Assembly: GCA_021604505.1 (NCBI GenBank)
Contig: BQJC01000001.1
Location: forward strand, 310,001-374,000
Length of the DNA stretch: 64,000 nucleotides
From: Nitrospinaceae bacterium
GTDB taxonomy: Bacteria; Nitrospinota; Nitrospinia; Nitrospinales; VA-1
Direction of reading: 5' to 3'
Part shown: positions 1 through 64,000 of the stretch, piece after piece
How the letters are laid out: each line of letters starts with the position of its first letter
Numbering within the stretch: position 1 is the first letter of the stretch
Position numbers and translations under genes: made by a program
The notes under the pieces: model-generated
Databases searched by the model: none
What the model was told of the DNA's origin: nothing
The model's input: the letters and a program-made list of their open reading frames with translations, nothing else

Positions 1-313
1 CCCTGTACAGGGGGCGAAATTTTCTGTCCGGAACCGGCTGGGTCGTTCCCATCACACGCGGGTCTCCCGTCGGCCGGTTGCCATTCGATCCGATATAACC
101 CTGGGGTAGTTTTTTACCCGGCAGGGGAACGGTATCGATCGCAACGCTTCCAAAAAAGGATCTCTCTGGAAGGGGGACCGTGCCAATCGCCATCCCTCCC
201 CAACGAGGTTTACTTGGCAAAGGAACCGAATCAATGGCCTCGCTGGTTCCAACCACGGAAAAAGTGATTACAGATGCTAATGCCATGCCTAATACTTTCG
301 TTGAAGCTATCAT
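1..313 (-). CDS. Secreted VPLP-repeat protein, C-terminus cut by left edge
   Basis: The frame opens at ATG 313-311 and stays open to the window edge, so the gene is partial (104 residues visible). A strong ribosome site, GGAGAAACC, sits just before the ATG. Residues 1-26 look like a signal peptide: hydrophobic LGMALASVITFSVVG, then TSEA before the likely cut. The mature part repeats a short motif three times: DSVPLP, GTVPLP and DTVPLP, about 19-20 residues apart and each followed by a basic or aromatic stretch. I recognise no family. It is probably a periplasmic or surface structural protein. It lies downstream of the TenA-like gene on the same strand, separated by a possible terminator at 387-425. 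I see no sigma-54 site in its own 150-bp leader, unlike the four upstream units. Confidence 0.7.
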   Translation of the reverse strand, partial: MIASTKVLGMALASVITFSVVGTSEAIDSVPLPSKPRWGGMAIGTVPLPERSFFGSVAIDTVPLPGKKLPQGYIGSNGNRPTGDPRVMGTTQPVPDRKFRPLYR

Positions 314-386
314 TTTGGTTTCTCCTTTATAGATTTGAGATGAAGGTTTGGGGAGTTAATGAATCTGCCCCTTTTAAGTTGCTTTA

Positions 387-425
387 AAAGAACACTGGGT
401 GTGGTTCCTTCGCCCAGGGTCTTTT
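387..425 (-). terminator. Possible bidirectional terminator after the TenA-like gene
   Basis: AAAAGA then CTGGG, a 13-base loop, CCCAG and a TCTTTT tail form a short imperfect hairpin flanked by A and T runs on both sides. It lies 36 bp past the stop of the gene at 461-1201. The stem is only about 5 bp of strong pairing, so this is a weak call. Confidence 0.4.
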
Positions 426-460
426 CGCTCCTTACACGTATCCCCAAATTTCTGGGCAGA

Positions 461-1201
461 TTATTTAAGACAATCGTCAAGAGCCATCACGTAGTATTCC
501 AGAGAACGCCGTGTGGCCTGAACCGCATCCTCTAAATCCGAATCGTTTTCCGCGCATTTCACAACCAGATCCATGGCTTCATAAGGGTGAGTGTCATCAT
601 AGGTGCCGTGCGCCTTGAGCCAGCTGGTGATTCGCCGGTCTTTTGGAACCAACCCTCTCTCCATATAAGACTCGACACCTTGCTTTACTTTTTTTGACCA
701 TTCGCCTGTTGCCCATTCGATGCCTACATTTGCGGCACCAAAACAAACGGAAACGGTTTTGTAGGTATTGACATTCCAGAGATGATGGACGACTGCTTCC
801 ATCGCAGGCGTTGGTTTAACATTCAGTATTTCTTCTCGTGATATTCCAAATCCCTCAGCCCAGGCCATGTACCATTTGGCGTGGTTTTGTTCGACATGAA
901 TGTTGGAAATGAGCCAGGATTTTGCTTCTTCATGTCCAGGCAGATGACACCGCGTTTTAGCCAGATTTAAGGCCATGAATTTGGGAAAATTTTCAACCAG
1001 GGGGAAAAAATTAAGAAGGGTCTTTCTGAATTGAGGCAGTGTAAGCCCTCCCGCCCCCATGAGGCAAAATACTTCATGGTGGACCACCTGACTTTTGACC
1101 GCTAATAACTCATCAAAAATTCCTAAATTGGTTTCACAGAAAGAATGATTTTTTTTCCCTTGAGAATTGCGATTTACCTGCTGAACCAGAACTTGAGTCA
1201 T
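461..1201 (-). CDS. TenA/PqqC-like haem-oxygenase-fold protein, probable diiron oxidase
   Basis: This 246-residue all-helical protein belongs to the TenA/PqqC/CADD-like superfamily, whose members are seven-helix bundles that may bind two irons. Visible candidate ligands are Glu104 and His107 (HVEQNHAKW), Glu162 (GIEWATGEW) and, most telling, His198-x3-Asp202-x2-His205. That spacing matches the HxxxDxxH helix of haem-oxygenase-like diiron oxidases such as CADD. The ATG at 1201 follows an excellent Shine-Dalgarno (AAAGGAG, 7 nt spacing). Transcription is probably from the sigma-54 promoter at 1305-1320, giving a 93-nt leader. The substrate is unknown; known relatives act in thiamine salvage, PQQ or pABA synthesis, or amine/fatty-acid oxidation. 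No thiamine or PQQ genes are nearby, so I infer a specialised oxidase rather than TenA proper. Confidence 0.75.
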   Translation of the reverse strand: MTQVLVQQVNRNSQGKKNHSFCETNLGIFDELLAVKSQVVHHEVFCLMGAGGLTLPQFRKTLLNFFPLVENFPKFMALNLAKTRCHLPGHEEAKSWLISNIHVEQNHAKWYMAWAEGFGISREEILNVKPTPAMEAVVHHLWNVNTYKTVSVCFGAANVGIEWATGEWSKKVKQGVESYMERGLVPKDRRITSWLKAHGTYDDTHPYEAMDLVVKCAENDSDLEDAVQATRRSLEYYVMALDDCLK

Positions 1202-1304
1202 TATGTTTCTCCTTTCTATTTAGAAAATTTTGAATTTGGTTAACCAGTGAGTGAGGCTCTCTGCTTTAGCCCAGGGGTCAGCACCCTTAACGCATGCATC
1301 TAGT

Positions 1305-1320
1305 TGCATCCTGCGTGCCA
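1305..1320 (-). promoter_or_regulatory. Sigma-54 promoter P1
   Basis: Read on the minus strand the site is TGGCACGCAGGATGCA: the -24 GG and -12 GC are 12 bp apart, matching the consensus TGGCACG-N4-TTGCW except one base. The predicted start of transcription is near 1294, 93 nt before the ATG of the TenA-like gene. An upstream palindrome at 1393-1407 fits an enhancer site. Confidence 0.8.
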
Positions 1321-1341
1321 AACCAAAAAAAAATTAAACCG

Positions 1342-1367
1342 TTTATTTTTAGTGGGTTGTGAAAATT
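1342..1367. repeat. AT-rich block shared with the P3 leader
   Basis: Twenty-six bases here match 22 of 26 bases at 3825-3850. Both lie 22-24 bp upstream of a sigma-54 -24 element and between it and the palindrome. The block may be a bend or a DNA-bending-protein site, or it may simply mark a duplicated promoter. Confidence 0.55.
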
Positions 1368-1392
1368 TCACGGGCACCAAGGCTTGGAGCGA

Positions 1393-1407
1393 TGCATGGA
1401 CCATGCA
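1393..1407. promoter_or_regulatory. Palindromic enhancer site UAS1, TGCATG-N3-CATGCA
   Basis: The site is TGCATG-GAC-CATGCA, perfect half-sites with a 3-bp spacer. Its centre is 106 bp upstream of the predicted P1 start, the usual range for sigma-54 activator sites. The same palindrome recurs upstream of three other sigma-54 promoters in this window. Confidence 0.7.
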
Positions 1408-1409
1408 TG

Positions 1410-1766
1410 GTTTATGCGAAGAAAGGAGTGATCAACTTCTGAGAAGGAGAGTGCGTGGCTCGTTAAAACGGAATCACCGCAAAAATAAAAAGATGGAAGA
1501 ATCGTCTGCTTCTAGATGACTCGTTTTTATTTAGGGAAACCCACAGGGATCATCAACCCTGCCGGTTTGCCAAGCTATCGTGAATTTGGTGCGGATCGGG
1601 CCATATTAAAATGAAAACAGGACTCGAACCAAAAACCGGGGCATAGTTCCTCTGAATTTTGTCTGCTGTTTTCTGCTGGGCCGAGAGTTATGGATTTTAT
1701 TTTTCCCGTCAAAGACTTGAATCGGAGAAAGACTTAGATCGAGACTCATATTCTTCGGATGTGAAA
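1410..1766. other. Gene-free stretch between UAS1 and the Cys-cluster gene
   Basis: I see no supported gene here on either strand. Several 60-70 codon open frames lack ribosome sites. The minus-strand text near 1620-1640 resembles a tRNA T-loop (GGTTCGAGTCC) but the arms do not pair. Confidence 0.5.
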
Positions 1767-1997
1767 TTAACGGTGCCATTGTGGGCCTCCCTCTTCCAGC
1801 GCTTCCAAACGCCAAATAGGGCTTTCAATATTTACGTAAGGACTTTCCAGAAATTCTGAGAGCGGGTCGGGAATGCAGGGAAATGAACACTCATCTGCGC
1901 AATCATAGTCGGGGCAATCGATCGAGGCAGGTTCATTGGTCTCAAAATTTTCGATCCATTCATCCAGGGATTGAAAGAAAGATGGGGTCAGTTTCAT
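1767..1997 (-). CDS. Small acidic protein with a four-Cys cluster
   Basis: This 76-residue acidic protein starts at an ATG with a strong Shine-Dalgarno (AAAGGAG, 7 nt spacing). Its centre carries Cys-x5-Cys-x3-Cys-x3-Cys within CPDYDCADECSFPC, a plausible metal or Fe-S binding cluster or a disulphide knot. There is no signal peptide or membrane segment. The C-terminus (PIWRLEALEEGGPQWHR) is tryptophan-bearing and less acidic. I recognise no family. It has its own sigma-54 promoter at 2079-2094 with a palindromic enhancer at 2169-2183, so it is co-regulated with the TenA-like oxidase and the His/Asp/Arg-rich protein. A metal-handling or small redox-partner role would fit but is inference. Confidence 0.7.
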   Translation of the reverse strand: MKLTPSFFQSLDEWIENFETNEPASIDCPDYDCADECSFPCIPDPLSEFLESPYVNIESPIWRLEALEEGGPQWHR

Positions 1998-2078
1998 GGC
2001 GATTCTCCTTTGGAAAGTAGATTTATTTAAAAATCAGGTTTCTCTTTATTGGTTGAAGAACAGTTTCTATTCACTTTT

Positions 2079-2094
2079 TGCAGGCCCCGTGCCA
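2079..2094 (-). promoter_or_regulatory. Sigma-54 promoter P2
   Basis: On the minus strand the site reads TGGCACGGGGCCTGCA, with GG and GC 12 bp apart. The predicted start is near 2068, 71 nt before the ATG of the Cys-cluster gene. Confidence 0.8.
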
Positions 2095-2168
2095 AACCAA
2101 ATAAAAATAATAAATCTTTAAGTATTAACGAGTTACGCTTGAAGAGGGCAAATAAGGAGCAGGGTGGA

Positions 2169-2183
2169 TGCATGGATCATGCA
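2169..2183. promoter_or_regulatory. Palindromic enhancer site UAS2
   Basis: TGCATG-GAT-CATGCA, perfect half-sites, centred 108 bp upstream of the predicted P2 start. A further related half-site (GGTCCATGC) follows at 2185-2193. Confidence 0.7.
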
Positions 2184-2310
2184 CGGTCCATGCGGTGTTC
2201 TCTTGGCAGGTTTACAAGGTGGTTTTAAGTGGGGTGGGTACTCATTGAGAAAAGTAAATTCAGAGGAAGGGAAGGAATTTAAAAACGGTAATCCCGGAAC
2301 AGGCAAAAAA

Positions 2311-2363
2311 ACCTGTGGACTCGCGAAAAACCTGGAGGAAGGTTTTTCACAGCGTCCACAGGT
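2311..2363 (-). terminator. Strong rho-independent terminator of the His/Asp/Arg-rich gene
   Basis: An outer 10-bp stem (ACCTGTGGAC at 2311-2320 with GTCCACAGGT at 2354-2363) encloses an inner 8-bp stem (AAAAACCT at 2326-2333 with AGGTTTTT at 2340-2347). On the minus strand it is followed at once by a run of T. It lies 50 bp past the stop codon of the gene at 2413-2955. Confidence 0.85.
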
Positions 2364-2412
2364 TCAAATACCGGCTTTAACCTCATTGGAATACGAGTTC
2401 TGATGATTCAGA

Positions 2413-2955
2413 TCAATCATCATCCCGGTCATCATCCCAGTCATGGTCCCGGTCACGATCCCAGTCATGGTCCCGGTCACGATCCCGGTCATGGTCTCGG
2501 TCACGATCCCGGTCATGGTCTCGGTCATGGTCCCGGTCATGGTCCCAGTCATGGTCCCGGCCATGGTCCCAGTCTCGATCCCACGTATGTCTGTCCTCAT
2601 ACCTCCAGTCATAGTCCCAGTCAGGTCTGTGGCCGTGTCGCCGGTCATAATCCCAATCAGGTCTGCGATCGCGTCGCCAGTCATAATCCCGGTCATGCCT
2701 GCGATGGTGCCGCCAGTCATAGTCCCAGTCATGCCTGCGATCGTATCGCCAGTCATAGTCCCCGTCGTGCTTGTTGTCCTCCTTCCAGCCGGTGTCCCAT
2801 TTGGGAGTGTATTCACCGTGCCCCCCCTGTGAGTAATAGAAATCGTAGGGGTTGTGTTTGTCCTTACCTTTGCCTGCAAATGCCGATGATCCAATCATCG
2901 AAACCATCATTACTGCAGCCACTCCAATGCTTAATACGCGTGTTAAATTTTTCAT
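2413..2955 (-). CDS. Secreted His/Asp/Arg-rich low-complexity repeat protein
   Basis: This 180-residue protein starts at an ATG with a GGAGAAC ribosome site. Residues 1-27 form a clear signal peptide (basic MKNLTR, hydrophobic core, SSAFA cut site). The mature protein is built almost wholly of Asp, Arg, His, Trp and Tyr: first YDWRxxRRxDWD-type units, then DRDHD units to the C-terminus. It is likely exported and may bind metal, polyphosphate or an anionic polymer through alternating charges; that is inference. The frame is chosen over overlapping open frames on the same DNA because only this one has a signal peptide, ribosome site, promoter (3014-3029) and terminator (2311-2363). No family is recognised. 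The repeat makes length variation between strains likely. Confidence 0.8.
   Translation of the reverse strand: MKNLTRVLSIGVAAVMMVSMIGSSAFAGKGKDKHNPYDFYYSQGGHGEYTPKWDTGWKEDNKHDGDYDWRYDRRHDWDYDWRHHRRHDRDYDWRRDRRPDWDYDRRHGHRPDWDYDWRYEDRHTWDRDWDHGRDHDWDHDRDHDRDHDRDRDRDHDRDRDRDHDWDRDRDHDWDDDRDDD
2421..2583 (-). repeat. Coding tandem repeat of about 12 bp
   Basis: Unit GACCGGGACCAT/CGT and close variants are repeated head to tail, encoding (D-R-D-H/R)n. Because the unit is a multiple of three, gain or loss of copies keeps the frame. A less regular longer repeat encoding YDWR-type units continues to about 2790. Confidence 0.8.
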
Positions 2956-3013
2956 TTTTTGTTCTCCATCATTTAATCTTGTTAATAATCATTGCTTCCC
3001 AAATGTCTTCTTC

Positions 3014-3029
3014 TGCATTCCTCATGCCA
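3014..3029 (-). promoter_or_regulatory. Sigma-54 promoter P4
   Basis: On the minus strand the site reads TGGCATGAGGAATGCA, with GG and GC 12 bp apart. The predicted start is near 3003, 48 nt before the ATG of the His/Asp/Arg-rich gene. Confidence 0.75.
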
Positions 3030-3123
3030 AAGGGAGGCATAGGTTTGTTCTTAAAAAATTTGGCTTTTAAGAGTTTTTTGGGATGCCCAACCAGGAGACG
3101 CTTGCGGTTAAGTGAATGAACCA

Positions 3124-3138
3124 TGCATGGTTCATGCA
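3124..3138. promoter_or_regulatory. Palindromic enhancer site UAS4
   Basis: TGCATG-GTT-CATGCA, perfect half-sites, centred 128 bp upstream of the predicted P4 start. That is about two DNA turns farther than the other three sites, so it would still face the same side of the helix. The stretch from here to 3340 shows no supported gene. Confidence 0.7.
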
Positions 3139-3340
3139 TAGGAAAAGTGTGATGGATCGAAGGTGAAATGACGGGATGGCAGAGTGGTAGGCCTTTTACA
3201 GAGGATGGGCACGTGGATTTGGGTGGACCGAGGAAATTTATGGAAAAAAAGAACCCTATGTCAGGTTTCTGAAGAGAATGAAGCGAAAGCGCTTTTCAAG
3301 AGGAATTTTTGTTCCCAAAGGTTATAGCCTTTGAATTTCC

Positions 3341-3505
3341 TCATGGTTTGATCTTCGAAACTATTGAATTATTTTGCCTGCGGTTATTTTTCGATAGGTG
3401 AGGCCAATTTAGGAATTTGGTTATACCCGCATCATTTTTTTTCATGACCATAACACCGTGAACACTACGCCAATACATAGTGTTGATTTTGACAGAATAG
3501 TTCAT
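3341..3505 (-). CDS. Possible 54-residue basic protein
   Basis: The ATG at 3505 is preceded by GGAGAAACCAAA, the same ribosome site and spacing as the secreted gene at the left edge and the peptide gene at 3576-3662. The product is basic and rich in Asn and Lys towards the end. It shows no clear signal peptide or membrane segment and I recognise no family. It lies 70 bp downstream of the 28-residue peptide gene on the same strand, so both could be read from sigma-54 promoter P3. The ribosome site is the main support. Confidence 0.4.
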   Translation of the reverse strand: MNYSVKINTMYWRSVHGVMVMKKNDAGITKFLNWPHLSKNNRRQNNSIVSKIKP

Positions 3506-3575
3506 TTTGGTTTCTCCGCCTGAAAATCTTACTTGATGGATTAAATCTGTTTATTAAAGGCCCCTTTCGCCTTGT

Positions 3576-3662
3576 TTATAGATTGAACAGAAAAACGGTA
3601 ATGTAAAAAAGAACCAGGGAATAAAATAAAAAACTTACTAAAATTTCTAAATTAAATTTCAT
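3576..3662 (-). CDS. 28-residue hydrophobic membrane peptide
   Basis: The ATG at 3662 follows GGAGAAATCAAA. The product is almost all hydrophobic and aromatic after a short MKFNLE head (core FLFYSLVLFYITVFLF), enough for one membrane span. It is too short for routine gene calling. It is the first open frame downstream of sigma-54 promoter P3, with a predicted 113-nt leader. Its ribosome site resembles those of two neighbours, which supports real translation. A role as a small membrane regulator, subunit or stress peptide is possible; nothing in the sequence says which. Confidence 0.55.
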   Translation of the reverse strand: MKFNLEILVSFLFYSLVLFYITVFLFNL

Positions 3663-3785
3663 TTTGATTTCTCCATTTGTATTAAGGTGACCGGGCCGTT
3701 TATGGGTGAGAGCTTAAAATTAATTTCGCGAGAAGCTCCCTTCTTTAGCTCGGGTCCCGAATTCCGTAACTCCTGTTCTTTTAAT

Positions 3786-3801
3786 TGCATCCAGCGTGCC
3801 A
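3786..3801 (-). promoter_or_regulatory. Sigma-54 promoter P3
   Basis: On the minus strand the site reads TGGCACGCTGGATGCA, nearly identical to P1. The predicted start is near 3775, leading into the 28-residue peptide gene and perhaps the 54-residue frame. Confidence 0.8.
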
Positions 3802-3824
3802 AAATAAAATAAATTTTTATTTCC

Positions 3825-3850
3825 TTTATTTTTAATTAGTTGTGATAATT
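3825..3850. repeat. AT-rich block shared with the P1 leader
   Basis: Matches 22 of 26 bases with 1342-1367 and has the same position between the sigma-54 site and the palindrome. Confidence 0.55.
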
Positions 3851-3875
3851 GATCTGCATGGAAGGAAAGGATGCA

Positions 3876-3890
3876 TGCGTGGATCATGCA
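3876..3890. promoter_or_regulatory. Palindromic enhancer site UAS3
   Basis: TGCGTG-GAT-CATGCA, one mismatch in the left half-site, centred 108 bp upstream of the predicted P3 start. An extra TGCATG overlaps at 3872-3877. From here to 4093 I see no gene. Confidence 0.65.
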
Positions 3891-4093
3891 TGGTAACGCA
3901 GGGGCTGAATGATGATGAAGGGTTCTGTCTTAAATAAATGCGAACGTCAACGCACCGTTTTTTCCTCTCATAGATGATTGCTGGCTGACGTCAAGCGAGC
4001 CGCCCTGGAGGCAACCTCCTCCAAATGACTTATGTCTTTCGAAAATTCCTGTAAGTATCGAAAAATCTACCTTGGAAAATGCAGAGGAATGTA

Positions 4094-4450
4094 ATGAATG
4101 ATTCGCGTAATTTAAACGCCCAGGCGTATTGGAAGGAGAATATCCGTATTGTTCTTATACTTCTTTCCGCCTGGTTTGTGGTTTCGTACGGAATGGGCAT
4201 ACTGTTTGCCGATGAATTGGATAATTTCCGTTTCTTCGGTTTTCGCTTCGGGTTTTGGATGGCTCAACAGGGTTCTATTTTTTGTTTCGTGATTCTCATT
4301 TTCGTCTACGTCTATAAGATGAACCGGCTCGACCACAAGTATGGGGTCGATGAAGACCACGACGATTTTGTTCCGGATGAGGACTACTATCATCAGGATG
4401 AGAAATCCGGTGGTTCTTCCCAGGATGACAGCCGGACGGGGGAGAAATAA
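4094..4450 (+). CDS. DUF4212 small subunit of a sodium/solute symporter
   Basis: The protein has 118 residues from the ATG at 4094, chosen over the ATG 15 bases earlier because AGAGGA lies 5 nt before it. It has a soluble head ending in AYWKENIRI and two membrane helices (about ILLSAWFVVSYGMGILF and GFWMAQQGSIFCFVILIFVYVY). A very acidic tail follows (DEDHDDFVPDEDYY). This is the usual architecture of DUF4212 proteins, which are encoded directly upstream of an SSS-family transporter and thought to be its small subunit. Here the partner begins on the next base after the stop, so the two are co-translated. Only the acidic tail is longer than I would expect. Confidence 0.85.
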   Translation: MNDSRNLNAQAYWKENIRIVLILLSAWFVVSYGMGILFADELDNFRFFGFRFGFWMAQQGSIFCFVILIFVYVYKMNRLDHKYGVDEDHDDFVPDEDYYHQDEKSGGSSQDDSRTGEK

Positions 4451-6235
4451 ATGGATGTCCAAACCTTGACTTTTATTTTTGTCGGGGTGACGTTTGCAGT
4501 CTATATCGGTATCGCCATCTGGTCGAGGGCGGGTTCCACCGATGATTTCTATGTTGCCGGCGGAGGTGTTTCGCCCCTGGCCAACGGAATGGCCACGGCG
4601 GCGGACTGGATGTCGGCGGCTTCCTTCATTTCCATGGCGGGGATCATCTCCTTTGTAGGGCGAGACGGTTCGGTTTATTTGATGGGATGGACCGGAGGGT
4701 ATGTGCTTCTTGCATTACTACTTGCGCCTTATCTTCGGAAATTCGGAAAATACACGGTTCCGGATTTCGTCGGCGACCGCTATTACTCGGACGTGGCGCG
4801 CATCGTTGCGGTCATCTGCGCGATCTTTGTTTCATTCACCTATGTGGCGGGTCAGATGCGCGGGGTAGGCATCGTGTTTTCACGTTTTCTGGAAGTGGAA
4901 ATCACCACCGGCGTTCTGATCGGCATGGGAATCGTCTTTTTTTATGCCGTGCTTGGCGGCATGAAGGGAATCACCTACACCCAGGTCGCACAATATTGCG
5001 TTTTAATTTTTGCTTTCATGGTGCCTGCGATTTTCATTTCCATCCTGATGACGGGCAACCCCGTGCCGCAACTAGGATTTGGAAGCACCCTGACGGACGG
5101 TTCGGGCACCTACCTTTTGGACAAGCTGGACAACCTGTCTGTAGAACTCGGGTTTGGAGCTTATACCGCAGGGAAAAAATCGACAATTGATGTGTTTTTC
5201 ATCACCGCCGCTTTGATGATTGGAACGGCTGGATTGCCGCATGTGATCGTTCGATTTTTCACCGTGCCGAAAGTGCGGGATGCGCGCATCTCGGCGGGGT
5301 ATGCCCTCGTCTTTATCGCCATTTTGTATACCACAGCTCCGGCGATTGCTTCCTTTGCAAGAGTCACCCTGATTCAGACAGTTCAGGATGCGCGTTATTC
5401 CGAAACTCCGCAGTGGTTTAAAAACTGGGAAGGCACCAACCTCATCGCCTGGATTGACAAAAATAAGGATGGTAAAATTCAGTACCTTGCCGGCCCTGCG
5501 TTTCATGGAAAACCGCAATTCATAACCGGGCAGGGAGTAAACGGCGAACGGCTGATTGCGAACGAAGTGAATGGCAACAACAACGAACTGTATATCGACC
5601 GCGATATCATGGTCCTTGCCAATCCGGAAATTTCAGGCTTGCCGGCGTGGGTGATCGCGCTTGTGGCGGCTGGCGGTTTGGCGGCGGCCTTGTCCACCGC
5701 CGCGGGGCTGTTATTGGTGATCTCCGCATCGATTTCCCACGATCTAATGAAAAAGATTTTTCTGCCGACCATAACGGACAAGCAGGAACTGATGTTTGCC
5801 CGTTTTTCAGCGGCGCTGGCCATTTCCATCGCCGGGTATTTTGGGGTTTATCCCCCTGGGTTCGTGGCGCAAGTGGTGGCTTTCGCGTTTGGTCTGGCGG
5901 CCTCTTCTTTTTTCCCGGTTATTTTGATGGGAATTTTTTCCAAGCGCATGAATAAAGAAGGCGCGATTTCAGGAATGCTGACCGGTTTGCTATTTACGGC
6001 GGGTTATATTATTTACTTCAAATTCGTCAATCCCTCAGCCAGCAAGCCGGAAAACTGGTGGTTCGGAATTTCGCCTGAGGGGATCGGCACCCTGGGCATG
6101 ATACTTAACTTTATCGTTTCCTATGCGGTGAGCCGCGTGACACCGGCGCCGCCTAAAGAAGTTCAAACTCTGGTCGACAACATTCGCATTCCTCAAGGAG
6201 CCGGAAGCGCCTATCACCACCATCCACGACATTAA
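4451..6235 (+). CDS. Sodium:solute symporter (SSS family), VC_2705/ActP-like
   Basis: This 594-residue protein has about 13 membrane helices, typical of the sodium:solute symporter family. Signature stretches include [20 protein letters not shown] and [15 protein letters not shown] near the N-terminus and [20 protein letters not shown] in the second half. Known relatives take up acetate, propionate or other small carboxylates with sodium. The pairing with a DUF4212 subunit points to the VC_2705 subfamily. A periplasmic insert (about residues 310-390, with [10 protein letters not shown]) carries a calcium-hand-like D-x-N-x-D-G string, an odd detail for a transporter. GGGGGAG serves as ribosome site within the end of the preceding gene. 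The substrate is not deducible. Confidence 0.9.
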
Positions 6236-6678
6236 GCGGGAAATCCCGTTTTCAGCAGGAGGTTTCTCTAAAGGAGAACCGGCCTCTCCGCCGGGATAAC
6301 CAGCATTCATCTCCCCCTCATCCCACTTTCTTCTTACACTCAGCGCTTTCCTCGCCAGCTTCTATTTTTTACAAAATTAATTTGGAAGAAACCCATGGTT
6401 GGCGCGGTATCACTCAACGAAAGTTAGAGAATGGTTTGCTTGTAAACGGGAAAAATTTTAATGGCACGCTTAAAAAATTAAAAATTATTAATGGACTTGA
6501 CTGGCAAAATTCCCATTTTATTTAGTGAAAAGTTAGATCGAGACTATCCATTTGGCAGGCTGATGGTGAAGGGTTTTGTATGGTGAAGAACCCCCAACTA
6601 TTAACCAGGGGTGTCTCCTCGGAAGAATCTACCCATTCCATCGGTCATATTTTCACTCATTTTTTAACGGAGGTTGTT
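6236..6678. other. Intergenic stretch with no supported gene
   Basis: A short hairpin CGGGA-AA-TCCCG followed by TTTT (6237-6252) could end the symporter transcript. An open frame ending at 6525 has protein-like composition but no convincing start or ribosome site. I find no sigma-54 site or palindrome here. Confidence 0.5.
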
Positions 6679-6984
6679 ATGAAAAAGCTGATGGTTTTGA
6701 TGATCGCAATGTCCTTTTTGATTGTGGGTTCAGTAAGCGCTCTGGCCGATGAGCCTGAGGCTAAGAATTCTAGCCGCCACGCCGTCTGGGATGATTGGTT
6801 TGACGATAAGGGTGATCGGCTCACGGGAGCCCTTGGAACTGCTGATTCGACGGGTGAAATGGAGCGTAAAGTTTCGACTCAGACTTCAGACAAGAGTGAA
6901 ATGCAAGATAAAAAGGGTGAGTTCGATTTTCTTAATGAAACCAAAACGTATGATTATGAAAAGGACCGGGGAAATTCCGCCTAA
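6679..6984 (+). CDS. Small secreted acidic protein, unknown function
   Basis: The product has 101 residues from the ATG at 6679, chosen because CGGAGG lies 7 nt before it; the longer upstream frame has no ribosome site. Residues 1-24 are a textbook signal peptide (MKKLMVL, hydrophobic core, VSALA cut). The mature part is short, charged and rich in Asp, Lys, Ser and Thr, with WDDWFDDKGDRLTGALG near its start. No cysteines and no domain are recognised. It is a single-gene unit closed by a strong hairpin at 7011-7040. Such proteins often act as periplasmic stress or metal-binding factors, but the sequence does not show that. Confidence 0.75.
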   Translation: MKKLMVLMIAMSFLIVGSVSALADEPEAKNSSRHAVWDDWFDDKGDRLTGALGTADSTGEMERKVSTQTSDKSEMQDKKGEFDFLNETKTYDYEKDRGNSA

Positions 6985-7010
6985 CCCTTTTTTCTATTGA
7001 GACTTTTTAA

Positions 7011-7040
7011 GAAGCGGCTTCTGAATAGAGAAGCCGCTTC
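7011..7040 (+). terminator. Hairpin terminator
   Basis: A perfect 12-bp stem (GAAGCGGCTTCT / AGAAGCCGCTTC) with a 6-base loop lies 26 bp past the stop at 6984. The following tract is only AATTCATT, so it may work as a terminator, an RNA stabiliser, or both. Confidence 0.7.
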
Positions 7041-7091
7041 AATTCATTAATCCACAGCAACCCATTAAAAACTGGAAACGGATTAAATTTC

Positions 7092-8255
7092 ATGCTGAAT
7101 CATGAGTTTAATAAAAAGTTTCTTTTGTTTTTGGTTTTTTTGTTAATCGTATCCTATGCTTATACCAATTGGGATTGGATTAAATTAAGTTTGTTTGGCA
7201 GACCCTCTATTGAACAGCTCGATTTTATCAAGGCGGAAGCCGATTCTGAACAACGCTCCAGAGTCATTACCAGAGAGGAGCAAATCACCACGGAAGTTTT
7301 TGAAAGGGTTCACCCAGCGGTCGTTAATATCGTTGCGACGACGTTGACCATGAATTTTTGGAATCAGGTGATTCCTCAACGGGGGCAGGGATCCGGATTC
7401 ATCATTGATGATGAAGGTTATATATTGACCAACAACCATGTGGTTGATAGCGCCCAAAAAATCACCGTCACTCTTGGAAACAACAAAAAAGTAAAAGCGG
7501 CTCTCATTGGAAGGGACGCATCCACCGATCTTGCCGTCATTAAAATTTCCAAGAGATATGTTCCTAAGGTTGCCAAATTGGGGAATTCAGATGACATGCG
7601 TGTCGGGCAAACGGCAATCGCCATCGGCAACCCGTTTGGACTTTCGCACACCATGACGACGGGAATTATCAGCGCCGTCAACCGGCAGATTCAGAGTGAA
7701 AAAGGGGGTTTTCTTTTCGATTTAATCCAAACCGATGCCGCTATCAATCCTGGTAATTCAGGAGGCCCTTTATTGAATTCGAATGGAGAAGTGATCGGCA
7801 TCAACACGGCTATTTTCAGCCGGTCGGGGGGAAGCCAGGGAATTGGTTTTGCGATCCCAGTCAATCAGGCCAAACGAGTTGCGGCCCAGCTGATTGCATC
7901 GGGCCGATACAACGCGCCTTGGTTGGGGGTGTCGGGTTTGGGTTTGACGGAGGATTTATCGGAAGTTTTGAAACTGGGATTTAATGAAGGGGTTTTGATT
8001 GTTGAAACTATTCCGGGAGGACCCGCACACAAAGCCGGTTTGAGAGGGGGGCATACAGATCTGATTTATGGAAACATGCGATTTTCAGTTGGCGGTGATG
8101 TCATTATTTCAATAAATGGGAAATCTATAGGAAATATGAATCAACTTATTCAGGAAATAAACCGTCATAAGGTCGGGGACATCCTGGAATTTAAGGTTTG
8201 GAGGAATGAAAGGTATGTAAATCTTGCAATCGCCCTTGAAGAAAAACTGGCATGA
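7092..8255 (+). CDS. HtrA/DegS-like membrane-anchored serine protease
   Basis: A 387-residue trypsin-like protease with PDZ domain (family S1C). One membrane helix lies near residues 9-25, so the rest should sit in the periplasm. The catalytic triad is visible as His116 (TNNHVV), Asp146 (STDLAVI) and Ser223 (NPGNSGGP). A single PDZ domain covers about residues 275-380 (GVLIVETIPGGPAHKAGLRGG). A single PDZ with an N-terminal anchor is the DegS-type layout rather than soluble two-PDZ DegP. Family members degrade or sense misfolded envelope proteins; DegS releases sigma-E. No sigma factor or anti-sigma gene is next to it here. The start lacks a clear Shine-Dalgarno. Confidence 0.9.
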   Translation: MLNHEFNKKFLLFLVFLLIVSYAYTNWDWIKLSLFGRPSIEQLDFIKAEADSEQRSRVITREEQITTEVFERVHPAVVNIVATTLTMNFWNQVIPQRGQGSGFIIDDEGYILTNNHVVDSAQKITVTLGNNKKVKAALIGRDASTDLAVIKISKRYVPKVAKLGNSDDMRVGQTAIAIGNPFGLSHTMTTGIISAVNRQIQSEKGGFLFDLIQTDAAINPGNSGGPLLNSNGEVIGINTAIFSRSGGSQGIGFAIPVNQAKRVAAQLIASGRYNAPWLGVSGLGLTEDLSEVLKLGFNEGVLIVETIPGGPAHKAGLRGGHTDLIYGNMRFSVGGDVIISINGKSIGNMNQLIQEINRHKVGDILEFKVWRNERYVNLAIALEEKLA

Positions 8256-8342
8256 AAATCCAATCGTTGAGCCAATGCCCATTTAGTATTTAATCATTTT
8301 TTCCTCAACCGGATTAATGCACTTCGGTTCACACAAAGGGCT

Positions 8343-8579
8343 TCATCGCATATGTTTTGGCTTGATTTTGGCCATGTTCACATAAATCTGCTCGTTACAG
8401 CGGGGACAAATGAATCCCTCTCCGGAAAAAATCCAGAAGTCTTCTTCAACCCACTCTCTAGCGTCTTCCTCGTCGTCACAAAATTCACCGGCTTGTAAAC
8501 ACTGTTCCGATAATTTGATTTGGCACGGAACCGCAAATTTTCCATCGTCATTTTTTATATAACCAATATCGTCCGTCAT
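8343..8579 (-). CDS. Small acidic zinc-ribbon-like protein, unknown function
   Basis: The product has 78 residues from the ATG at 8579, preceded by AAGGGG; the longer frame would need a TTG without a ribosome site. The centre is strongly acidic (CDDEEDAREWVEEDFW). The C-terminal part carries FICPRCNEQIYV, a Cys-x2-Cys knuckle. Upstream cysteines at CQIKLSEQC and GEFC could complete a metal site. It is not a known family to me. It stands alone between the protease (opposite strand) and the LuxR-type regulator. Confidence 0.6.
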   Translation of the reverse strand: MTDDIGYIKNDDGKFAVPCQIKLSEQCLQAGEFCDDEEDAREWVEEDFWIFSGEGFICPRCNEQIYVNMAKIKPKHMR

Positions 8580-8642
8580 TTTGGACCCCTTACTTCGCAA
8601 AAATTAAGTTTTTAGCTTGCGCATGATTAGATCAGGCGGTCG

Positions 8643-9164
8643 CTAAATGGATTCGTCCGGCGGCAGTAGATCTTCGAGGAAAAAGGCCGCCAACTCGGAT
8701 CGGCTGGCCAGACCCGTTTTTTGATAGATCGACTGCGATTGTTGCTGAACGGTCTTTACCTTCGTCTGGCGAATGTCGGCGATTTCTTTCAGGGAAAATC
8801 CCTTCAAAAGCAAAAACCCCACCTCCGTTTCCGCCTGGGTCAACTTCCATCCTGAAAATTGTTTTTCAATTTTTACCGAAAGCCCCGCCAGCAATTGGTG
8901 TGTTTCATTCTTCCATTGCTCCTTTTCCTGATGAAGTTTTTCCACATCCACTTGCAGGGTCGCGATCTCCTTTCTCGCTAGAACCAGCTTTCTAAGCCCT
9001 GAAACAAAAAAAACTCCGCTGATGCCAAGAAGTATCCCTTCCAGAATGAGATGCGACCCGGAACTTCCATTCTGGTAGTCGGTGATGAGGTCGATTCCCA
9101 CCAAAACCGCAAATGCCCCCGACACCATTAGAACGAATAAATTGATCTCCCTGGCATCCTCCAT
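8643..9164 (-). CDS. Membrane-anchored LuxR-type transcriptional regulator
   Basis: This 173-residue protein begins with two membrane helices (about residues 8-26 and 42-62), then a coiled coil (ARKEIATLQVDVEKLHQEKEQ). It ends with a LuxR-type helix-turn-helix at about residues 110-165, including TEVGFLLLKGFSLKEIADI and a recognition helix near KVKTVQQQSQSIYQKTGL. It has no receiver or ligand-binding domain, so signal input is probably through the membrane segment or the coiled coil. The ATG at 9164 lacks a strong ribosome site. It diverges from the DUF2231-like gene at 9292 across a 127-bp shared upstream region, so it may control that gene or itself. Confidence 0.8.
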   Translation of the reverse strand: MEDAREINLFVLMVSGAFAVLVGIDLITDYQNGSSGSHLILEGILLGISGVFFVSGLRKLVLARKEIATLQVDVEKLHQEKEQWKNETHQLLAGLSVKIEKQFSGWKLTQAETEVGFLLLKGFSLKEIADIRQTKVKTVQQQSQSIYQKTGLASRSELAAFFLEDLLPPDESI

Positions 9165-9291
9165 TTACCCTACGACCCGTATAACTGTTTTAAAAATAGT
9201 AAGTTATTTGTAATCCATAGTCCGGATGGAACATTTTAACCGCCCAGCCGAAACTGGTGAATATTAATAAATATTCGTCAAGGAGGTTATC

Positions 9292-9822
9292 ATGTTTGAT
9301 TTGCCCTTGCACCCTATTGCCGTTCATTTTCCAATCGTCCTGGGAATCGCCCTGCCTTTCGTTGGATTACTTCTTTGGTGGGCTATCAGGAAGGAATATT
9401 TTGGGCAAAAAGCCTGGGTTTTCGTTCCCGCTCTCGCTCTGGCATACAGCCTTTCAGCGGTGGTCGCGGTGGAGCTGGGTGAAAAGGACGAGGATAAAGC
9501 CGAAAAAGTGGTTTCAGAAAAAGTGATCCACGAGCATGAAGAAGCGGGAGAGGTGATCCCCTGGATCGCTGGAACCCTGGCATTGATTTCCCTGGCGGGA
9601 TTTGTGCCCAGAAAATCGCATTCGATTCGTTTTTCGGTTGCCATTTTGTGCCTTGCGGCGATTGTTCCCCTGATAGACGCCGGGCACACGGGTGGAAAAC
9701 TGGTGTATCGATACGGCGCGGCCAATGCCCATTTACCGGTGGAATACAAAGCCTTGGTTTCATCCGGTAAATTTTACGTGCAAAATTTTAAAAGGGAGGA
9801 TGAAAAAGAGCATGAGGATTAA
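9292..9822 (+). CDS. DUF2231-like four-helix membrane protein
   Basis: A 176-residue protein with about four membrane helices. The N-terminus LPLHPIAVHFPIVLGIALPF is the hallmark of DUF2231-type membrane proteins, where the two histidines (HP and HF) may bind haem or metal. A charged loop with KDEDKAEKVVSEKVIHEHEE separates helices 2 and 3. DAGHTGGKLVYRYG in the fourth segment is also typical of the family. The start has a near-perfect AAGGAGG ribosome site. It is a monocistron next to the divergent LuxR-type regulator. The function of the family is not settled. Confidence 0.8.
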   Translation: MFDLPLHPIAVHFPIVLGIALPFVGLLLWWAIRKEYFGQKAWVFVPALALAYSLSAVVAVELGEKDEDKAEKVVSEKVIHEHEEAGEVIPWIAGTLALISLAGFVPRKSHSIRFSVAILCLAAIVPLIDAGHTGGKLVYRYGAANAHLPVEYKALVSSGKFYVQNFKREDEKEHED

Positions 9823-9940
9823 AATTAGAGATTGGGCTTGATCCTTTTGATGATTAATATTAATTTTCACTAGAGTAGAGCACAGATCTCATCGAATTAA
9901 AAATGTCCGATCAAGTTCAACATCAACCAGGTTTTGGCGA

Positions 9941-10744
9941 ATGATACCGAGTCAGGAATACGATCAAACCCGAGTGGAATTTGAGGAAGAATGGTCGAGA
10001 AGCAACATTGAAGACCTGCTCAAGACCAACGATTATAAACGTGCCCGTGAAGAGCGTCGCCTGTACGAACACTATTTGCCGAAAGACCAGTTGATTCTCG
10101 AAGCGGGTTGTGGGTTGGGGCCGAAGGTGCTTTACTTTCGGGACCAGGGCTTCCACGTCATCGGTGTGGACTTTGTGTATTCCGCGCTGAATCGGCTGAA
10201 AACATTTTCTCCTTCCACCCCGGTTGCCTGCTGTGACGTGCACGATTGTCCGTTTCCCGACAATACCTTTGGCGCCTACCTTTCTTATGGCGTCGTGGAG
10301 CATTTTCCGCACGGATCCCGGGAGGCGGTTCAAGAGGCTTATCGGATATTGAAACCCGGGGGCATGATTCTCATGATGGTACCCGCTGAAAATTTTTTAA
10401 GCCGCTTTATTCACGATCCCGGTAATTTCCTGCAAAAATTGCGAAGGAACTCCTTGGTGCGAAAAGTATTGGGCAAGCCCCCCTGCGACGCATCGCATGA
10501 CCATGACCTCTTCATGAAATTTCATACGCGAAGAGAGATGCGCGGAATTCTTGAGAGTACGGGCTTTCAACTTATGGTCGAGGAACCGGTCTCGCACAGT
10601 TTTTCTCTTTTCATGCTGTGTGAGTGTTTTCAGAAAGATCGCTTGGGCCAGACGAATCGGGTCGCCGATGTTCTGGCCGGGTGGATGAAAAAAATTGCTC
10701 CGTGGGGAACGGCCAATCATCTTTTATTTGTCGGCAGGAAATAG
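9941..10744 (+). CDS. Class I SAM-dependent methyltransferase
   Basis: This 267-residue protein has a Rossmann methyltransferase core. Motif I is EAGCGLGPKVLYF (about residue 52), followed by VIGVDF, the acidic loop CCDVHDCPFPDNTFGAYLSYGVVEHF, and the post-motif EAYRILKPGGMILM. The last 90 residues are variable and likely form the substrate lid. Glycan- or lipid-modifying members look like this, but no substrate can be named. The start codon overlaps the stop of a 13-codon open frame (9903-9944) in an ATGA arrangement, which might couple translation. The next gene starts 36 bp downstream on the same strand. Confidence 0.85.
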   Translation: MIPSQEYDQTRVEFEEEWSRSNIEDLLKTNDYKRAREERRLYEHYLPKDQLILEAGCGLGPKVLYFRDQGFHVIGVDFVYSALNRLKTFSPSTPVACCDVHDCPFPDNTFGAYLSYGVVEHFPHGSREAVQEAYRILKPGGMILMMVPAENFLSRFIHDPGNFLQKLRRNSLVRKVLGKPPCDASHDHDLFMKFHTRREMRGILESTGFQLMVEEPVSHSFSLFMLCECFQKDRLGQTNRVADVLAGWMKKIAPWGTANHLLFVGRK

Positions 10745-10779
10745 GATTTTGTACTTTAATTGAAAATAAACAGCGGTTC

Positions 10780-11253
10780 ATGAATATTTTTGTTTTGGAT
10801 AAGGATTTAAAAAAAGCCGCACAGTATCACTGCGATCAACATGTCGTAAAAATGATTCTGGAATACGCGCAAATCCTTTGCACCGTCTGTAATTTGAACG
10901 GAACGCCAGCACCTTACAAGGTGACCCATGCCAAACACCCGTGTGTGCTTTGGGCGGGATCGTCCCTCGCCAACTGGCGATGGCTGAAGAAGCTGGCCCT
11001 GGAGCTCAACGAGGAATACAAATTCCGATTCGATAAAATCGACGACCATAAATCCGCCCAGGTCATCAGTGAATTGCAGGAACCCGGAATTGCGGACGAA
11101 GGTTTGACGGAGTTTGTTCAGACCATGCCGGAGCAATATATAAATAAACAAAGCGCCGTGAAAGGATACCGGGCGTACTATATAAATGAAAAGGTAAAAT
11201 TTGCTACCTGGAAAAAGAGGAAGGTTCCAGAGTGGTTCAGCAATTCTTTATAA
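10780..11253 (+). CDS. Conserved phage/bacterial protein, unknown function
   Basis: The product has 157 residues from the ATG at 10780, where the conserved family begins (MNIFVLDKD). The longer upstream frame is read-through with no start signal. The pattern DKDLKKAAQYHCDQHVVKM, then THAKHPCVLWAGSSLANWRW and a C-terminal PEQYINKQSAVKGYRAYY, is one I associate with a family seen in phages and scattered bacterial genomes. It has a very conserved His and Cys set (CDQH, THxxHPC). I recall occasional labels linking it to pyrimidine-dimer glycosylase, but no catalytic residue can be matched from sequence alone. It follows the methyltransferase by 35 bp. Confidence 0.7.
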   Translation: MNIFVLDKDLKKAAQYHCDQHVVKMILEYAQILCTVCNLNGTPAPYKVTHAKHPCVLWAGSSLANWRWLKKLALELNEEYKFRFDKIDDHKSAQVISELQEPGIADEGLTEFVQTMPEQYINKQSAVKGYRAYYINEKVKFATWKKRKVPEWFSNSL

Positions 11254-11350
11254 TTAAGAACAATCCTTAAAAGGGATGGGCGGCTCCTATGTTCATTGGT
11301 TGCACCTCTAAATTATTTATGATTGAGGAATGGTTTCAAATGGAGGAGTT

Positions 11351-11425
11351 ATGCTGAAGGTGATGTCCTGGATTCTTGCCTTGAGCGTGATTTTGGGTTT
11401 TGTGTTGATGGCTTACAAGACGTGA
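11351..11425 (+). CDS. 24-residue membrane peptide
   Basis: The ATG at 11351 follows GGAGGAGTT, one of the best ribosome sites in the window. The product (MLKVMSWILA then LSVILGFVLMAYKT) is a single hydrophobic helix with a lysine near each end. It lies 98 bp after the preceding gene on the same strand. Its size and hydrophobicity fit the class of bacterial small membrane proteins; a function cannot be assigned. Confidence 0.55.
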   Translation: MLKVMSWILALSVILGFVLMAYKT

Positions 11426-11462
11426 TGAAATAGAAGTATTCGGGGCCATTGAGACTCGAAGT

Positions 11463-12551
11463 TTACCTTTCATCGATCAAGGCGCTCATTTTTTCGAGGA
11501 AAATATCCTTGCTGAAATTTGCGGCTTGCTGCTCACAAACGCGGCGCATCAAAAGCGCCCGTTTGGGAGTCAGATTCTGAACAGCATCGATAATGTCTTC
11601 AGGCGATGGGTCGGCTCGCACTAAAATTCCCGTTTCACCGGGAATAATTGTTTCCAGCAGCCCGCCTTCAGCGACGCCAAGCACCGGCTTTCCCGCCGCC
11701 ATCGATTCTACAGGGGAGATACCGAAATCCTCATCCCTGGGGATGTATAGGGTGGCGATTGCGTTGCCCACAAGGTCCTTTAATTGATCATCATCCACCG
11801 CGCCGGCAAAAGTAATATTTTTTTTGCCGTCGGCCAGTTTTTTCAGGTTTTCCAATTCCGGGCCCGTTGAAGCGATGATGAGGCGTTTGTCTGGCATTTG
11901 GGTAAAGGCTTGTACGAGGATATCCACGCGCTTTAATGGGTCCAATCGGGCAAAGGATAGATAATAATCCTTCTGGCCTGACCAGTGGAATTGTTGCGTG
12001 TCGCAGGGCGGGTGGATGATAATCGCGTCCTTGCGTAAAAAATTTTTAATTCTTTTTTGAATGTTCGCCGAATTGGCAACGATCACGTCCATCTTATGGA
12101 TGGCGGATTCATACAAAGGCTGAAAGAATAAATTAAAGGCCTTGTGGTTGAGTCTTTGGGGGGTAGATAGGGAAGAGAGCCGGTATTCTTTGAGATCGTA
12201 CAGAGAGCGGGGAGGAGTGTGGCAATAAAAAATATTTTTGCCTTGGGGATGATTGTTGACAGCAAGCGGGGCGTCCTGGCCGCTGTATATCACGGTCTGG
12301 TAATTTTTCAGGAATCCGGTTTTCTGTCGAAATCCGTAATAGCGTTTGACACTGCGCCATCCCCACAATTTAGACTGAACATCAAGATCAATACATTTTC
12401 CCGGCAATTTGCCGAGGTCGTAACCTTGTCCGGATTGAGCGCCAAAAGCCAGGTCGAGATTCAAACCCAGACACAGGGTATGGACCAGCCGCTCACCGCC
12501 TCCTTTGAATACGAAGGAATCATGCACGACAATGCCCTTATTAAGATTCAC
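11463..12551 (-). CDS. Glycosyltransferase family 4
   Basis: A 362-residue GT-B glycosyltransferase. The C-terminal half carries the GT4 hallmarks: YYLSFARLDPLKRVDILVQA, the glycan-donor loop EDFGISPVESMAAGKPVLG (E-x7-E, the likely nucleotide-sugar binding pair) and ETIIPGETGILV. The N-terminus has the open GGGERL motif for acceptor binding. GTG is the start codon, overlapping the stop of the flippase gene upstream by 11 nt, so it is co-translated. It is the last gene of the long minus-strand operon. It probably adds one sugar to the lipid-linked glycan at the inner face of the membrane; donor and acceptor are unknown. Confidence 0.85.
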   Translation of the reverse strand: MNLNKGIVVHDSFVFKGGGERLVHTLCLGLNLDLAFGAQSGQGYDLGKLPGKCIDLDVQSKLWGWRSVKRYYGFRQKTGFLKNYQTVIYSGQDAPLAVNNHPQGKNIFYCHTPPRSLYDLKEYRLSSLSTPQRLNHKAFNLFFQPLYESAIHKMDVIVANSANIQKRIKNFLRKDAIIIHPPCDTQQFHWSGQKDYYLSFARLDPLKRVDILVQAFTQMPDKRLIIASTGPELENLKKLADGKKNITFAGAVDDDQLKDLVGNAIATLYIPRDEDFGISPVESMAAGKPVLGVAEGGLLETIIPGETGILVRADPSPEDIIDAVQNLTPKRALLMRRVCEQQAANFSKDIFLEKMSALIDER

Positions 12552-13758
12552 CTTTTAAGCGTCCCCTCTTCCAATACCAGAAACAGATTCCCGATCCCAT
12601 GAAAGCCAATAAAAAAGCTTCCGTGGCAATGGTTCCAAAAGCCGCTCCCCTGGCGCCGTAAACAGGGATTAGAAAATAATTTAAAATCATGTTTAACAAA
12701 GCCGCTCCGCACGCGCCAAGAGCATAAAATTTTTCCCGGTTGATGGCGAGGGCTCCCTGGGTGAGAACCAGATTGGGAATCATGAAAAATAAGGAAAAAA
12801 ATAACCAGTACAAGAGCCCGGCTCCCGGTTGGAAGTCCGGACCAAAACATAGAAGAACGATGCCATCGCTGAAAAATAGTCCCAGAGGAACGATCAACAT
12901 TGTAAGGATAACGGCATAAAATATCAGTTTTTGCGTCAGTCGAAGGAATTTTTCCGGGTCATTCGCTTGCAGGCGCAGTTCGCGAAAAAATACATTGGCG
13001 AAGGGAAAGAGAATGAACATCACCCCTTCCAGAATTCGGGATGACGCCGCGTAAAAACCGACTTGATCCAGGGTGCCGTCCATATGTCGGAGCATCACGA
13101 TGTCAATTTTGAAATAAATCAGAGTCGCAACATCAATGGTCAACAAAGCCACCACTGAGCGATAGATTTGCGGGTCGGGCCTGGCCAGAAGCATTTTTTT
13201 GAGAGGATAAGCGCGTTGAAAAATTAACGCAACCAGAAACCCGGCAATCCATCCAACAAATACCCATTCCAGCTTAAGAGAAATAAGAAAGATGAACCCT
13301 AAAATAGTGAAACCTGTCAGGGAACGAACGGTGACCCGCCACCAGGCTTCACGATTGAAATTGCCCTGACCCTTCAGGATGGAGGAAAAGAAATTAGCCG
13401 CCGTCGCCAGGGCGAACGATGTGACAGCGAGAAAGAGCAAAACGCGATCCGTAAAAGGGAAGATGAAGACGAGAAAACCACCCAGCGCCGTGGCCATCAG
13501 TAAATGACCAAAAGCGATCGGAACCAACGCGTCCGTTTTTTCAGGTTGAGAGGAAGAGGTAAACTCCCGGAATATCAAAGTCCGAAAACCGCCATCCTGC
13601 AGCAGAGCGAAAAGCGAAGCCAGGGTGATGATGTAACTGTATTTTCCGAAAACCTCCGGGCCGAACACCCTTCCCAGAAAAAAAGTCATCCCCATGGAGA
13701 ATCCGGCAACATATACGGTTGCCAGCCATTGCGTCAATAAAGGTCGGGCCAGAGTCAT
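12541..13758 (-). CDS. Wzx-like oligosaccharide flippase 1
   Basis: A 405-residue polytopic protein with about 11-12 helices, of the MOP/polysaccharide-transport type. The N-terminal FFLGRVFGPEVFGKYSYIITLASLFALLQDGGFRTLI is characteristic (G-x-F-G-x-Y in helix 2). LINYFLIP-like text near the end (NYFLIPVYGARGAAFGTIATE) matches the conserved helix 11 region. Such proteins flip undecaprenyl-linked repeat units to the periplasm. Its start overlaps the previous stop by 4 nt (ATGA). A second flippase lies directly upstream, so the locus carries two, perhaps for two glycans. Confidence 0.85.
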   Translation of the reverse strand: MTLARPLLTQWLATVYVAGFSMGMTFFLGRVFGPEVFGKYSYIITLASLFALLQDGGFRTLIFREFTSSSQPEKTDALVPIAFGHLLMATALGGFLVFIFPFTDRVLLFLAVTSFALATAANFFSSILKGQGNFNREAWWRVTVRSLTGFTILGFIFLISLKLEWVFVGWIAGFLVALIFQRAYPLKKMLLARPDPQIYRSVVALLTIDVATLIYFKIDIVMLRHMDGTLDQVGFYAASSRILEGVMFILFPFANVFFRELRLQANDPEKFLRLTQKLIFYAVILTMLIVPLGLFFSDGIVLLCFGPDFQPGAGLLYWLFFSLFFMIPNLVLTQGALAINREKFYALGACGAALLNMILNYFLIPVYGARGAAFGTIATEAFLLAFMGSGICFWYWKRGRLKGES

Positions 13759-14999
13759 GGAGAAGTTGCGGGACGGGCGGAGCGAAGAAAATACCAGGAA
13801 AGCGTTCCGATGAGAATCACTCCAATGGAAAATAAAACCATTTTGGCGATGGTGAGTGCTGAGTCGTGGAAAAAGAAAATGAGAGACAACATCATTGCCA
13901 CTCCTGATGCTAAGGGCCAGAGAAATTTAAACTCGGACCGAGCCAGACAATAGGTGAAAATGACGTTCGCTATAGCAAGCATCGCCATTGCCAGGCTGAT
14001 GACTTTCAGCAGTTCGGCGGCAGCCTGGTATTTTGCGCCAAAAAGAAGAACAATGATTTGTTCCGGCCAAAAAGTGCAGGCCAGCGCAAAACTTCCGCCC
14101 AAAAGAGCCGTCAACCCCAGACTGACCCAAAGGATTCTCGAATCCTCATGACCTTTTGCCTCAACCTTAGCCGCTTCCGGAAAAAGGACGGTGATAAGAA
14201 CTCCAGGCAGAAATAATGCGATTCTCCCTAAAATCGCTGCGGTTGCATAAAGCCCGGCTTCTTCCGGCTGACAATAGTGACGGACCAGCACGATGTCCAG
14301 ATTGCCAAGCGCCATGACCATTGTGGTGGAAATAAAAACCGGAAACGCGTATTTCCCCATTTCTTTAAAAAAGCCGTGCGGGAGCGGGCTTCCCTGTTCC
14401 CTGAGGATGTCCCGTGTGGACCAAAAGGCAATCGATATGGCGAAACACGTACCGATAGCCCCGGCCAGCAGGGCCCCGTTGACTCCCCATGACAAGACAA
14501 GAACCAGTAAACAGCCGGCCAGAAATCGTCCCAGACTGATGCTGCTGAATCCAAGCCCAAACGGGAAAAAACGATGCAACCCCTGCAATATGCCAAGAAA
14601 TACGGGAAGCACGAGAGCCAAAGCCAGTTGGACCAGCATGATCAGAATGGGAAGACTGGTGTCCAAGTGGAGATAGTTCTTCAACCAGGGAATGATGGAA
14701 ATACCAAAGAGCAACGAGCCTCCCACGATAATAATCATCCCACGCAAGCCCTCAACAAGCAGACTCTTTACTTGCCCCAGACCAGCTTGAGCGAGCTTGA
14801 TCGTGTAGCGGGAAAATACCAGTGGCAGAACGGCCACCGGGGCCGCCAGGATAACCGCCATGGAGTTCAAGGCGTTAAAACTGCCGTAGTCCGACGGAGT
14901 CAGCGCTCTTCCCACTACAAGCTGGAATAGGTAATTGAACAGGTTGCTGGAATTGAGGAGAACCAGAATGAGAAGGTTGTTTTGCAGGAACCTACGCAT
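13755..14999 (-). CDS. Wzx-like oligosaccharide flippase 2
   Basis: A 414-residue protein from the ATG at 14999, which overlaps the preceding stop by 8 nt; the longer frame would overlap the neighbour by 95 nt without a ribosome site. About 12 helices are visible, with the family pattern VVGRALTPSDYGSFNALNS near the start and WPEQIIVLLFGAKYQAAAELL in the middle. The sequence is clearly distinct from the flippase at 12541-13758 although both share the fold. Likely role: export of a lipid-linked oligosaccharide or teichuronic-type chain. Which of the two serves which glycan cannot be told. Confidence 0.8.
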   Translation of the reverse strand: MRRFLQNNLLILVLLNSSNLFNYLFQLVVGRALTPSDYGSFNALNSMAVILAAPVAVLPLVFSRYTIKLAQAGLGQVKSLLVEGLRGMIIIVGGSLLFGISIIPWLKNYLHLDTSLPILIMLVQLALALVLPVFLGILQGLHRFFPFGLGFSSISLGRFLAGCLLVLVLSWGVNGALLAGAIGTCFAISIAFWSTRDILREQGSPLPHGFFKEMGKYAFPVFISTTMVMALGNLDIVLVRHYCQPEEAGLYATAAILGRIALFLPGVLITVLFPEAAKVEAKGHEDSRILWVSLGLTALLGGSFALACTFWPEQIIVLLFGAKYQAAAELLKVISLAMAMLAIANVIFTYCLARSEFKFLWPLASGVAMMLSLIFFFHDSALTIAKMVLFSIGVILIGTLSWYFLRSARPATSP

Positions 15000-17900
15000 G
15001 TTTGATGTTATCTTTATCCAAGGGGGAGTTATGATATTGCATCTGATCAGAGGGTTGTTTATAAAAATTCCAGAAATTGACGCCAAGACCTGTTACCAGC
15101 ATAAAAAAAGAGATGTTGACAGTGTGTTCCGCCACTTTATCCATGCCGGCAAGGAGAAACAGGGCTCCGGTTCCCATGGTTACGAGGAACCCGGCAAGAT
15201 ACTTGTTGCCTTTTTCAACGTAAACCTGTTTCGCAACCCTAGGCCAGCGATGTTCGAGTTTTGTCCGGTTTTTCTGAATCAAATGCCCCCATAAAAGAAC
15301 CAGAACAATGGCTCCCAGGCTCATGATAATCTCGCTCCAGAGCCAAAGATTTCCTATTAGATAAAAGGCGGTAGCCATAATGATCATTAGCGCGACCTGA
15401 TATTTTCTGAACAGGGGGGACGAAAGGATTTTTTGGTGAAGTCGGCCTAGAAACCGGAACAGCCAAAAAGCCGTCAATAATATAAAGAGCATTGATCCGA
15501 TTAGCTTCCAGGTAGACCTCTCGGAATCCTCTTTTTCCTCTATATCAGCTTGAAGTTGGATGCCTTGTGAAAAAAAACGGACCTTGTCCCTGAATAGGAT
15601 CATATTCGTATTAAGATGAGGATGGTCCTGATTCAGTATAAGCAGATTTTTTTCGGAATCCATGGACACATTGAACAGCCGGAAATTTGCCACTCCCTTA
15701 TTTTCAAACAAACCCGTAAGCCCCTGCCCATCTTTTAAGGACGGGTAAATTTTATCTCCGTTCCATTCAAACATCGGTTGATGTTTTAGATCGTTATAGA
15801 TGCTAAGGATGTCCACCCCATCCAGTACCATACCCAGGTTAATTGCAAGGGGAATTTTCTCCATGCCTTTCTTAGGGTTCAGTTTGACCGCCCATCGGAT
15901 CGAGTTCAGTTTGTGGTTGATGTCACCTCCAAAATTCTCAAATAGAAAATCAGCAGGAAGAAAGACCTGGCCTTGGGTGCGGTCGAAGCAGACGGTTTGG
16001 TCCGCTTTGCTTCTGGAACCCACCAGGGTCAAATGGAGCCAGCAGGGATTGTTATTATGGAGCGCAAAGGGAACTTGATAATCTAGAATGAGTCCACGGA
16101 TCCAGTTTGATTGGCGCTGGACTTGGGTGGTCCAGGAAAGTTTGGGGCGGTCACTGTCTTCCGAAGCTACAATCGCTTTCAAGTTTCCTGGCCTTACAAA
16201 TGATTTGGTTTTCGGATCGAACAACGTATTTTCCGGGATCAGCGGTGTCTGCCCCCAAACAAGGTTTGGAAAATGGAATGCTTTCTCCCGGGACAAAACG
16301 ATTGGCTGAAAAAGGGACATTTCCTCGATGGAAATTTTGTAGGGACCCCCCGATAATTTCATTCGAACTTGAAGGTTTTCTATTTCGGCTGGACCGGGGA
16401 CCAGCGGAATGGGGTTGTTGACAGTGCCAAGAATGGCAGGGAGTTTTCGTCCTCGAGAGGTGGGCACGATTTCGAGAGAGTTGATGAATTCAGATCCGCT
16501 GGAAACTCCCAGGAAAAATAACGTGTTTTTCTCCAGACTGGCTTGAACCGGCCAGTCTATTTCCAGCCATGGGCTTTCTCCTTGAAGGGTCAGCCCAGGG
16601 AATTCTGATCGCCAGTGGTCGATGGGAGTTGCTGCCCGAATAGAGACGCCGGCTTTAACCAGCCGTGCGGGTCCTTGGATCGATCTCTCGTAATGTTCCG
16701 AGGGGATATGTTTTGATTCAAAAATAGAACGCCTTTCCTCAGTTTTGAGCTTTTTGTCGGTCTGGCTTCTTTTTAATAAGGTTTTCAGCTTGTTCTCATG
16801 AAAGGATTCCGCCTTCGAAAGATCGCGCACCTTCATGTTTTTGATTACAATTCTGCCGCTGACCCTTTTCTCTTGATCAAGAGGGAAGGTGTCCATTCCA
16901 GCTCGACCCAGTCCATTATTGTCGAGAAAGGACTGATCCGCTAATTTGATTTTCAGAAAAGGGGTTTCCCCTTTTCGCAGGAGGTATCGGGTGGTATTGC
17001 CTTCCAGGGAATGAAAATAATTTCTCAACAGCTGTAATTGCAGAGCCCCTTCCAGTTCCCATTCCACAGTGACTTCGCGGTCTTTTTCATTGGAGCGAAT
17101 GGATGGAAATTCCAGGGATAAGGAGGCGTCTTTAGAATAAAACTGCAGATCCGCGGCCAGCAGTCCTTCAGTTTCCACCAAACGGTAAAGAGCCCCTGGG
17201 TCCGAGTAAATCTTAATATCTCGGAATCGCCCCAGGCCCGATTTATATCGATCTTTGCTGTCTATGTTTTGAAAAGGAAGGTAGGATTTAACCTGAACCC
17301 ATTCCACATTTTGTTTGTCAGCTGTGTGAGTTAAAAAAGGCCCGCCCCATTTTTGATTCAATTGTTCACCGGAAATCAGAAATTTCGGTTGCTGAATGTG
17401 CGCCATATGATTGAAACGGGATCCTTCAAAGCGCACTCCCGAATAGGCATTTTTATTTTGGGGGCTGACGAACAGTCGCATGCTTTTTATTTTTGGATGG
17501 TATCCGGTGGCATTGACCATTCCAAAGAGATTGAGTTCCAGGCGTTTTCGCCCCTGCGACAGGGTGTGAGTCGAAACGGGCAGGCGCCAATCCTCTTGTC
17601 GGTCGGATGTTTTTGTTTTGTGAAACAAAATACTTTCCAAAGGAAGGGTACGGGAGAGCTCGCCAGATTCCCCTGGAATGAAAACCACCACTTCCTTGAG
17701 GGTGACATTCTTTCGGCCCTTGTATCGCTGGTGGAGGAGCTCTCCCAATCCGACCCTCAGGAACGGGCGCCCTTCCATGGTTCCGGTTTTTCTTATAGAC
17801 AGGCCCCTCCAATACACGATGTCCTCTTTTTTGAGAACTCCCCCCCATCCCATTCGCAGGGTGAGTTTGACTTGACTGACATCCAATGCCTTTGAGAAAA

Positions 17901-18606
17901 AAAGATCCATGAATTCTATGGACTTGAGCTTCTTATTAAACCGCCTTTGAAATACGGCGTTTTCATTGCTTTGAGCGAAAACCCAGTTCCTGTCGTGAGG
18001 CACCCTCAGCATTCTTTTGGCCAGATACCAATAACCCTTGCGGGTCAATCCGGAAGGGATTATATCCTGACTTTCTTCTATTTCCAGGTCATGCTTGTAT
18101 CCTCCAGCGATCAGAACATTTTCCTCCTGTTCTTCCGGATCGAGAACCATTTCAAAAAAAAGGCGGCTCGGGTTGTCCGGATACAGTTCTTGATAATCAA
18201 CATGAAGGTAATTGTATGTAGCGACCTCGGGGTCTCCTTGGGTTTTTTCGTGAAAAATAGGAATTTCTATAAAGGAGTTTGTTCCTCCCGGGGTCCACAA
18301 CAACGTTTCGCCGGAGGTTGTCCAGCCGCTTTGTACTGATTCCGGTCGAGGAATATTCAATTTGGAAGGAAATAATTCAATCGATTTAAAGGAAACAAGA
18401 TGTCTTTTGGCTTTAAAGGATAAAAGAGCTCTGCCCGGAAAACCTTTTGATATAAAATTATTTTCAGCGACAATAGGTGAATCGCTACGGTTTTTTGAGG
18501 GGTCCACTTCCACTTCACAGGCCGTTATGGAAAGGATCAAGCCCGCAGCCATCATCCAATTGCAGAATATAGTTGTGGCAATTTTGAGTGTTCGTAAATT
18601 ATTCAT
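14992..18606 (-). CDS. Giant lipoprotein with C-terminal membrane domain, unknown function
   Basis: A 1204-residue protein. Its N-terminus has a lipobox: hydrophobic stretch then SITAC with Cys30, so it is probably lipid-anchored and exported. Residues 31 to about 1020 look like a chain of beta-rich, sugar-binding-like domains: recurring strings such as WLEIDWPVQ, FLKIKLADQS and IKIYSDP, with many Trp/Lys/Leu strands. The last 180 residues hold about five membrane helices (IGSMLFILLTAFWLF, ALMIIMATAFYLIGNLWLW, then three more). A lipoprotein that ends in a polytopic domain is uncommon. I know no family. It is co-operonic with flippases and GT-C-like genes, so it may help assemble or anchor the exported glycan. 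Confidence 0.75.
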   Translation of the reverse strand: MNNLRTLKIATTIFCNWMMAAGLILSITACEVEVDPSKNRSDSPIVAENNFISKGFPGRALLSFKAKRHLVSFKSIELFPSKLNIPRPESVQSGWTTSGETLLWTPGGTNSFIEIPIFHEKTQGDPEVATYNYLHVDYQELYPDNPSRLFFEMVLDPEEQEENVLIAGGYKHDLEIEESQDIIPSGLTRKGYWYLAKRMLRVPHDRNWVFAQSNENAVFQRRFNKKLKSIEFMDLFFSKALDVSQVKLTLRMGWGGVLKKEDIVYWRGLSIRKTGTMEGRPFLRVGLGELLHQRYKGRKNVTLKEVVVFIPGESGELSRTLPLESILFHKTKTSDRQEDWRLPVSTHTLSQGRKRLELNLFGMVNATGYHPKIKSMRLFVSPQNKNAYSGVRFEGSRFNHMAHIQQPKFLISGEQLNQKWGGPFLTHTADKQNVEWVQVKSYLPFQNIDSKDRYKSGLGRFRDIKIYSDPGALYRLVETEGLLAADLQFYSKDASLSLEFPSIRSNEKDREVTVEWELEGALQLQLLRNYFHSLEGNTTRYLLRKGETPFLKIKLADQSFLDNNGLGRAGMDTFPLDQEKRVSGRIVIKNMKVRDLSKAESFHENKLKTLLKRSQTDKKLKTEERRSIFESKHIPSEHYERSIQGPARLVKAGVSIRAATPIDHWRSEFPGLTLQGESPWLEIDWPVQASLEKNTLFFLGVSSGSEFINSLEIVPTSRGRKLPAILGTVNNPIPLVPGPAEIENLQVRMKLSGGPYKISIEEMSLFQPIVLSREKAFHFPNLVWGQTPLIPENTLFDPKTKSFVRPGNLKAIVASEDSDRPKLSWTTQVQRQSNWIRGLILDYQVPFALHNNNPCWLHLTLVGSRSKADQTVCFDRTQGQVFLPADFLFENFGGDINHKLNSIRWAVKLNPKKGMEKIPLAINLGMVLDGVDILSIYNDLKHQPMFEWNGDKIYPSLKDGQGLTGLFENKGVANFRLFNVSMDSEKNLLILNQDHPHLNTNMILFRDKVRFFSQGIQLQADIEEKEDSERSTWKLIGSMLFILLTAFWLFRFLGRLHQKILSSPLFRKYQVALMIIMATAFYLIGNLWLWSEIIMSLGAIVLVLLWGHLIQKNRTKLEHRWPRVAKQVYVEKGNKYLAGFLVTMGTGALFLLAGMDKVAEHTVNISFFMLVTGLGVNFWNFYKQPSDQMQYHNSPLDKDNIKHA

Positions 18607-18618
18607 GCAAGTTTTAAT

Positions 18619-20271
18619 TTAACAGTCCTGGAGGTGTAATTCCTCACAGGAGAGACGTTTAAAAATATAAAACTCATCCTTTTCAAAAAGTACCTTCATG
18701 GTTTCTTTTGTTTGCCGCACAAGATCGAGAAATCCCTTTGCGGTTTCCTGGTTGTTCTGGCACCTGGGAAAAGGACATCCTCTGTCAATAATGAACCAAG
18801 GCCTTTTAAGATCAAGAACCACAAAATCAGCCATCGTTTCTTTAATTTCAGGAGGTTTTAATTTTCCAGTCCTGATGAAGGCCAACAGGCCGGAAAGGGA
18901 ACGGTCGGAACCTTCTACATCCCGGTGTGGCTGGACGACTCCCAGGGGAAAGGGTAAATAATATTTGCGATTGGCAAGATAGCTCCAGTTCACTGAATTC
19001 TGAGTGGACACGGCAATGTCAACGTCGGTTGGAATATGATTTAAAATGGCATTTTTAACCATAGAATTTCTTTCAGAAGGGAGATAATTGTTGACATGAT
19101 ACCCGCTGAATTCGTTGTACAAGAAAACGGAGCTGAAAGGAGAGGGAGCATTAATATAGTGGCAGACCAGAAGACCCGTCATTACAAGTCTCGGGAACCA
19201 GACTTCCTCTAGAGATAGCCGGGCCCATATTTGTTTTGCTTTCGGCAATCCCTCAGCAAAAGCAATGATCAAGGGAGCGATCAATCCGGCTGTGTAGTGA
19301 TTATGCAGATCATAGGAGCTTTCATATTGTGAGAGCAATGAAATCGCTAAAATGGGCAATGCCACCAAAAGATAACTGGATTTTAAAAGCGGGATAAACC
19401 CCAAAACCCCAATAAGAATGAGGATGTATTTTATTTTTGCCGTCTCAGAAAACACTTCATAGAGAACCGTATGTGGCTTTAAAAGAATGAACATGAATAT
19501 CTCACCAAGGTTATTTCCAAGCCATGCATAAGCGGAGCCACCACCTCCACGGGGGCCAATAGTGAAGTAAGGCCAAATATACTGGGTTGCAGCGACAAAA
19601 TAAAATAAACCAACGGCTATCAGGAAAATGCCGGCATTTTTGTGTTTTCCGCCAATAATCAAGAAAAGTCCGCAGGCTGCTGTCTGTAGCGCGAACGGTT
19701 CTTTAACCAGAGACAAAAGTAAGGCCAGCAGAACCGCCGATGGAATTCTTCCGGATTTGACAAGGAAAAAGAAACCAAATAAGAGCGCAACGGCCAGATG
19801 GTCTACGTGAAAGTCAAACAGAGCGTTGAACCACACCGGAAAAAAGAGCCCGTAAGCCAGTGCCGGAATGATACCGTAGTGGCGGTATAGCGGAGCTATC
19901 GGCCAAGCCAGCACACCTGCCTGTAATAAAAGAACCCCATGAGCCCCAAAACCTTCCGGCAAGACTCCATATACCGTAGACCAGAGGGCGATGAAGGGTT
20001 GCGTGTGACCGGTAAAAATTCGCCAGAATTGACCGGACAAAAAATTATTGAAGTGGTTAAAAAATATGCCAAGGTCATAATAAGTGGAATGAAGCGTTCC
20101 ATATTTTGCCATCGATAAGGTGGCAAGCAGAATAAATAAAACTACAAAAAAAACCTTTCCAATCCAGGGGCTTGCGCTTTGCTTCCTGCCCCCGTCGGTT
20201 TCATCTTCAAAAGGCTTCCTCATTGGGGTGTTTTGAAAAACAAATAGAATAGCAGGGTTATAAAGATTCAT
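18619..20271 (-). CDS. DUF2079 membrane protein
   Basis: About 550 residues from the ATG at 20271, inside the last codons of the preceding gene (14-nt overlap). The frame opens 20 codons earlier, and an ATG at 20223 is also possible. A strong membrane protein with about ten helices. The hallmark of DUF2079 is visible: TYYDLGIFFNHFNN followed by FTGHTQPFIALW. The Asp in the first outward loop (YYDLG) is where GT-C glycosyltransferases keep their catalytic acid, so a lipid-linked sugar transferase role is plausible but unproven. A soluble C-terminal part carries DVDIAVSTQNSVNWSYLANR, typical of the family. It lies between the giant lipoprotein and the 610-residue GT-C-like gene. Confidence 0.8.
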   Translation of the reverse strand: MNLYNPAILFVFQNTPMRKPFEDETDGGRKQSASPWIGKVFFVVLFILLATLSMAKYGTLHSTYYDLGIFFNHFNNFLSGQFWRIFTGHTQPFIALWSTVYGVLPEGFGAHGVLLLQAGVLAWPIAPLYRHYGIIPALAYGLFFPVWFNALFDFHVDHLAVALLFGFFFLVKSGRIPSAVLLALLLSLVKEPFALQTAACGLFLIIGGKHKNAGIFLIAVGLFYFVAATQYIWPYFTIGPRGGGGSAYAWLGNNLGEIFMFILLKPHTVLYEVFSETAKIKYILILIGVLGFIPLLKSSYLLVALPILAISLLSQYESSYDLHNHYTAGLIAPLIIAFAEGLPKAKQIWARLSLEEVWFPRLVMTGLLVCHYINAPSPFSSVFLYNEFSGYHVNNYLPSERNSMVKNAILNHIPTDVDIAVSTQNSVNWSYLANRKYYLPFPLGVVQPHRDVEGSDRSLSGLLAFIRTGKLKPPEIKETMADFVVLDLKRPWFIIDRGCPFPRCQNNQETAKGFLDLVRQTKETMKVLFEKDEFYIFKRLSCEELHLQDC

Positions 20272-22090
20272 TCGAATATTGAATTTTATAAAGGGTCCAC
20301 TTTCCGAATTGCCTGACCACTTTAAGGCCATTCATGGACAAGAGAAATCTCCTATTTGCCTCATGGTCTATGACGGCTTGTGAAGCAATTTTATTGATGG
20401 CGTCATTTTCGTAAAGAACATGATGGATTCCAAGGAGTTTTGCGATTTTTATAAATTTCCTGGTCTCTTGTCTGTTAAAGGCCACGTAAAGCTCGTTTAT
20501 TATCGGGTGAGGTGGCTGTTGTTCTAGAATGTTTATCCTTGAAATCTGGTACAGAATATTTTTAAATCCATAAAAACCCCACTCATTTCCATGAGAATTG
20601 ACAAATGGAGGGAGTGAAAGGACTCTTCCGATACTTTCATCTTTTCCCTCCATAAATTCGGCGGCGTCCCAGACATATTCGGGAATTTTCAAATGACTGC
20701 TTGGAAGAACCTGGCGAACTTCTTTGGAAGGAAAAATGTCTCCTAGAAGAAAAGGCGAAGAATAAACCAGAAGTGAAATCACAATTAGATATTGAAGATT
20801 ACATAAAAGAAATTTGGAGGCTCTTTTTTTTGTTTCATTCTTTTGAATTCGGAAGGCGATGTATCCTACGGTAATTGCAAGAAGGACCCCGAACGAAAAA
20901 GATGTAAGAAACGAGAACTTATACCAGGGACTTCTCACCACCCATAAAAAGGGAACTGTTTTGAACAAAAAAAGATAAATTGGACCTGTTGGAAGGTGTG
21001 CGCCCGCTCCTCCCAAAACACTGATGAGAGCCAGCACGGAAAAGAAACCCGCTTTGTCGATTCGGGGCCTTATAAAAGGCGCCAGCAAAGCCAGTATGGG
21101 AACCAGAAAACTGAAAATTATAAATAGAGGACTTTCAAGATATTGGATGGAATAAGCGTCATATAAATCAAAATTGGACCCCGAACCATGGCCGTGTGTC
21201 CAGGTCCACATGCCCTGCAGGCGAATGACATTGAGAATGCTGGTGCGTTGCGAAATTCCACCCAACCAGCTGGAAGCCTCTTGATGGGTGAAAGGTGAGA
21301 TGTTTTCCGGACTGGTGCTAAAAACGGAGTAGACCAGGGGGATGATCCAGAACGTATTGACCATTATAAAAACGCATGCGAATGCCAGTGCCTTTGCCAG
21401 AACAGTCGAAGCTATTTTGTACTCTTTATTTCTAAGCGGGATGATAATTTGAAAAAGTGGATACAGAATGAATGGAATTGAAAAAATGAGAAGGAACGGG
21501 GAGTTGACCCCAATGGGACTCGTTATGAAACTGATCAGGCCAAACGCGGCTGCTCCTTTAAGAAAAGGCAGTCTGCCATCCATCATTTGAAAGAATATGG
21601 CCAGTAAGATCGGGGCGAACGCGTAACCCGTCAGGTTGGCTATGTTGAAGCCTTGCCAAACGGGGATCAACGCCGTGGTGGTCATATAAAACAGAGATCC
21701 TGCCAGGGCTCCATAGCGGAAGATATATCTGGGAAGAATCACATAAAGGAAATAGTAAAATGACAGGCCGGGAGCCGCAAACCAGAAGATGAACAAAAGT
21801 TTTTGAGTTGTTTGCTGGGAAAATTCAAGCGCGGAAATCAGGCTTTGAAAGAAAAAGAATATAATGGCCGAAAAATAATCAAAAGGGGCGGCCCCTAAAT
21901 TGTTGGAATCATCCCACGCATAAAAGTAACGTTCCAATACCTCGAAAGTTTTGGGCACGTTGAGATCTTCTGAAATCAGCAGGTTTGCTTCATGAAACCA
22001 AAGGATCGGAGCCAGCCCGACAATTAAAAGTATGGCGCATTCGACCCGGATACGAATTTTGCCGTCTTGTAGTCTTTGGTTGTGACTCAT
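20258..22090 (-). CDS. GT-C-like membrane protein, short paralogue of a three-gene family
   Basis: 610 residues, about 12 helices. It is clearly homologous to the proteins at 23158-26250 and 32253-35411 along its whole length. Shared blocks are GLAPILWFHEANLLISEDL (Ser40-Glu41-Asp42 in the first outward loop), LNVIRLQGMWTW, VRSPWYKF and FPSKEVRQVLPSSHLKIPEY. Unlike those two it stops after the membrane domain and short loop and lacks their 400-residue C-terminal beta domain. The acidic SED loop is a candidate GT-C active site. It starts 4 nt after the methyltransferase stop. I infer a polyprenyl-phosphate-sugar-dependent transferase; the family has no name known to me. Confidence 0.8.
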   Translation of the reverse strand: MSHNQRLQDGKIRIRVECAILLIVGLAPILWFHEANLLISEDLNVPKTFEVLERYFYAWDDSNNLGAAPFDYFSAIIFFFFQSLISALEFSQQTTQKLLFIFWFAAPGLSFYYFLYVILPRYIFRYGALAGSLFYMTTTALIPVWQGFNIANLTGYAFAPILLAIFFQMMDGRLPFLKGAAAFGLISFITSPIGVNSPFLLIFSIPFILYPLFQIIIPLRNKEYKIASTVLAKALAFACVFIMVNTFWIIPLVYSVFSTSPENISPFTHQEASSWLGGISQRTSILNVIRLQGMWTWTHGHGSGSNFDLYDAYSIQYLESPLFIIFSFLVPILALLAPFIRPRIDKAGFFSVLALISVLGGAGAHLPTGPIYLFLFKTVPFLWVVRSPWYKFSFLTSFSFGVLLAITVGYIAFRIQKNETKKRASKFLLCNLQYLIVISLLVYSSPFLLGDIFPSKEVRQVLPSSHLKIPEYVWDAAEFMEGKDESIGRVLSLPPFVNSHGNEWGFYGFKNILYQISRINILEQQPPHPIINELYVAFNRQETRKFIKIAKLLGIHHVLYENDAINKIASQAVIDHEANRRFLLSMNGLKVVRQFGKWTLYKIQYSNESL

Positions 22091-22094
22091 GGAT

Positions 22095-23093
22095 TCATTT
22101 GTTATTTACAGCCTGATTTTTATTTGAAGGAGTCGCAAAAACAACAAGGCAATCACCGCGCCTGCCCCAATCCAGCGCTTTATCCAAAAGGACTCCGGTA
22201 ATTCGTAGGACCAAACCGGGGTGTCTGGAAAGAGAGGCAGGCAAAGTTCCAACGGAACAGGTGCCCCAACGGATTGCCTGGAAACCGGATTTCTCCAGAA
22301 GAGTTTTTAAAGACCGGTAACTAAAATGATACAGATGACGCGGAACGTCCCAGGCGCTCCACCTGGGGCCGGTCCCGCGGGCGGCGATACTGCGGTAGTT
22401 TGGAACCTGAAGCACCAGGAGGCCTTTTGGCTTCAAAAACCGGTTTACTTTTGAGAGGGTAGTTTCCGGATCATGAACATGTTCTAGCACGCTCCAGAAT
22501 CGGATCACATCAAAATAATTCTCTGGATAGGAAGCGTTGTCGAGGGTTCCCTGTGTTACCTGCGCCATCCCCATGTTTTTAGCTCGATGAACCGCTTCAC
22601 CGCTCAATTCTATCCCGTGGACTTCCCATCCGATATTTTTGACGGAACGCAGGAAGAAACCGTCTCCGCAACCGACATCGAGTATGCGCCCTCCGTTTTG
22701 CGGAGGAAGGGGAGACCCGAACCTGAAACCGCCTAAAAGGGCAGAAGCTTTCATGCAAATTCTATCCAACAGGTTCATATTTTTTTTCGATACCGGTAGA
22801 TAGTGATCTTGATAGGTTTGGGTCCGAATATAACGGGCGATCCGCTCGTACAACCCCGCGTTCACTTCCTGGTGACCGGACATTTCCTGATAGGAGTAAT
22901 AGTCTTCAGGATAATAAGCGGACAGGGTTTCAGGAGCTAAAATGGGATGAACCATTGCCAGGCGGCATGTGGTGCATTCCAGAATATCAAATAACGAACC
23001 GTCTTCCGCAGGCAGGTCTTTTTGAATGCACTTTAAACGGTTGGATCCGCAGAGAAGGCAAACGGCTGGTTCTGAAGTCGTATTATTGTTCAC
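22095..23093 (-). CDS. SAM-dependent methyltransferase with zinc-ribbon head
   Basis: 332 residues. The first 40 residues form a treble-clef-like metal site: CLLCGS, then 26 residues on, CTTC. The Rossmann core follows: ILDVGCGDGFFLRSV (motif I), VHGIELS, VIRFWSVLEHVHDP and LKPKGLLVLQVPN. This head-plus-core layout is common in glycan-locus methyltransferases, where they O- or C-methylate nucleotide sugars or the growing chain. The GTG start has no strong ribosome site, but the next gene downstream follows within 5 nt. The likely target is a sugar of the surface glycan; I cannot say which position. Confidence 0.85.
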   Translation of the reverse strand: MNNNTTSEPAVCLLCGSNRLKCIQKDLPAEDGSLFDILECTTCRLAMVHPILAPETLSAYYPEDYYSYQEMSGHQEVNAGLYERIARYIRTQTYQDHYLPVSKKNMNLLDRICMKASALLGGFRFGSPLPPQNGGRILDVGCGDGFFLRSVKNIGWEVHGIELSGEAVHRAKNMGMAQVTQGTLDNASYPENYFDVIRFWSVLEHVHDPETTLSKVNRFLKPKGLLVLQVPNYRSIAARGTGPRWSAWDVPRHLYHFSYRSLKTLLEKSGFQAIRWGTCSVGTLPASLSRHPGLVLRITGVLLDKALDWGRRGDCLVVFATPSNKNQAVNNK

Positions 23094-23157
23094 AAGAATC
23101 GAAAATGATAAAAGTGGCTACGGATGACCAGGGGCTTTCTCTAAAAATACTGCGCGA

Positions 23158-26100
23158 TCACCGGCTTTTTGCTTCCTTCAGCCTGAACGCAGTTACGATG
23201 ATTCCAAACACCAGAATCGTGAACAGGGAAATTGCTCCACCGATATTAAGTAAGGTCTGAGGCCAGTAATAAAGGCGAATTTCATGGTCCCCGGTTTGGT
23301 CAATATAATATCCGTTTGCATATCCATTCACAACGAAGTGTTCACCCTGTTTTTTTCCGTTGACCCAGATCTTCCAGAAGGGGTTGTACGATTCATTAAA
23401 GACAAGAAAATAAGGGGTCGATGAAGACGCTTTGATGCGGTATTCCGTGGGGTTGACGCGTTTCACTTCCAAGCTGGGAAGTCCTCGGTGTTTTAGGGTC
23501 TTTTCAAAGGTCGAATTGAATTGAACAGAATAGTTTTCGTAAGCCTGTTGCTCAAGGGCAATGCGATGGCTCCCTTTGGATACTTGAATTTCCGATCCGT
23601 TGAAAACCGCCTGGCCGTCAAGATATAGTTTATTATCTCTTTTCGAAAAACGATCATTAGAAGAAAGGATTCTTAATCGATAGTTACCGTTTGATAGTGT
23701 CCCCCAGTCCCCCCCGTAGTCCATAGGCCCTACCTTAATGCTGCCAGGCTTTAAACCAAAGCCCACCTGGCGCTCTCCTTTTTTCTTCAGTCCATAAGGT
23801 GTATATAAAGAAAGTATATTCTCGCCAGGTTGAAGCGTGATGTCCGGGATGATCACCGTATGATCCTGATCAGGGGCCAGCAAGTCAGTGACTTTCAGAA
23901 GCTCATCGTTCAAATAGGCGTACAGAGTTCTGGGAATTTCAAATGAAGTGGTGACAAGCGAGAGATTGGAGATGATGGGATGGTCCGTGTGATTGATAAT
24001 CCTGAAATGCTTGTCTTTGTTGCTTTCTATCCACCAGTAGCTGTCGTCGCCATTTTTTTCTTCGGGATAAAATCCGCTTGCTTTGATGACGTTGACTCCC
24101 CTGGCTGCTCTTTGAAGGGAAGCCTTCATCTGCTGGGAGTGCCAGGTATACGAAATAGGGATATTGTTTTTCTCCAGTCCTTCGCTTTCCATTCGCCCTT
24201 TGAAATCCTCAATATGAGTTCCGGACACCTGGATTTTCTCCACAGGCCACTCGCTCAATGCCTTTTTCAAAATCCGAGGGGAATTTTCTTCGGACAACAA
24301 AAACGCGGGAGCGTCTAAACGCTTGTCCAAGGCAATGATGGGAACCAAGGTATCTAACCTTCCAAAAACGGGAGTCAGAGCCGTTGTGGCATAAATTCTT
24401 TCGACCCCGTTTTTGAGCCGGTAAATATCCCAGGCGCCGAAACTTTTTGCCAATTCAACATCCGATTGTTTTGAGAGCCTTTCCCGGATAAATGCAGGGT
24501 CGTCCGTATCCCCGGCATACAGTTTATAGCGAACATCACTTTCATGCAGAATATAGCGGCTTCCCAGAAGGCGGGCAAATTCTCCCGCGTGGTCGGTCCA
24601 CCCCTCATAAAGGGACCGGTAATAAAGTTTGAGCAGGTCGTTGCTCCCGGTGTTGAAAGCCAGCTTGTTGAAAAACGGATAAATCACGGGCTGGTGGGAG
24701 AATTGAAAGATGGCCGGCATGGACCCCGAAAATCCCCAGGGGTAAACCCAGGATGTGCTTTCGGGCAAAGCGATGATGCGGGAAAATTCCTTCCGCTCAT
24801 CGATCCAGCGGCTGGTTTTCCAGACGTAATCAGGAACATCCGCGTGCCTTGAGGGAAGAACTTTTCTTTCATGAGGAAGAGGAAACATTTTTCCAAGGAC
24901 CAGAGGGTACGTGTAAACAAGATTGGCCAGAAAAAGCAGGATGACGATGGAGACTTTTCCGGGCCGTCCCTGGATTGTCAGAAAACTCTTGGTTTTCTGA
25001 AAAAGAAAAGCAGTGCCAAGCCCCCCTAAGTAAGCGAAACCCAGAGCCGTGATCAGTCCAAACTTATACCAGGGGCTTCGAATGATCCAGAACAAAGGCA
25101 CATTCTCGACCAGCCAGGTGTAGACGGGCTTCATGATAAAACCATTGGCACCCATACTGAGCAGGATGGATGCCCCCGTGGCCCAGCCGAAAAATTTCCG
25201 GTAAGTTCCCTTTCCTAAAAAAGTCCCGATAGCGGCAAGGGTAAAAGGTATCCAGGCGAACAGATGAAGAATGATATTGCTATTGTAGGCGCTTGAATAG
25301 GTGGTGTAGGGTTCCTGCCATCCCTGATACCAGGTCCAATCGGCCTGCATTCGGAGGACGTTCAAAATGCCTGTATTTGCGCTGATCCCCGTCAGCCATC
25401 CTGTGCTTTCAATGGATTCCGCGGTTTTGGCGAGGTCCACTAAAGAAAGGTTGAGCAGGTACTGCCCCAAAAAAGGGATAATCCAGAATGACTGGACAGA
25501 CACAATGACCAGGCTCAATCCGATTAAAAAGCGGACAAGATGCCGCCTGGTTTTGCCCTCGGTAAGCTCACCATCAGCAATGAACAAATTTGCCAGGTAA
25601 CCCGCCATGAAAAGAATCAAAACAATCATCAAGGGAGGGTTGATTGCGGTTCCCGATGCGATCAACAGAACCAGTACCAGGGCCAGACCCCAGCCGCTGA
25701 AAAGTCTTTTTTCTTTCCATAGGCGGCGGACGAGAACCAGGACCGCGGGCAGGGTGGCGTAGGCGCAGAGATTGGCGATGCTGAAGCCGATCCACATGGG
25801 GATCTGATAGAGATTGAACATATAGAGGCCGACCGCCATTAGTGCGGCCGCTCTGGAACCCGTTCCCTTGACGAATTCCCGCATCATCCAATACATGGTC
25901 AGGCCGGGGATCGTGAACCAGAAAACGAACAGGATGCGTTGCGATTGAGCGGCAGTGGCTCCCAATATTTGGGGCAGAGCGGTGATGGTCTGGAAAATGA
26001 TCGCCGGAACGGTCAGGATATAATTGGTGCCAACGCTGACCTGCTCATTCCAGACATAAAAAATATTGCGCCATTTCTCGAAATCCGGAGGCAATGCCAT

Positions 26101-26250
26101 GTCCTCGGAATTGATAATGAAATCGGAATGAAACCACAAAAGGGGGGTCAGGCCGAGTAGTACTATAAAGCAAAGGTCGCTGAGCGTATTTTTAAAAGAG
26201 ATCTTATGGGGTGGGGGCGCAGAGGTCCGAATATCCGACGGAGAGTTCAT
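23158..26250 (-). CDS. Large GT-C-like membrane protein with C-terminal beta domain (paralogue)
   Basis: 1030 residues. The N-terminal half has about 12 helices and the family loop INSED (Ser48-Glu49-Asp50). Shared blocks LNVLRMQADWTWYQGW, IRSPWYKFGLI and FPLPHERKVLPSRHADVPDY match the paralogues. Residues about 620-1000 are a beta-sandwich-like periplasmic region. The end module RVNPTEYRIKASS ... VVNGYANGYYID ... YYWPQTLLNIGG is followed by one last helix. That module recurs in the 1052-residue paralogue and alone in the protein at 37857-38831. Layout resembles large arabinosyl- or mannosyl-type GT-C enzymes with carbohydrate-binding tails; the reaction is unknown. Confidence 0.8.
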   Translation of the reverse strand: MNSPSDIRTSAPPPHKISFKNTLSDLCFIVLLGLTPLLWFHSDFIINSEDMALPPDFEKWRNIFYVWNEQVSVGTNYILTVPAIIFQTITALPQILGATAAQSQRILFVFWFTIPGLTMYWMMREFVKGTGSRAAALMAVGLYMFNLYQIPMWIGFSIANLCAYATLPAVLVLVRRLWKEKRLFSGWGLALVLVLLIASGTAINPPLMIVLILFMAGYLANLFIADGELTEGKTRRHLVRFLIGLSLVIVSVQSFWIIPFLGQYLLNLSLVDLAKTAESIESTGWLTGISANTGILNVLRMQADWTWYQGWQEPYTTYSSAYNSNIILHLFAWIPFTLAAIGTFLGKGTYRKFFGWATGASILLSMGANGFIMKPVYTWLVENVPLFWIIRSPWYKFGLITALGFAYLGGLGTAFLFQKTKSFLTIQGRPGKVSIVILLFLANLVYTYPLVLGKMFPLPHERKVLPSRHADVPDYVWKTSRWIDERKEFSRIIALPESTSWVYPWGFSGSMPAIFQFSHQPVIYPFFNKLAFNTGSNDLLKLYYRSLYEGWTDHAGEFARLLGSRYILHESDVRYKLYAGDTDDPAFIRERLSKQSDVELAKSFGAWDIYRLKNGVERIYATTALTPVFGRLDTLVPIIALDKRLDAPAFLLSEENSPRILKKALSEWPVEKIQVSGTHIEDFKGRMESEGLEKNNIPISYTWHSQQMKASLQRAARGVNVIKASGFYPEEKNGDDSYWWIESNKDKHFRIINHTDHPIISNLSLVTTSFEIPRTLYAYLNDELLKVTDLLAPDQDHTVIIPDITLQPGENILSLYTPYGLKKKGERQVGFGLKPGSIKVGPMDYGGDWGTLSNGNYRLRILSSNDRFSKRDNKLYLDGQAVFNGSEIQVSKGSHRIALEQQAYENYSVQFNSTFEKTLKHRGLPSLEVKRVNPTEYRIKASSSTPYFLVFNESYNPFWKIWVNGKKQGEHFVVNGYANGYYIDQTGDHEIRLYYWPQTLLNIGGAISLFTILVFGIIVTAFRLKEAKSR

Positions 26251-26351
26251 TTTAAAAGCGGAGGGAATTCTGAGTGTCTGGACCCTGGGCGAAGGTAATT
26301 ATTCGGAATATATTCTGATGGTCCGGGAGTCGATAATTTGAAAAGACCAAT

Positions 26352-28016
26352 TTAAGATTTCCTGTCAGGTTTCTTAATAAGAAAGTTGCCAATGGCCAGA
26401 GCGTCCAGGCCTGTCGAAGAAAACGTGCGAAGTGCGTCCTTCGGGGTCATGACCACAGGTTCTCCCTTGTCGTTGAAAGAAGTATTAAGCAGTGCCGCGA
26501 TATCGGTCAGTTTCTGAAACTCACGGATCAAGGAATGGTAGCGAGGATTGGTTTTTTTGGACACCGATTGCACCCGGGCCGTGTTGTCGACATGCATCGC
26601 CGCCGCAAGCGCGTCCCTTTTTTCTTTACGGACGACGAACGTTAAAAGCATGAAAGGAGACGGAGAGGGATTTTCGATATAGTTCGGAACTTCTTCCTCC
26701 AGAATGGAGGGCGCGAACGGCCGCCAGGCTTCACGGTTTTTCACTTCCAGATTGACCTTGTCTTTCATCCCGGGTAAACCGGGGTGGGCGAGAATGGATC
26801 TTGCCCCAAGAGCACGAGGTCCCCATTCCATCCGGCCTTGAAACCAGCCGATGATTTTTCCCTCCGCAAGCAGCTTGGCAGTGACCGATTCTATTTGATC
26901 ATGGAACTGGTAATTCAGTTTGGATTCCTTAAGATAGCTTTCAATTTCATCGTTCGAGTATTCCGGACCCCAGTAGGCATGATCCATCACGAAATCGGTT
27001 CTTCCCCCCAAACGTGCGTTCAGCTCCATGGCCGCTCCCAGAGCGGTTCCTGCATCGTGTGCGGCAGGTTGGATATAGATGTCTTTTGCGATTCCCTCGG
27101 TCAGAAATTTTGCGTTCATGTCGCAATTCAGAGTGACGCCTCCTGCCAGGGCGAGGGAGGATGATGGGGACATTTGTTTTAAAGTCTTGGCTATTTGTAT
27201 CGCGATTTCTTCAAGTTTCGTTTGTATTGAAGCCGCAAGGTTTTTATGATCTTCAGTAAGAGGTTCATCCGGTTTGCGTGGCGGGCCAAATCGTCGGTGA
27301 AAATTAGCGATCCATCGGGGTTTGACTTCATACCAGCCGTTTGAAACCTTAAAAAATTCATCCAATGAGATTTCAGGTTTTCCATAGGGAGCCAATCCCA
27401 TTGTTTTTCCTTCGTGGCTGTGGCGCATGAAACCAAGTACATCCGTAGTATGGCTGTACAGGGCACCTAATGATTCTTCGATCCGGACTTTTCTAAGCGG
27501 GGAGAGTTTGCCTCTTTTAAAACTGAATAAGCCTCCGGAATCATCCTCTCCATTTCCATCCAGAGAGAGCACATTGGTTTCCGGGAACCCAGCCACTCGG
27601 CAAGCACTGGCCGCATGGGAAATGTGGTGAGGAATAAATACCCAGCGTTTTTTTCTGACTTTGGGATAAAGTCGCTCAAAACTCGTTTTCAACTTTGAAA
27701 GCTGAATAAAATATTCAACTGCGGAGCCGATTTGCAAGTGGACCGTATTGAAACGCAATCCTAGAATTTCAGATTTTAAATCTCTGATTAGATAATCAAG
27801 AGGACTGCGAAATCCCACGGCAATATAATCGATATGTTCCAGGTCGATTCCCGCATAGTCCATACAGAACTTTGCGGCGTTTATGGGAGGAACCCGTGGA
27901 GCGTGCTTGACCCGGGTGAATCGCTCTTCCTCGGCTGCGGCCAGGAGCTGTCCGTCTTTTATAAGGACCGCGGCGTTGTTCCAGGAAATCGGCGCAGTAA
28001 TTCCAAGAATATACAT
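26352..28016 (-). CDS. NodU/CmcH-type carbamoyltransferase
   Basis: 554 residues from the ATG at 28016, chosen because AAAGGA lies 8-9 nt upstream and the family begins at MYILGI. The N-terminal Kae1-like domain shows AAAEEERFTRVKHA, HHISHAASA (metal-binding histidines) and GNGEDDSGG. The C-terminal NodU domain shows GRMEWGPRALGARSILAHP. Members make carbamoyl-adenylate from carbamoyl phosphate and ATP and transfer the carbamoyl group to a hydroxyl, as on Nod factor sugars or antibiotics. In this locus the acceptor is most likely a sugar of the surface glycan. The previous GNAT gene ends 2 nt before its ATG. Confidence 0.9.
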   Translation of the reverse strand: MYILGITAPISWNNAAVLIKDGQLLAAAEEERFTRVKHAPRVPPINAAKFCMDYAGIDLEHIDYIAVGFRSPLDYLIRDLKSEILGLRFNTVHLQIGSAVEYFIQLSKLKTSFERLYPKVRKKRWVFIPHHISHAASACRVAGFPETNVLSLDGNGEDDSGGLFSFKRGKLSPLRKVRIEESLGALYSHTTDVLGFMRHSHEGKTMGLAPYGKPEISLDEFFKVSNGWYEVKPRWIANFHRRFGPPRKPDEPLTEDHKNLAASIQTKLEEIAIQIAKTLKQMSPSSSLALAGGVTLNCDMNAKFLTEGIAKDIYIQPAAHDAGTALGAAMELNARLGGRTDFVMDHAYWGPEYSNDEIESYLKESKLNYQFHDQIESVTAKLLAEGKIIGWFQGRMEWGPRALGARSILAHPGLPGMKDKVNLEVKNREAWRPFAPSILEEEVPNYIENPSPSPFMLLTFVVRKEKRDALAAAMHVDNTARVQSVSKKTNPRYHSLIREFQKLTDIAALLNTSFNDKGEPVVMTPKDALRTFSSTGLDALAIGNFLIKKPDRKS

Positions 28017-28018
28017 AT

Positions 28019-29011
28019 TTAGTTTTCCTTTAGCCATCCATGGAGGGTCACTCCCGAAGGCAAAAAGATACCGCTATTCAATAGTTGGAACTGGCTTTTG
28101 ATAAAAGTATTGAGCGCTAAATGATTCATGAGTTGAGTTCTGGCTTCTACGAATTGAACTTGGGGTCTAAGCCATTCAAGACCGGCAAGCACTAGAGCAT
28201 GCCCCAATCCCTTTCCCTGATATTCAGCCGAAATCACAAGTAGATCGATTTCCCCGATTTTGAAACCCAGTGCCTCCTGAGAGTTTGGATCAATATTCAA
28301 GGTGACAAAACCGGCAACGTTACCCTTGTCTTCAATCAGAAAAACTTTGTCCGCTCTTCCTTTAACATCATTTTCTATCCAGCAGGCAAACAGGTCGTTG
28401 GACTTGGTTTGAGATAATCTCGGGTCCATATGAAAATGACTGTACCTGAAGTTGGTTTTGGCGATTTTCTTAAGAAGAGGCAAATCCTCAATGGTTGCAG
28501 TTCGGATAAGCTGTTCCCCGGAACTCGGTGAACTCAGAGCAATTTTTTTGGAAGCCATTCCCAGGGCGACTGAAATATCCATCAACCTGAAGCCATTATT
28601 TTCAAGAAGGTGGATGAGGTTTTTCTGTTTATAGTCAATCCGGGTGATGAGACATTCAACTTTCCATTCTCTCGCCTTACTGAGAGCGGCATCCAGAAGC
28701 CGGGTCGCTACCTCTGGCTCAGATGCCGGGAGCGTATTAAACCATAATAATTTACCTATAGGAAAACCGAGGATTCCACTGTCCCATTGTGAAAAGGCAA
28801 CCACAATGAAACCAAGGCAACGCCCGCCTGCATTAGCAACATATCCCGATGTTTTATCTTTTTGAGAAAGCGAGGAACTTAATAATTTACATCGGTAGGA
28901 AACAAAAGCATCATTAGAAACGCCGAAATCGCTTGCAAACCTCGAAGAAAGAATTTCCTCCAGATCATTTTCCTCAAATGATGAAATGGAATCGAATTCG
29001 GTAATCTCCAT
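28019..29011 (-). CDS. GNAT-family N-acetyltransferase
   Basis: 330 residues. The C-terminal GNAT core is clear: LGFKIGEIDLLVISAEYQGKGLGHALV includes the acetyl-CoA loop (Q-x-x-G-x-G/A). The N-terminal 150 residues look like a second, degenerate GNAT module (LGFPIGKLLWFNTL, LITRIDYKQKNLIHLLENNGF). This two-module layout resembles sugar N-acetyltransferases such as RffC/WecD. With the DegT aminotransferase ten kilobases upstream in the same operon, it could acetylate an amino-sugar nucleotide. Substrate is inference. Confidence 0.8.
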   Translation of the reverse strand: MEITEFDSISSFEENDLEEILSSRFASDFGVSNDAFVSYRCKLLSSSLSQKDKTSGYVANAGGRCLGFIVVAFSQWDSGILGFPIGKLLWFNTLPASEPEVATRLLDAALSKAREWKVECLITRIDYKQKNLIHLLENNGFRLMDISVALGMASKKIALSSPSSGEQLIRTATIEDLPLLKKIAKTNFRYSHFHMDPRLSQTKSNDLFACWIENDVKGRADKVFLIEDKGNVAGFVTLNIDPNSQEALGFKIGEIDLLVISAEYQGKGLGHALVLAGLEWLRPQVQFVEARTQLMNHLALNTFIKSQFQLLNSGIFLPSGVTLHGWLKEN

Positions 29012-29014
29012 CGG

Positions 29015-29995
29015 CTAAATTGAAAGCCCCTTTTTTGACTCCGACTGATAATAGCTAATTGTACGAGCGAGACCCTCTTTCAAAGAGGTGGTCGCTTTCC
29101 ACCCAATGACGTCTCGTATTTTTGTGACATCTGGAACACGTCTTGGGATATCTTCGTAACTTTTTCCAAAAACTTTTTCATGAGGCACAAATATCAGTTC
29201 GGACGAGGAGTTTACCACCTCCTTCATCATGGTTGCCAGCTCCAGAATAGTGGTTTCTACTCCACATCCCACGTTGAAAACTTCTCCCTCAGCTTTTTCG
29301 GAAAACGCCAGGTCCGCAACGGCGGTGACCGCATCATCAATGTAGGTGAAACTACGGGTTTGTTTTCCGTCTCCATGAATGGTGACAGGTTCATTCATAA
29401 GAAACTGTTGCAGCATGATGGGAATGGCTCTTCCATTTCCAAGCGTGTCGAGCAGAGGGCCATAAATATTGAAAAAACGGTAAATGACAAACTTGAGCCC
29501 TCTTTGTTGTCCATAGGCATAACAATAATGTTCACAGGCCGATTTTGCCGTAGAGTAACTCCAGCGGTTGATCCGGGTGCTTCCCAGAACCCGTTCGTCG
29601 TCTTCCTTCCAGGGCACCTTGGGATTGCGTCCATATACTTCCGAAGTGGAAGCAAAGGCCACTTTTATCCCATTCGATGCGGCCATTTCAAAAATATCGA
29701 TGGAGGCTTTTAAATCCAGTTGTAACGTGGTCAGCGGTTCGGTCACATACACCATGGGATCTGCAATCGCGGCCAGGTGAAAAATTAATTCGGACTGCCT
29801 AATCTCCCGCTCCAGCATGGTGTGGTTGAGGATGGAATCCCGGATGAAAGTGAACTTGGGATGGCTGCGAATTTCCTTGAGCCGGTCCCCGTCCGATAGG
29901 TCAATACAGATTACGGTATGCCCCTGTTTCACCAGTTCCTTACAAAGGTAGGAGCCTATAAAGCCGGCACCTCCTGTTACAACAATACGACTCAT
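29015..29995 (-). CDS. NAD-dependent sugar-nucleotide epimerase/dehydratase (extended SDR)
   Basis: 326 residues from the ATG at 29995, preceded by GGGAGG at 6 nt; the frame opens two codons earlier at a TTG. Rossmann motif [11 protein letters not shown] at the start, LIFHLAAIADP, the Thr/Ser of FASTSEVYG and the catalytic YSTAK (Y-x3-K). The closest functional classes are UDP-glucose 4-epimerase, UDP-glucuronate decarboxylase and related enzymes; the sequence alone does not choose. It provides one sugar precursor for the operon. Confidence 0.85.
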   Translation of the reverse strand: MSRIVVTGGAGFIGSYLCKELVKQGHTVICIDLSDGDRLKEIRSHPKFTFIRDSILNHTMLEREIRQSELIFHLAAIADPMVYVTEPLTTLQLDLKASIDIFEMAASNGIKVAFASTSEVYGRNPKVPWKEDDERVLGSTRINRWSYSTAKSACEHYCYAYGQQRGLKFVIYRFFNIYGPLLDTLGNGRAIPIMLQQFLMNEPVTIHGDGKQTRSFTYIDDAVTAVADLAFSEKAEGEVFNVGCGVETTILELATMMKEVVNSSSELIFVPHEKVFGKSYEDIPRRVPDVTKIRDVIGWKATTSLKEGLARTISYYQSESKKGLSI

Positions 29996-30011
29996 TACCA
30001 ACCTCCCGGTT

Positions 30012-31559
30012 TTATTTTATGCGAAGAAGACAAAATTTTTCTGAATGTAAGATCTGATATTCTGGATTTAAGTTCAATTCTTTCAACTCGGCATAACCTG
30101 AGTTGACCAGCAAATGGGTGATGGAATATTGTTTTAAAATTTGATTTAAAGGTTTCTTAAGTACAGGAAAGAAATCATCGTAGTGCTTTAAATGAGCGAC
30201 CGAACTATCCGTTGAAAGTACTTTGGCTTTTGAAAAGTAAACGGCAGAGTCTGCTAAAAGCAGTGGAATCGACATCAGGCGAACCTCCCCTGATTGTTCA
30301 TCGATTAAACGGAATACCTCCCACAACTCCTTTTTAATAGATCGGTCATTGTCTTTATAAACCACTTTCCATTGCAAGTAAAGCGACATGCCCAGGCTAA
30401 CCGTCCAGAGAGAGATCAGTCCGGCTAAGACTGCCGCAGTGTGTCCCTGGCCGATCAAATGTAAAGAGAGTTGTGCGGTCACAAGAGCTGAAGGAAAGAT
30501 TCCTGAATCTTGATACCGTTCGCCTTCGCCAATAAACTCAAAAAAACGAATCTGTCGGATGATAATGCCAACGACAGTGAGGCAGGTGGACCATAAGACA
30601 AGCAACTGCCAGATTGTGAGTTCCAATCCCGCATTATGCAAGGGGACAACCCCTGTTAGAGCCAAAACCGCCACCAGCAAAGGGACGACACTCGATGGAT
30701 TGGCAGCTAAGATGGCGATCAAGGGCAGTTTCTGCACGTAGCTGTATATTTTGAATACAATATCTCCACTATCGTTTTTTTTGCCATCTTCGGTGGACTT
30801 GTTTGGTAACCCTCGCACTTGATGGGCATAGCGGTTGGAAATGTTCCTTCGCCAATACTCAAGCATTTGCACGTGTCCTGTCAGCACGCGCCAGGAATAA
30901 CCACGCGTGAGAAGGATGGCGCCTCCGAGACAGGTGATTAGAAAGAAGAGTGGAAGGATACTTTTTTCAAAAATGATCAATCCGATTGTATAAAAAATAA
31001 AAGCCTGAAGAGAAAAACGGTGGGCCATGATGAGTAAAATTCCAAACATCAATCCTAGAGTAAGAGTCCAATAGGAACCATGGGCCAGGAAAAGGATAAA
31101 CAAAAAAAACGTCAAGCTCGATAAAAAGGATGCGAAGGACCTTGTCGTGAGGTTACAGTTTTCCATAACCACCAACGGGGAGAGAATATAAGTTGCCTGG
31201 GCGATCAACCCCCCATACACACTGGTTGTCAGGACCCATCCCGAAAAAAACAGCGTGAGACTGTGCATCATGTCAAATGCCGGAGAGATCATCCACTGGT
31301 AGCGATCTGCAGTTCCCTTGGGTAAAAAGGCGATGACAATGCGCAACAATGGCGGATAATCACTTGGCTCGGTAAAGATGTATTTTTCACTGGTTTTAGG
31401 GAGCTCCTTATGAGTTCTGATGTAATCAGCCATTAAAAGGTGTCTCCAGGTGTCGACGCCAAAATAGCGATTTTGCATACGAGGCCAAATCTGGAGGAAA
31501 AAACTAAGGATAGAAACTGCTAGTCCCATCATGCTTCCCCAGAACCAATTTATTTCCAT
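30012..31559 (-). CDS. Polytopic GT-C-like membrane protein
   Basis: 515 residues, about ten helices. The first outward loop has RYFGVDTWRHLLMADYI, an Asp with a following basic-His pair, where GT-C enzymes carry their catalytic acid. A central charged loop holds RRNISNRYAHQVRGLPNK. The C-terminal 90 residues are soluble and include LLLADSAVYFSKAKVLSTDSS. It is not a paralogue of the three large proteins. A polymerase (Wzy) or glycosyltransferase role are both possible; no clear Wzy gene exists elsewhere in the operon. AGAGGA precedes the ATG, which overlaps the methyltransferase stop by 10 nt. Confidence 0.65.
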   Translation of the reverse strand: MEINWFWGSMMGLAVSILSFFLQIWPRMQNRYFGVDTWRHLLMADYIRTHKELPKTSEKYIFTEPSDYPPLLRIVIAFLPKGTADRYQWMISPAFDMMHSLTLFFSGWVLTTSVYGGLIAQATYILSPLVVMENCNLTTRSFASFLSSLTFFLFILFLAHGSYWTLTLGLMFGILLIMAHRFSLQAFIFYTIGLIIFEKSILPLFFLITCLGGAILLTRGYSWRVLTGHVQMLEYWRRNISNRYAHQVRGLPNKSTEDGKKNDSGDIVFKIYSYVQKLPLIAILAANPSSVVPLLVAVLALTGVVPLHNAGLELTIWQLLVLWSTCLTVVGIIIRQIRFFEFIGEGERYQDSGIFPSALVTAQLSLHLIGQGHTAAVLAGLISLWTVSLGMSLYLQWKVVYKDNDRSIKKELWEVFRLIDEQSGEVRLMSIPLLLADSAVYFSKAKVLSTDSSVAHLKHYDDFFPVLKKPLNQILKQYSITHLLVNSGYAELKELNLNPEYQILHSEKFCLLRIK

Positions 31560-32260
31560 GAATCCTCTTTCTTTTCCGCGACCAGGTAGATGTCGCGAAA
31601 TCCAGGTTGGCTGTATTCCTTAAGAAGCAGGCTTCTGTACAAAGAAGTTTTATAAATGTTGGTGCGGCAAATGTATTTCCAAAGATAAAAAAATGGAATG
31701 CACAATGTACTGACCCATTTTCCTTTAAGGTCGAGCCGGACCAGATTAAAACCGGTTGAGTTCAAATGGTCCTCGATTTCCTTCTCATGGAAATGCCGGT
31801 GGTCGACCATCCAGTGGGCGATATCCATGATTCCGTGAAGCCAGTGGCTATGTGGGGTGGATAAGACGAGTTTTCCTGCCGGGACCAGAACCCGGTTTAT
31901 TTCTTTGAGTGCTTCCCGCTCCTTACCTCCCAGATGCTCAAAAACAGTGAACAAAAGGACGGCTTCAATGCTGTTATCATTAAAGGGGAGGTCAAAAAGA
32001 TTGCCGTTTACGAATGAGACGGACGGATGGGCGGCTCTTGCAATTGCAAGAGCGTTGATATCCTGGTCCAGGGCAAAAGCCTTTTGCGGAAGTCCTGAAG
32101 AAATCGCTTCGAAACTCCCTGTCCAGCACCCGATGTTTAAAATCCTCTTTCCTCGAATCCATTCCCCGGCATAGACAACGTCAACATGGTGGTATGCGTC
32201 GGGCCGGCTATCTTCAAATCCAGATAAAAACTTTAGTGGGGGAGGGGGTTTCTCATTCAT
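31550..32260 (-). CDS. Class I SAM-dependent methyltransferase
   Basis: 236 residues. Motif I is ILNIGCWTGSFEAI, then AFALDQDINALAI, an acidic FNDNSIEAVLLFTVFEHL and EINRVLVPAGKLVLSTPH. The N-terminus lacks the zinc ribbon seen in the methyltransferase at 22095-23093. It overlaps the stop of the 1052-residue gene by 8 nt and its own stop overlaps the GT-C-like start, so all three are co-translated. Likely role: glycan methylation. Target unknown. Confidence 0.8.
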   Translation of the reverse strand: MNEKPPPPLKFLSGFEDSRPDAYHHVDVVYAGEWIRGKRILNIGCWTGSFEAISSGLPQKAFALDQDINALAIARAAHPSVSFVNGNLFDLPFNDNSIEAVLLFTVFEHLGGKEREALKEINRVLVPAGKLVLSTPHSHWLHGIMDIAHWMVDHRHFHEKEIEDHLNSTGFNLVRLDLKGKWVSTLCIPFFYLWKYICRTNIYKTSLYRSLLLKEYSQPGFRDIYLVAEKKEDSWK

Positions 32261-35200
32261 GCCCGGAATTTTCTATTAAAACTTTTTCATAGGGAACTCT
32301 ATGAGATTTCCCCATTCGAGAATAAATAATGAATTGAATCCCGAAAAAAACCGCTATTCCTAAAATTGAGATGACCGATCCAATGTGAAGAAGGCGTTGC
32401 GGTTTAAAAGTTAGGATTAAATCATAATTTCCAGGTTTCTGCAGAAAAAAACCGTTGGCAAAACCATTTGCTTTGAAATGCGGAAATCCCTTTTGCGGAC
32501 CCTCCCCGCCTGCGTTTTTGAGACTCCAACCCCTGTGGAACGAATTGGATACCACCAGATAACCGGGTTTTGTAAGGGACACCTTCAAACGGTAGTGGGT
32601 CGGGTTGATTTTCCGGTAGACCGGCATAGGGGTTATTGCTGTTTCTTGAGATCCATTCAGGGGAGAGAAAAAGATCGCAGCGTTGATTCCATGACGCTGA
32701 CTTAATTCAAAGCTGTTTTTTCCTGCATTCAATTTGACAGTACTGCCGAAACTCAGCATTTTGTTTTTTACAATCTCTTCCAGGGGCACTTCTGTTCCGT
32801 TTATTTTCAGGTAAGGGGCCAAACCTTCCCCGTAGGCAAAATCTGTTCTGTGGTCCATCAGGACGACCAGAGCCTCCATTTCCATCGATTGAGAAATTTG
32901 GAAACCACCAGAAAAAACAAGATTTTGAAAACGAAAGGATGGTTTTAAAAAACCGAACGTTAGAGATTCTTTACCCCTTGGCGTCCCAGGGAAAGGGGTG
33001 TAAAAGGAAATAATATTTTCCCCAGGTTTGATTTCCATATTTCTAATGATGATCCTGGTCGATTGGTCCCCTTTCATTTCAGTGACCTGGGCGAGTTCCC
33101 CATTTAAATAAGAATATAAGGAACGATCCAGTTTGAAAGAAATGGCATCAAAAACAAAATTGGAACGAAGGCTTTTATTATGAGGATTAACCACTGAAAG
33201 ATGTCTGGCTTTAGGATTATTTTTTTCCATCCAGATCCAGGTGCCCCCCGGACTTTTTTCGGGAAGAAAAAAACCACCTATCACATCACTTTTGATGGAT
33301 TTCATAGCGAGTTCTTTTTGGGGTACCGAATCGGTTTGTTCATCTACAGTTCCCATTGGTTCCAGAGTCAGGGTGTCAAACACGATCCTTCTTGAGAAAC
33401 CCTCGAGTCTTTCCAAGACTCTTTCATCCCCTTCAGGGTTGTAAGAAATTTGCGAAAAACTATCAAGAGGGAGTTGATTCCGCCAATCGCGATTCTCCGA
33501 TTGGCTTTTAACCAGAAACACAGGGCGGGAGGGCCAAAACCCTTGCGTGATCGGCCCGAGGGCTTCTTCCGGTCCATCAACGACATTTAAGTCCGCAGAA
33601 GTGTATACAAAAGGCAGGTCGGTATCAACTGAATAGAACTGATAATTTCCGAACTCGCGCTCCGGTTTGAGTCCAGATTGTCTTTCCAGGCTTTTTTTGA
33701 CGGATTGATAGGAATCACCGGTTTTATAGTATTTGATCGATCTGTCATGCAGCACCCATTTTGTGTTCATTAAACCCAGCAAACGATCTGCCCGTGGCAG
33801 TTGATCTCTGTATATTCCCTGGTGAATCATGTTGGTCAGGGGCAGAACCTGGTTGGGAGAACCTTGCGCATAAAGAATTTTTTCCGGGACATACTTAAAA
33901 ATCACCGGCTGATTGGTGAAATTGACAAGGAAAGGAGCAAACCCCCTGTATCCCCAATCCGTTGTCCAGAAACGGTCTTCATTCAAGGCAAATACCCGGT
34001 TATCCTCCTCAAGGCTGTCCAACCATTTCCCTGCGTTGGGAACGTAGCCGGGTGGCGAAATCCTTGAAGGAGGGAGATAGGATCTTTCTTCGTTTGTCGG
34101 AAACGTTTTTCCGGTTGCGACGGGGTAAGCGTAAACCACAATCATCCCGATCAACGAAACCGTTGACGTAAAATAAGCGAGCCGGTTGTTTCTGAACCTG
34201 GATTCCAGCCATGTGGTAAACGCTCCAAGAAAAATAGCATAGCCGATACAAACCAACAGCATGAACTTGAAGTATGGGCTTCTCGCGATCCAGAACAACG
34301 GGATGTGGTTGAACATCCATTGATAGAGAAATCCAAACAGAGAAGCGCTTCCCATGCTGAGCCATATTCCTGTAAATGTCAGGCACGCAAAAAAACTTTT
34401 GTGTTTACAGGACCCCTTGTAAATGCCGAAGGCAACTGTTAAAGGCAGGGCACAGCTCAGAAATATAAGAAGCCAGTTGGTCCGGTACAGTTCCGCGTAA
34501 GGACGATAAGGTTCTCCCACTCCCTGATACCAGGTCCAGTCCCCAAGAAATCGGATCACATTTAAAAAACCCGTGTATTGGCTCTGGCCTTCAAGCCAGC
34601 CGATGTATTTTTTTGGACCCAATTCATACGCCCCTTGCCCCGCAAGATTCCATGCCTCAATCACCTGGGGAACGATCCAGTAGGCGTTTACAACGGCCAT
34701 CAAAAGGGTGGTCTGAAATAGAACCCCCGATGTATGAAAAAAGTTTTTATTTTTGATACTCCTAAAAATCAGAAACCCGGCCAGAATCCCCATTAAAAGT
34801 GCGATCGCCAGAGCCTCTGAAATATTATTGCCGATGGGAGACAGCAAAAGAGAAGCTATGGCGATTTTTATAAAAAGAATTTGTTTTTTCGTGGAACCTT
34901 CAACGGCTTCCAAGAGTAGTGAAATGAGCCAGGGCAAAATGGCGTAAGCCGCGACCAGGGGTGGTTTGAATCCTAGCCAGACATGTTCCTGCCAGAGATT
35001 GAAAAGATAGAAGGTCACGGTAACCAAGGGTGCGCCGAACGGTCTCGAATCTGGGAATATTCGCCTGGCCAGTCCGTACATGCTCAAAGCGGAAACAAGA
35101 AACCAACCGGAAAAGGTCACCATCTGCGTTTCCCACAGCGGCAGGCCAAGCCAACGAAGGGTAGTGGGAATTGCTTGAAAGAGAAGGAGACAGGGATCCA

Positions 35201-35411
35201 GTACCGATTCGGCTCCTGTCCCTATCCTGGAGTTCCACATGTAAAAGTATTGCAACCAACCCTCCAGGGTTGGAGAATGCCGCAAATCCTCGGAGTTCAT
35301 CAAAAATCCGGGAGTGAACCAGTAAACGGGAGCAATCCCCATGAGACAGATCATCAGGAATGTCAACATTCTTTCCAATCTGAATTTAAGCTGTGGGTTT
35401 TCCGGGATCAT
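32253..35411 (-). CDS. Large GT-C-like membrane protein with C-terminal beta domain (paralogue)
   Basis: 1052 residues. N-terminal membrane half with about 12 helices and the loop FLMNSEDL (Ser40-Glu41-Asp42). Shared blocks LNVIRFLGDWTWYQGVGEPY, IARSPYFKFMLL and GKTFPTNEERSYLPPS match the paralogues. The long periplasmic part ends with the shared module YRKINPTHYRLKVSLTKPG, KANGFANGFFLQ and FKPQRLLHIGSV, then a last helix. The ATG overlaps the GT4 stop by 4 nt (ATGA). Likely a sugar transferase using polyprenyl-phosphate donors on the periplasmic side; this is inferred from layout only. Confidence 0.8.
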   Translation of the reverse strand: MIPENPQLKFRLERMLTFLMICLMGIAPVYWFTPGFLMNSEDLRHSPTLEGWLQYFYMWNSRIGTGAESVLDPCLLLFQAIPTTLRWLGLPLWETQMVTFSGWFLVSALSMYGLARRIFPDSRPFGAPLVTVTFYLFNLWQEHVWLGFKPPLVAAYAILPWLISLLLEAVEGSTKKQILFIKIAIASLLLSPIGNNISEALAIALLMGILAGFLIFRSIKNKNFFHTSGVLFQTTLLMAVVNAYWIVPQVIEAWNLAGQGAYELGPKKYIGWLEGQSQYTGFLNVIRFLGDWTWYQGVGEPYRPYAELYRTNWLLIFLSCALPLTVAFGIYKGSCKHKSFFACLTFTGIWLSMGSASLFGFLYQWMFNHIPLFWIARSPYFKFMLLVCIGYAIFLGAFTTWLESRFRNNRLAYFTSTVSLIGMIVVYAYPVATGKTFPTNEERSYLPPSRISPPGYVPNAGKWLDSLEEDNRVFALNEDRFWTTDWGYRGFAPFLVNFTNQPVIFKYVPEKILYAQGSPNQVLPLTNMIHQGIYRDQLPRADRLLGLMNTKWVLHDRSIKYYKTGDSYQSVKKSLERQSGLKPEREFGNYQFYSVDTDLPFVYTSADLNVVDGPEEALGPITQGFWPSRPVFLVKSQSENRDWRNQLPLDSFSQISYNPEGDERVLERLEGFSRRIVFDTLTLEPMGTVDEQTDSVPQKELAMKSIKSDVIGGFFLPEKSPGGTWIWMEKNNPKARHLSVVNPHNKSLRSNFVFDAISFKLDRSLYSYLNGELAQVTEMKGDQSTRIIIRNMEIKPGENIISFYTPFPGTPRGKESLTFGFLKPSFRFQNLVFSGGFQISQSMEMEALVVLMDHRTDFAYGEGLAPYLKINGTEVPLEEIVKNKMLSFGSTVKLNAGKNSFELSQRHGINAAIFFSPLNGSQETAITPMPVYRKINPTHYRLKVSLTKPGYLVVSNSFHRGWSLKNAGGEGPQKGFPHFKANGFANGFFLQKPGNYDLILTFKPQRLLHIGSVISILGIAVFFGIQFIIYSRMGKSHRVPYEKVLIENSGHE

Positions 35412-36670
35412 TTGAATCCCATCTGGCTAAAAATATTGGAAAAAATTCGGTCCCAGGTGAAGTCCTCAGCCATTCTCAAACTGTTCGACCGGAATTCGGT
35501 GAGCTTATCTTGATCGGTCAATAGAGACACAACTGCGTCTGCCAGTGAGACAGGAGTCCAGTCGATGATCAGGCCCGCCTTTTTTTGATGGATGTCTTGA
35601 GCAACTTCGGGGACATCCGTGATGATCACAGGAAGACCGCACCCCAGATAAAGCCTTGGCTTGGAAGGGTCGTTGAAATGCTTCAGGGAAAGAGGGTCCT
35701 TTTTGTAGGGGACGATGCCCAGAGCGCAGGAAGCGAGCAGATTTTCTATTTCCGTCGGATTTCCGATCGTCCCCAGAAATTGGACATTTTTTTCCAGTGC
35801 CAGTTCCTGGACCCGGCAACGCAGTTTGGGTGCGTCCATTCCGTCGCCGACAATGGTTAGCCTGGCATTGGGAACTTTTTCAATAATCAGCGGCATAGCC
35901 TCCACCAGACAATCCACCCCGTCCGTGGGGTGAAGCGCTCCTACGTAGGCCATTCGATACGGATCGAAATTTTCTTTGGAGCCCATCTTGAGGCAAGAGG
36001 CGTCAGTTCCAAACCCCGATTGCTTTAAAATATGCGGAGATAATTGATTGGCTTTCGCTCCCAGTTCCAAACGCATGGGCTCGACCCGGCTACTTTGCGC
36101 CCAGGCCCAGTCCGCACGGTGAGCGCAATAGCGGTCCATAAAATGAAATATTCCGTTGAGTTTTAAATTGTCGAACCGTTTAGGAGAATAGTCGATCACA
36201 TCATATACGACCCTTTTGACGACCTTGAACCGGCGAAGCAATAATCCGATTATCGTATTAACGGCTTCCACACCTACATAAAGGTCGAACCTGCGTCGAA
36301 GGTACAACAGGAAATAGATAGTGGATAAAATATCCCGGACCTTGAAAGCCACGTAAGGAAAGGGCGTTTGTTGGATGTCCGCCCGGGTTTTGTTATAAGG
36401 GAACCAGAACATGGGAAAGCGAACGGGTTTTCTTTCCACCCCCATTTTACAGACGGTTAAGGTCGGGGTAATATCGGGACAATAAGATTGAGGTTGTTCG
36501 ATAAAAATGACCTCTTTGGCTCGCGTCTTCAAATACCGGTACAGATCCTGAGGGGGGCCGGCGATATGAGAGGCCTGTCCTTTTTCATCCTTCCAGGTAT
36601 AACTTACAATACAAACCCGGGTTTCTGATAATGGCTTGCTGGGGTCATGGGGCACCTCATTTTCGAACAT
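35408..36670 (-). CDS. Glycosyltransferase family 4
   Basis: 420 residues from the ATG at 36670; a 13-codon longer frame would start at a TTG inside the aminotransferase gene. The GT-B fold shows PYRMAYVGALHPTDGVDCLVEAMP, ARLTIVGDGMDAPKLR and a donor loop with KPRLYLGCGLPVIITD. The usual E-x7-E is replaced by a variant (YKKDPLSLKHFNDPSKPRLYLGCG), which is seen in some GT4 subgroups. The N-terminal half has WKDEKGQASHIAGPPQDLYR. It is sandwiched between the DegT aminotransferase and the 1052-residue membrane protein. Confidence 0.8.
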   Translation of the reverse strand: MFENEVPHDPSKPLSETRVCIVSYTWKDEKGQASHIAGPPQDLYRYLKTRAKEVIFIEQPQSYCPDITPTLTVCKMGVERKPVRFPMFWFPYNKTRADIQQTPFPYVAFKVRDILSTIYFLLYLRRRFDLYVGVEAVNTIIGLLLRRFKVVKRVVYDVIDYSPKRFDNLKLNGIFHFMDRYCAHRADWAWAQSSRVEPMRLELGAKANQLSPHILKQSGFGTDASCLKMGSKENFDPYRMAYVGALHPTDGVDCLVEAMPLIIEKVPNARLTIVGDGMDAPKLRCRVQELALEKNVQFLGTIGNPTEIENLLASCALGIVPYKKDPLSLKHFNDPSKPRLYLGCGLPVIITDVPEVAQDIHQKKAGLIIDWTPVSLADAVVSLLTDQDKLTEFRSNSLRMAEDFTWDRIFSNIFSQMGFK

Positions 36671-36689
36671 CTTGAAGGACTTTGGTTGT

Positions 36690-37790
36690 TTATTGTTCTT
36701 TGAACGCAATGATAGCGTTCGCCAGTTTTACAATTTCATCCTCAGTCAGTTCGGGAAACATAGGCAGGGAAAGGATTCGTCTTCCCAGGTTCTCGGATAC
36801 CGGAAAACTCCCGGTTTCCTTTCCCAGCCCGGAGTATGCTTTCTGGAGGTGGATCGGAACTTTGTAGTGAATTCCGGTGATGACCCCTTGGTTGTGGAGA
36901 TATTCTGCCAGAGCGTCTCTTTTGTCCGACTGAATAATATACAAATGATAAATATGGGTGGCATAGTCCATCTCATGTGGTCGGATAACGTCTGCATCTG
37001 ACAATAATTCACTCAGACGGTGAGCCCATTGCCGTCTCATGTCGTTCCACCGATCCATATAGGGAAGTTTCACCTTCAAAACCGCAGCCTGGAGGCTGTC
37101 CAGCCGGTTATTATGTCCGTGAACGATGGAGTTGTGCTTGTCTCCGCGGCCGTGATCTGAAATCGCACGTGCTTTCCGGGCCAGGTCTTCATCGTTAGTG
37201 ACCAGTGCTCCGCCATCTCCGAAAGCGCCGAGGTTTTTCGTCGGGAAAAAACTGAAGCAGGCCGAATGGCTGATCTCGCCGGCGCGTTTCCCCCGGTATT
37301 CTGCCCCGTGCGCCTGAGCGGCGTCTTCAACCACAGCCAAACCATGTTTGCGTGCGATTTCCAGGATTGGGTCCATGTCCGCCATTTGACCATAAAGGTG
37401 AACCGGGAGAATCACACGGGTTTTTGGGGTGACCGCGGCTTCCAGTAGATTGGGGTCCATCGTGTAGCTTTTTTCATCGACATCCACAAAAACCACCTGG
37501 GCGCCCGTTTGCGTGACAGCCTCCGCAGTGGCAACGAACGTGTTAGGCACCGTGATCACTTCATCTCCGGGGCCAATTCCCAGGGCCAGCAGAGCAAGTT
37601 GCAATGCCCCCGTTCCCGAAGAAGCCCCAACGCAATATCGGGTCCTCTGGTAGGATGCGAACCTTTCCTCAAATTCGCGGACATCCGGTCCTAGAATATA
37701 TTTGCCGCTTTCTATCGTTTCCAGCAAGGCCCGGTTGATTTCATCCTTGATCAATTGATATTGCCTGTTGATATCGAAAAGTGGAATCAT
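36690..37790 (-). CDS. DegT/DnrJ/EryC1 sugar aminotransferase
   Basis: 366 residues. PLP enzyme of the sugar aminotransferase family: GASSGTGALQLALLALGIG, the cofactor-stacking VVEDAAQAHGA (Asp156) and SFFPTKNLGAFGDGG with the Schiff-base Lys185. Full length for the family. These enzymes aminate keto-sugar nucleotides made by SDR dehydratases, giving amino sugars that a GNAT enzyme can acetylate; an SDR gene and a GNAT gene are in this operon. Which keto sugar is used cannot be read from the sequence. Confidence 0.9.
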   Translation of the reverse strand: MIPLFDINRQYQLIKDEINRALLETIESGKYILGPDVREFEERFASYQRTRYCVGASSGTGALQLALLALGIGPGDEVITVPNTFVATAEAVTQTGAQVVFVDVDEKSYTMDPNLLEAAVTPKTRVILPVHLYGQMADMDPILEIARKHGLAVVEDAAQAHGAEYRGKRAGEISHSACFSFFPTKNLGAFGDGGALVTNDEDLARKARAISDHGRGDKHNSIVHGHNNRLDSLQAAVLKVKLPYMDRWNDMRRQWAHRLSELLSDADVIRPHEMDYATHIYHLYIIQSDKRDALAEYLHNQGVITGIHYKVPIHLQKAYSGLGKETGSFPVSENLGRRILSLPMFPELTEDEIVKLANAIIAFKEQ

Positions 37791-37856
37791 TCTGTTGTGC
37801 TCACTGTTTGCAATTGATACAGGTCCAGTAGGGGTGGTCTACGGGAACAGCTTTTT

Positions 37857-38831
37857 TCAAGCATTTTTGCTTTGTCTTTTGATTGAAAAGGAGAATCGAT
37901 GGAAGAGAAGAAATCCCGCGCAGAGGCTGACCACTATTCCGCTTATAATAATTCCCAGGTAAAATAGCCGTTGCGGCCAGAATTCTATCACGATTTCAAA
38001 ATCCACACTTCCATCGGGATGCAACCGGTAGAATCCGTCATTTTGACCCTGAACAGCTGGAAATTTCTTCAGGAGTTCGAGATCCAGCCACCAGCTGTTA
38101 GCATATCCATTTACCTTCCAATGGAATAGTTCCGGCCAGTTCACAACTTTCGCATTGCGGGCCGAGTCAACATTCCAGAATTCAGGATCTTCCGCAAAGC
38201 AGGTTTTTTTTTTGTCTTCATCACTCCGGCACGTCGTTTCCAACCTGCTCGGAAACCAGGTTTCCCATATTTCCCCCCTGGGCAGGTTATTATTCCTGAC
38301 TGCGGTGGGAACAGCAAAAGGGCTGGAAGTCTTTTCCAGCTTTTTATTTTGCTCTTTTACCGAATCAGATTCCGGGTGCCAGGGCTTTAAATAAACTGTC
38401 CACTCATTGTGGTAGATTTCATTTAAGATCAGAGGAAAATTGTTCTGCGCTCTGTGAATCCGCAGGCGAAATTTTGTTGGATTAATTCTTGCGTACTCAA
38501 TCAATGGAAATAAAAGTTTTTTGGAATTTCTAAGAAAATTAGCCTCTTCACCTGATTCCGGGTCCAAGAAAACGTTATTATCAAAGTTTAACCTATAAAG
38601 AATTCTTTTCATGGATTCCAGATGACCTGAATTCTGGTCTTCAATAAAGAAAATATTCTGATGCTTTTCTGAATGCGGAAATTTAAAAAATCCCTCTAAA
38701 AAATCCAGATCCCTTTTCTTTCCTGCGGCATATACCGTGTTTTTCAATCCGTATCCATTCCAATTTGCAAAAAACAGGCAAAAGGCAAGAAAAACCATCA
38801 GAGGATTTTTGAGATGATTTTGCACTCTCAT
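37857..38831 (-). CDS. Stand-alone C-terminal module of the large GT-C-like family
   Basis: 324 residues from the ATG at 38831, one codon inside a TTG-start frame. Residues 1 to about 35 look like a signal sequence or anchor (MVFLAFCLFFANWNGYG, then VYAAG). The rest matches only the C-terminal ends of the 1030- and 1052-residue proteins: INPTKFRLRIH, FPLILNEIYHNEW, KVNGYANSWWLD, IVIEFWPQRLFYLGI, then a last helix. The membrane transferase half is absent. It could complement the 610-residue paralogue, which lacks this module. It is not a broken remnant as far as I can see: the frame is intact and has its own exported N-terminus. Confidence 0.7.
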   Translation of the reverse strand: MRVQNHLKNPLMVFLAFCLFFANWNGYGLKNTVYAAGKKRDLDFLEGFFKFPHSEKHQNIFFIEDQNSGHLESMKRILYRLNFDNNVFLDPESGEEANFLRNSKKLLFPLIEYARINPTKFRLRIHRAQNNFPLILNEIYHNEWTVYLKPWHPESDSVKEQNKKLEKTSSPFAVPTAVRNNNLPRGEIWETWFPSRLETTCRSDEDKKKTCFAEDPEFWNVDSARNAKVVNWPELFHWKVNGYANSWWLDLELLKKFPAVQGQNDGFYRLHPDGSVDFEIVIEFWPQRLFYLGIIISGIVVSLCAGFLLFHRFSFSIKRQSKNA

Positions 38832-38946
38832 CAAATCTCAGGAGCAGGCGTCGGAACAGACTGACTTTGCCGACGGACACATATTTGGGAGAGCTCCGGG
38901 ATCCTCGTTTTTTTCAGACAGGGAAATATGGAATCAGAGAAGAGGC

Positions 38947-40461
38947 TCATGTGCTTACGGGTTTGCCTTCATGTTTTGTCAGATTGAACATGTGCTGGCG
39001 AACCCGTCGTACTGCCCGTGCACCATAAGTGAATAAAAACTGCCAATCAGATTTATTGTGCCAGGACAAAAACTTGAGTTGACGGGCGATAAATCGCGGG
39101 TGAAACGCGATCCCGTAAATCTGACGAACCGCGGCATAATATTCGTCATGTGGAATGGGTGTTTTGACGATGAGTTTGCTCATGTCAAATTCGTCGTAGT
39201 CCTTAGCAAGCAGGACATTGTTATCGATACATTCCTGATGGTAAGGGGTGAAATCCAGTGGGGTGCAGAGAGTGACCTGCAAAGTTCGGGCCAGCCCTTT
39301 GAACATCAGGTGTCTGACGTTGTTAACCGTCTGCTGGAGTTGCTTTTTAGTCTGCCAGTAATAGCCCACCATGATCGTCAGATGGGGAAACAGGCCGTGC
39401 TTCGTGTATAGGCGAAGGTTTCTTTCCGCATCCTCGACGCCGTACCCTTTGTTCAAGCGAGTGAGAGTCTCTTCGTCACTGGCTTCCAGGCCGATGAGAA
39501 CAAATCTGAAATTAGCTTTGCTGAGCAGTGCGAGGGTTTCTTCATCCAGATAACCGAAGCGCGTGTTGAAACCGAAGTAGCAGTCCTTTTTGTGAAGGCC
39601 CCGGTCGATGATGCCCTTTGCAAATTCCCTGGCCTCCGCTCCCCGGTACCAGACACCAGAGTCGTCGAAAATCTCCCGGACGCCATAATCTTCAATCAGA
39701 CGTTGATATTCATCGAGGCTTTTTTGCACCGAGCGCACTGAAAAGGTCAGGTCCGGTCCGTTGTACCGGCAGAAGGTGCATTTGCCGAACATGCAGTCTC
39801 GAATCACACTTGTGGCGTAAGTGCCGGGAGTTTGCAGGAAATTTCCATTTTCAAAGGCATAGTTCTTCCATTGCACCAGATCCCGGTCCACATCCGGAGA
39901 GAGATCCAGGGGTTCGATTTGTTTGAAATTTCCTGTGTCTAGAAAGTCATTGTCATCCCTTCGGATCATCAATCCTTCGATCGGACAGTTATCTCTCCAG
40001 CTGGAATGTTCGTCGATATAGGGGATCAGTTTTCTCAATACAAAATCAATGTGGTTGCTTCTAAGAACAATATCCGTTTGACTCTTACGGAGGGTTTCTT
40101 CCGGCTTTCGCATGGAGTGATATCCGGTCATGATCACCACGCATTTAGGCAGGTCCCCTTTTAGTTTGTCGGTGAGGCGCCAGTACAGGTTCATGACGGG
40201 TGTGGTGCTCTCAAAAACCACGACATCTGGATTCCATCGAACAAGATCCTGGTACCACTGGTCGAATGTTTTAAGCTGGGAATTTCCATCGTCCCATAGA
40301 ATGTCGTAACCCAGATCCCGAAGCCAGGTGGCGGCTTGACCGTGTACCACCGGCAAAAGGTAGGTGGGTTTTTTAAAAAACTGGACGTTGCGATTCTGGG
40401 ACACCATGGCCTTCTGGCCATCTTTGTTTACAATCGGAGGGTAAGAAATTGCTATCTTCAT
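38947..40461 (-). CDS. B12-binding-type radical SAM protein 1
   Basis: 504 residues. An N-terminal Rossmann-like region (about 1-150) resembles the cobalamin-binding domain of the BchE family but lacks the usual GGxHxT text; the matching spot reads MTGYHSMRKP. The radical SAM core starts near residue 215 with Cys223-x4-Cys228-x2-Cys231 (RDCMFGKCTFCRYNG), a variant of the usual Cx3Cx2C. FRFVLIGLEASDEETLTRLNKGY is the conserved strand 5 region. Known relatives methylate or rearrange unactivated carbons. Just upstream lies an FNR-like flavoprotein that could feed it electrons. Substrate unknown; a sugar or lipid carrier is likely from context. Confidence 0.8.
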   Translation of the reverse strand: MKIAISYPPIVNKDGQKAMVSQNRNVQFFKKPTYLLPVVHGQAATWLRDLGYDILWDDGNSQLKTFDQWYQDLVRWNPDVVVFESTTPVMNLYWRLTDKLKGDLPKCVVIMTGYHSMRKPEETLRKSQTDIVLRSNHIDFVLRKLIPYIDEHSSWRDNCPIEGLMIRRDDNDFLDTGNFKQIEPLDLSPDVDRDLVQWKNYAFENGNFLQTPGTYATSVIRDCMFGKCTFCRYNGPDLTFSVRSVQKSLDEYQRLIEDYGVREIFDDSGVWYRGAEAREFAKGIIDRGLHKKDCYFGFNTRFGYLDEETLALLSKANFRFVLIGLEASDEETLTRLNKGYGVEDAERNLRLYTKHGLFPHLTIMVGYYWQTKKQLQQTVNNVRHLMFKGLARTLQVTLCTPLDFTPYHQECIDNNVLLAKDYDEFDMSKLIVKTPIPHDEYYAAVRQIYGIAFHPRFIARQLKFLSWHNKSDWQFLFTYGARAVRRVRQHMFNLTKHEGKPVST

Positions 40462-40506
40462 AACGGGTTCCGTTAAAATGGGGTGGGGTTAATTAAAAGG
40501 TTCCTG

Positions 40507-41154
40507 TCAAAAAAATGCTTCTGTAAAAATCTGATCTCCTGAAACTCCTTTGTTTCGCAACAGATCATAAACGTCATGAATCATTCCCTGATTGCCGCAA
40601 AGGTAGTAAATGCTTGAAGTGCAAACTTCGTTGTCATTCAAGTGGCCCGTGACACGGCCGTTGTAACCTTCTCCAGACTGTCTCGAAACACAACAAATGA
40701 TTCGCGATGGGTCATAATCGTCATAGTCGTAGCGCTCATCGGTGGTTCGAATTCCATTGATGATCTGATACTCAAGCTCAGGATAACTGCGCACGAAGGA
40801 ATGAAAAGGCGCAATGCCTGTTCCTGTGCTGATAAGAACAAAGCGGGTGCCATCAATTTTTTTAGGATCAAGAAAAAACGAACCGTACGGACCGTGAATT
40901 TCAACCTCCGCGCCTGCGGTCAGCTTACGCAACGCCGGAGAAACAGACCCTCCCGGAACTTCCTTGATCAAAAATTCCAGATACTCATCCTTCACTCCCG
41001 AATAGGTGGAGTATTCCCGATTGACTCCGCTTCCCTTCAGGCCCAAATTGACGCATTGACCCGGAATAAATTGAAAACCGTTTCGTTCCAATCGGACCAC
41101 ATAGGCCGTGGACGAAAGGTTTCGAATGCTGAGAACCTTAAGCAACAAAATCAA
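40507..41154 (-). CDS. Ferredoxin-NADP reductase-like flavoprotein
   Basis: 215 residues, full length for a bare FAD/NAD(P) reductase module. FAD motif REYSTYSG (R-x-Y-S), GPYGSFFLD, the pyridine-nucleotide loop LISTGTGIAPFHSF and the C-terminal YYLCGNQGMIHDVYDLL and aromatic-rich EAFF end are all in place. There is no [2Fe-2S] domain. It should pass electrons from NAD(P)H to a ferredoxin or directly to an iron enzyme. Its position 45 bp before a radical SAM gene suggests it serves that enzyme. The start is a TTG with only a weak AGAG ribosome site. Confidence 0.8.
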   Translation of the reverse strand: MILLLKVLSIRNLSSTAYVVRLERNGFQFIPGQCVNLGLKGSGVNREYSTYSGVKDEYLEFLIKEVPGGSVSPALRKLTAGAEVEIHGPYGSFFLDPKKIDGTRFVLISTGTGIAPFHSFVRSYPELEYQIINGIRTTDERYDYDDYDPSRIICCVSRQSGEGYNGRVTGHLNDNEVCTSSIYYLCGNQGMIHDVYDLLRNKGVSGDQIFTEAFF

Positions 41155-41195
41155 TCTCTATAAAATAATACATCTGGTCTCAGGGATGTGCGGGT

Positions 41196-42194
41196 TTACC
41201 GGCCAAGGGAACTGTTCAGTTCCCTTGTCGTGAATCCCTGAACAAATTGAGCCCCGTACCAAATGTGGGTGAGAATAATATATGGGACGGCGCCCAATGC
41301 CACGCGTAATGTTTCATGCTGGCGAATGTCTTTCCATGAAACGGCCAAAGCCGCACAGTATACCGCCCAGCCCGTTAAATACAAGATGCCTGCAAATTTG
41401 GAAAGAACCGAAAGCCCGAGACCGATGATGACAAACGCCACCCAGATCGCCGGTATAAAATATTTAAGCCGTCGGGAGGTTTTAGGATATCTTTTCGCAA
41501 AAAAACCACGATGTTTGCCATAATTGCCGATTTGGCGTAGGTGCTTAGGCAACCCTGCCCGGCGGTGATGCCAGACAATCAGTTCCGGTACATAAACCAG
41601 TTTTTTATCAGTCTGCTCGAGAATTTTCAAACAGAACAGGGTGTCCTCTCCCGGCCAGTATTTTGAATCAAACCCTCCGATTTCATAAAATACTTGTTTT
41701 CTAACGATTAAATTGACGCTTGGCCAGTCATCGACTGATTTTCCAGGTGGGCAGGGGACGTACCGCTCCGGACATCCTCCCGATACCGGGCTCAAAAAAA
41801 CCGCTCCGGAAACACGAGCCCAGAAAGGATCGGTTTTAGGGGTGATGGCTGGGCCACCGATGGCCCCAACCTCCTGATGAGCCATCAGAAAATCCCGGGC
41901 CACATTGAGCCAGTCAGGTTGCGGGTAGGCATCGTCGTCGATGAAAGCCAGATACTGTCCTTTCGCCTGCTCCGCTCCCAAATCCCTTTTGATGGCGGGA
42001 TTGACTTCGCCGGTAGGCAGAATATTTACAGGCAGGCCGCCATAGCATTCGGGAAGAGCCACTTCATGATCCGGAAGAAGAATGACTTCATACCCTTTAA
42101 AAGTGAGTTTGCGGATATGCGACAGGCATTCGTCAAGGTCGGGAGACCAGGATTTGAACGGGATGACTATCGAAAATTCCAGAGGATCATTCAT
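41196..42194 (-). CDS. Glycosyltransferase family 2 with C-terminal membrane helices
   Basis: 332 residues from the ATG at 42194, overlapping the upstream stop by 8 nt (ATGAATGA); the frame opens four codons earlier. The GT-A core has FSIVIPFKSW, YLAFIDDDAYPQPDW (metal-binding DDD), GPAITPKTDPF and the late acidic GGFDSKYWPGEDTLFCLKIL. Two or three helices near residues 245-310 anchor it. Likely transfers a sugar to a lipid-linked acceptor on the cytoplasmic face. Confidence 0.85.
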   Translation of the reverse strand: MNDPLEFSIVIPFKSWSPDLDECLSHIRKLTFKGYEVILLPDHEVALPECYGGLPVNILPTGEVNPAIKRDLGAEQAKGQYLAFIDDDAYPQPDWLNVARDFLMAHQEVGAIGGPAITPKTDPFWARVSGAVFLSPVSGGCPERYVPCPPGKSVDDWPSVNLIVRKQVFYEIGGFDSKYWPGEDTLFCLKILEQTDKKLVYVPELIVWHHRRAGLPKHLRQIGNYGKHRGFFAKRYPKTSRRLKYFIPAIWVAFVIIGLGLSVLSKFAGILYLTGWAVYCAALAVSWKDIRQHETLRVALGAVPYIILTHIWYGAQFVQGFTTRELNSSLGR

Positions 42195-43179
42195 CTTCAA
42201 ACCCAATCCGATCCTGAACGATGTATAGAGGGCGGCGAATCACCTCAATATGAATGTGCCCGATGTAAAGAGCAATCAATCCCAGAGCGGCGAGAACCAC
42301 CCCGAAAAGCAAGGTATTAAAGACCACGAAATAGGCGAGGGGGGTGTAAATCTCTCCAAAAGCAAACTGGGTCACCATCATGTAGAACAGAACCATCAGC
42401 GTGAGGGTGACTACCGACAACCCCAGCCAGCCGGTCACTCTCAGCGGCAGAAGCGAAAAAGAAGTGAAGGAATTGACCGCCAGATTGGTAAGGTGCCTCA
42501 AGTTGAAAGTCGAAACGCCGCTGAACCTATCCGGAGCTGAAAAGGTGACAAATGTCTTTCGAAAACCCATCCAGTCGATCAGGCCTCGGAAAAAACGGGT
42601 CCGCTCTTCAAACGTCTTTAGGACTTTTAGCACATCTCTATCCAGCAGGCGGAAATCGGTAGCCTTAGGATGAATTTCGAGGTCGGAAAAGTGCTTTAAC
42701 ATATAATAAAAAATTCGTGACCCCGCTTTTCTCATCAAGGAATATTGAATCGCTTCACGTCGTGTCGCGACAATTTGGTAGCCGTTTTCCCATTCGGCAA
42801 TCAGTTCGGCAATGATGGAAGGAGGATGTTGTAGATCCGCGTCAATGAAGATCACGGCATCTGCGTCGGAGACGGCCTCCACTCCAGCAGTTAAGGCGAT
42901 TTCCTTGCCGAAATTCCTGGACAGACTCACTCCCTTCACCCTGGGATCTGCGTCAGCCAGGTATTGCGTAAGTTCCCAGGTATTGTCCGAACTTCCGTCA
43001 TTGACGAAAATAAACTCCCAGCTGTAGGAACCCAATTCGCGGATCGCTTCTTGAACCTCCTTGAAGAATTGCTGCAGATTTCTGGATTCGTTGAAGGCGG
43101 GGACAACCAAAGCGATTTTTTTTCTCTCGTCGAACGGCTCCACTTCCTGGGCGCTGCTTTTGGGCCTGATCAGTTCCAA
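42187..43179 (-). CDS. DPM1/GtrB-like polyprenyl-phosphate glycosyltransferase
   Basis: 330 residues. GT2 core with LVVPAFNESRNLQQFF, VIFIDADLQHPP (D-x-D) and RNFGKEIALTAGVEA, then two C-terminal membrane helices (GWLGLSVVTLTLMVLFYMM and the next). This layout makes polyprenyl-phosphate sugars, which are the donors for periplasmic GT-C enzymes; three or more such candidates sit downstream in the same operon. A second, related gene is at 47678-48628. TTG start with GGAAGG ribosome site. It begins the 31.7-kb minus-strand run down to 11463. Confidence 0.85.
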   Translation of the reverse strand: MELIRPKSSAQEVEPFDERKKIALVVPAFNESRNLQQFFKEVQEAIRELGSYSWEFIFVNDGSSDNTWELTQYLADADPRVKGVSLSRNFGKEIALTAGVEAVSDADAVIFIDADLQHPPSIIAELIAEWENGYQIVATRREAIQYSLMRKAGSRIFYYMLKHFSDLEIHPKATDFRLLDRDVLKVLKTFEERTRFFRGLIDWMGFRKTFVTFSAPDRFSGVSTFNLRHLTNLAVNSFTSFSLLPLRVTGWLGLSVVTLTLMVLFYMMVTQFAFGEIYTPLAYFVVFNTLLFGVVLAALGLIALYIGHIHIEVIRRPLYIVQDRIGFEDE

Positions 43180-43397
43180 AACGGTCGCCTTCCTTTAGCA
43201 AGTGGTGAAGCTCAGGTAAATCTCAGGGAATACTACCATTTTTATCAAGTGAGAGGCGATTTTTTTTAAATGGTTTTGTGTGAACTAATTTGTTGATTGG
43301 CAAACAGAATCATAATAAATTGCTTTCTGCTATTAAGTATCGTTTTGGAAATCGATAAACGATCCTTTCCTTTCCTTCCTTCATTTAAATTTTTTTT
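43180..43397. promoter_or_regulatory. Divergent upstream region, main operon versus radical SAM gene
   Basis: These 218 AT-rich bases separate the minus-strand DPM1-like gene from the plus-strand radical SAM gene. A plausible sigma-70 site for the plus strand is TTGTTG at 43290-43295, a 17-bp spacer and TAATAA at 43313-43318; it is a weak match. No sigma-54 site or TGCATG palindrome is visible. Confidence 0.35.
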
Positions 43398-44963
43398 ATG
43401 GCTTACATTCCACTTCAAAGCAAAGAGGAATTTAAATTTTCCGAGCCCGAAGCCAAGGAGCTTCTTCCTGTTTCCATTCAAAGTGAGGAACATCGGCTAA
43501 CCTTCCGGAAGCTTCCGCCCAACCCAAAAATCCTGCTCCTCGAACCCTATTACCCCCCGGAAGCCGCGTGGGGGAGCCTGAAGGTTGAGCAGGGATATCT
43601 CACGCCACTGGGATCGATTTCTATTTACCGATGGCTTAAGGACAAGGGATATGATGCAGATTTTTTTGACACCCAGTTTGGTGATTATAACTCAGAAGAA
43701 TTAAAAAATTATCTGAAGCAAGGGCAATACGACATGATCGGGCTTCCGGTGTTCACTCCAACGGCAAGCTACGTATTTGCAACCGCTAAATTGATTAGAG
43801 AAGCGTTGCCAGACTGCGTCATCGTTTACGGCGGGGTTCATGCCACCGACATGTCGGTCGAGAGCCTAAAGGAATCTCCTGAGTGCGATTTTATCATACG
43901 CCGGGAAGGTGAGATGACAATGGTCGAGCTTATTGAAGCGATGAAGGCGGGAGCGACGGATTTCAGCCACATAGAGGGATTGACTTGGAGGCAGGATGCG
44001 GGAACGATCGTCATGAATCCCGACCGAGCGCTGATTCCGGACCTGGACGAAACACCGTTGGGCATGTTCGGGGATCTCGATCTGACCAGATACGTCCCCC
44101 ATCCCACCCAGTACATTCAACTGCCAAGTTATTCAATTTTTACTCAGCGGGGATGCCCATATCCCTGTACATTTTGCGAAGCCAGCACAGCTCTCGGGAA
44201 AAAACTAAGAGTGTTCAGTCAGGCCCGGGTGATTGAGGAACTTAAAATTCTCAAGTATGAAAAGGGTGCGCGGGGGATTTATTTTCAGGACTCAACCTTC
44301 ACTCTGAACCGCAAGTACGTCGTGGACCTTTTTGAGCGGATGATTCGCGAGGGTTTGAATGATTTGTTATGGTCCTGCAACACGCGCACCGACCGGGTGG
44401 ACCCGGAGTTGCTGGCTCTCATGTACGAAGCAGGATGCCGGACGATCACATATGGCATTGAATCGGGGAATCAGCAATCCCTGGATGTTCTGAAAAAAAA
44501 TATCAAAGTGGAAACTCAGGAAGAAGCGGTGAACTGGACTCATAAATCCAGGATATCGTTATTGTGCTCCTACATTCTCTGTTTGCCGGGGGAGACAGAC
44601 GATCTGGTTCAGAACACCATTGATTACGCCAAGCGCCTTGGATCGCAAATGACCTTGTTTTATCTGCCTGTGCCTTACCCGGGAAGTGAATTGTACAAGG
44701 TTTGCAAAACCACGGGTGGATTGCGGGAAACGAAAAACTGGAGCGAATTTTTATCCGTCGATTTTGACAATCCGGTTTATATCAATCCGTTGATTGGAAA
44801 GGAGAGGATGCGGTATTGGTATAAAAAAGCTTACCGGCAGTATTACACCTGCCCCAGGGTCTGGCTCAATGGTCTAAAATCGCTCACCTGGAACGGCGGA
44901 TTTCACAGATATTTGCGAGGGATCAACGCGGTCCAGTCCTTGCTGTTCCACAAAGGCTCATAG
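43398..44963 (+). CDS. B12-binding-type radical SAM protein 2 (BchE-like)
   Basis: 521 residues. N-terminal cobalamin-binding-type domain (about 40-190) with the classic IVYGGVHATDMSVESL. Radical SAM core with RGCPYPCTFCEAS (Cys253-x3-Cys257-x2-Cys260), YFQDSTFTLNRKYV and TYGIESGNQQSLDVLKKNI. The last 100 residues are typical of BchE-like proteins. Likely modifies a lipid or glycan carbon centre. It is the only plus-strand gene between 11.5 and 48.6 kb, interrupting two minus-strand runs. It is only distantly like the radical SAM protein at 38947-40461. Confidence 0.85.
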   Translation: MAYIPLQSKEEFKFSEPEAKELLPVSIQSEEHRLTFRKLPPNPKILLLEPYYPPEAAWGSLKVEQGYLTPLGSISIYRWLKDKGYDADFFDTQFGDYNSEELKNYLKQGQYDMIGLPVFTPTASYVFATAKLIREALPDCVIVYGGVHATDMSVESLKESPECDFIIRREGEMTMVELIEAMKAGATDFSHIEGLTWRQDAGTIVMNPDRALIPDLDETPLGMFGDLDLTRYVPHPTQYIQLPSYSIFTQRGCPYPCTFCEASTALGKKLRVFSQARVIEELKILKYEKGARGIYFQDSTFTLNRKYVVDLFERMIREGLNDLLWSCNTRTDRVDPELLALMYEAGCRTITYGIESGNQQSLDVLKKNIKVETQEEAVNWTHKSRISLLCSYILCLPGETDDLVQNTIDYAKRLGSQMTLFYLPVPYPGSELYKVCKTTGGLRETKNWSEFLSVDFDNPVYINPLIGKERMRYWYKKAYRQYYTCPRVWLNGLKSLTWNGGFHRYLRGINAVQSLLFHKGS

Positions 44964-45025
44964 CTTTCCCTGCGGTATGTGGGCGAAAAGTCCGCATTGC
45001 CAGCCTTTCGATGACAGTCGAATTC

Positions 45026-45772
45026 TTACGTGCTGCCTCCGGGGGGTTGAATACGAGCCACGATCAGGATCGAGACTCCAAAAGGCGGTTTCAAATGAGG
45101 GGCGGTCAATACATCGAAGTGGAACATCGCGGTCAGCACACGGTTGATCCAGGGAGTGTTGATCTGATTTTCGCTTTCAAGCTTGATATCCAGCAGACGG
45201 ACGACCTGGCGGGCTGCCCAGATAGGTATAAATAATAGATAATTAAAGTAAAAGCTTTTGGAAATCTTAAACCCGGCATTAGCGACAACCCGTTCGAATT
45301 GGGTTTTGGTGTACCTTCTCTTGTGGTCGGATAATTCGTCCTGCAGGCCCCAAAGCATTTGAAATGCGGGAACCGTGAAAACAACGGTTCCATTAGGGGA
45401 TAGCACCCGGAATAGTTCCTTCAGTGCCGCAGTATCATCGACATGCTCGATAAGGTCCGTCGCCAGAATCAACTGAAAATGGTCGGCGGCAAAAGGCAAG
45501 TTGCACACGTTTCCCTTCTCTACCTTGCCGAGTCCTTTCTCTTCGCAAAACCGGATAGCGTCCTCGCTCTGGTCCACCCCGGTCACATGCGTAAATCCCA
45601 TTTTTTGCAAAAGCCGAAGGTTGGACCCTGTTCCGGTTCCCACATCCAGCACGGATGCGTGGGTGGGAATGCCGGTCGCCTGAATGATCTTCTGAAACAG
45701 GATTTTGCGACCGGTGAACCACCAGTGTGTCTCTTCTACCTCGGCTTCGACTGCGTAAACGGAGGCTTTCAA
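45026..45772 (-). CDS. Class I SAM-dependent methyltransferase
   Basis: 248 residues from a TTG start with AAAGGA 5 nt upstream. EETHWWFTGRKILF near the N-terminus is a signature of a methyltransferase group in glycan clusters. Motif I is VLDVGTGTGSNLRLLQ, then VTGVDQSEDAI, LILATDLIEHVDDT and ELFRVLSPNGTVVFTVP. A hydrophobic stretch (YFNYLLFIPIWAARQVVRLL) may touch the membrane. Last gene of the 45-48.6 kb run. Confidence 0.85.
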   Translation of the reverse strand: MKASVYAVEAEVEETHWWFTGRKILFQKIIQATGIPTHASVLDVGTGTGSNLRLLQKMGFTHVTGVDQSEDAIRFCEEKGLGKVEKGNVCNLPFAADHFQLILATDLIEHVDDTAALKELFRVLSPNGTVVFTVPAFQMLWGLQDELSDHKRRYTKTQFERVVANAGFKISKSFYFNYLLFIPIWAARQVVRLLDIKLESENQINTPWINRVLTAMFHFDVLTAPHLKPPFGVSILIVARIQPPGGST

Positions 45773-45818
45773 GGGAATCCTTTAAAGACGGGGTTCATTT
45801 TAAAAATTATTTTAACCC

Positions 45819-47678
45819 TTATCTACCGGGGAACGACTGCTCCAGCAACCATCGGCTCCAGAGATAGAGCCTGTTGTCGGATGCGCCATTCAAATGCTCA
45901 TTGAATTTATTTCTGAAAAAATCTGTTTCGCGTGCTGAACTGTCTGAACGGGAGCTGAAAACCAGGTTCCCGTTTTTGAACCAGGAACCGATGGGACTGC
46001 CAAACCCTTTTTTCTTACGATAAACGATTTCCCTGGGCAAAACCGGCTCCATAGCTTTTTTAAAAATATATTTCGTCTGGCCTTTGCGAAATTTGTAGTT
46101 GCTTGGGATTTGGCAAACAAAATCGACCAGATCCACATCGAGATAGGGAGAACGCACCTCCAGGGAGTTCAGCATGCTCGTCCGGTCCAGTTTGACCAGA
46201 ATATCATTCTGGAAATACAATTTCGTGTAAAACTCCAGGGCGCGGTCCACAAGATTTTTACCGGGATTCGACTCCCACAGTTCAATAGCTTCGGAGTATA
46301 TTTCTTCGAGATCGATTTTTTCAGCGAAAAGTTCTTGCAACTCCGTAGGTTCCAAAGGCCCAAGCCACACCGGGTTCCAGGTTCTGGCAGGATAGCTCAA
46401 TCCGCGCAGTGTCCTTTTGAGAATAAAGTCCGTACTGATGTTTTTATGTGAAGTCGGAAGCCTCGCCGCCAGCAGACGAATAGCCCGATGCACTGGTTTG
46501 GGAACCAACCGGCTGTAAAACTCTGCAAACCGCAGAGCGCGAAAGGGATCGTAACCGGCAAAAAGTTCATCCGCGCCGTCCCCTCCCAGAGCGACCTTGA
46601 CCTTTTGGCGGGCGGTTTTGCACAAGAGAAAGGTGGGCATCAAAGAACTATCAGCTACAGGTTCATCCAACTTCAGGGTCATTTCCGGCAAAAGGTCGAC
46701 CAAGGCTTCTAAAGGAAATCGTTGCTGGTGGTGTTCGGTACTTAGTTTTCCGGCCATGCGTTTGGACCAGTCAGACTCATCAAAACTAACATCTTCGAAT
46801 CCTATGGAAAACGTGGAAAGGGCGGTGTCGCTCATTTCCTTTGCGGCATAGGCGGCGATGGCAGAGGAGTCGATGCCGCCGCTTAGAAAGACCCCCAGGG
46901 GAACATCGGACATCAGGCGTCTTTTTACCGATTGGTGGAGGAGAAAGCGAATCTCCTCTCCCCATTCCTGTTGGGGGTTTTTGGGAATTTTCTCCATCGG
47001 GTTGAGGGCAAAGTCCCAGTATCGCCGAAGAGTAAAATGATCTTCAGACAGAGAGACCGACAGATTGCAACCGCCGGGAAGCTTGTAAATTTTCTCATAC
47101 AAAGAAGCAGGGCAGGGGACATACCCGTAGGCGTAATATTTTTTAAGCGATAGAGGTGAAATTCCGGAAGTTATTCGGTGGTGCTTGAGAAGCGCTTTCA
47201 GTTCCGAGGCGAAGGCGAAAGTCCCGTTTTGCCGAGTGTAAAAAAGCGGTTTTTCCCCAAAGCGGTCTCTGGATAAAAAGAGCCTGTTCCGGCTGGTTTC
47301 ATAAATGGCAAATGCCCACATGCCATTGAGTTTTTCAGGAAGATCCTCTCCCCATTCCTCGTACCCGTGCAGCAGGACTTCCGTGTCCGAATGATCGGTG
47401 GTGAACCGATGGCCTAGCGCTTGAAGCTCAGCACGCAATTCTAGGTGATTGTATATCTCCCCGTTATATACGACGATGAGAGAGCCGTCGGGCAGGGCCA
47501 TCGGCTGGTTTCCGTGCTGAAGGTCGATGATGGACAAGCGGCGGTGGCCGAGGTGGATTCCCGTTTTAGGCAGATCCCATTTTCCTTCCGCGTCCGGCCC
47601 GCGGTGAGTCAGAGCATCCATCATCGCCTGAAGATCCTGAGAGTCTCCGGCTCCAAAAAACCCGGCTAATCCGCACAT
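45819..47678 (-). CDS. asnB: Asparagine synthase (glutamine-hydrolysing) family
   Basis: 619 residues, normal length. Catalytic Cys2 after Met (MCGLAGFFG) starts the class II glutaminase domain; the ATP pyrophosphatase motif is VFLSGGIDSSAIAAYAA, and ALGGDGADELFAGYDPF follows. In glycan clusters such enzymes often amidate sugar acids (uronamides) rather than make free asparagine; the location beside glycosyltransferases favours that, but sequence alone does not settle it. The ATG overlaps the preceding stop by 1 nt (TGATG). Confidence 0.9.
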   Translation of the reverse strand: MCGLAGFFGAGDSQDLQAMMDALTHRGPDAEGKWDLPKTGIHLGHRRLSIIDLQHGNQPMALPDGSLIVVYNGEIYNHLELRAELQALGHRFTTDHSDTEVLLHGYEEWGEDLPEKLNGMWAFAIYETSRNRLFLSRDRFGEKPLFYTRQNGTFAFASELKALLKHHRITSGISPLSLKKYYAYGYVPCPASLYEKIYKLPGGCNLSVSLSEDHFTLRRYWDFALNPMEKIPKNPQQEWGEEIRFLLHQSVKRRLMSDVPLGVFLSGGIDSSAIAAYAAKEMSDTALSTFSIGFEDVSFDESDWSKRMAGKLSTEHHQQRFPLEALVDLLPEMTLKLDEPVADSSLMPTFLLCKTARQKVKVALGGDGADELFAGYDPFRALRFAEFYSRLVPKPVHRAIRLLAARLPTSHKNISTDFILKRTLRGLSYPARTWNPVWLGPLEPTELQELFAEKIDLEEIYSEAIELWESNPGKNLVDRALEFYTKLYFQNDILVKLDRTSMLNSLEVRSPYLDVDLVDFVCQIPSNYKFRKGQTKYIFKKAMEPVLPREIVYRKKKGFGSPIGSWFKNGNLVFSSRSDSSARETDFFRNKFNEHLNGASDNRLYLWSRWLLEQSFPGR

Positions 47679-48628
47679 CAGGGAGCGGAGTCCAGATTGA
47701 CCGTATTTTTTATAAGATAACTGGGTTTGTTCTGAGTTTCGTAATAGATGCGCACCAGCATTTCAGCAAGGAGTCCCATGAGAATGGACATGGTTCCCAT
47801 GATGAAAGTCAGGCTCACCAGAAGAAGCAAAGGCGTGGAAATGAAAGCGACATCAAAGAATAATTTCAGATACACCGCATAAAAAAAGGACAGCAACGCC
47901 ACCCCGAGATTGATTATGCCGAATGCGCCAAACACATATATGGGTTTGGTGTTGTATTTAGCGAGGAACTGAATGACGATCAGGTCAAGCAGGACTTTGA
48001 AAATCCTGTCGAAACCGTAGTTGGATTTTCCATGAATTCTTGCATGATGGTTGACGGGGATTTCCGCGACCTTGCCGCCCTGCCAGCTCACGTAGAGAGG
48101 AATAAAGCGATGCATTTCCCCGTAGAGCCGCACGGGTTTGATCAGACTGCTCCGGTAAGCTTTCAAAGTGCATCCGTAGTCGTTCAAACGAACACCGGAT
48201 ACAAGAGAAATCAGTTTGTTGGCAAGATTGCTTAAAAGGATGCGGCGAAGGGAGGGATCTTTACGTTTTTTCCGCCATCCCGAAACCACATCACACCCTT
48301 CCTCCAGTTTTTGTAGCAACAATGGAATATCTTTCGGGTCGTTTTGCAGGTCTGCGTCGATGGGAACGATGATCTCGCCTTTTGCGTAATCCACCCCCGC
48401 CATCAAGGCCGAGGTCTGTCCGAGGTTTCTGCTGAAATGAATGATTTTGCACCGGGCGTCCTTGCCGCCGATCTCATTTAAAACGTTTTCGCTTTCATCC
48501 ACGCTTCCATCATTTACAAACAGGATTTCAAAAGGCATATTTTCAGCCTCCATTACCTGTGCCAATTGTTCGTAAAGAATGGGAATGTTTTCTTTTTCGT
48601 TAAAAACCGGAACAATAATTGAGATCAT
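47678..48628 (-). CDS. DPM1/GtrB-like polyprenyl-phosphate glycosyltransferase
   Basis: 316 residues. GT2 core with IIVPVFNEKENIPILYEQL, IIVPIDADLQNDP (D-x-D), HFSRNLGQTSALMAGVDYA and SGWRKKRKDPSLRRILLS; two C-terminal helices (YVFGAFGIINLGVALLSFFY and PLLLLVSLTFIMGTMSILMG). Same architecture as the gene at 42187-43179 but closer to the ArnC/GtrB branch. It should charge undecaprenyl phosphate with a sugar for periplasmic transfer. First gene of a three-gene minus-strand unit. Confidence 0.85.
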   Translation of the reverse strand: MISIIVPVFNEKENIPILYEQLAQVMEAENMPFEILFVNDGSVDESENVLNEIGGKDARCKIIHFSRNLGQTSALMAGVDYAKGEIIVPIDADLQNDPKDIPLLLQKLEEGCDVVSGWRKKRKDPSLRRILLSNLANKLISLVSGVRLNDYGCTLKAYRSSLIKPVRLYGEMHRFIPLYVSWQGGKVAEIPVNHHARIHGKSNYGFDRIFKVLLDLIVIQFLAKYNTKPIYVFGAFGIINLGVALLSFFYAVYLKLFFDVAFISTPLLLLVSLTFIMGTMSILMGLLAEMLVRIYYETQNKPSYLIKNTVNLDSAP

Positions 48629-48935
48629 GGATTTTGAAAGTATCCCCTCACTTTAAATGGAATACAGGTTTTGTTCTTCTGTTTGAAAATCGGGTCTAAA
48701 GGGGGAAGTCCATCATGCGTGTGTCCGGGCATCTCCCCATCAGCTTGCGGCGTGGAATTCGATGGTTATTGAATAAATATACCATGATGAATTGAGCGAA
48801 ATGGTATCATTCCCGAAATTCCTTGTCAATTTGGGGACAACCGCACAAGTTTTAATTCTTAGACGCGATAAAGTTGCCATAAAAAAATACGCTCAATTGA
48901 CAACATGTCGCCGTTCCTTGAGGTGGAGACTTGAA
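48629..48935. other. Divergent intergenic region
   Basis: About 307 bp lie between the DPM1-like gene (minus) and the GT4 gene (plus). The plus-strand frame stays open back to 48792, but the codons before 48936 lack a ribosome site. I see no clear promoter consensus. Confidence 0.4.
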
Positions 48936-50264
48936 ATGATGCAATCAGGAATGAGAGGGATGTTGCATTTTTTGATGAAGAATTATCCCAGGTTCAAGCC
49001 CCTGGTCGGCTGGATCCCTCCGCATTTTAGGACGCGGATAAAAGATGGTTTCATGACTGCCGCGTTCCGGTCTCTCTATGGAACAAAACACCATCGCAGA
49101 GAATTAAAAACTCCTGACAAAAAGTTGCCGGGTGAAGATGCCGTAAGGAACGGTGTCCTCAAAAAGGGCGTCACCCTCATCGGCTTGCCTCGCGCCATCA
49201 TCGGCGAGGGAGAATTTGTCCGGCAAACCGCCAAATCGTTTCAAAACACATCTCTGGATTTCGGGATCTATGACACCCGGCCCAGCGTGGCACCAGTTGA
49301 GCAGGCGGACCCGCTTTCTAGCCACATGCGTTCTGACAACCCCTTTAATGTCAATATCTTCCATTTAAAGCCCGATCAATTGGCATCATCCGTGGTGACC
49401 CTTGGGCGGTCGTTTGTCGAAAACCGTTACAACATAGGTTACTGGGCCTGGGAGTTGAGTGAATTCCCCGATGCCTGGCAGGCCCCCTTGGATTTTCTCG
49501 ACGAGGTCTGGTGCCCGTCCCGGTTCATCCAGTTCGCGGTGAAGAAAAAATCTTCAAAACCCGTGTTGTATTTGCCCGTTTCCGTTGAACTTGAGATTTC
49601 CGAGGGCCTTGACCGCGCTTATTTTTCATTACCCTCCCACTCTTTTATTTTTCTGTTTGTATTTGATTTTAAATCCTACGTCGCTCGAAAAAATCCTTCA
49701 GCCTGCATTCAGGCGTTTACCAAGGCGTTTCCCAGAGGGGATGAAGCGGTGACCCTGGTTATCAAGTCGATGGACGGTCCGCTTTATCCATTGGAATTTG
49801 ATCGTTTGGCGGAAGAAGCAAAAAAAGACCCACGCATTATTTTGATCGACGCAGCTTACCGGGCAGAGGAGATTACTGGCTTGATGCAGAATTGCGATTG
49901 TTTTATTTCTCTCCACCGGTCGGAAGGCATCGGTCTCAGCCTGGCGCAAAGCATGTTGCTGGGAAAACCGGTGATCGCGACCGGCTATTCAGGAAACACG
50001 GATTTTATGCACGACGACAATTCCTGCCTGGTGAAATACGGTTTGATCGCGGTGGAGGAAAAAGAATACCCCTTCGGCAAAGGCCAAGTCTGGGCCGACC
50101 CGGATGTGGACCATGCCGCCTGGTACATGCGCCGGCTGGTGGAGGATGAAGAATATCGAAAGACCATTGCCATGAGCGGCCAGGCCACTATCCGCACGCA
50201 TCACAATTGCTTGGTGATCGGAAAAGCCTATGAGGACCGCCTGAAAGCATTGAATTTGGTATGA
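48936..50264 (+). CDS. Glycosyltransferase, GT4-type C-terminal domain
   Basis: 442 residues from the ATG at 48936, chosen for the AGGTGGAG ribosome site 7 nt before it; the frame could also open at 48801 or at a TTG at 48792. The C-terminal half has ITGLMQNCDCFISLHRSEGIGLSLAQSMLLGKPVIATGYSGNTD, with the E-x7-type donor loop of GT4 enzymes. A mid-region WELSEFPDAWQAPLDFLDEVWCPS is the text typical of a large glycosyltransferase group found in capsule loci. Single plus-strand gene next to the toxin-antitoxin region. Confidence 0.8.
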   Translation: MMQSGMRGMLHFLMKNYPRFKPLVGWIPPHFRTRIKDGFMTAAFRSLYGTKHHRRELKTPDKKLPGEDAVRNGVLKKGVTLIGLPRAIIGEGEFVRQTAKSFQNTSLDFGIYDTRPSVAPVEQADPLSSHMRSDNPFNVNIFHLKPDQLASSVVTLGRSFVENRYNIGYWAWELSEFPDAWQAPLDFLDEVWCPSRFIQFAVKKKSSKPVLYLPVSVELEISEGLDRAYFSLPSHSFIFLFVFDFKSYVARKNPSACIQAFTKAFPRGDEAVTLVIKSMDGPLYPLEFDRLAEEAKKDPRIILIDAAYRAEEITGLMQNCDCFISLHRSEGIGLSLAQSMLLGKPVIATGYSGNTDFMHDDNSCLVKYGLIAVEEKEYPFGKGQVWADPDVDHAAWYMRRLVEDEEYRKTIAMSGQATIRTHHNCLVIGKAYEDRLKALNLV

Positions 50265-50299
50265 TGCTTTTTGAAAAGGGAGAGCCTGGCCTCATAACC

Positions 50300-50340
50300 C
50301 GTCGTTGCGAGGAGCAAAAGGCGACGAAGCCGTGATTTTC
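50300..50340 (+). repeat. REP-like CGTCGTTGCGAGGAGC element
   Basis: CGTCGTTGCGAGGAGC followed by AAAAGGCGACGAAGCCGTGA closely resembles the widely dispersed repeat CGTCATTGCGAGGAGCGAAGCGACGAAGCAATC. It is a single copy here, with partial inverted complementarity (CGTCG / CGACG). It lies between the glycosyltransferase gene and the HicAB pair. Confidence 0.6.
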
Positions 50341-50460
50341 TTCCTTAGCTTTCGTGCCCCCGAAGGGGTAAATCCAGCCCATTAGAACGAGGAGTAAGTC
50401 AAAAGCCAATGCCTCTGAGATTAGGATTTCCCGCTGACAAAAAGAAATTTATCCCACCCA

Positions 50461-50489
50461 TTGGATAGTATCCTTATTGATACTATAAT
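50461..50489 (+). promoter_or_regulatory. hicAB promoter with overlapping palindromic operator
   Basis: TTGGAT (50461-50466), a 17-bp spacer and a perfect TATAAT (50484-50489) form a strong sigma-70 promoter. Overlapping it is a perfect 8-bp inverted repeat, ATAGTATC-N6-GATACTAT (50465-50486), as expected for an autorepressing HicB-type operator. The predicted start of transcription falls at about 50496, the first base of the GTG. Confidence 0.8.
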
Positions 50490-50495
50490 GGTTTT

Positions 50496-50753
50496 GTGAG
50501 CAAGATAGAAAAAACACTAAAAAATATGGAAGCAAACCCTAAGAATGTGCGGTTTGCTGACCTTGCGAAAGTGTGCGCTCACTATTTTGGAAAACCACGC
50601 AACAAAAGCACAAACCACCACGTTTATAAAACGCCGTGGCCGGGTGACCCTCGCGTAAATATCCAAAAGAGTAAGGATGGTAAAGCCAAAGCTTACCAGG
50701 TGAAACAAGTATTGACCGCAATTCGCAAACAGGAGGATCAGGACAATGGTTAA
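50496..50753 (+). CDS. hicA: HicA-family mRNA interferase toxin
   Basis: 85 residues from GTG at 50496. The HicA double-stranded-RNA-binding-like fold is shown by VRFADLAKVCAHYFGKP, the catalytic-His region KSTNHHVYKTPWPGDPRVNI and the end KAKAYQVKQVLTAI. HicA toxins cleave mRNAs. The start is at the predicted transcription start, so the message may be leaderless; an ATG ten codons later lacks a ribosome site and would cut into the conserved N-terminus. It overlaps the antitoxin gene by 8 nt. Confidence 0.85.
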   Translation: MSKIEKTLKNMEANPKNVRFADLAKVCAHYFGKPRNKSTNHHVYKTPWPGDPRVNIQKSKDGKAKAYQVKQVLTAIRKQEDQDNG

Positions 50754-51069
50754 CCACAAACATTATACATATCGCGTCACATGGTCGGAAGAGGACGGGG
50801 AACACGTTGCCCTTTGTGCCGAATTTCCCAGCCTCTCTTACCTGGCAAAGACACCGGCAAAAGCGCTGCAAAATATGATGAAGCTGGTAAAAGAAGCGGT
50901 GGAAGATATGGAAGCCAATGGCGAGCCGGTCCCCACGCCACTAGCCGAGAAAGAATATAGCGGGAAATTCATGATACGCATTCCACCAGAACAGCATAAA
51001 AACCTGGCGCTGAAAGCCGCCGAATTGGGCATCAGCCTCAACCGCTATGTTTCCAGCATCCTGTTATAA
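50746..51069 (+). CDS. hicB: HicB-family antitoxin
   Basis: 107 residues from the ATG with AGGAGG 9 nt upstream. The N-terminal RNase-H-like HicB fold covers about 1-65 (YTYRVTWSEEDGEHVALCAE, LSYLAKTPAKALQNMM). A C-terminal ribbon-helix-helix DNA-binding segment (FMIRIPPEQHKNLALKAAEL, SLNRYVSS) should bind the palindrome at 50465-50486 and repress the operon. It also neutralises HicA by direct contact. Toxin first, antitoxin second is the usual hicAB order. Confidence 0.85.
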   Translation: MVNHKHYTYRVTWSEEDGEHVALCAEFPSLSYLAKTPAKALQNMMKLVKEAVEDMEANGEPVPTPLAEKEYSGKFMIRIPPEQHKNLALKAAELGISLNRYVSSILL

Positions 51070-51186
51070 AGGGACCCGGCACCTTGTAAAAACCAGGAAA
51101 ATCCTCGAAATCGCAAATGGTTGTCCTAAGTCAAGATTTGATCCTAATCTAACCTTTCCGCAAATAAGCCAATCCCATGACGTTAG

Positions 51187-51891
51187 TCAATATCCTTTTA
51201 TTAAGTCATCAGGGGGAAGAAGATGTTTATGCTTTTCTGAAATTTTAAACTCAAAGATTCCTTTTCGCCTCTCCGGAAAAGTTTCATCGCAAATTTTATA
51301 AATAAGGCTTCGACTTTTCATAATAAAAAAAAGGGCGTTGTTTGTAACTGTTTCTAGCTTTTCAGATAAACTTATAAGCAGGGAAAGGGTCTGGATATCT
51401 GGAGGCTTAGAGTCAACAAATTTCTGTATATTCTTATTTTGAATTTCAACTGTTTCCTGAATTTGATTTAAATGTTCATTAACTCTTTGGCAAAGTCTTA
51501 GGATGTTTGGATGTTTCTGAGATAGGTTAATCAGCTTTTCTAAATCAGGAAAGGGGAGAAAACCCGGTTTCTCATTTAATGAAATTAAAAAACTAAGCCT
51601 TCCCAGATCTATTCCCCCTTCCGGAACTCCAGTTTCCAAAAATTTAGAAATGCCTGAAAGTGACTTAACTTGGGTTGTTTCCTTCAGGAGGGGAAGAAGA
51701 ATCTGCTCTTTAAAGCAAATCAAATTTTCCAAATTACAATTGAGGCTCATCAGACTGAAATTAACCAACGCTTTATTTTGTTCAATTTCTTTTCGTTTTT
51801 CTTTGCGATTTTGAAATGCAAATGCTGCTCCTGCGCCGGAAACAGCACCCAAAAAGGTCTGAATAAAAGGTGAGAGGTCTGGAATGCTCAA
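51187..51891 (-). CDS. AT-rich orphan membrane-anchored protein, unknown function
   Basis: 234 residues from a TTG at 51891 with AAAGGA about 9 nt upstream. One short hydrophobic N-terminal helix (FIQTFLGAVSGAGAAFAF), then a long mostly helical, charged domain (KEKRKEIEQNKALVNFSLMSL and several leucine-rich stretches). No domain is recognised. Its codons are more AT-rich than the flanking glycan genes, which with the nearby HicAB pair and the REP-like repeat suggests recent gain. Small membrane-anchored orphans beside toxin-antitoxin genes are common in defence islands, but nothing here shows such a role. Confidence 0.6.
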   Translation of the reverse strand: MSIPDLSPFIQTFLGAVSGAGAAFAFQNRKEKRKEIEQNKALVNFSLMSLNCNLENLICFKEQILLPLLKETTQVKSLSGISKFLETGVPEGGIDLGRLSFLISLNEKPGFLPFPDLEKLINLSQKHPNILRLCQRVNEHLNQIQETVEIQNKNIQKFVDSKPPDIQTLSLLISLSEKLETVTNNALFFIMKSRSLIYKICDETFPERRKGIFEFKISEKHKHLLPPDDLIKGY

Positions 51892-52030
51892 TTTTAAAAT
51901 TTCCTTTTATAAAGATTTTTTTTGCAAATATAGAATTTGTCTAGTTGTCCTTCAAAAATAGGGGTCGTGACTTGGGAAAACTATAGTTGAGTTCCCCCTT
52001 TCCCAAAGTGAGTAATGGCGATTTCTAAAA

Positions 52031-53092
52031 TTACGAGTCCATGACCTTTTCGGGGTCCATCCCCGCCAGGGTCAAATCCGCTTCCACCATCATTCGCACC
52101 AGCTCTTTGAATGGCGTTTGGTGAACCCAGCCAAGTTTCTCTTTGGCTTTTTTAGGGTCCCCGATCAGGGTTTCCACTTCCGCCGGACGAAAATAAGCGG
52201 GGTCGACCTCCACCAGAGTGCGCCCGGTCGCCGTATCGACTCCCTTCTCATTGACCCCGGAGCCCTGCCATTTAATTTTGATTTTGCAAAGCCCGAAGGC
52301 CTCTTCGATAAATTCCCGTACATTGTGTTGTTCCCCGGTTGCGAGCACGTAATCTTCCGGGGAATCCTGCTGCAGCATGCGCCACATGCCTTCGACATAG
52401 TCCTCGGCGTATCCCCAGTCCCGTTTCGCGTTCAGATTCCCGAGGTAAAGTTTCTCCTGAGTCCCCTTTAGAATGTTTGCCAGGGTCAGCGTGATCTTGC
52501 GGGTCACGAAGTTTTCCCCCCGTCTGGGAGATTCGTGGTTGAACAGAATGCCACTGCAGGCGAACATTTGATAGGCTTCCCGGTAATTGACGGTGATCCA
52601 GTGGGCATAGACTTTGGCGGCGCCGTAAGGACTTCTGGGATAAAACGGAGTGGTTTCAGATTGCGGGGTTTCGGCGACCTTGCCGAACATTTCACTGGTG
52701 GACGCCTGATAAAACCGGCATTTTTTTTCGAGCCCTAAGGAGCGAATGGCATCGAGCAGGCGAAGCGTCCCGATGGCATCGGCCTGGCCGGTGTATTCGG
52801 GAGTTTCGAAACTGACGGCCACATGGCTTTGCGCGGCGAGGTTGTATATCTCATCCGGCTCAATTGTGGCGACCAGGCGGTTCAAACTCGGGGCGTCGGT
52901 CATGTCCCCATAGTGCAGGTGGATTTTATTTTGCGGTAAGTGGTGATCCTTGTGCAGGTGTTCGATTCTTCCCCGGTTGAAACTGCTCGACCGGCGGACC
53001 AGGCCGTGCACCTCGTATCCTTTTTTGAGAAGCAGTTCCGCAAGATAGGAACCGTCCTGACCGGTGATTCCGGTGATGAAAGCTTTTTTCAA
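52031..53092 (-). CDS. gmd: GDP-mannose 4,6-dehydratase
   Basis: 353 residues, full length. TTG start with AAGGAC 6 nt upstream. NADP motif [18 protein letters not shown], then [15 protein letters not shown], the catalytic [10 protein letters not shown] (Y-x3-K) and [16 protein letters not shown], all hallmarks of Gmd. It makes GDP-4-keto-6-deoxymannose, precursor of GDP-fucose, GDP-rhamnose or GDP-perosamine. No GDP-fucose synthase or perosamine synthase gene lies next to it, so the end product is open. Confidence 0.95.
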
Positions 53093-53133
53093 TTTTTTGT
53101 CCTTAGCAATAGATTTAAATTTCCACTGTATTG

Positions 53134-54033
53134 TTAATGGGCTGATTCTGCTTCAAGACACATCCTTAACGCCTCTTCCCAATGCGGCATTTCTATTTGA
53201 AGAGTCCGTGCGATTTTCGCGTTGCTGAGCACGGAATAAGCCGGCCGCCTGGCTGGAGTCGGATACTCGGAGGTCGGAATCGATTTCAATTGGGAAGCCG
53301 GCAGGCTATGTTTGGAATGATCCAGAACCGCCCTGGCAAATCCGTACCAGCTGGTTTCTCCCCGGCAGGATAAATGATAAACACCGCTGACCGCACCCAT
53401 TTTTTCCAGAAACTGCCCGGAAGAAAGCTGGCTAAAGGGAAGCAGGATGCGTTTCGTCGCCTGAGCGATAGCCCCGCACCAGCTCGGGGAGTTCACCTGA
53501 TCGTTGACGATTCGAAGTTCCTTTTTTTCGTTCGCCAGTTTGAGAACGGTGCGCATGAAATTTTTCCCCCTGGCGCCATAAACGCCGCTGGTCCGCAAAA
53601 TCAAATGAGGAATTCCCGTTTTTTCGATCGCCTGCTCGCCGGCTAATTTGGTCTGACCGTAAACATTTTTAGGGTTGCAGGCGTCATCTTCCAGATAAGC
53701 GCCGGTGGTTTTTTCCCCGTCGAAAACATAATCCGTCGAAAAATGAATCAGGGCGGCGCCTGTTTTTCTGGCTTCTTCGGCGAGAATTCCGGGAGCGACC
53801 CCATTCAGGGTCATAGCCAGGTCAGGTTCCGTTTCCGCTTTGTCCACGGCGGTGTAGGCGGCGGCATTGATGATGAAGTTGGGCTTCACCCGCTGAATCG
53901 TTTCACGAATCCGGTCCGCTTGACATAGATCAAGTTCCTCTCTGCCGGTCGAAACGATCTCGCCCAGTCCCGCCAGCGCCTTATCAAGCTCCCAGCCGAT
54001 CTGCCCGGTTTTGCCAATCAGCAGAATACGCAT
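53134..54033 (-). CDS. rfbD: dTDP-4-dehydrorhamnose reductase
   Basis: 299 residues. Short Rossmann start [20 protein letters not shown], then [24 protein letters not shown] and the catalytic [11 protein letters not shown] (Y-x3-K). This is the last step of dTDP-L-rhamnose synthesis. It lies downstream of rfbA and rfbB on the same strand, 49 bp after rfbA. rfbC is not in the window. Confidence 0.92.
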
Positions 54034-54082
54034 GTAATTAAATGCTGTTCAGCCGCAGGAGTAGGATGGATAAAGAACCGCA

Positions 54083-54964
54083 TCAGGATTTACCGCGCTT
54101 AGCCAGGGAGAGTAGATATTGGCCATAGCCGTTTTTGTTTAAGGGCGCCGCCAGTAGTTCCAAATCGTGCGTGGAAATCAGTCCCAGATTGTAGGCGATT
54201 TCCTCGGGACAGGAAATTTTGAGCCCCTGACGGTTCTCGATGGTTTCTATGAAATTGGCGGCGGCCAGCAGGGAGTCATGAGACCCGGTGTCGAGCCAGG
54301 CGTAACCGCGTCCCATTTTTTCCAGGGTCAGCTGGTTTTTTTCCAGATAAGCCTTGTTGACATCGGTGATTTCCAGCTCACCGCGCGCCGAAGGTTTGAG
54401 ACTGGCGGCGATGTCTACCACCGAGTTGTCGTAAAAATACAATCCGGTAATGGCGTAGTTGGACTTTGGCTGCTGGGGTTTTTCTTCCAGGCTGACCACC
54501 TTTCCGGTGGCGTCAAATTCCGCGATGCCATAGTTTTTGGGGTCCTTGACCCAATATCCGAACACGGTGGCCCCTTCCTTTCGTTCTCTGGCCCTTTGCA
54601 ATATTGAGCCTAAACCCTGTCCGTAGAATACATTGTCGCCAAGAATGAGACAGCATCCGTCGTTGCCGATGAATTCCCGGCCAATGATAAACGCCTGCGC
54701 CAGCCCCTCAGGCTTTGGTTGGGCCGCGTAACGGATTTGAATGCCCCACTGACGGCCGTCTTTGAGCAACGCCTGAAACAGGGATTGGTCTTCGGGAGTG
54801 GTGATCACCAGAACGTCCCGGATGCCCGCCAGCATGAGGGTGCTGAGCGGATAATAGATCATTGGCTTGTCGTAAAGCGGCATCAACTGCTTGCTGACCA
54901 CCTGAGTCAGGGGAAAAAGCCGCGACCCCGAACCGCCTGCCAGAATGATTCCTTTGTTGATCAT
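54083..54964 (-). CDS. rfbA: Glucose-1-phosphate thymidylyltransferase
   Basis: 293 residues, the normal length. Nucleotide-binding [52 protein letters not shown] and [20 protein letters not shown] are the standard RmlA blocks. It forms dTDP-glucose from dTTP and glucose-1-phosphate, the first step of the rhamnose pathway. Its gene begins 15 bp after rfbB ends. Confidence 0.95.
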
Positions 54965-54979
54965 ATTTTTCCTGTTTTC

Positions 54980-56038
54980 TTAAGAGCCCAGTCCCAGCCG
55001 TTCGCCGCGATAGGCTCCCGACATCACCCGTTCCACCCAGGTCTGGTTGTCGAGATACCACTGGATGGTTTTCCGAAGCCCTGAATCAAACGTTTCCTTG
55101 GGATTCCAGCCCAGCTCGCGTTGTATTTTTCCCGAATCGATGGCATAACGGCGGTCGTGGCCGGGCCGGTCGTCAACGAACTGGATCAGCGATTTGTGCG
55201 GCTTATGGGCGGCATTCGGAACCAATTCATCCAGCAGACCGCATAGCGTGTGGACCATTTCAAGATTGGCCTTTTCGTTATTTCCGCCGATGTTGTAAAC
55301 TTCGCCGAGGCGTCCTTTCTCGAGGACCGCAAGGATGGCCTGACAATGATCTTCGACATAAAGCCAGTCGCGGATTTGTTTGCCATCTCCATAAACCGGA
55401 AGCGGTTTTCCCGTCAGGGCATTGTGTATCATCAAAGGAACCAGTTTTTCTGGGAACTGATAGGGCCCGTAATTGTTGGAACAGTTGGTGGTCAGAACGG
55501 GAAGCCCGTAGGTTTTGTGATAAGACCGCACCAGATGGTCGGACGATGCTTTTGAAGCGGCATACGGGGAGTTGGGCGCATAGGGGGTTTCTTCTGTAAA
55601 GTATCCCGTGGCGCCGAGAGACCCGAACACTTCATCGGTGGATACGTGCAGAAACCGGAAGCCCGCTTTCTTTTCTCCGGAAAGCGCACCCCAATAATGG
55701 CGCGCGGCTTCCAGAAGGGAGAACGTGCCGGAAATATTGGTTTCGATGAAGGGTGCGGGACCGTCGATGGAGCGGTCGACATGCGATTCCGCCGCAAAAT
55801 TGATAATAGTGTCCGGCCGGTGTTCTTTAAGCAATTGCAGAACGCGATCCCGATCGCAGATATCGCCTTCCTCGAAAACATAGTTCGGGTGCGTAGCAAC
55901 GGATGCCAGGGATTCCAGGTTCCCGGCATAGGTCAGCTTGTCGTAATTGAGAACTTTGACGTCGTTGGCTTTGAGTAAGTTTAAAACAAAATTACAGCCA
56001 ATAAAACCCGCACCACCGGTCACAAAATGGGATTTCAT
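54980..56038 (-). CDS. rfbB: dTDP-glucose 4,6-dehydratase
   Basis: 352 residues. [43 protein letters not shown], catalytic [15 protein letters not shown] (Y-x3-K) and [20 protein letters not shown] identify RmlB. It converts dTDP-glucose to the 4-keto-6-deoxy sugar. First gene of the rfbBAD-gmd run on the minus strand; the GT2 gene at 56157 diverges from it. Confidence 0.95.
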
Positions 56039-56156
56039 ATAGGAAAGGTCAACCTGATGCTTCGCTGGGTTAAAGAAATTCTTGCCACTTCCGGGGAGTA
56101 TATGCGGTCTTTTTCAGGTTTGCAAGAGGCTCCATCATGGGTTCATTCCCCGATGT

Positions 56157-57158
56157 ATGGAACAACAAATGGCTGAAATGGTTTCGGTCGCAGTCATCAT
56201 CGTGAACTGGAATTCAGGCAAAGATCTTGAAAAATGCCTGACTGCGCTGAATCATCAAACCCGACCACCCAAGGCAATTATCGTGATCGACAATGCCAGT
56301 ACCGACGACTCTCTTTTAGGGATTGAAGAAAGATTTCCAAATGTCGAAATGATTCGCCTGAATGACAACACCGGGTTTGCTTCTGCAAACAATCTGGGTG
56401 CGAAAAAGGTGAAGGACTGCGATTGGATCGCATTTTTGAATCCAGATGCCTTTGCCGCGCCCGAGTGGCTGGAGAGCTTAGTAACCGCCGCTAAACACCA
56501 CCCGCAGTTTTCATTTTTTGGCAGCCATATGCGGCGCTACGGTGCCGGGAATACATTGGATGGAACCGGAGACGTCTACCATGTCAGCGGTCTCGCCTGG
56601 CGAAGGGATTTCGGTGTGCAGGAATCGGCCACGGAGCGGGTGACATCTGAGATATTTTCTCCCTGCGCTGCCGCAGCCATGATCCGCAAAGATGTTTTTC
56701 TAAACGCCGGTGGGTTTGATGAAACCTTTCATTCTTATTTTGAAGATGTCGATCTGGGTTTTCGAATCCGTTTGATGGGGCATCGCTGTCTTTACGTTGC
56801 CAATGCCGTGATAGAGCATGTGGGTTCCGGATCCACGGAGCGGTATAGCGATTACGCGGTCTATCACGGCAACCGTAATCTGGTATGGGCCTATGTGAAA
56901 AACATGCCCGGCACTCTTTTCTGGATTTACCTTCCACAGCATTTGCTGGTCAATGTAGCGGCTTTAATATGGTTCGCATTACAGGGAAAAGGGCAAGTGG
57001 TTTTCAAGGCTAAATGGCATGCCATTAAAGGTTTGAAAAGAGCTTTCGCTGAACGCAAGGCGGTTCAAAGAAACCGGAAGGTCTCCATCCGCGAGATTAG
57101 GAAGGTGCTGGTCAAAGGCTGGTTTCTGCCTTATACGAAAAAAAAGAGAACGATTTAA
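56157..57158 (+). CDS. Glycosyltransferase family 2, rhamnosyltransferase-like
   Basis: 333 residues from the ATG at 56157; an ATG at 56169 is equally possible and neither has a strong ribosome site. The core begins at VAVIIVNWNSGKDLEKCL, with IVIDNASTDDSLLGI, WIAFLNPDAFAAPEWLESL (metal-binding NPD) and GGFDETFHSYFEDVDLGFRI. This is the WbbL-like rhamnosyltransferase layout. A hydrophobic patch near residue 265 may touch the membrane. Its neighbour divergently encodes the rhamnose pathway, which supports dTDP-rhamnose as donor. Confidence 0.85.
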   Translation: MEQQMAEMVSVAVIIVNWNSGKDLEKCLTALNHQTRPPKAIIVIDNASTDDSLLGIEERFPNVEMIRLNDNTGFASANNLGAKKVKDCDWIAFLNPDAFAAPEWLESLVTAAKHHPQFSFFGSHMRRYGAGNTLDGTGDVYHVSGLAWRRDFGVQESATERVTSEIFSPCAAAAMIRKDVFLNAGGFDETFHSYFEDVDLGFRIRLMGHRCLYVANAVIEHVGSGSTERYSDYAVYHGNRNLVWAYVKNMPGTLFWIYLPQHLLVNVAALIWFALQGKGQVVFKAKWHAIKGLKRAFAERKAVQRNRKVSIREIRKVLVKGWFLPYTKKKRTI

Positions 57159-57172
57159 ATGGAAAAAAATTT

Positions 57173-58585
57173 CTAATCCTGCTTTTTGCCTTTCCAGCGG
57201 CGCACATCTTTCATGAATTTTTCCCGGTCCATTTTGCGGTCCCAGGGGAAAAGCACCATCAAGGGTTCAAGAGCGTAATTCGAGCTGTCCTCCGGCGGGA
57301 TTTCAAAACTGCCATCGGTGATTCGATAGATATTATTAAACGTCCGGTAATTGCCGCACAACGCCACATAGTCCCAGGAGGTTTTTCCTTCGATCAATGC
57401 ACACAACTCCGAAGACGCGATGCCTTCATAGAGGTTGATCTTGCCGAGATCGCCTTTTTGCAGTTTGGGATCGGATTGCCCGAAATCGATGCTCCAGGTT
57501 TCCGACTCCTCCTTCCCAAACACCTCCAGTTGGTAAACGATCTGCCAATGTTTCCAGCCTTCCAGCATGTCACTGGCTAAAATCCGCTTCATGAATTGAT
57601 TTTCCATATAGTCCCGGATCACGCTGATTTCATTTTCATATTGATTATCGTCAGTGGTTTGTGTCCGCAAACGGGGAACTTCCATGACCGGTTTGAACGC
57701 CAGCCGGTGACTGTCATCCTCGCGAACGCGCACGAAATCCGAGGACTGTTTTTCAATGCGGATGGCGCCGGGCGCGATATGCGCCACATCCCCCGACACA
57801 TAGGGGCTGCATTGCACTTGCGGGCAAAAAGCTGAAATGTCGCGCAGGTATTGTTCCTGAGTGGTTGGGAAGGAATAATGGTTGAGAAAATCAAATTCGT
57901 CCCGGTAGCGAAAAGAAGCCGAACCGGGCACGACGAATTTCGGCCCAAGCGCCCGGACAACATTCAAATAGGTGCAATATTCATCGTAAGGCAGATCCAT
58001 CGGCTTGTTATAGGAAAAGTTTCCCTCCAGCAGAGGCACGAACCGGCCATGCATGAAATCTACATGCCCGTATCGTTGTCGAATTTGATCGATGATATCC
58101 GGGCTGACAATCGTGTCCACCTGATTCCACAAGGTCACCTCTCCGTCATGGACCAGAAGCCCGTGTTCGGGAAAATCATCCTTCGCTGTGCTCGCCTTGT
58201 TGAGTGAGGGCGTTGGCGTGAGGGTCACATCCTTGAACTGGATCGTTTCGAAATCGGCGACCACCTTGACATTTTTAAATTCCAGTTCTTTAAGGACATC
58301 GATCAAAATGTCGTCGTTAGGAACCAGAACGGTTGCATCCGGTTTGAGACAATTACCGTTTTGGGCAAGGTAAGCCAGCGTTCGCACGTCGAAATGGTCC
58401 TGGTGCCTGTGGGAGAGATAAAGAATGTCCACAGGAGGGATTTTGTCCTTTTCCAAAACAATGCTGGGGCAGAGGACGTTGATTTCTTCCCACAGAGTGT
58501 CGAACCAGGCAGGGTCAGTCAGAATGGTGGTTTCCTTCGATTGTATGAGCAGGCTGGCGTGTCCCACCAGAGTGGTCTTGATCAT
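57173..58585 (-). CDS. MBL-fold metallo-hydrolase with long C-terminal domain
   Basis: 470 residues. The metallo-beta-lactamase motif is LSHRHQDHFD (His59, His61, Asp63, His64), preceded by VGHASLLIQSKETTILTDPAWF, as in the UlaG-like/Lactamase_B_2 group. The first 260 residues hold the hydrolase; the last 210 (about VSGDVAHIAPGAIRIEKQ onward) form an uncommon extra domain with FPWDRKMDREKFMKDVRRWK at the end. CMP-sialate hydroxylase and related sugar enzymes share this fold, so a nucleotide-sugar role is possible but unproven. Confidence 0.8.
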   Translation of the reverse strand: MIKTTLVGHASLLIQSKETTILTDPAWFDTLWEEINVLCPSIVLEKDKIPPVDILYLSHRHQDHFDVRTLAYLAQNGNCLKPDATVLVPNDDILIDVLKELEFKNVKVVADFETIQFKDVTLTPTPSLNKASTAKDDFPEHGLLVHDGEVTLWNQVDTIVSPDIIDQIRQRYGHVDFMHGRFVPLLEGNFSYNKPMDLPYDEYCTYLNVVRALGPKFVVPGSASFRYRDEFDFLNHYSFPTTQEQYLRDISAFCPQVQCSPYVSGDVAHIAPGAIRIEKQSSDFVRVREDDSHRLAFKPVMEVPRLRTQTTDDNQYENEISVIRDYMENQFMKRILASDMLEGWKHWQIVYQLEVFGKEESETWSIDFGQSDPKLQKGDLGKINLYEGIASSELCALIEGKTSWDYVALCGNYRTFNNIYRITDGSFEIPPEDSSNYALEPLMVLFPWDRKMDREKFMKDVRRWKGKKQD

Positions 58586-58869
58586 TTCTAAAAAGCCCGT
58601 TTCTTTTTATTTTGGTAACAATTAATAATAAAACATCTTGAGAACGTGCCCACGTCAAGCAAAAATCCGTTTAAAACCAATATGTTATATTGAAGCAGGA
58701 TTTGGAAATGGCAATATTCTATCACTCTGAAAATAAAGAGGCCATTTGAAATGAATGCAGAGTCAAAAAGTCCTTCCGGGTAGACTTCAGGTCACCGAAG
58801 CTTTGATTGAAAGCATTGATATCGTTGCTCGATTTTAATGGGAGGGGTTTTAAAGGCGCTGCGGGTGAA

Positions 58870-60954
58870 TCACTTTTCCAGCACCATCAAACGTTTTTGA
58901 ATGGCTTCACGTCGGGCGGGATCCTGATTTAAATGCATCGCCGTTTGCAGGTATTGGCGGGCCTGGGTGGGGTCATTTTGAGTTTCGGCCAGGAGAAGAG
59001 CCAGGTTGTAGTGTGCGTCCGGTAAATTTGGGTTGAGAGAGACGGCTTTTTTAAACTCCAGTATGGCTTCATCCGGTTTTTTTCCTTCAATATACAAAAC
59101 CCCCAGATCGTTATGCGCCTGGGCCTCGTCAACAGGGTTGCCCTGGATGCTTTTTAAAGTATCGATGGCCTGATTTCTCCTTTCGGTTGCCGCGTAAATT
59201 TTTCCCAACAGCAATTGTCCTTCCACTGAACCGGGAACCTGTTGCAGATAACGGTAGAGATCCTGTTCCGCCTCTTTAAACAACCCTAAAATGAAATGCA
59301 CCTTTGCCTTGTTGAAAGCCAGCTCCGCAGGCGTGAGATAACCCCAGCGATACTGGGCGTATCGCTCTTCGGCCTGTTCATACCCGCGTTTGGCTTGATG
59401 AAAGTGTCCCTGCGCCGCATGCAGGGAAGCCAGATTGAAGTAACTCGTAGGTATCGTCGGATCGGCACGGATGGCTTCCAGAAATTCTTTTTCCGCCTGA
59501 GCCGGGTTTTCCTGTTGGGTGTATATGTTTCCCAAATTGTTGTGGGCGATGGACCGGTAAAAAGGAGATGCCCGTGACGCCACCAGTTTTTTCAAAATGA
59601 CAAATGCTTTTTGGTAATTTTCTTCCGTCAAATAAAAATGGCTGAGGTTGTGCAGGGCGCGCAGTTTTCCGGGAGATTTTTTCACGGTATCTTCCCACAA
59701 GAGAATATTGGACCGGTAAGTGGAATTTCTCTGAATGAGAAGCGCCGAGTACAAAATGAACAGGGTTGTCAGAAAGACCATTCCATAAGATCGCCAGACA
59801 GGAAAGCGGTCGCGGATTGACTTGAAAACCCCGGTCGCGATGGTTGCTCCTAAAAGAAGTAGACCGAATGAAGGCAGATAGAGGTTTCTTTCGCTTAATA
59901 GATCGGTCCGTGGCAGGAAACTGTTCGTCGGTGACAGGAGGATGAGAAACCATAACAGCGAAAAAATATACAGCCCGGTCCCTTTGGTCATTTTTTGGAG
60001 GAAAGCCAAACCCAACGCCAGAAATAAGGTCACTCCAAGAACCAGCGTCATCCCCTGGGAGAAAAACCGCAGATTAAAATCATAGTCAAAGGTCAGATTG
60101 ATGGGAATGAAAAGCAATTTGATGGCATAGAATATTACCAGTGGCTGGGACGCCGCATATTTCAGATCGAGTCTCGGAAGCCATTCCAGGATCACGGAAA
60201 GTAAAGTTGGGGAGAGAATGAAAACGAAAACGACACCGGCCAGGATAGGCAAATAGTAATAATAAACCCTATTTTTCAAGGGACTCCACTGGCTTCCCTT
60301 CATAAATATCAGATCGTATAAAAGAACGATGGCCGGCAGGGTCAGAGCCGTTTCCTTGCTTAAGACCGCGGCAAAAAAGGCGAAAAGGGAAAACAGATAA
60401 TAAACCGGGGGCCGCCATCGAAACCGGTTTTCTTTCAAACTCCCGAGAATAAAGAACAGTAAGGACAGGAGATAAAAAAAAGCGCTCATACTGGTGGCTC
60501 TGGCGGAGATGTAGGTGACAGCTTCCGAGTGAACCGGCATGAGCGCAAACAGAAAAACGGTGAAGCAGGAAATCGAAACGGCATCTTTTCTTCCCACCGC
60601 CATTCCACGGTTCAGGGTGAGAAAAGCGGTGAACAGGACCAACACGGTGGTTCCGAAATGGAGCGTTATGTTGAACAGATGGTAGCCCAGAGGGTTCGCC
60701 TCTCCCCAGGTATAGTTGGCCGCAAGGCTGAGGTAAAAAAAATGTCGGTACACGGGAGGATACAGTTGGTAGAAACGGTCACCAGTCGCGGCGATTTCAT
60801 GAAGAATGACCACTTCATCGTCGAAATTAAATGGAGCAAAAAAAGTGTTCGCGTAAGTGAACAGGATGAGAAGAAACAACAATAAAACGGTCAGTGAAAA
60901 GCGTTTTTTTGTGGGGTAGGTTTCAGGATCGGTCATGGTGGTGTTCTTTTTCAT
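58870..60954 (-). CDS. TMTC/PMT-like GT-C membrane protein with TPR tail
   Basis: 694 residues. About 11 helices fill residues 1-410; the first loop has FFAPFNFDDEVVILHE, the Asp-Asp pair found in GT-C O-mannosyltransferase relatives. Residues 430-690 are tetratricopeptide repeats: AHNNLGNIYTQQENPAQAEK, SYFNLASLHAAQGHFHQAK and AHNDLGVLYIEGKKPDEA are clear copies. It resembles animal TMTC proteins and many bacterial homologues whose acceptors are unknown. The ATG (AAGG 5 nt before) lies inside the last 32 bases of the WecA-like gene. Confidence 0.8.
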   Translation of the reverse strand: MKKNTTMTDPETYPTKKRFSLTVLLLFLLILFTYANTFFAPFNFDDEVVILHEIAATGDRFYQLYPPVYRHFFYLSLAANYTWGEANPLGYHLFNITLHFGTTVLVLFTAFLTLNRGMAVGRKDAVSISCFTVFLFALMPVHSEAVTYISARATSMSAFFYLLSLLFFILGSLKENRFRWRPPVYYLFSLFAFFAAVLSKETALTLPAIVLLYDLIFMKGSQWSPLKNRVYYYYLPILAGVVFVFILSPTLLSVILEWLPRLDLKYAASQPLVIFYAIKLLFIPINLTFDYDFNLRFFSQGMTLVLGVTLFLALGLAFLQKMTKGTGLYIFSLLWFLILLSPTNSFLPRTDLLSERNLYLPSFGLLLLGATIATGVFKSIRDRFPVWRSYGMVFLTTLFILYSALLIQRNSTYRSNILLWEDTVKKSPGKLRALHNLSHFYLTEENYQKAFVILKKLVASRASPFYRSIAHNNLGNIYTQQENPAQAEKEFLEAIRADPTIPTSYFNLASLHAAQGHFHQAKRGYEQAEERYAQYRWGYLTPAELAFNKAKVHFILGLFKEAEQDLYRYLQQVPGSVEGQLLLGKIYAATERRNQAIDTLKSIQGNPVDEAQAHNDLGVLYIEGKKPDEAILEFKKAVSLNPNLPDAHYNLALLLAETQNDPTQARQYLQTAMHLNQDPARREAIQKRLMVLEK

Positions 60955-62005
60955 AATGCCTTAACAACCAGATCAGGCCGGCCACATTGAGTAAGATGAA
61001 AAGAGAATAGATGGGTATGAATCTGGGAATGAGGTTGATATAAAATACCGGCACCATGGCGCTCAAATCGAAGTAAAAGCCGATGGCAAACAGCAGGCAG
61101 ATTGTATTCGTGGACGATAACCCCAGGTTTCCGAGGCGGTGGTGAAAGTGGTGCGCGTCTTTGGAAAATGGGCTGGTTCCCTTGAAGATTCTTCGGAAAA
61201 AAGCAAAAGCGGTGTCTGTGATTGGGATCAACAGCGTGATCACCGGGATGAGATAATAGATCTCATCGGTGTTTCCCTGATTGAGCGGTAAAAGGGTAAT
61301 CAGAGACACCAGAAGACCAAGTGGCAGACTGCCCGTGTCTCCTAGAATGATTTTAGCTGGTGGAAAATTGAAGAAAAAGAAGCCAAGGGTACTTCCCGCG
61401 AGAACGACCGCAAGAAAAGACGCTGTGATGATGTCGCGCTCCAGATAGACGAAAACCAGGGTCAGGCAGGAGAAAAATACCACACCGCTGGCCAGACCGT
61501 CCATGCCGTCGATCAGGTTGATGGAGTTGGTGATTCCGACGATCCAGAATATGGTCAGGACGATGGAAAATTGATTGAGCTCTAAAAAGCCTCCGATGCG
61601 CTCAATCTGAAAACCAGCGAAATAGAGAATGATGGCGATGAAACACTGGGCCGCCAGCTTCAATCTCGGAGAGCAATGGTAGATGTCGTCATAAATTCCC
61701 AGAAGAAACATCATGCCGATGCCCAGCGTCAGGACTATAAAAAGATAGCTGTTGTTTTCGTGGACCGCGCCCAGAAAATACAGTCCCCAAAGGGTGAGCA
61801 GAAAGGAAAAAATGACGGCAATACCCCCAAAAGGACTGACATTTTTCCCCGCCGAAATTGGAAGGCGGTTCAAGAATTGGGTCAGTGCACTTTGCCGGCT
61901 GACCGCCTTAACAAGAAGAAAGGTAAAAACCAGCGACAAAACGATTGAAAGGAGGTATCCCGCCAGGTAAATATTGCCTTCAATGGGATGGCTTTCAAAA
62001 ATCAT
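60923..62005 (-). CDS. WecA/MraY-like undecaprenyl-phosphate sugar-1-phosphate transferase
   Basis: 360 residues, about eleven helices. Key loops of the polyprenyl-phosphate N-acetylhexosamine-1-phosphate transferases are visible: FLLGIYDDIYHCSPRLKL (Asp-Asp), INLIDGMDGLASGVVFF and the cytoplasmic HHFHHRLGNLG motif. It would start the lipid-linked glycan by putting a sugar-1-phosphate on undecaprenyl phosphate. It follows a GT2 gene with a 4-nt overlap (ATGA). It fits as the initiating enzyme for the rhamnose-containing glycan of this block. Confidence 0.88.
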   Translation of the reverse strand: MIFESHPIEGNIYLAGYLLSIVLSLVFTFLLVKAVSRQSALTQFLNRLPISAGKNVSPFGGIAVIFSFLLTLWGLYFLGAVHENNSYLFIVLTLGIGMMFLLGIYDDIYHCSPRLKLAAQCFIAIILYFAGFQIERIGGFLELNQFSIVLTIFWIVGITNSINLIDGMDGLASGVVFFSCLTLVFVYLERDIITASFLAVVLAGSTLGFFFFNFPPAKIILGDTGSLPLGLLVSLITLLPLNQGNTDEIYYLIPVITLLIPITDTAFAFFRRIFKGTSPFSKDAHHFHHRLGNLGLSSTNTICLLFAIGFYFDLSAMVPVFYINLIPRFIPIYSLFILLNVAGLIWLLRHYEKEHHHDRS

Positions 62006-62853
62006 CGAACCATATTGACCAATAACTGAGTGAAATAACGCACCGCAATCATGGCGTGGATGACGAACCCAAGGATGGGATTGCCGATAAAGTGTTTTTC
62101 AATATAATGGCTCATGCCGAGGTGGCGTTTCAGGATGATGTGTTGCGGCACCTTATGGTTGCTGGTTGTGATTTCATGAAACACTGTGGCCAACGGAAAA
62201 TACAACGTCTTGTATCCGTGGTGTTTTAAAGTGAGACACAAATCCACGTCTTCATTGAAAAGAAAATGGTTTTCGTCAAATCCCCCGACCTTTTTAAAGA
62301 CGGCATTGGAAACCATCATGCAACAGCCGGAAACCCAATCTACCTGCTTGATTTCTTTATGGTTGAAATCTTTCATGAGGTAGCGCGAGGTGAACCGGTT
62401 GTTGGGAAAAAGTCTGGAAAGAAGAGAGTATCTGTTGAACAAACCCGTCCAGACGGTCGGAAAAGTTCTGCAGGAGTATTGCAAAGAGCCATCGTTATTT
62501 AGCACTTTAGGTCCCAGAGCCCCGATTCCGGAATCCGTCTTGAGTTGGGCCACCATACTTTGTGCCGCGTTATCCGTCAGTCGAGTGTCGGGATTCAGAA
62601 AGAGAAGGATATCTCCTTTTGCGATTTTTGCGGCCTGGTTGTTGGCTTTTCCAAATCCCCTGTTGGCTCTATTTCTAACAAAACAAACTTGTGGAAATTT
62701 CTCTTCGACAGACTCAAAGCCTTCGTCCTCAGAATTATTGTCAATCACAATAACTTCAAACCTCAGGCCGTAGATGGTCTTGAAAATGGAGTCCAGGCAA
62801 TCCAATAAGGTTCTGCTGTTTCGGTAATTTATAATGAGGATGGAAAGGTCCAC
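62002..62853 (-). CDS. Glycosyltransferase family 2, rhamnosyltransferase-like
   Basis: 283 residues. GTG start. LSILIINYRNSRTLLDCLDS, VIDNNSEDEGFESVEE, ILLFLNPDTRLTDNA (metal-binding NPD) and the late VGGFDENHFLFNEDVDLCLTL define a WbbL/RfbN-like transferase. A hydrophobic end (FVIHAMIAVRYFTQLLVNMV) may bind the membrane. It is the first gene of a three-gene minus-strand unit with the WecA-like and TPR genes, so it probably adds the second sugar after the initiating enzyme acts. Confidence 0.87.
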   Translation of the reverse strand: MDLSILIINYRNSRTLLDCLDSIFKTIYGLRFEVIVIDNNSEDEGFESVEEKFPQVCFVRNRANRGFGKANNQAAKIAKGDILLFLNPDTRLTDNAAQSMVAQLKTDSGIGALGPKVLNNDGSLQYSCRTFPTVWTGLFNRYSLLSRLFPNNRFTSRYLMKDFNHKEIKQVDWVSGCCMMVSNAVFKKVGGFDENHFLFNEDVDLCLTLKHHGYKTLYFPLATVFHEITTSNHKVPQHIILKRHLGMSHYIEKHFIGNPILGFVIHAMIAVRYFTQLLVNMVR

Positions 62854-63098
62854 GTTTGCAGTCTGGGAAAGAATCTTGAGAGGAAAACACCGGAATGGAC
62901 AAACTCAAATGATTATTACTTATCTTTGAAAATAATTCAAGAAGGAGAGAAAGTCTTTCCTGCAAAAGAATATTTACTAAAAAGCCCGGTCCTGAAAATG
63001 AAAAACCATTTGCGGTGTTTTAGGAGAACAAGGTTGCAGGTCACATTTTGAAAGACTAAGCTGTGCTAATATTACGGTTGTTTTAAAAAATTAATTTT

Positions 63099-64000
63099 AT
63101 GGATTCTTCAATGGGAAAAAAAATTCTGGTCACCGGTGGGGCGGGGTTTATCGGTTCACATACCGTAGATGCATTGGTCGAGCGCGGCGACACCGTCCGG
63201 GTTTACGACAACCTGACGGAACAGGTCCACGGCGTCAACGCGGTTAAGCCTGCCTACCTTCACAAAGATGCCGAATTCATTAAAGGAGACGTTCGTGACC
63301 GGGATGGTTTGAAGAAAGCCATCGAGGGCGTGGAAATCATCATTCACGATGCCGCGGAAGTCGGGGTGGGGCAGTCCATGTATTCCATCGACCAGTTCAT
63401 CTCCACCAATGTCCAGGGAACCGGGATTTTGTGGGACATCCTCGTCAACGACAAACATTCCGTCGAAAAAGTGCTCGTGGCCAGCTCGATGAGTCTTTAT
63501 GGAGAGGGGAAGTACTCCTGTCCGGATCATGGAACCTTTTCTCCGAGACCCCGCCCGGAAGAGCAGTTTCAACAGGGCCTGTGGGAAATGCTGTGTCCCG
63601 ATTGCCGCCAGCCTTCCGCTCCCGTCCCAACCGATGAGGACAAAGAGCTGGATGTCACCTCCGTATACGCCCAGAGCAAAAAAGATCAGGAGGTGTATTC
63701 ACTGATGATTGGAAAAGCCTACAAAATTCCAACGGTGGCCTGCCGCTATTTCAACTGCTACGGACCCAGGCAATCGCTGAACAACCCCTACACAGGGGCG
63801 GCGGCCATATTTTGTTCAAGCGTATTGAACGACAAACCGCCGCTGATTTATGAAGACGGTTTACAACAACGCGATATGGTGCACGTGAAAGATCTCGTGC
63901 AGGGCAAGCTGGCATTAATGGACCATTCCAGAGCGGATTTTGGGATCTTCAACATCGGAACCGGAAAAGCCACATCGATCCTGCAGGTGGCGGAAACGTT
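63099..64000 (+). CDS. SDR sugar-nucleotide epimerase with zinc-finger insert, cut by right edge
   Basis: Open from ATG 63099 (or 63111, in frame) to the window end, 300 residues visible. NAD motif [31 protein letters not shown] and catalytic YAQSKKDQEV (Y-x3-K) make it an extended SDR of the GalE/UXS type. Between strand 5 and the YxxxK is an insert of about 45 residues with CPDHG and, 23 residues on, CPDC: three Cys and a His able to bind zinc, placed after the MSLYGEGKY segment. Neither start has a Shine-Dalgarno. It diverges from the GT2 gene across 245 bp. Confidence 0.85.
   Translation, partial: MDSSMGKKILVTGGAGFIGSHTVDALVERGDTVRVYDNLTEQVHGVNAVKPAYLHKDAEFIKGDVRDRDGLKKAIEGVEIIIHDAAEVGVGQSMYSIDQFISTNVQGTGILWDILVNDKHSVEKVLVASSMSLYGEGKYSCPDHGTFSPRPRPEEQFQQGLWEMLCPDCRQPSAPVPTDEDKELDVTSVYAQSKKDQEVYSLMIGKAYKIPTVACRYFNCYGPRQSLNNPYTGAAAIFCSSVLNDKPPLIYEDGLQQRDMVHVKDLVQGKLALMDHSRADFGIFNIGTGKATSILQVAET

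Follow-up and report, generated by a model that had tools for sequence, protein, structure and literature searches.

A gene for a B12-type radical SAM protein in a Nitrospinaceae bacterium is preceded by a small gene for a flavoprotein of the ferredoxin/flavodoxin reductase (FNR) type, and the two have stayed together in distantly related genomes. The pair is real and well beyond chance, and sequence comparison strongly supports a dedicated pairing. The role that we consider fairly probable is that of an FNR reserved for a single clade of B12-type radical SAM proteins (clade A), where it would serve as electron donor to an enzyme modifying a carbon of a sugar or glycan. The window, i.e., the whole stretch of DNA that was analysed, comprises 64,000 nucleotides.

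The Gene Pair, Its Domains and Motifs

The two genes are separated by 45 bp (40462-40506), with the coordinates and gap that the first-pass annotation had given. The following features are discussed.

38947-40461, minus strand: B12-type radical SAM gene of clade A, ATG start, 504 aa
39769-39795, minus strand: Cx4Cx2C motif for [4Fe-4S]/SAM (C223, C228, C231), invariant in 28 of 28 clade A and 33 of 33 group B rows
40114-40131, minus strand: MTGYHS, residues 111-116 in the Rossmann (B12-type) domain, invariant in 28 clade A rows
40507-41154, minus strand: FNR gene, Fpr-like FAD/NAD(P)H reductase, TTG start, 215 aa
40807-40824, minus strand: nucleotide motif GTGIAP of the FNR, residues 111-116 (G111, G113, I114, A115 and P116 invariant in 26 rows)
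41008-41019, minus strand: FAD motif REYS of the FNR, residues 46-49 (R46, E47 and S49 invariant, Y48 nearly so, in 26 rows)

The FNR consists of FAD_binding_6 (44.4 bits) and NAD_binding_1 (27.6 bits) domains, each above its Pfam cut-off. No ferredoxin (2Fe-2S) domain was found with Pfam, and the protein is indeed the bare FNR module that it had been called. By its domains, motifs and fold it belongs to the FNR superfamily. Reductases with a 2Fe-2S domain of their own, e.g., BenC and MmoC, were considered and rejected, the match to BenC beginning at profile position 109 of 333.

The partner scores 53.9 bits with Radical_SAM (PF04055, Pfam cut-off 29.5) and is a member of that superfamily. Its B12-binding match (PF02310) of 24.0 bits lies under the cut-off of 32.1; among clade A members, 22 of 28 match this family at E ≤ 0.001. 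Two motifs had been singled out earlier as departures from the usual pattern. Cx4Cx2C is present as written, but it does not mark an unusual subgroup. The spacing is common in B12-type radical SAM proteins, including group B (relatives without an FNR, see below), four of seven other B12-type radical SAM proteins aligned from this genome, and queuine lyase (6p78). MTGYHS is present too, but as a mild variant that keeps the GxH core; one of those seven other proteins (L003) has TGQHPM in place of TGYHSM. In the alignment the more telling difference between A and B is SNHxDF, found in clade A where group B and other B12-type members read a GGDxDF or GExE-type loop, so that clade A may or may not bind cobalamin.

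The low B12-binding score and the SNHxDF replacement would fit a radical SAM protein that gave up cobalamin and retains the B12-type domain as a structural relic, so that the FNR serves the [4Fe-4S] cluster only. However, both A and B conserve G113 and H115 in the loop of the B12 domain. Loss of cobalamin seems to us possible but doubtful, and it is compatible with the donor role, as both can hold.

Several further cysteines are conserved in clade A: C294 (26 of 28), C399 (28 of 28) and C411 (28 of 28, and also 28 of 33 in group B). They were considered as candidate ligands of an auxiliary Fe-S cluster; in the sequence alignment they form no CxxC-type motif. No natural fusion of FNR and radical SAM protein was seen, the open frames matching clade A being at most 547 aa among those listed.

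Conservation of the Pair across Genomes

A collection with one genome per species (84,980 species) was scanned with six exact peptide patterns of the radical SAM protein, a search biased towards close relatives. It returned 32 loci with radical SAM proteins 67-90% identical. These loci span five phylum-level groups: Nitrospinota, SAR324/Lambdaproteobacteria, other Pseudomonadota (Thiomargarita, Parabeggiatoa), Verrucomicrobia, and Patescibacteria-type genomes. In 30 of the 32 the FNR precedes the radical SAM gene on the same strand, which is 30 of 30 testable loci, since the contigs of the other two extend only 242 and 47 bp upstream and these cannot be judged. The gap measures between -1 and 245 bp in 28 of these 30 loci. 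The pairing persists across 831 bp in L021 and 1959 bp in L024, where other open frames lie between the two genes. Near-copies occur in this set (L030/L040, L022/L026, L013/L015 and L021/L023), so that the number of independent loci is smaller than the counts.

Within Nitrospinota the two genes have the same distribution. A close ortholog of the radical SAM gene is present in 11 of 77 genomes (12 loci, overlapping the Nitrospinota loci of the peptide scan), and an FNR ortholog (E ≤ 1e-25) occurs in those same 11 genomes, again at 12 loci, and in 0 of the 66 others. Genome G051 has both genes doubled; in G069 and G075 the distant B type is the only one present. The pairwise distances among the FNRs also correlate with those among the radical SAM proteins (r = 0.88, with 0 of 2000 permutations as high), as measured for the 24 loci, out of 32, common to the radical SAM and FNR alignments (A1, 28 rows, and A2, 26 rows).

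Relatives on plasmids amounted to 28 records, all below 60% identity, and those listed were 23-28% identical. Among the literature listings searched, no title or abstract start describes an FNR/radical SAM pair.

Group B and the Origin of the Pair

Samples of 77, 379, 52 and 387 genomes from four phyla were scanned for more distant relatives. Weaker matches, about 36% identical to the clade A radical SAM protein, make up a sister group, B. The Patescibacteria-type sample has matches in 35 of 379 genomes (2 A, 33 B) and SAR324 in 5 of 52 (4 A, 1 B); matches were also found in 46 of 387 genomes from the phylum to which the Verrucomicrobia locus belongs, 5 of them A. Among the five A loci from the phylum scans only L146, L147 and L148 are new, and L080 is new as well; L143 is the same as L019 and L144 the same as L033 (zero branch length in the tree).

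In these three samples the FNR stands beside every A locus seen. Within flanks of up to about 1.5 kb a side, it is beside none of 31 B genes (among L077-L108) and none of another 26 (L145, L149-L173), and none was found beside the B genes L052 and L053. A search through 40 whole genomes gave the same division: all five A-bearing genomes have an FNR of at least 310 bits, whereas the best score in the 35 B-only genomes is 99 bits, the level of background FNRs, and none of the 35 has an ortholog. The pairing put forward in the first-pass annotation was open to refutation by a lack of co-occurrence in other genomes, and it has withstood that comparison in the testable loci, in Nitrospinota and in the A-bearing and B-only genomes. 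The enzymes of group B manage without the FNR, which counts against the donor role that we favour.

Clade A appears to have spread horizontally over phyla, and genes that are carried along together can stay together. The FNR might then be a general house-keeping reductase whose linkage reflects operon hitch-hiking. Against this, the FNR ortholog is absent from the 66 Nitrospinota genomes without an A gene and from the B-only genomes; moreover, it stays with the radical SAM gene where GT2 glycosyltransferase neighbours are missing (L017, L029) and across the inserted genes of L021 and L024. Hitch-hiking is quite improbable as the source of the linkage.

The tree, built from 99 rows (33 A, 59 B and 7 others), places clade A on one side of a branch with SH-aLRT 100; the clade has a long stem (3.84) and short internal branches. 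This is a quick tree whose outgroup branches are long, and group B does not come out as a single clade. We read these findings to mean that the FNR was probably acquired once, on a clade A stem of strong change, with horizontal spread under tight constraint afterwards.

A and B types also occur together. In L035 (5964-9390) an A-type and a B-type radical SAM gene stand in tandem, downstream of a GT2 gene and the FNR, which suggests that the two types can act in one pathway. Genomes G079, G083 and G086 hold both types.

Predicted Folds and Known Systems

The FNR was modelled with a pLDDT of 94.7, and its structural match is flavodoxin reductase of E. coli (1fdr; Z 27.4, rmsd 2.0, 213 aligned). 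The model of the radical SAM protein has a pLDDT of 83.3, which falls below 50 for the greater part of residues 208-232, the region of the Cys motif. Its top structural match is AprD4 (6fd2; Z 26.8, rmsd 3.0, 411 aligned, 16% identity), and the next are OxsB (5ul3; Z 23.3, rmsd 4.0, 410 aligned), CysS (9n1d; Z 23.2, rmsd 4.2, 419 aligned), MgmA (9ccb; Z 22.8, rmsd 3.6, 376 aligned) and TsrM (6wtf; Z 22.4, rmsd 3.2, 411 aligned). A sequence search with the single protein found no close solved relative, and profile matches are weak (E 0.001 to 0.04).

MgmA and TsrM are methylases by the titles of their structure entries. CysS is a methylase as well, and the AprD4 crystal is not known to hold cobalamin. 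OxsB contracts a ring (PMC13142503). AprD4 deoxygenates a sugar, at C3 of apramycin, with the NADPH-dependent reductase AprD3 as partner (PMC5461906). The other four structures lie within about 4.5 Z of AprD4, and the modelled fold alone picks no reaction. Three assignments were rejected on NCBIfam scores: AprD4 diol dehydratase (NF033070; 18.6 bits, cut-off 500), the BchE equivalog (115.4 bits, the best score obtained, cut-off 481.35) and the HpnJ equivalog (92.5 bits, cut-off 577.6).

The match to AprD4 bears on two of the alternatives. For the loss of cobalamin it is a favourable point that the excerpted review text on AprD4 names no cobalamin need (PMC5461906), but OxsB, CysS and TsrM, which do use cobalamin, match almost as closely. 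The other alternative is that the FNR reduces the product or an intermediate of the radical SAM enzyme, not its cluster, in a two-step reductive modification like that of AprD4 and AprD3. HmuF of Fusobacterium, a flavoprotein encoded beside a radical SAM gene, was shown to traffic heme and to reduce the product, and to be no one-electron donor (PMC10404700). It serves as a warning that a flavoprotein adjoining a radical SAM gene may act on substrate or product. The FNR here, however, is a minimal Fpr-type module without an added substrate domain, and FNR-fold proteins normally pass electrons to proteins or free flavin. Reduction of the product is unlikely in our judgement, though less so than hitch-hiking.

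BchE functioned with ferredoxin, ferredoxin reductase and NADPH (PMC13142503), and a flavodoxin/flavodoxin reductase/NADPH system can reduce cobalamin radical SAM methylases in vitro (PMC8992657). In HmuW/HmuF and TYW1 the flavoprotein is beside or fused to the radical SAM enzyme (PMC10404700, PMC9186531).

The present pair resembles AprD4/AprD3 in its nearest solved fold, in the sugar substrate proposed here and in having a partner reductase; unlike AprD3, this partner is an FNR with FAD and nucleotide motifs. The order of B12-type and radical SAM domains is that of BchE and HpnJ, which are non-methylating B12-type radical SAM proteins, but clade A differs from these in its FNR partner and in a conserved EIFDDSGVWYRG stretch. 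With Fpr the FNR shares its fold; unlike Fpr with flavodoxin, it is gene-linked to a single enzyme. HmuW/HmuF and TYW1 likewise have a flavoprotein dedicated to one radical SAM enzyme, but theirs has a flavodoxin fold with FMN, and HmuF acts on heme and anaerobilin.

Glycan Genes around the Pair

Two GT2 genes, overlapping by 20 bp, lie upstream of the FNR in the same direction.

41196-42206, minus strand: GT2 glycosyltransferase (Pfam) with a hydrophobic C-terminal part, 41 bp before the FNR
42187-43179, minus strand: GT2 resembling polyprenyl-phosphate glycosyltransferases (PgfS/ArnC-like; NCBIfam PgfS 228.7 bits, cut-off 500)

A GT2 of the 41196 type is the commonest upstream neighbour of A and B radical SAM genes alike. 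Of 30 A loci, 17 have it upstream of the FNR, and it is close to 20 of 31 B loci (the L077-L108 set); the 42187-43179 type is also upstream in several A loci. Seven A loci (L017, L018, L020, L025, L029, L031 and L039) have no recognisable 41196-type GT2 upstream despite room for one. No glycan genes were recognised around the Verrucomicrobia pairs L017 and L029, so that the substrate may be independent of the locus. The wider B loci, mostly Patescibacteria-type, have as recurrent members a PMT-like GT-C, a Wzx-like flippase, an unnamed GT2, the 41196-type GT2 and another GT2. Together these neighbours point to lipid-linked glycan assembly, though not at every locus.

Some other features of these loci may be mentioned. 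A block of GT-C, flippase, GT2, GT2 and B-type radical SAM gene recurs in L115, L118, L121-L125 and L128 (Patescibacteria-type), in genomes of about 1 Mb or smaller. A small membrane protein (N8/F8, about 148-164 aa; e.g., L027:7900-8343, L021:3243-3686 and L115:10141-10632) has the motifs IDxDHLxD and HxWE, with the look of a metal hydrolase, and no significant Pfam family. It adjoins the A genes of L021, L024, L027 and L033, and B genes in 10 of the 28 loci L081-L108 as well as in L145. In the window, a second B12-type radical SAM gene (43398-44963, plus strand, 521 aa) stands on the opposite strand beside the GT2 pair, and its product scores 211 bits with HpnJ and 205 bits with BchE, each under the NCBIfam cut-off. 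On the minus strand, 32253-35411 encodes a large membrane protein of 1052 aa and 37857-38834 a protein of 325 aa without Pfam matches. The C-terminal ends of the two resemble each other (WPQRLFYLG and KPQRLLHIG).

Proposed Function

It is from co-inheritance that we infer the donor role. The FNR would take hydride from NAD(P)H onto its FAD and hand single electrons to the [4Fe-4S] cluster of the radical SAM enzyme, where they would drive the cleavage of SAM, and probably also to cob(II)alamin. No Flavodoxin_1 match was found in the organism's own genome (96% complete), and eight of nine A genomes tested, the own genome included, have no match to it, the search covering this one family. Because the genome has no such match, the electrons would pass to the radical SAM enzyme either directly or through ferredoxin. 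The enzyme may then carry out a carbon-centred change, i.e., C-methylation, deoxygenation or ring rearrangement. Its substrate would be a sugar, lipid- or nucleotide-linked, or a lipid-linked glycan intermediate that the GT2 enzymes encoded nearby act on, with a surface glycan as the likely end product.

A bolder version can be suggested only tentatively. The pair would be a two-component, NAD(P)H-driven system in which the FNR reduces the B12-type radical SAM protein directly, without flavodoxin. Acquired once on the stem of clade A, it would perform a new reaction, perhaps one in which a polyprenyl-linked sugar is reductively deoxygenated or has its ring rearranged, and would have spread horizontally to at least five phylum-level groups, including the tiny genomes of Patescibacteria.

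Significance

For most radical SAM enzymes no natural reductant is known, and in-vitro work usually relies on chemical reductants or on generic flavodoxin systems. A clade that brings along a small NAD(P)H reductase of its own at every checkable locus would provide a catalyst that is self-contained, open to testing and possibly of use. What the reductase contributes can be judged by a natural comparison with group B, which lacks the FNR and often has the same family of GT2 next to it. The pair also suggests that the surface glycans of Nitrospinota, Verrucomicrobia and Patescibacteria involve radical chemistry that is still to be explored.
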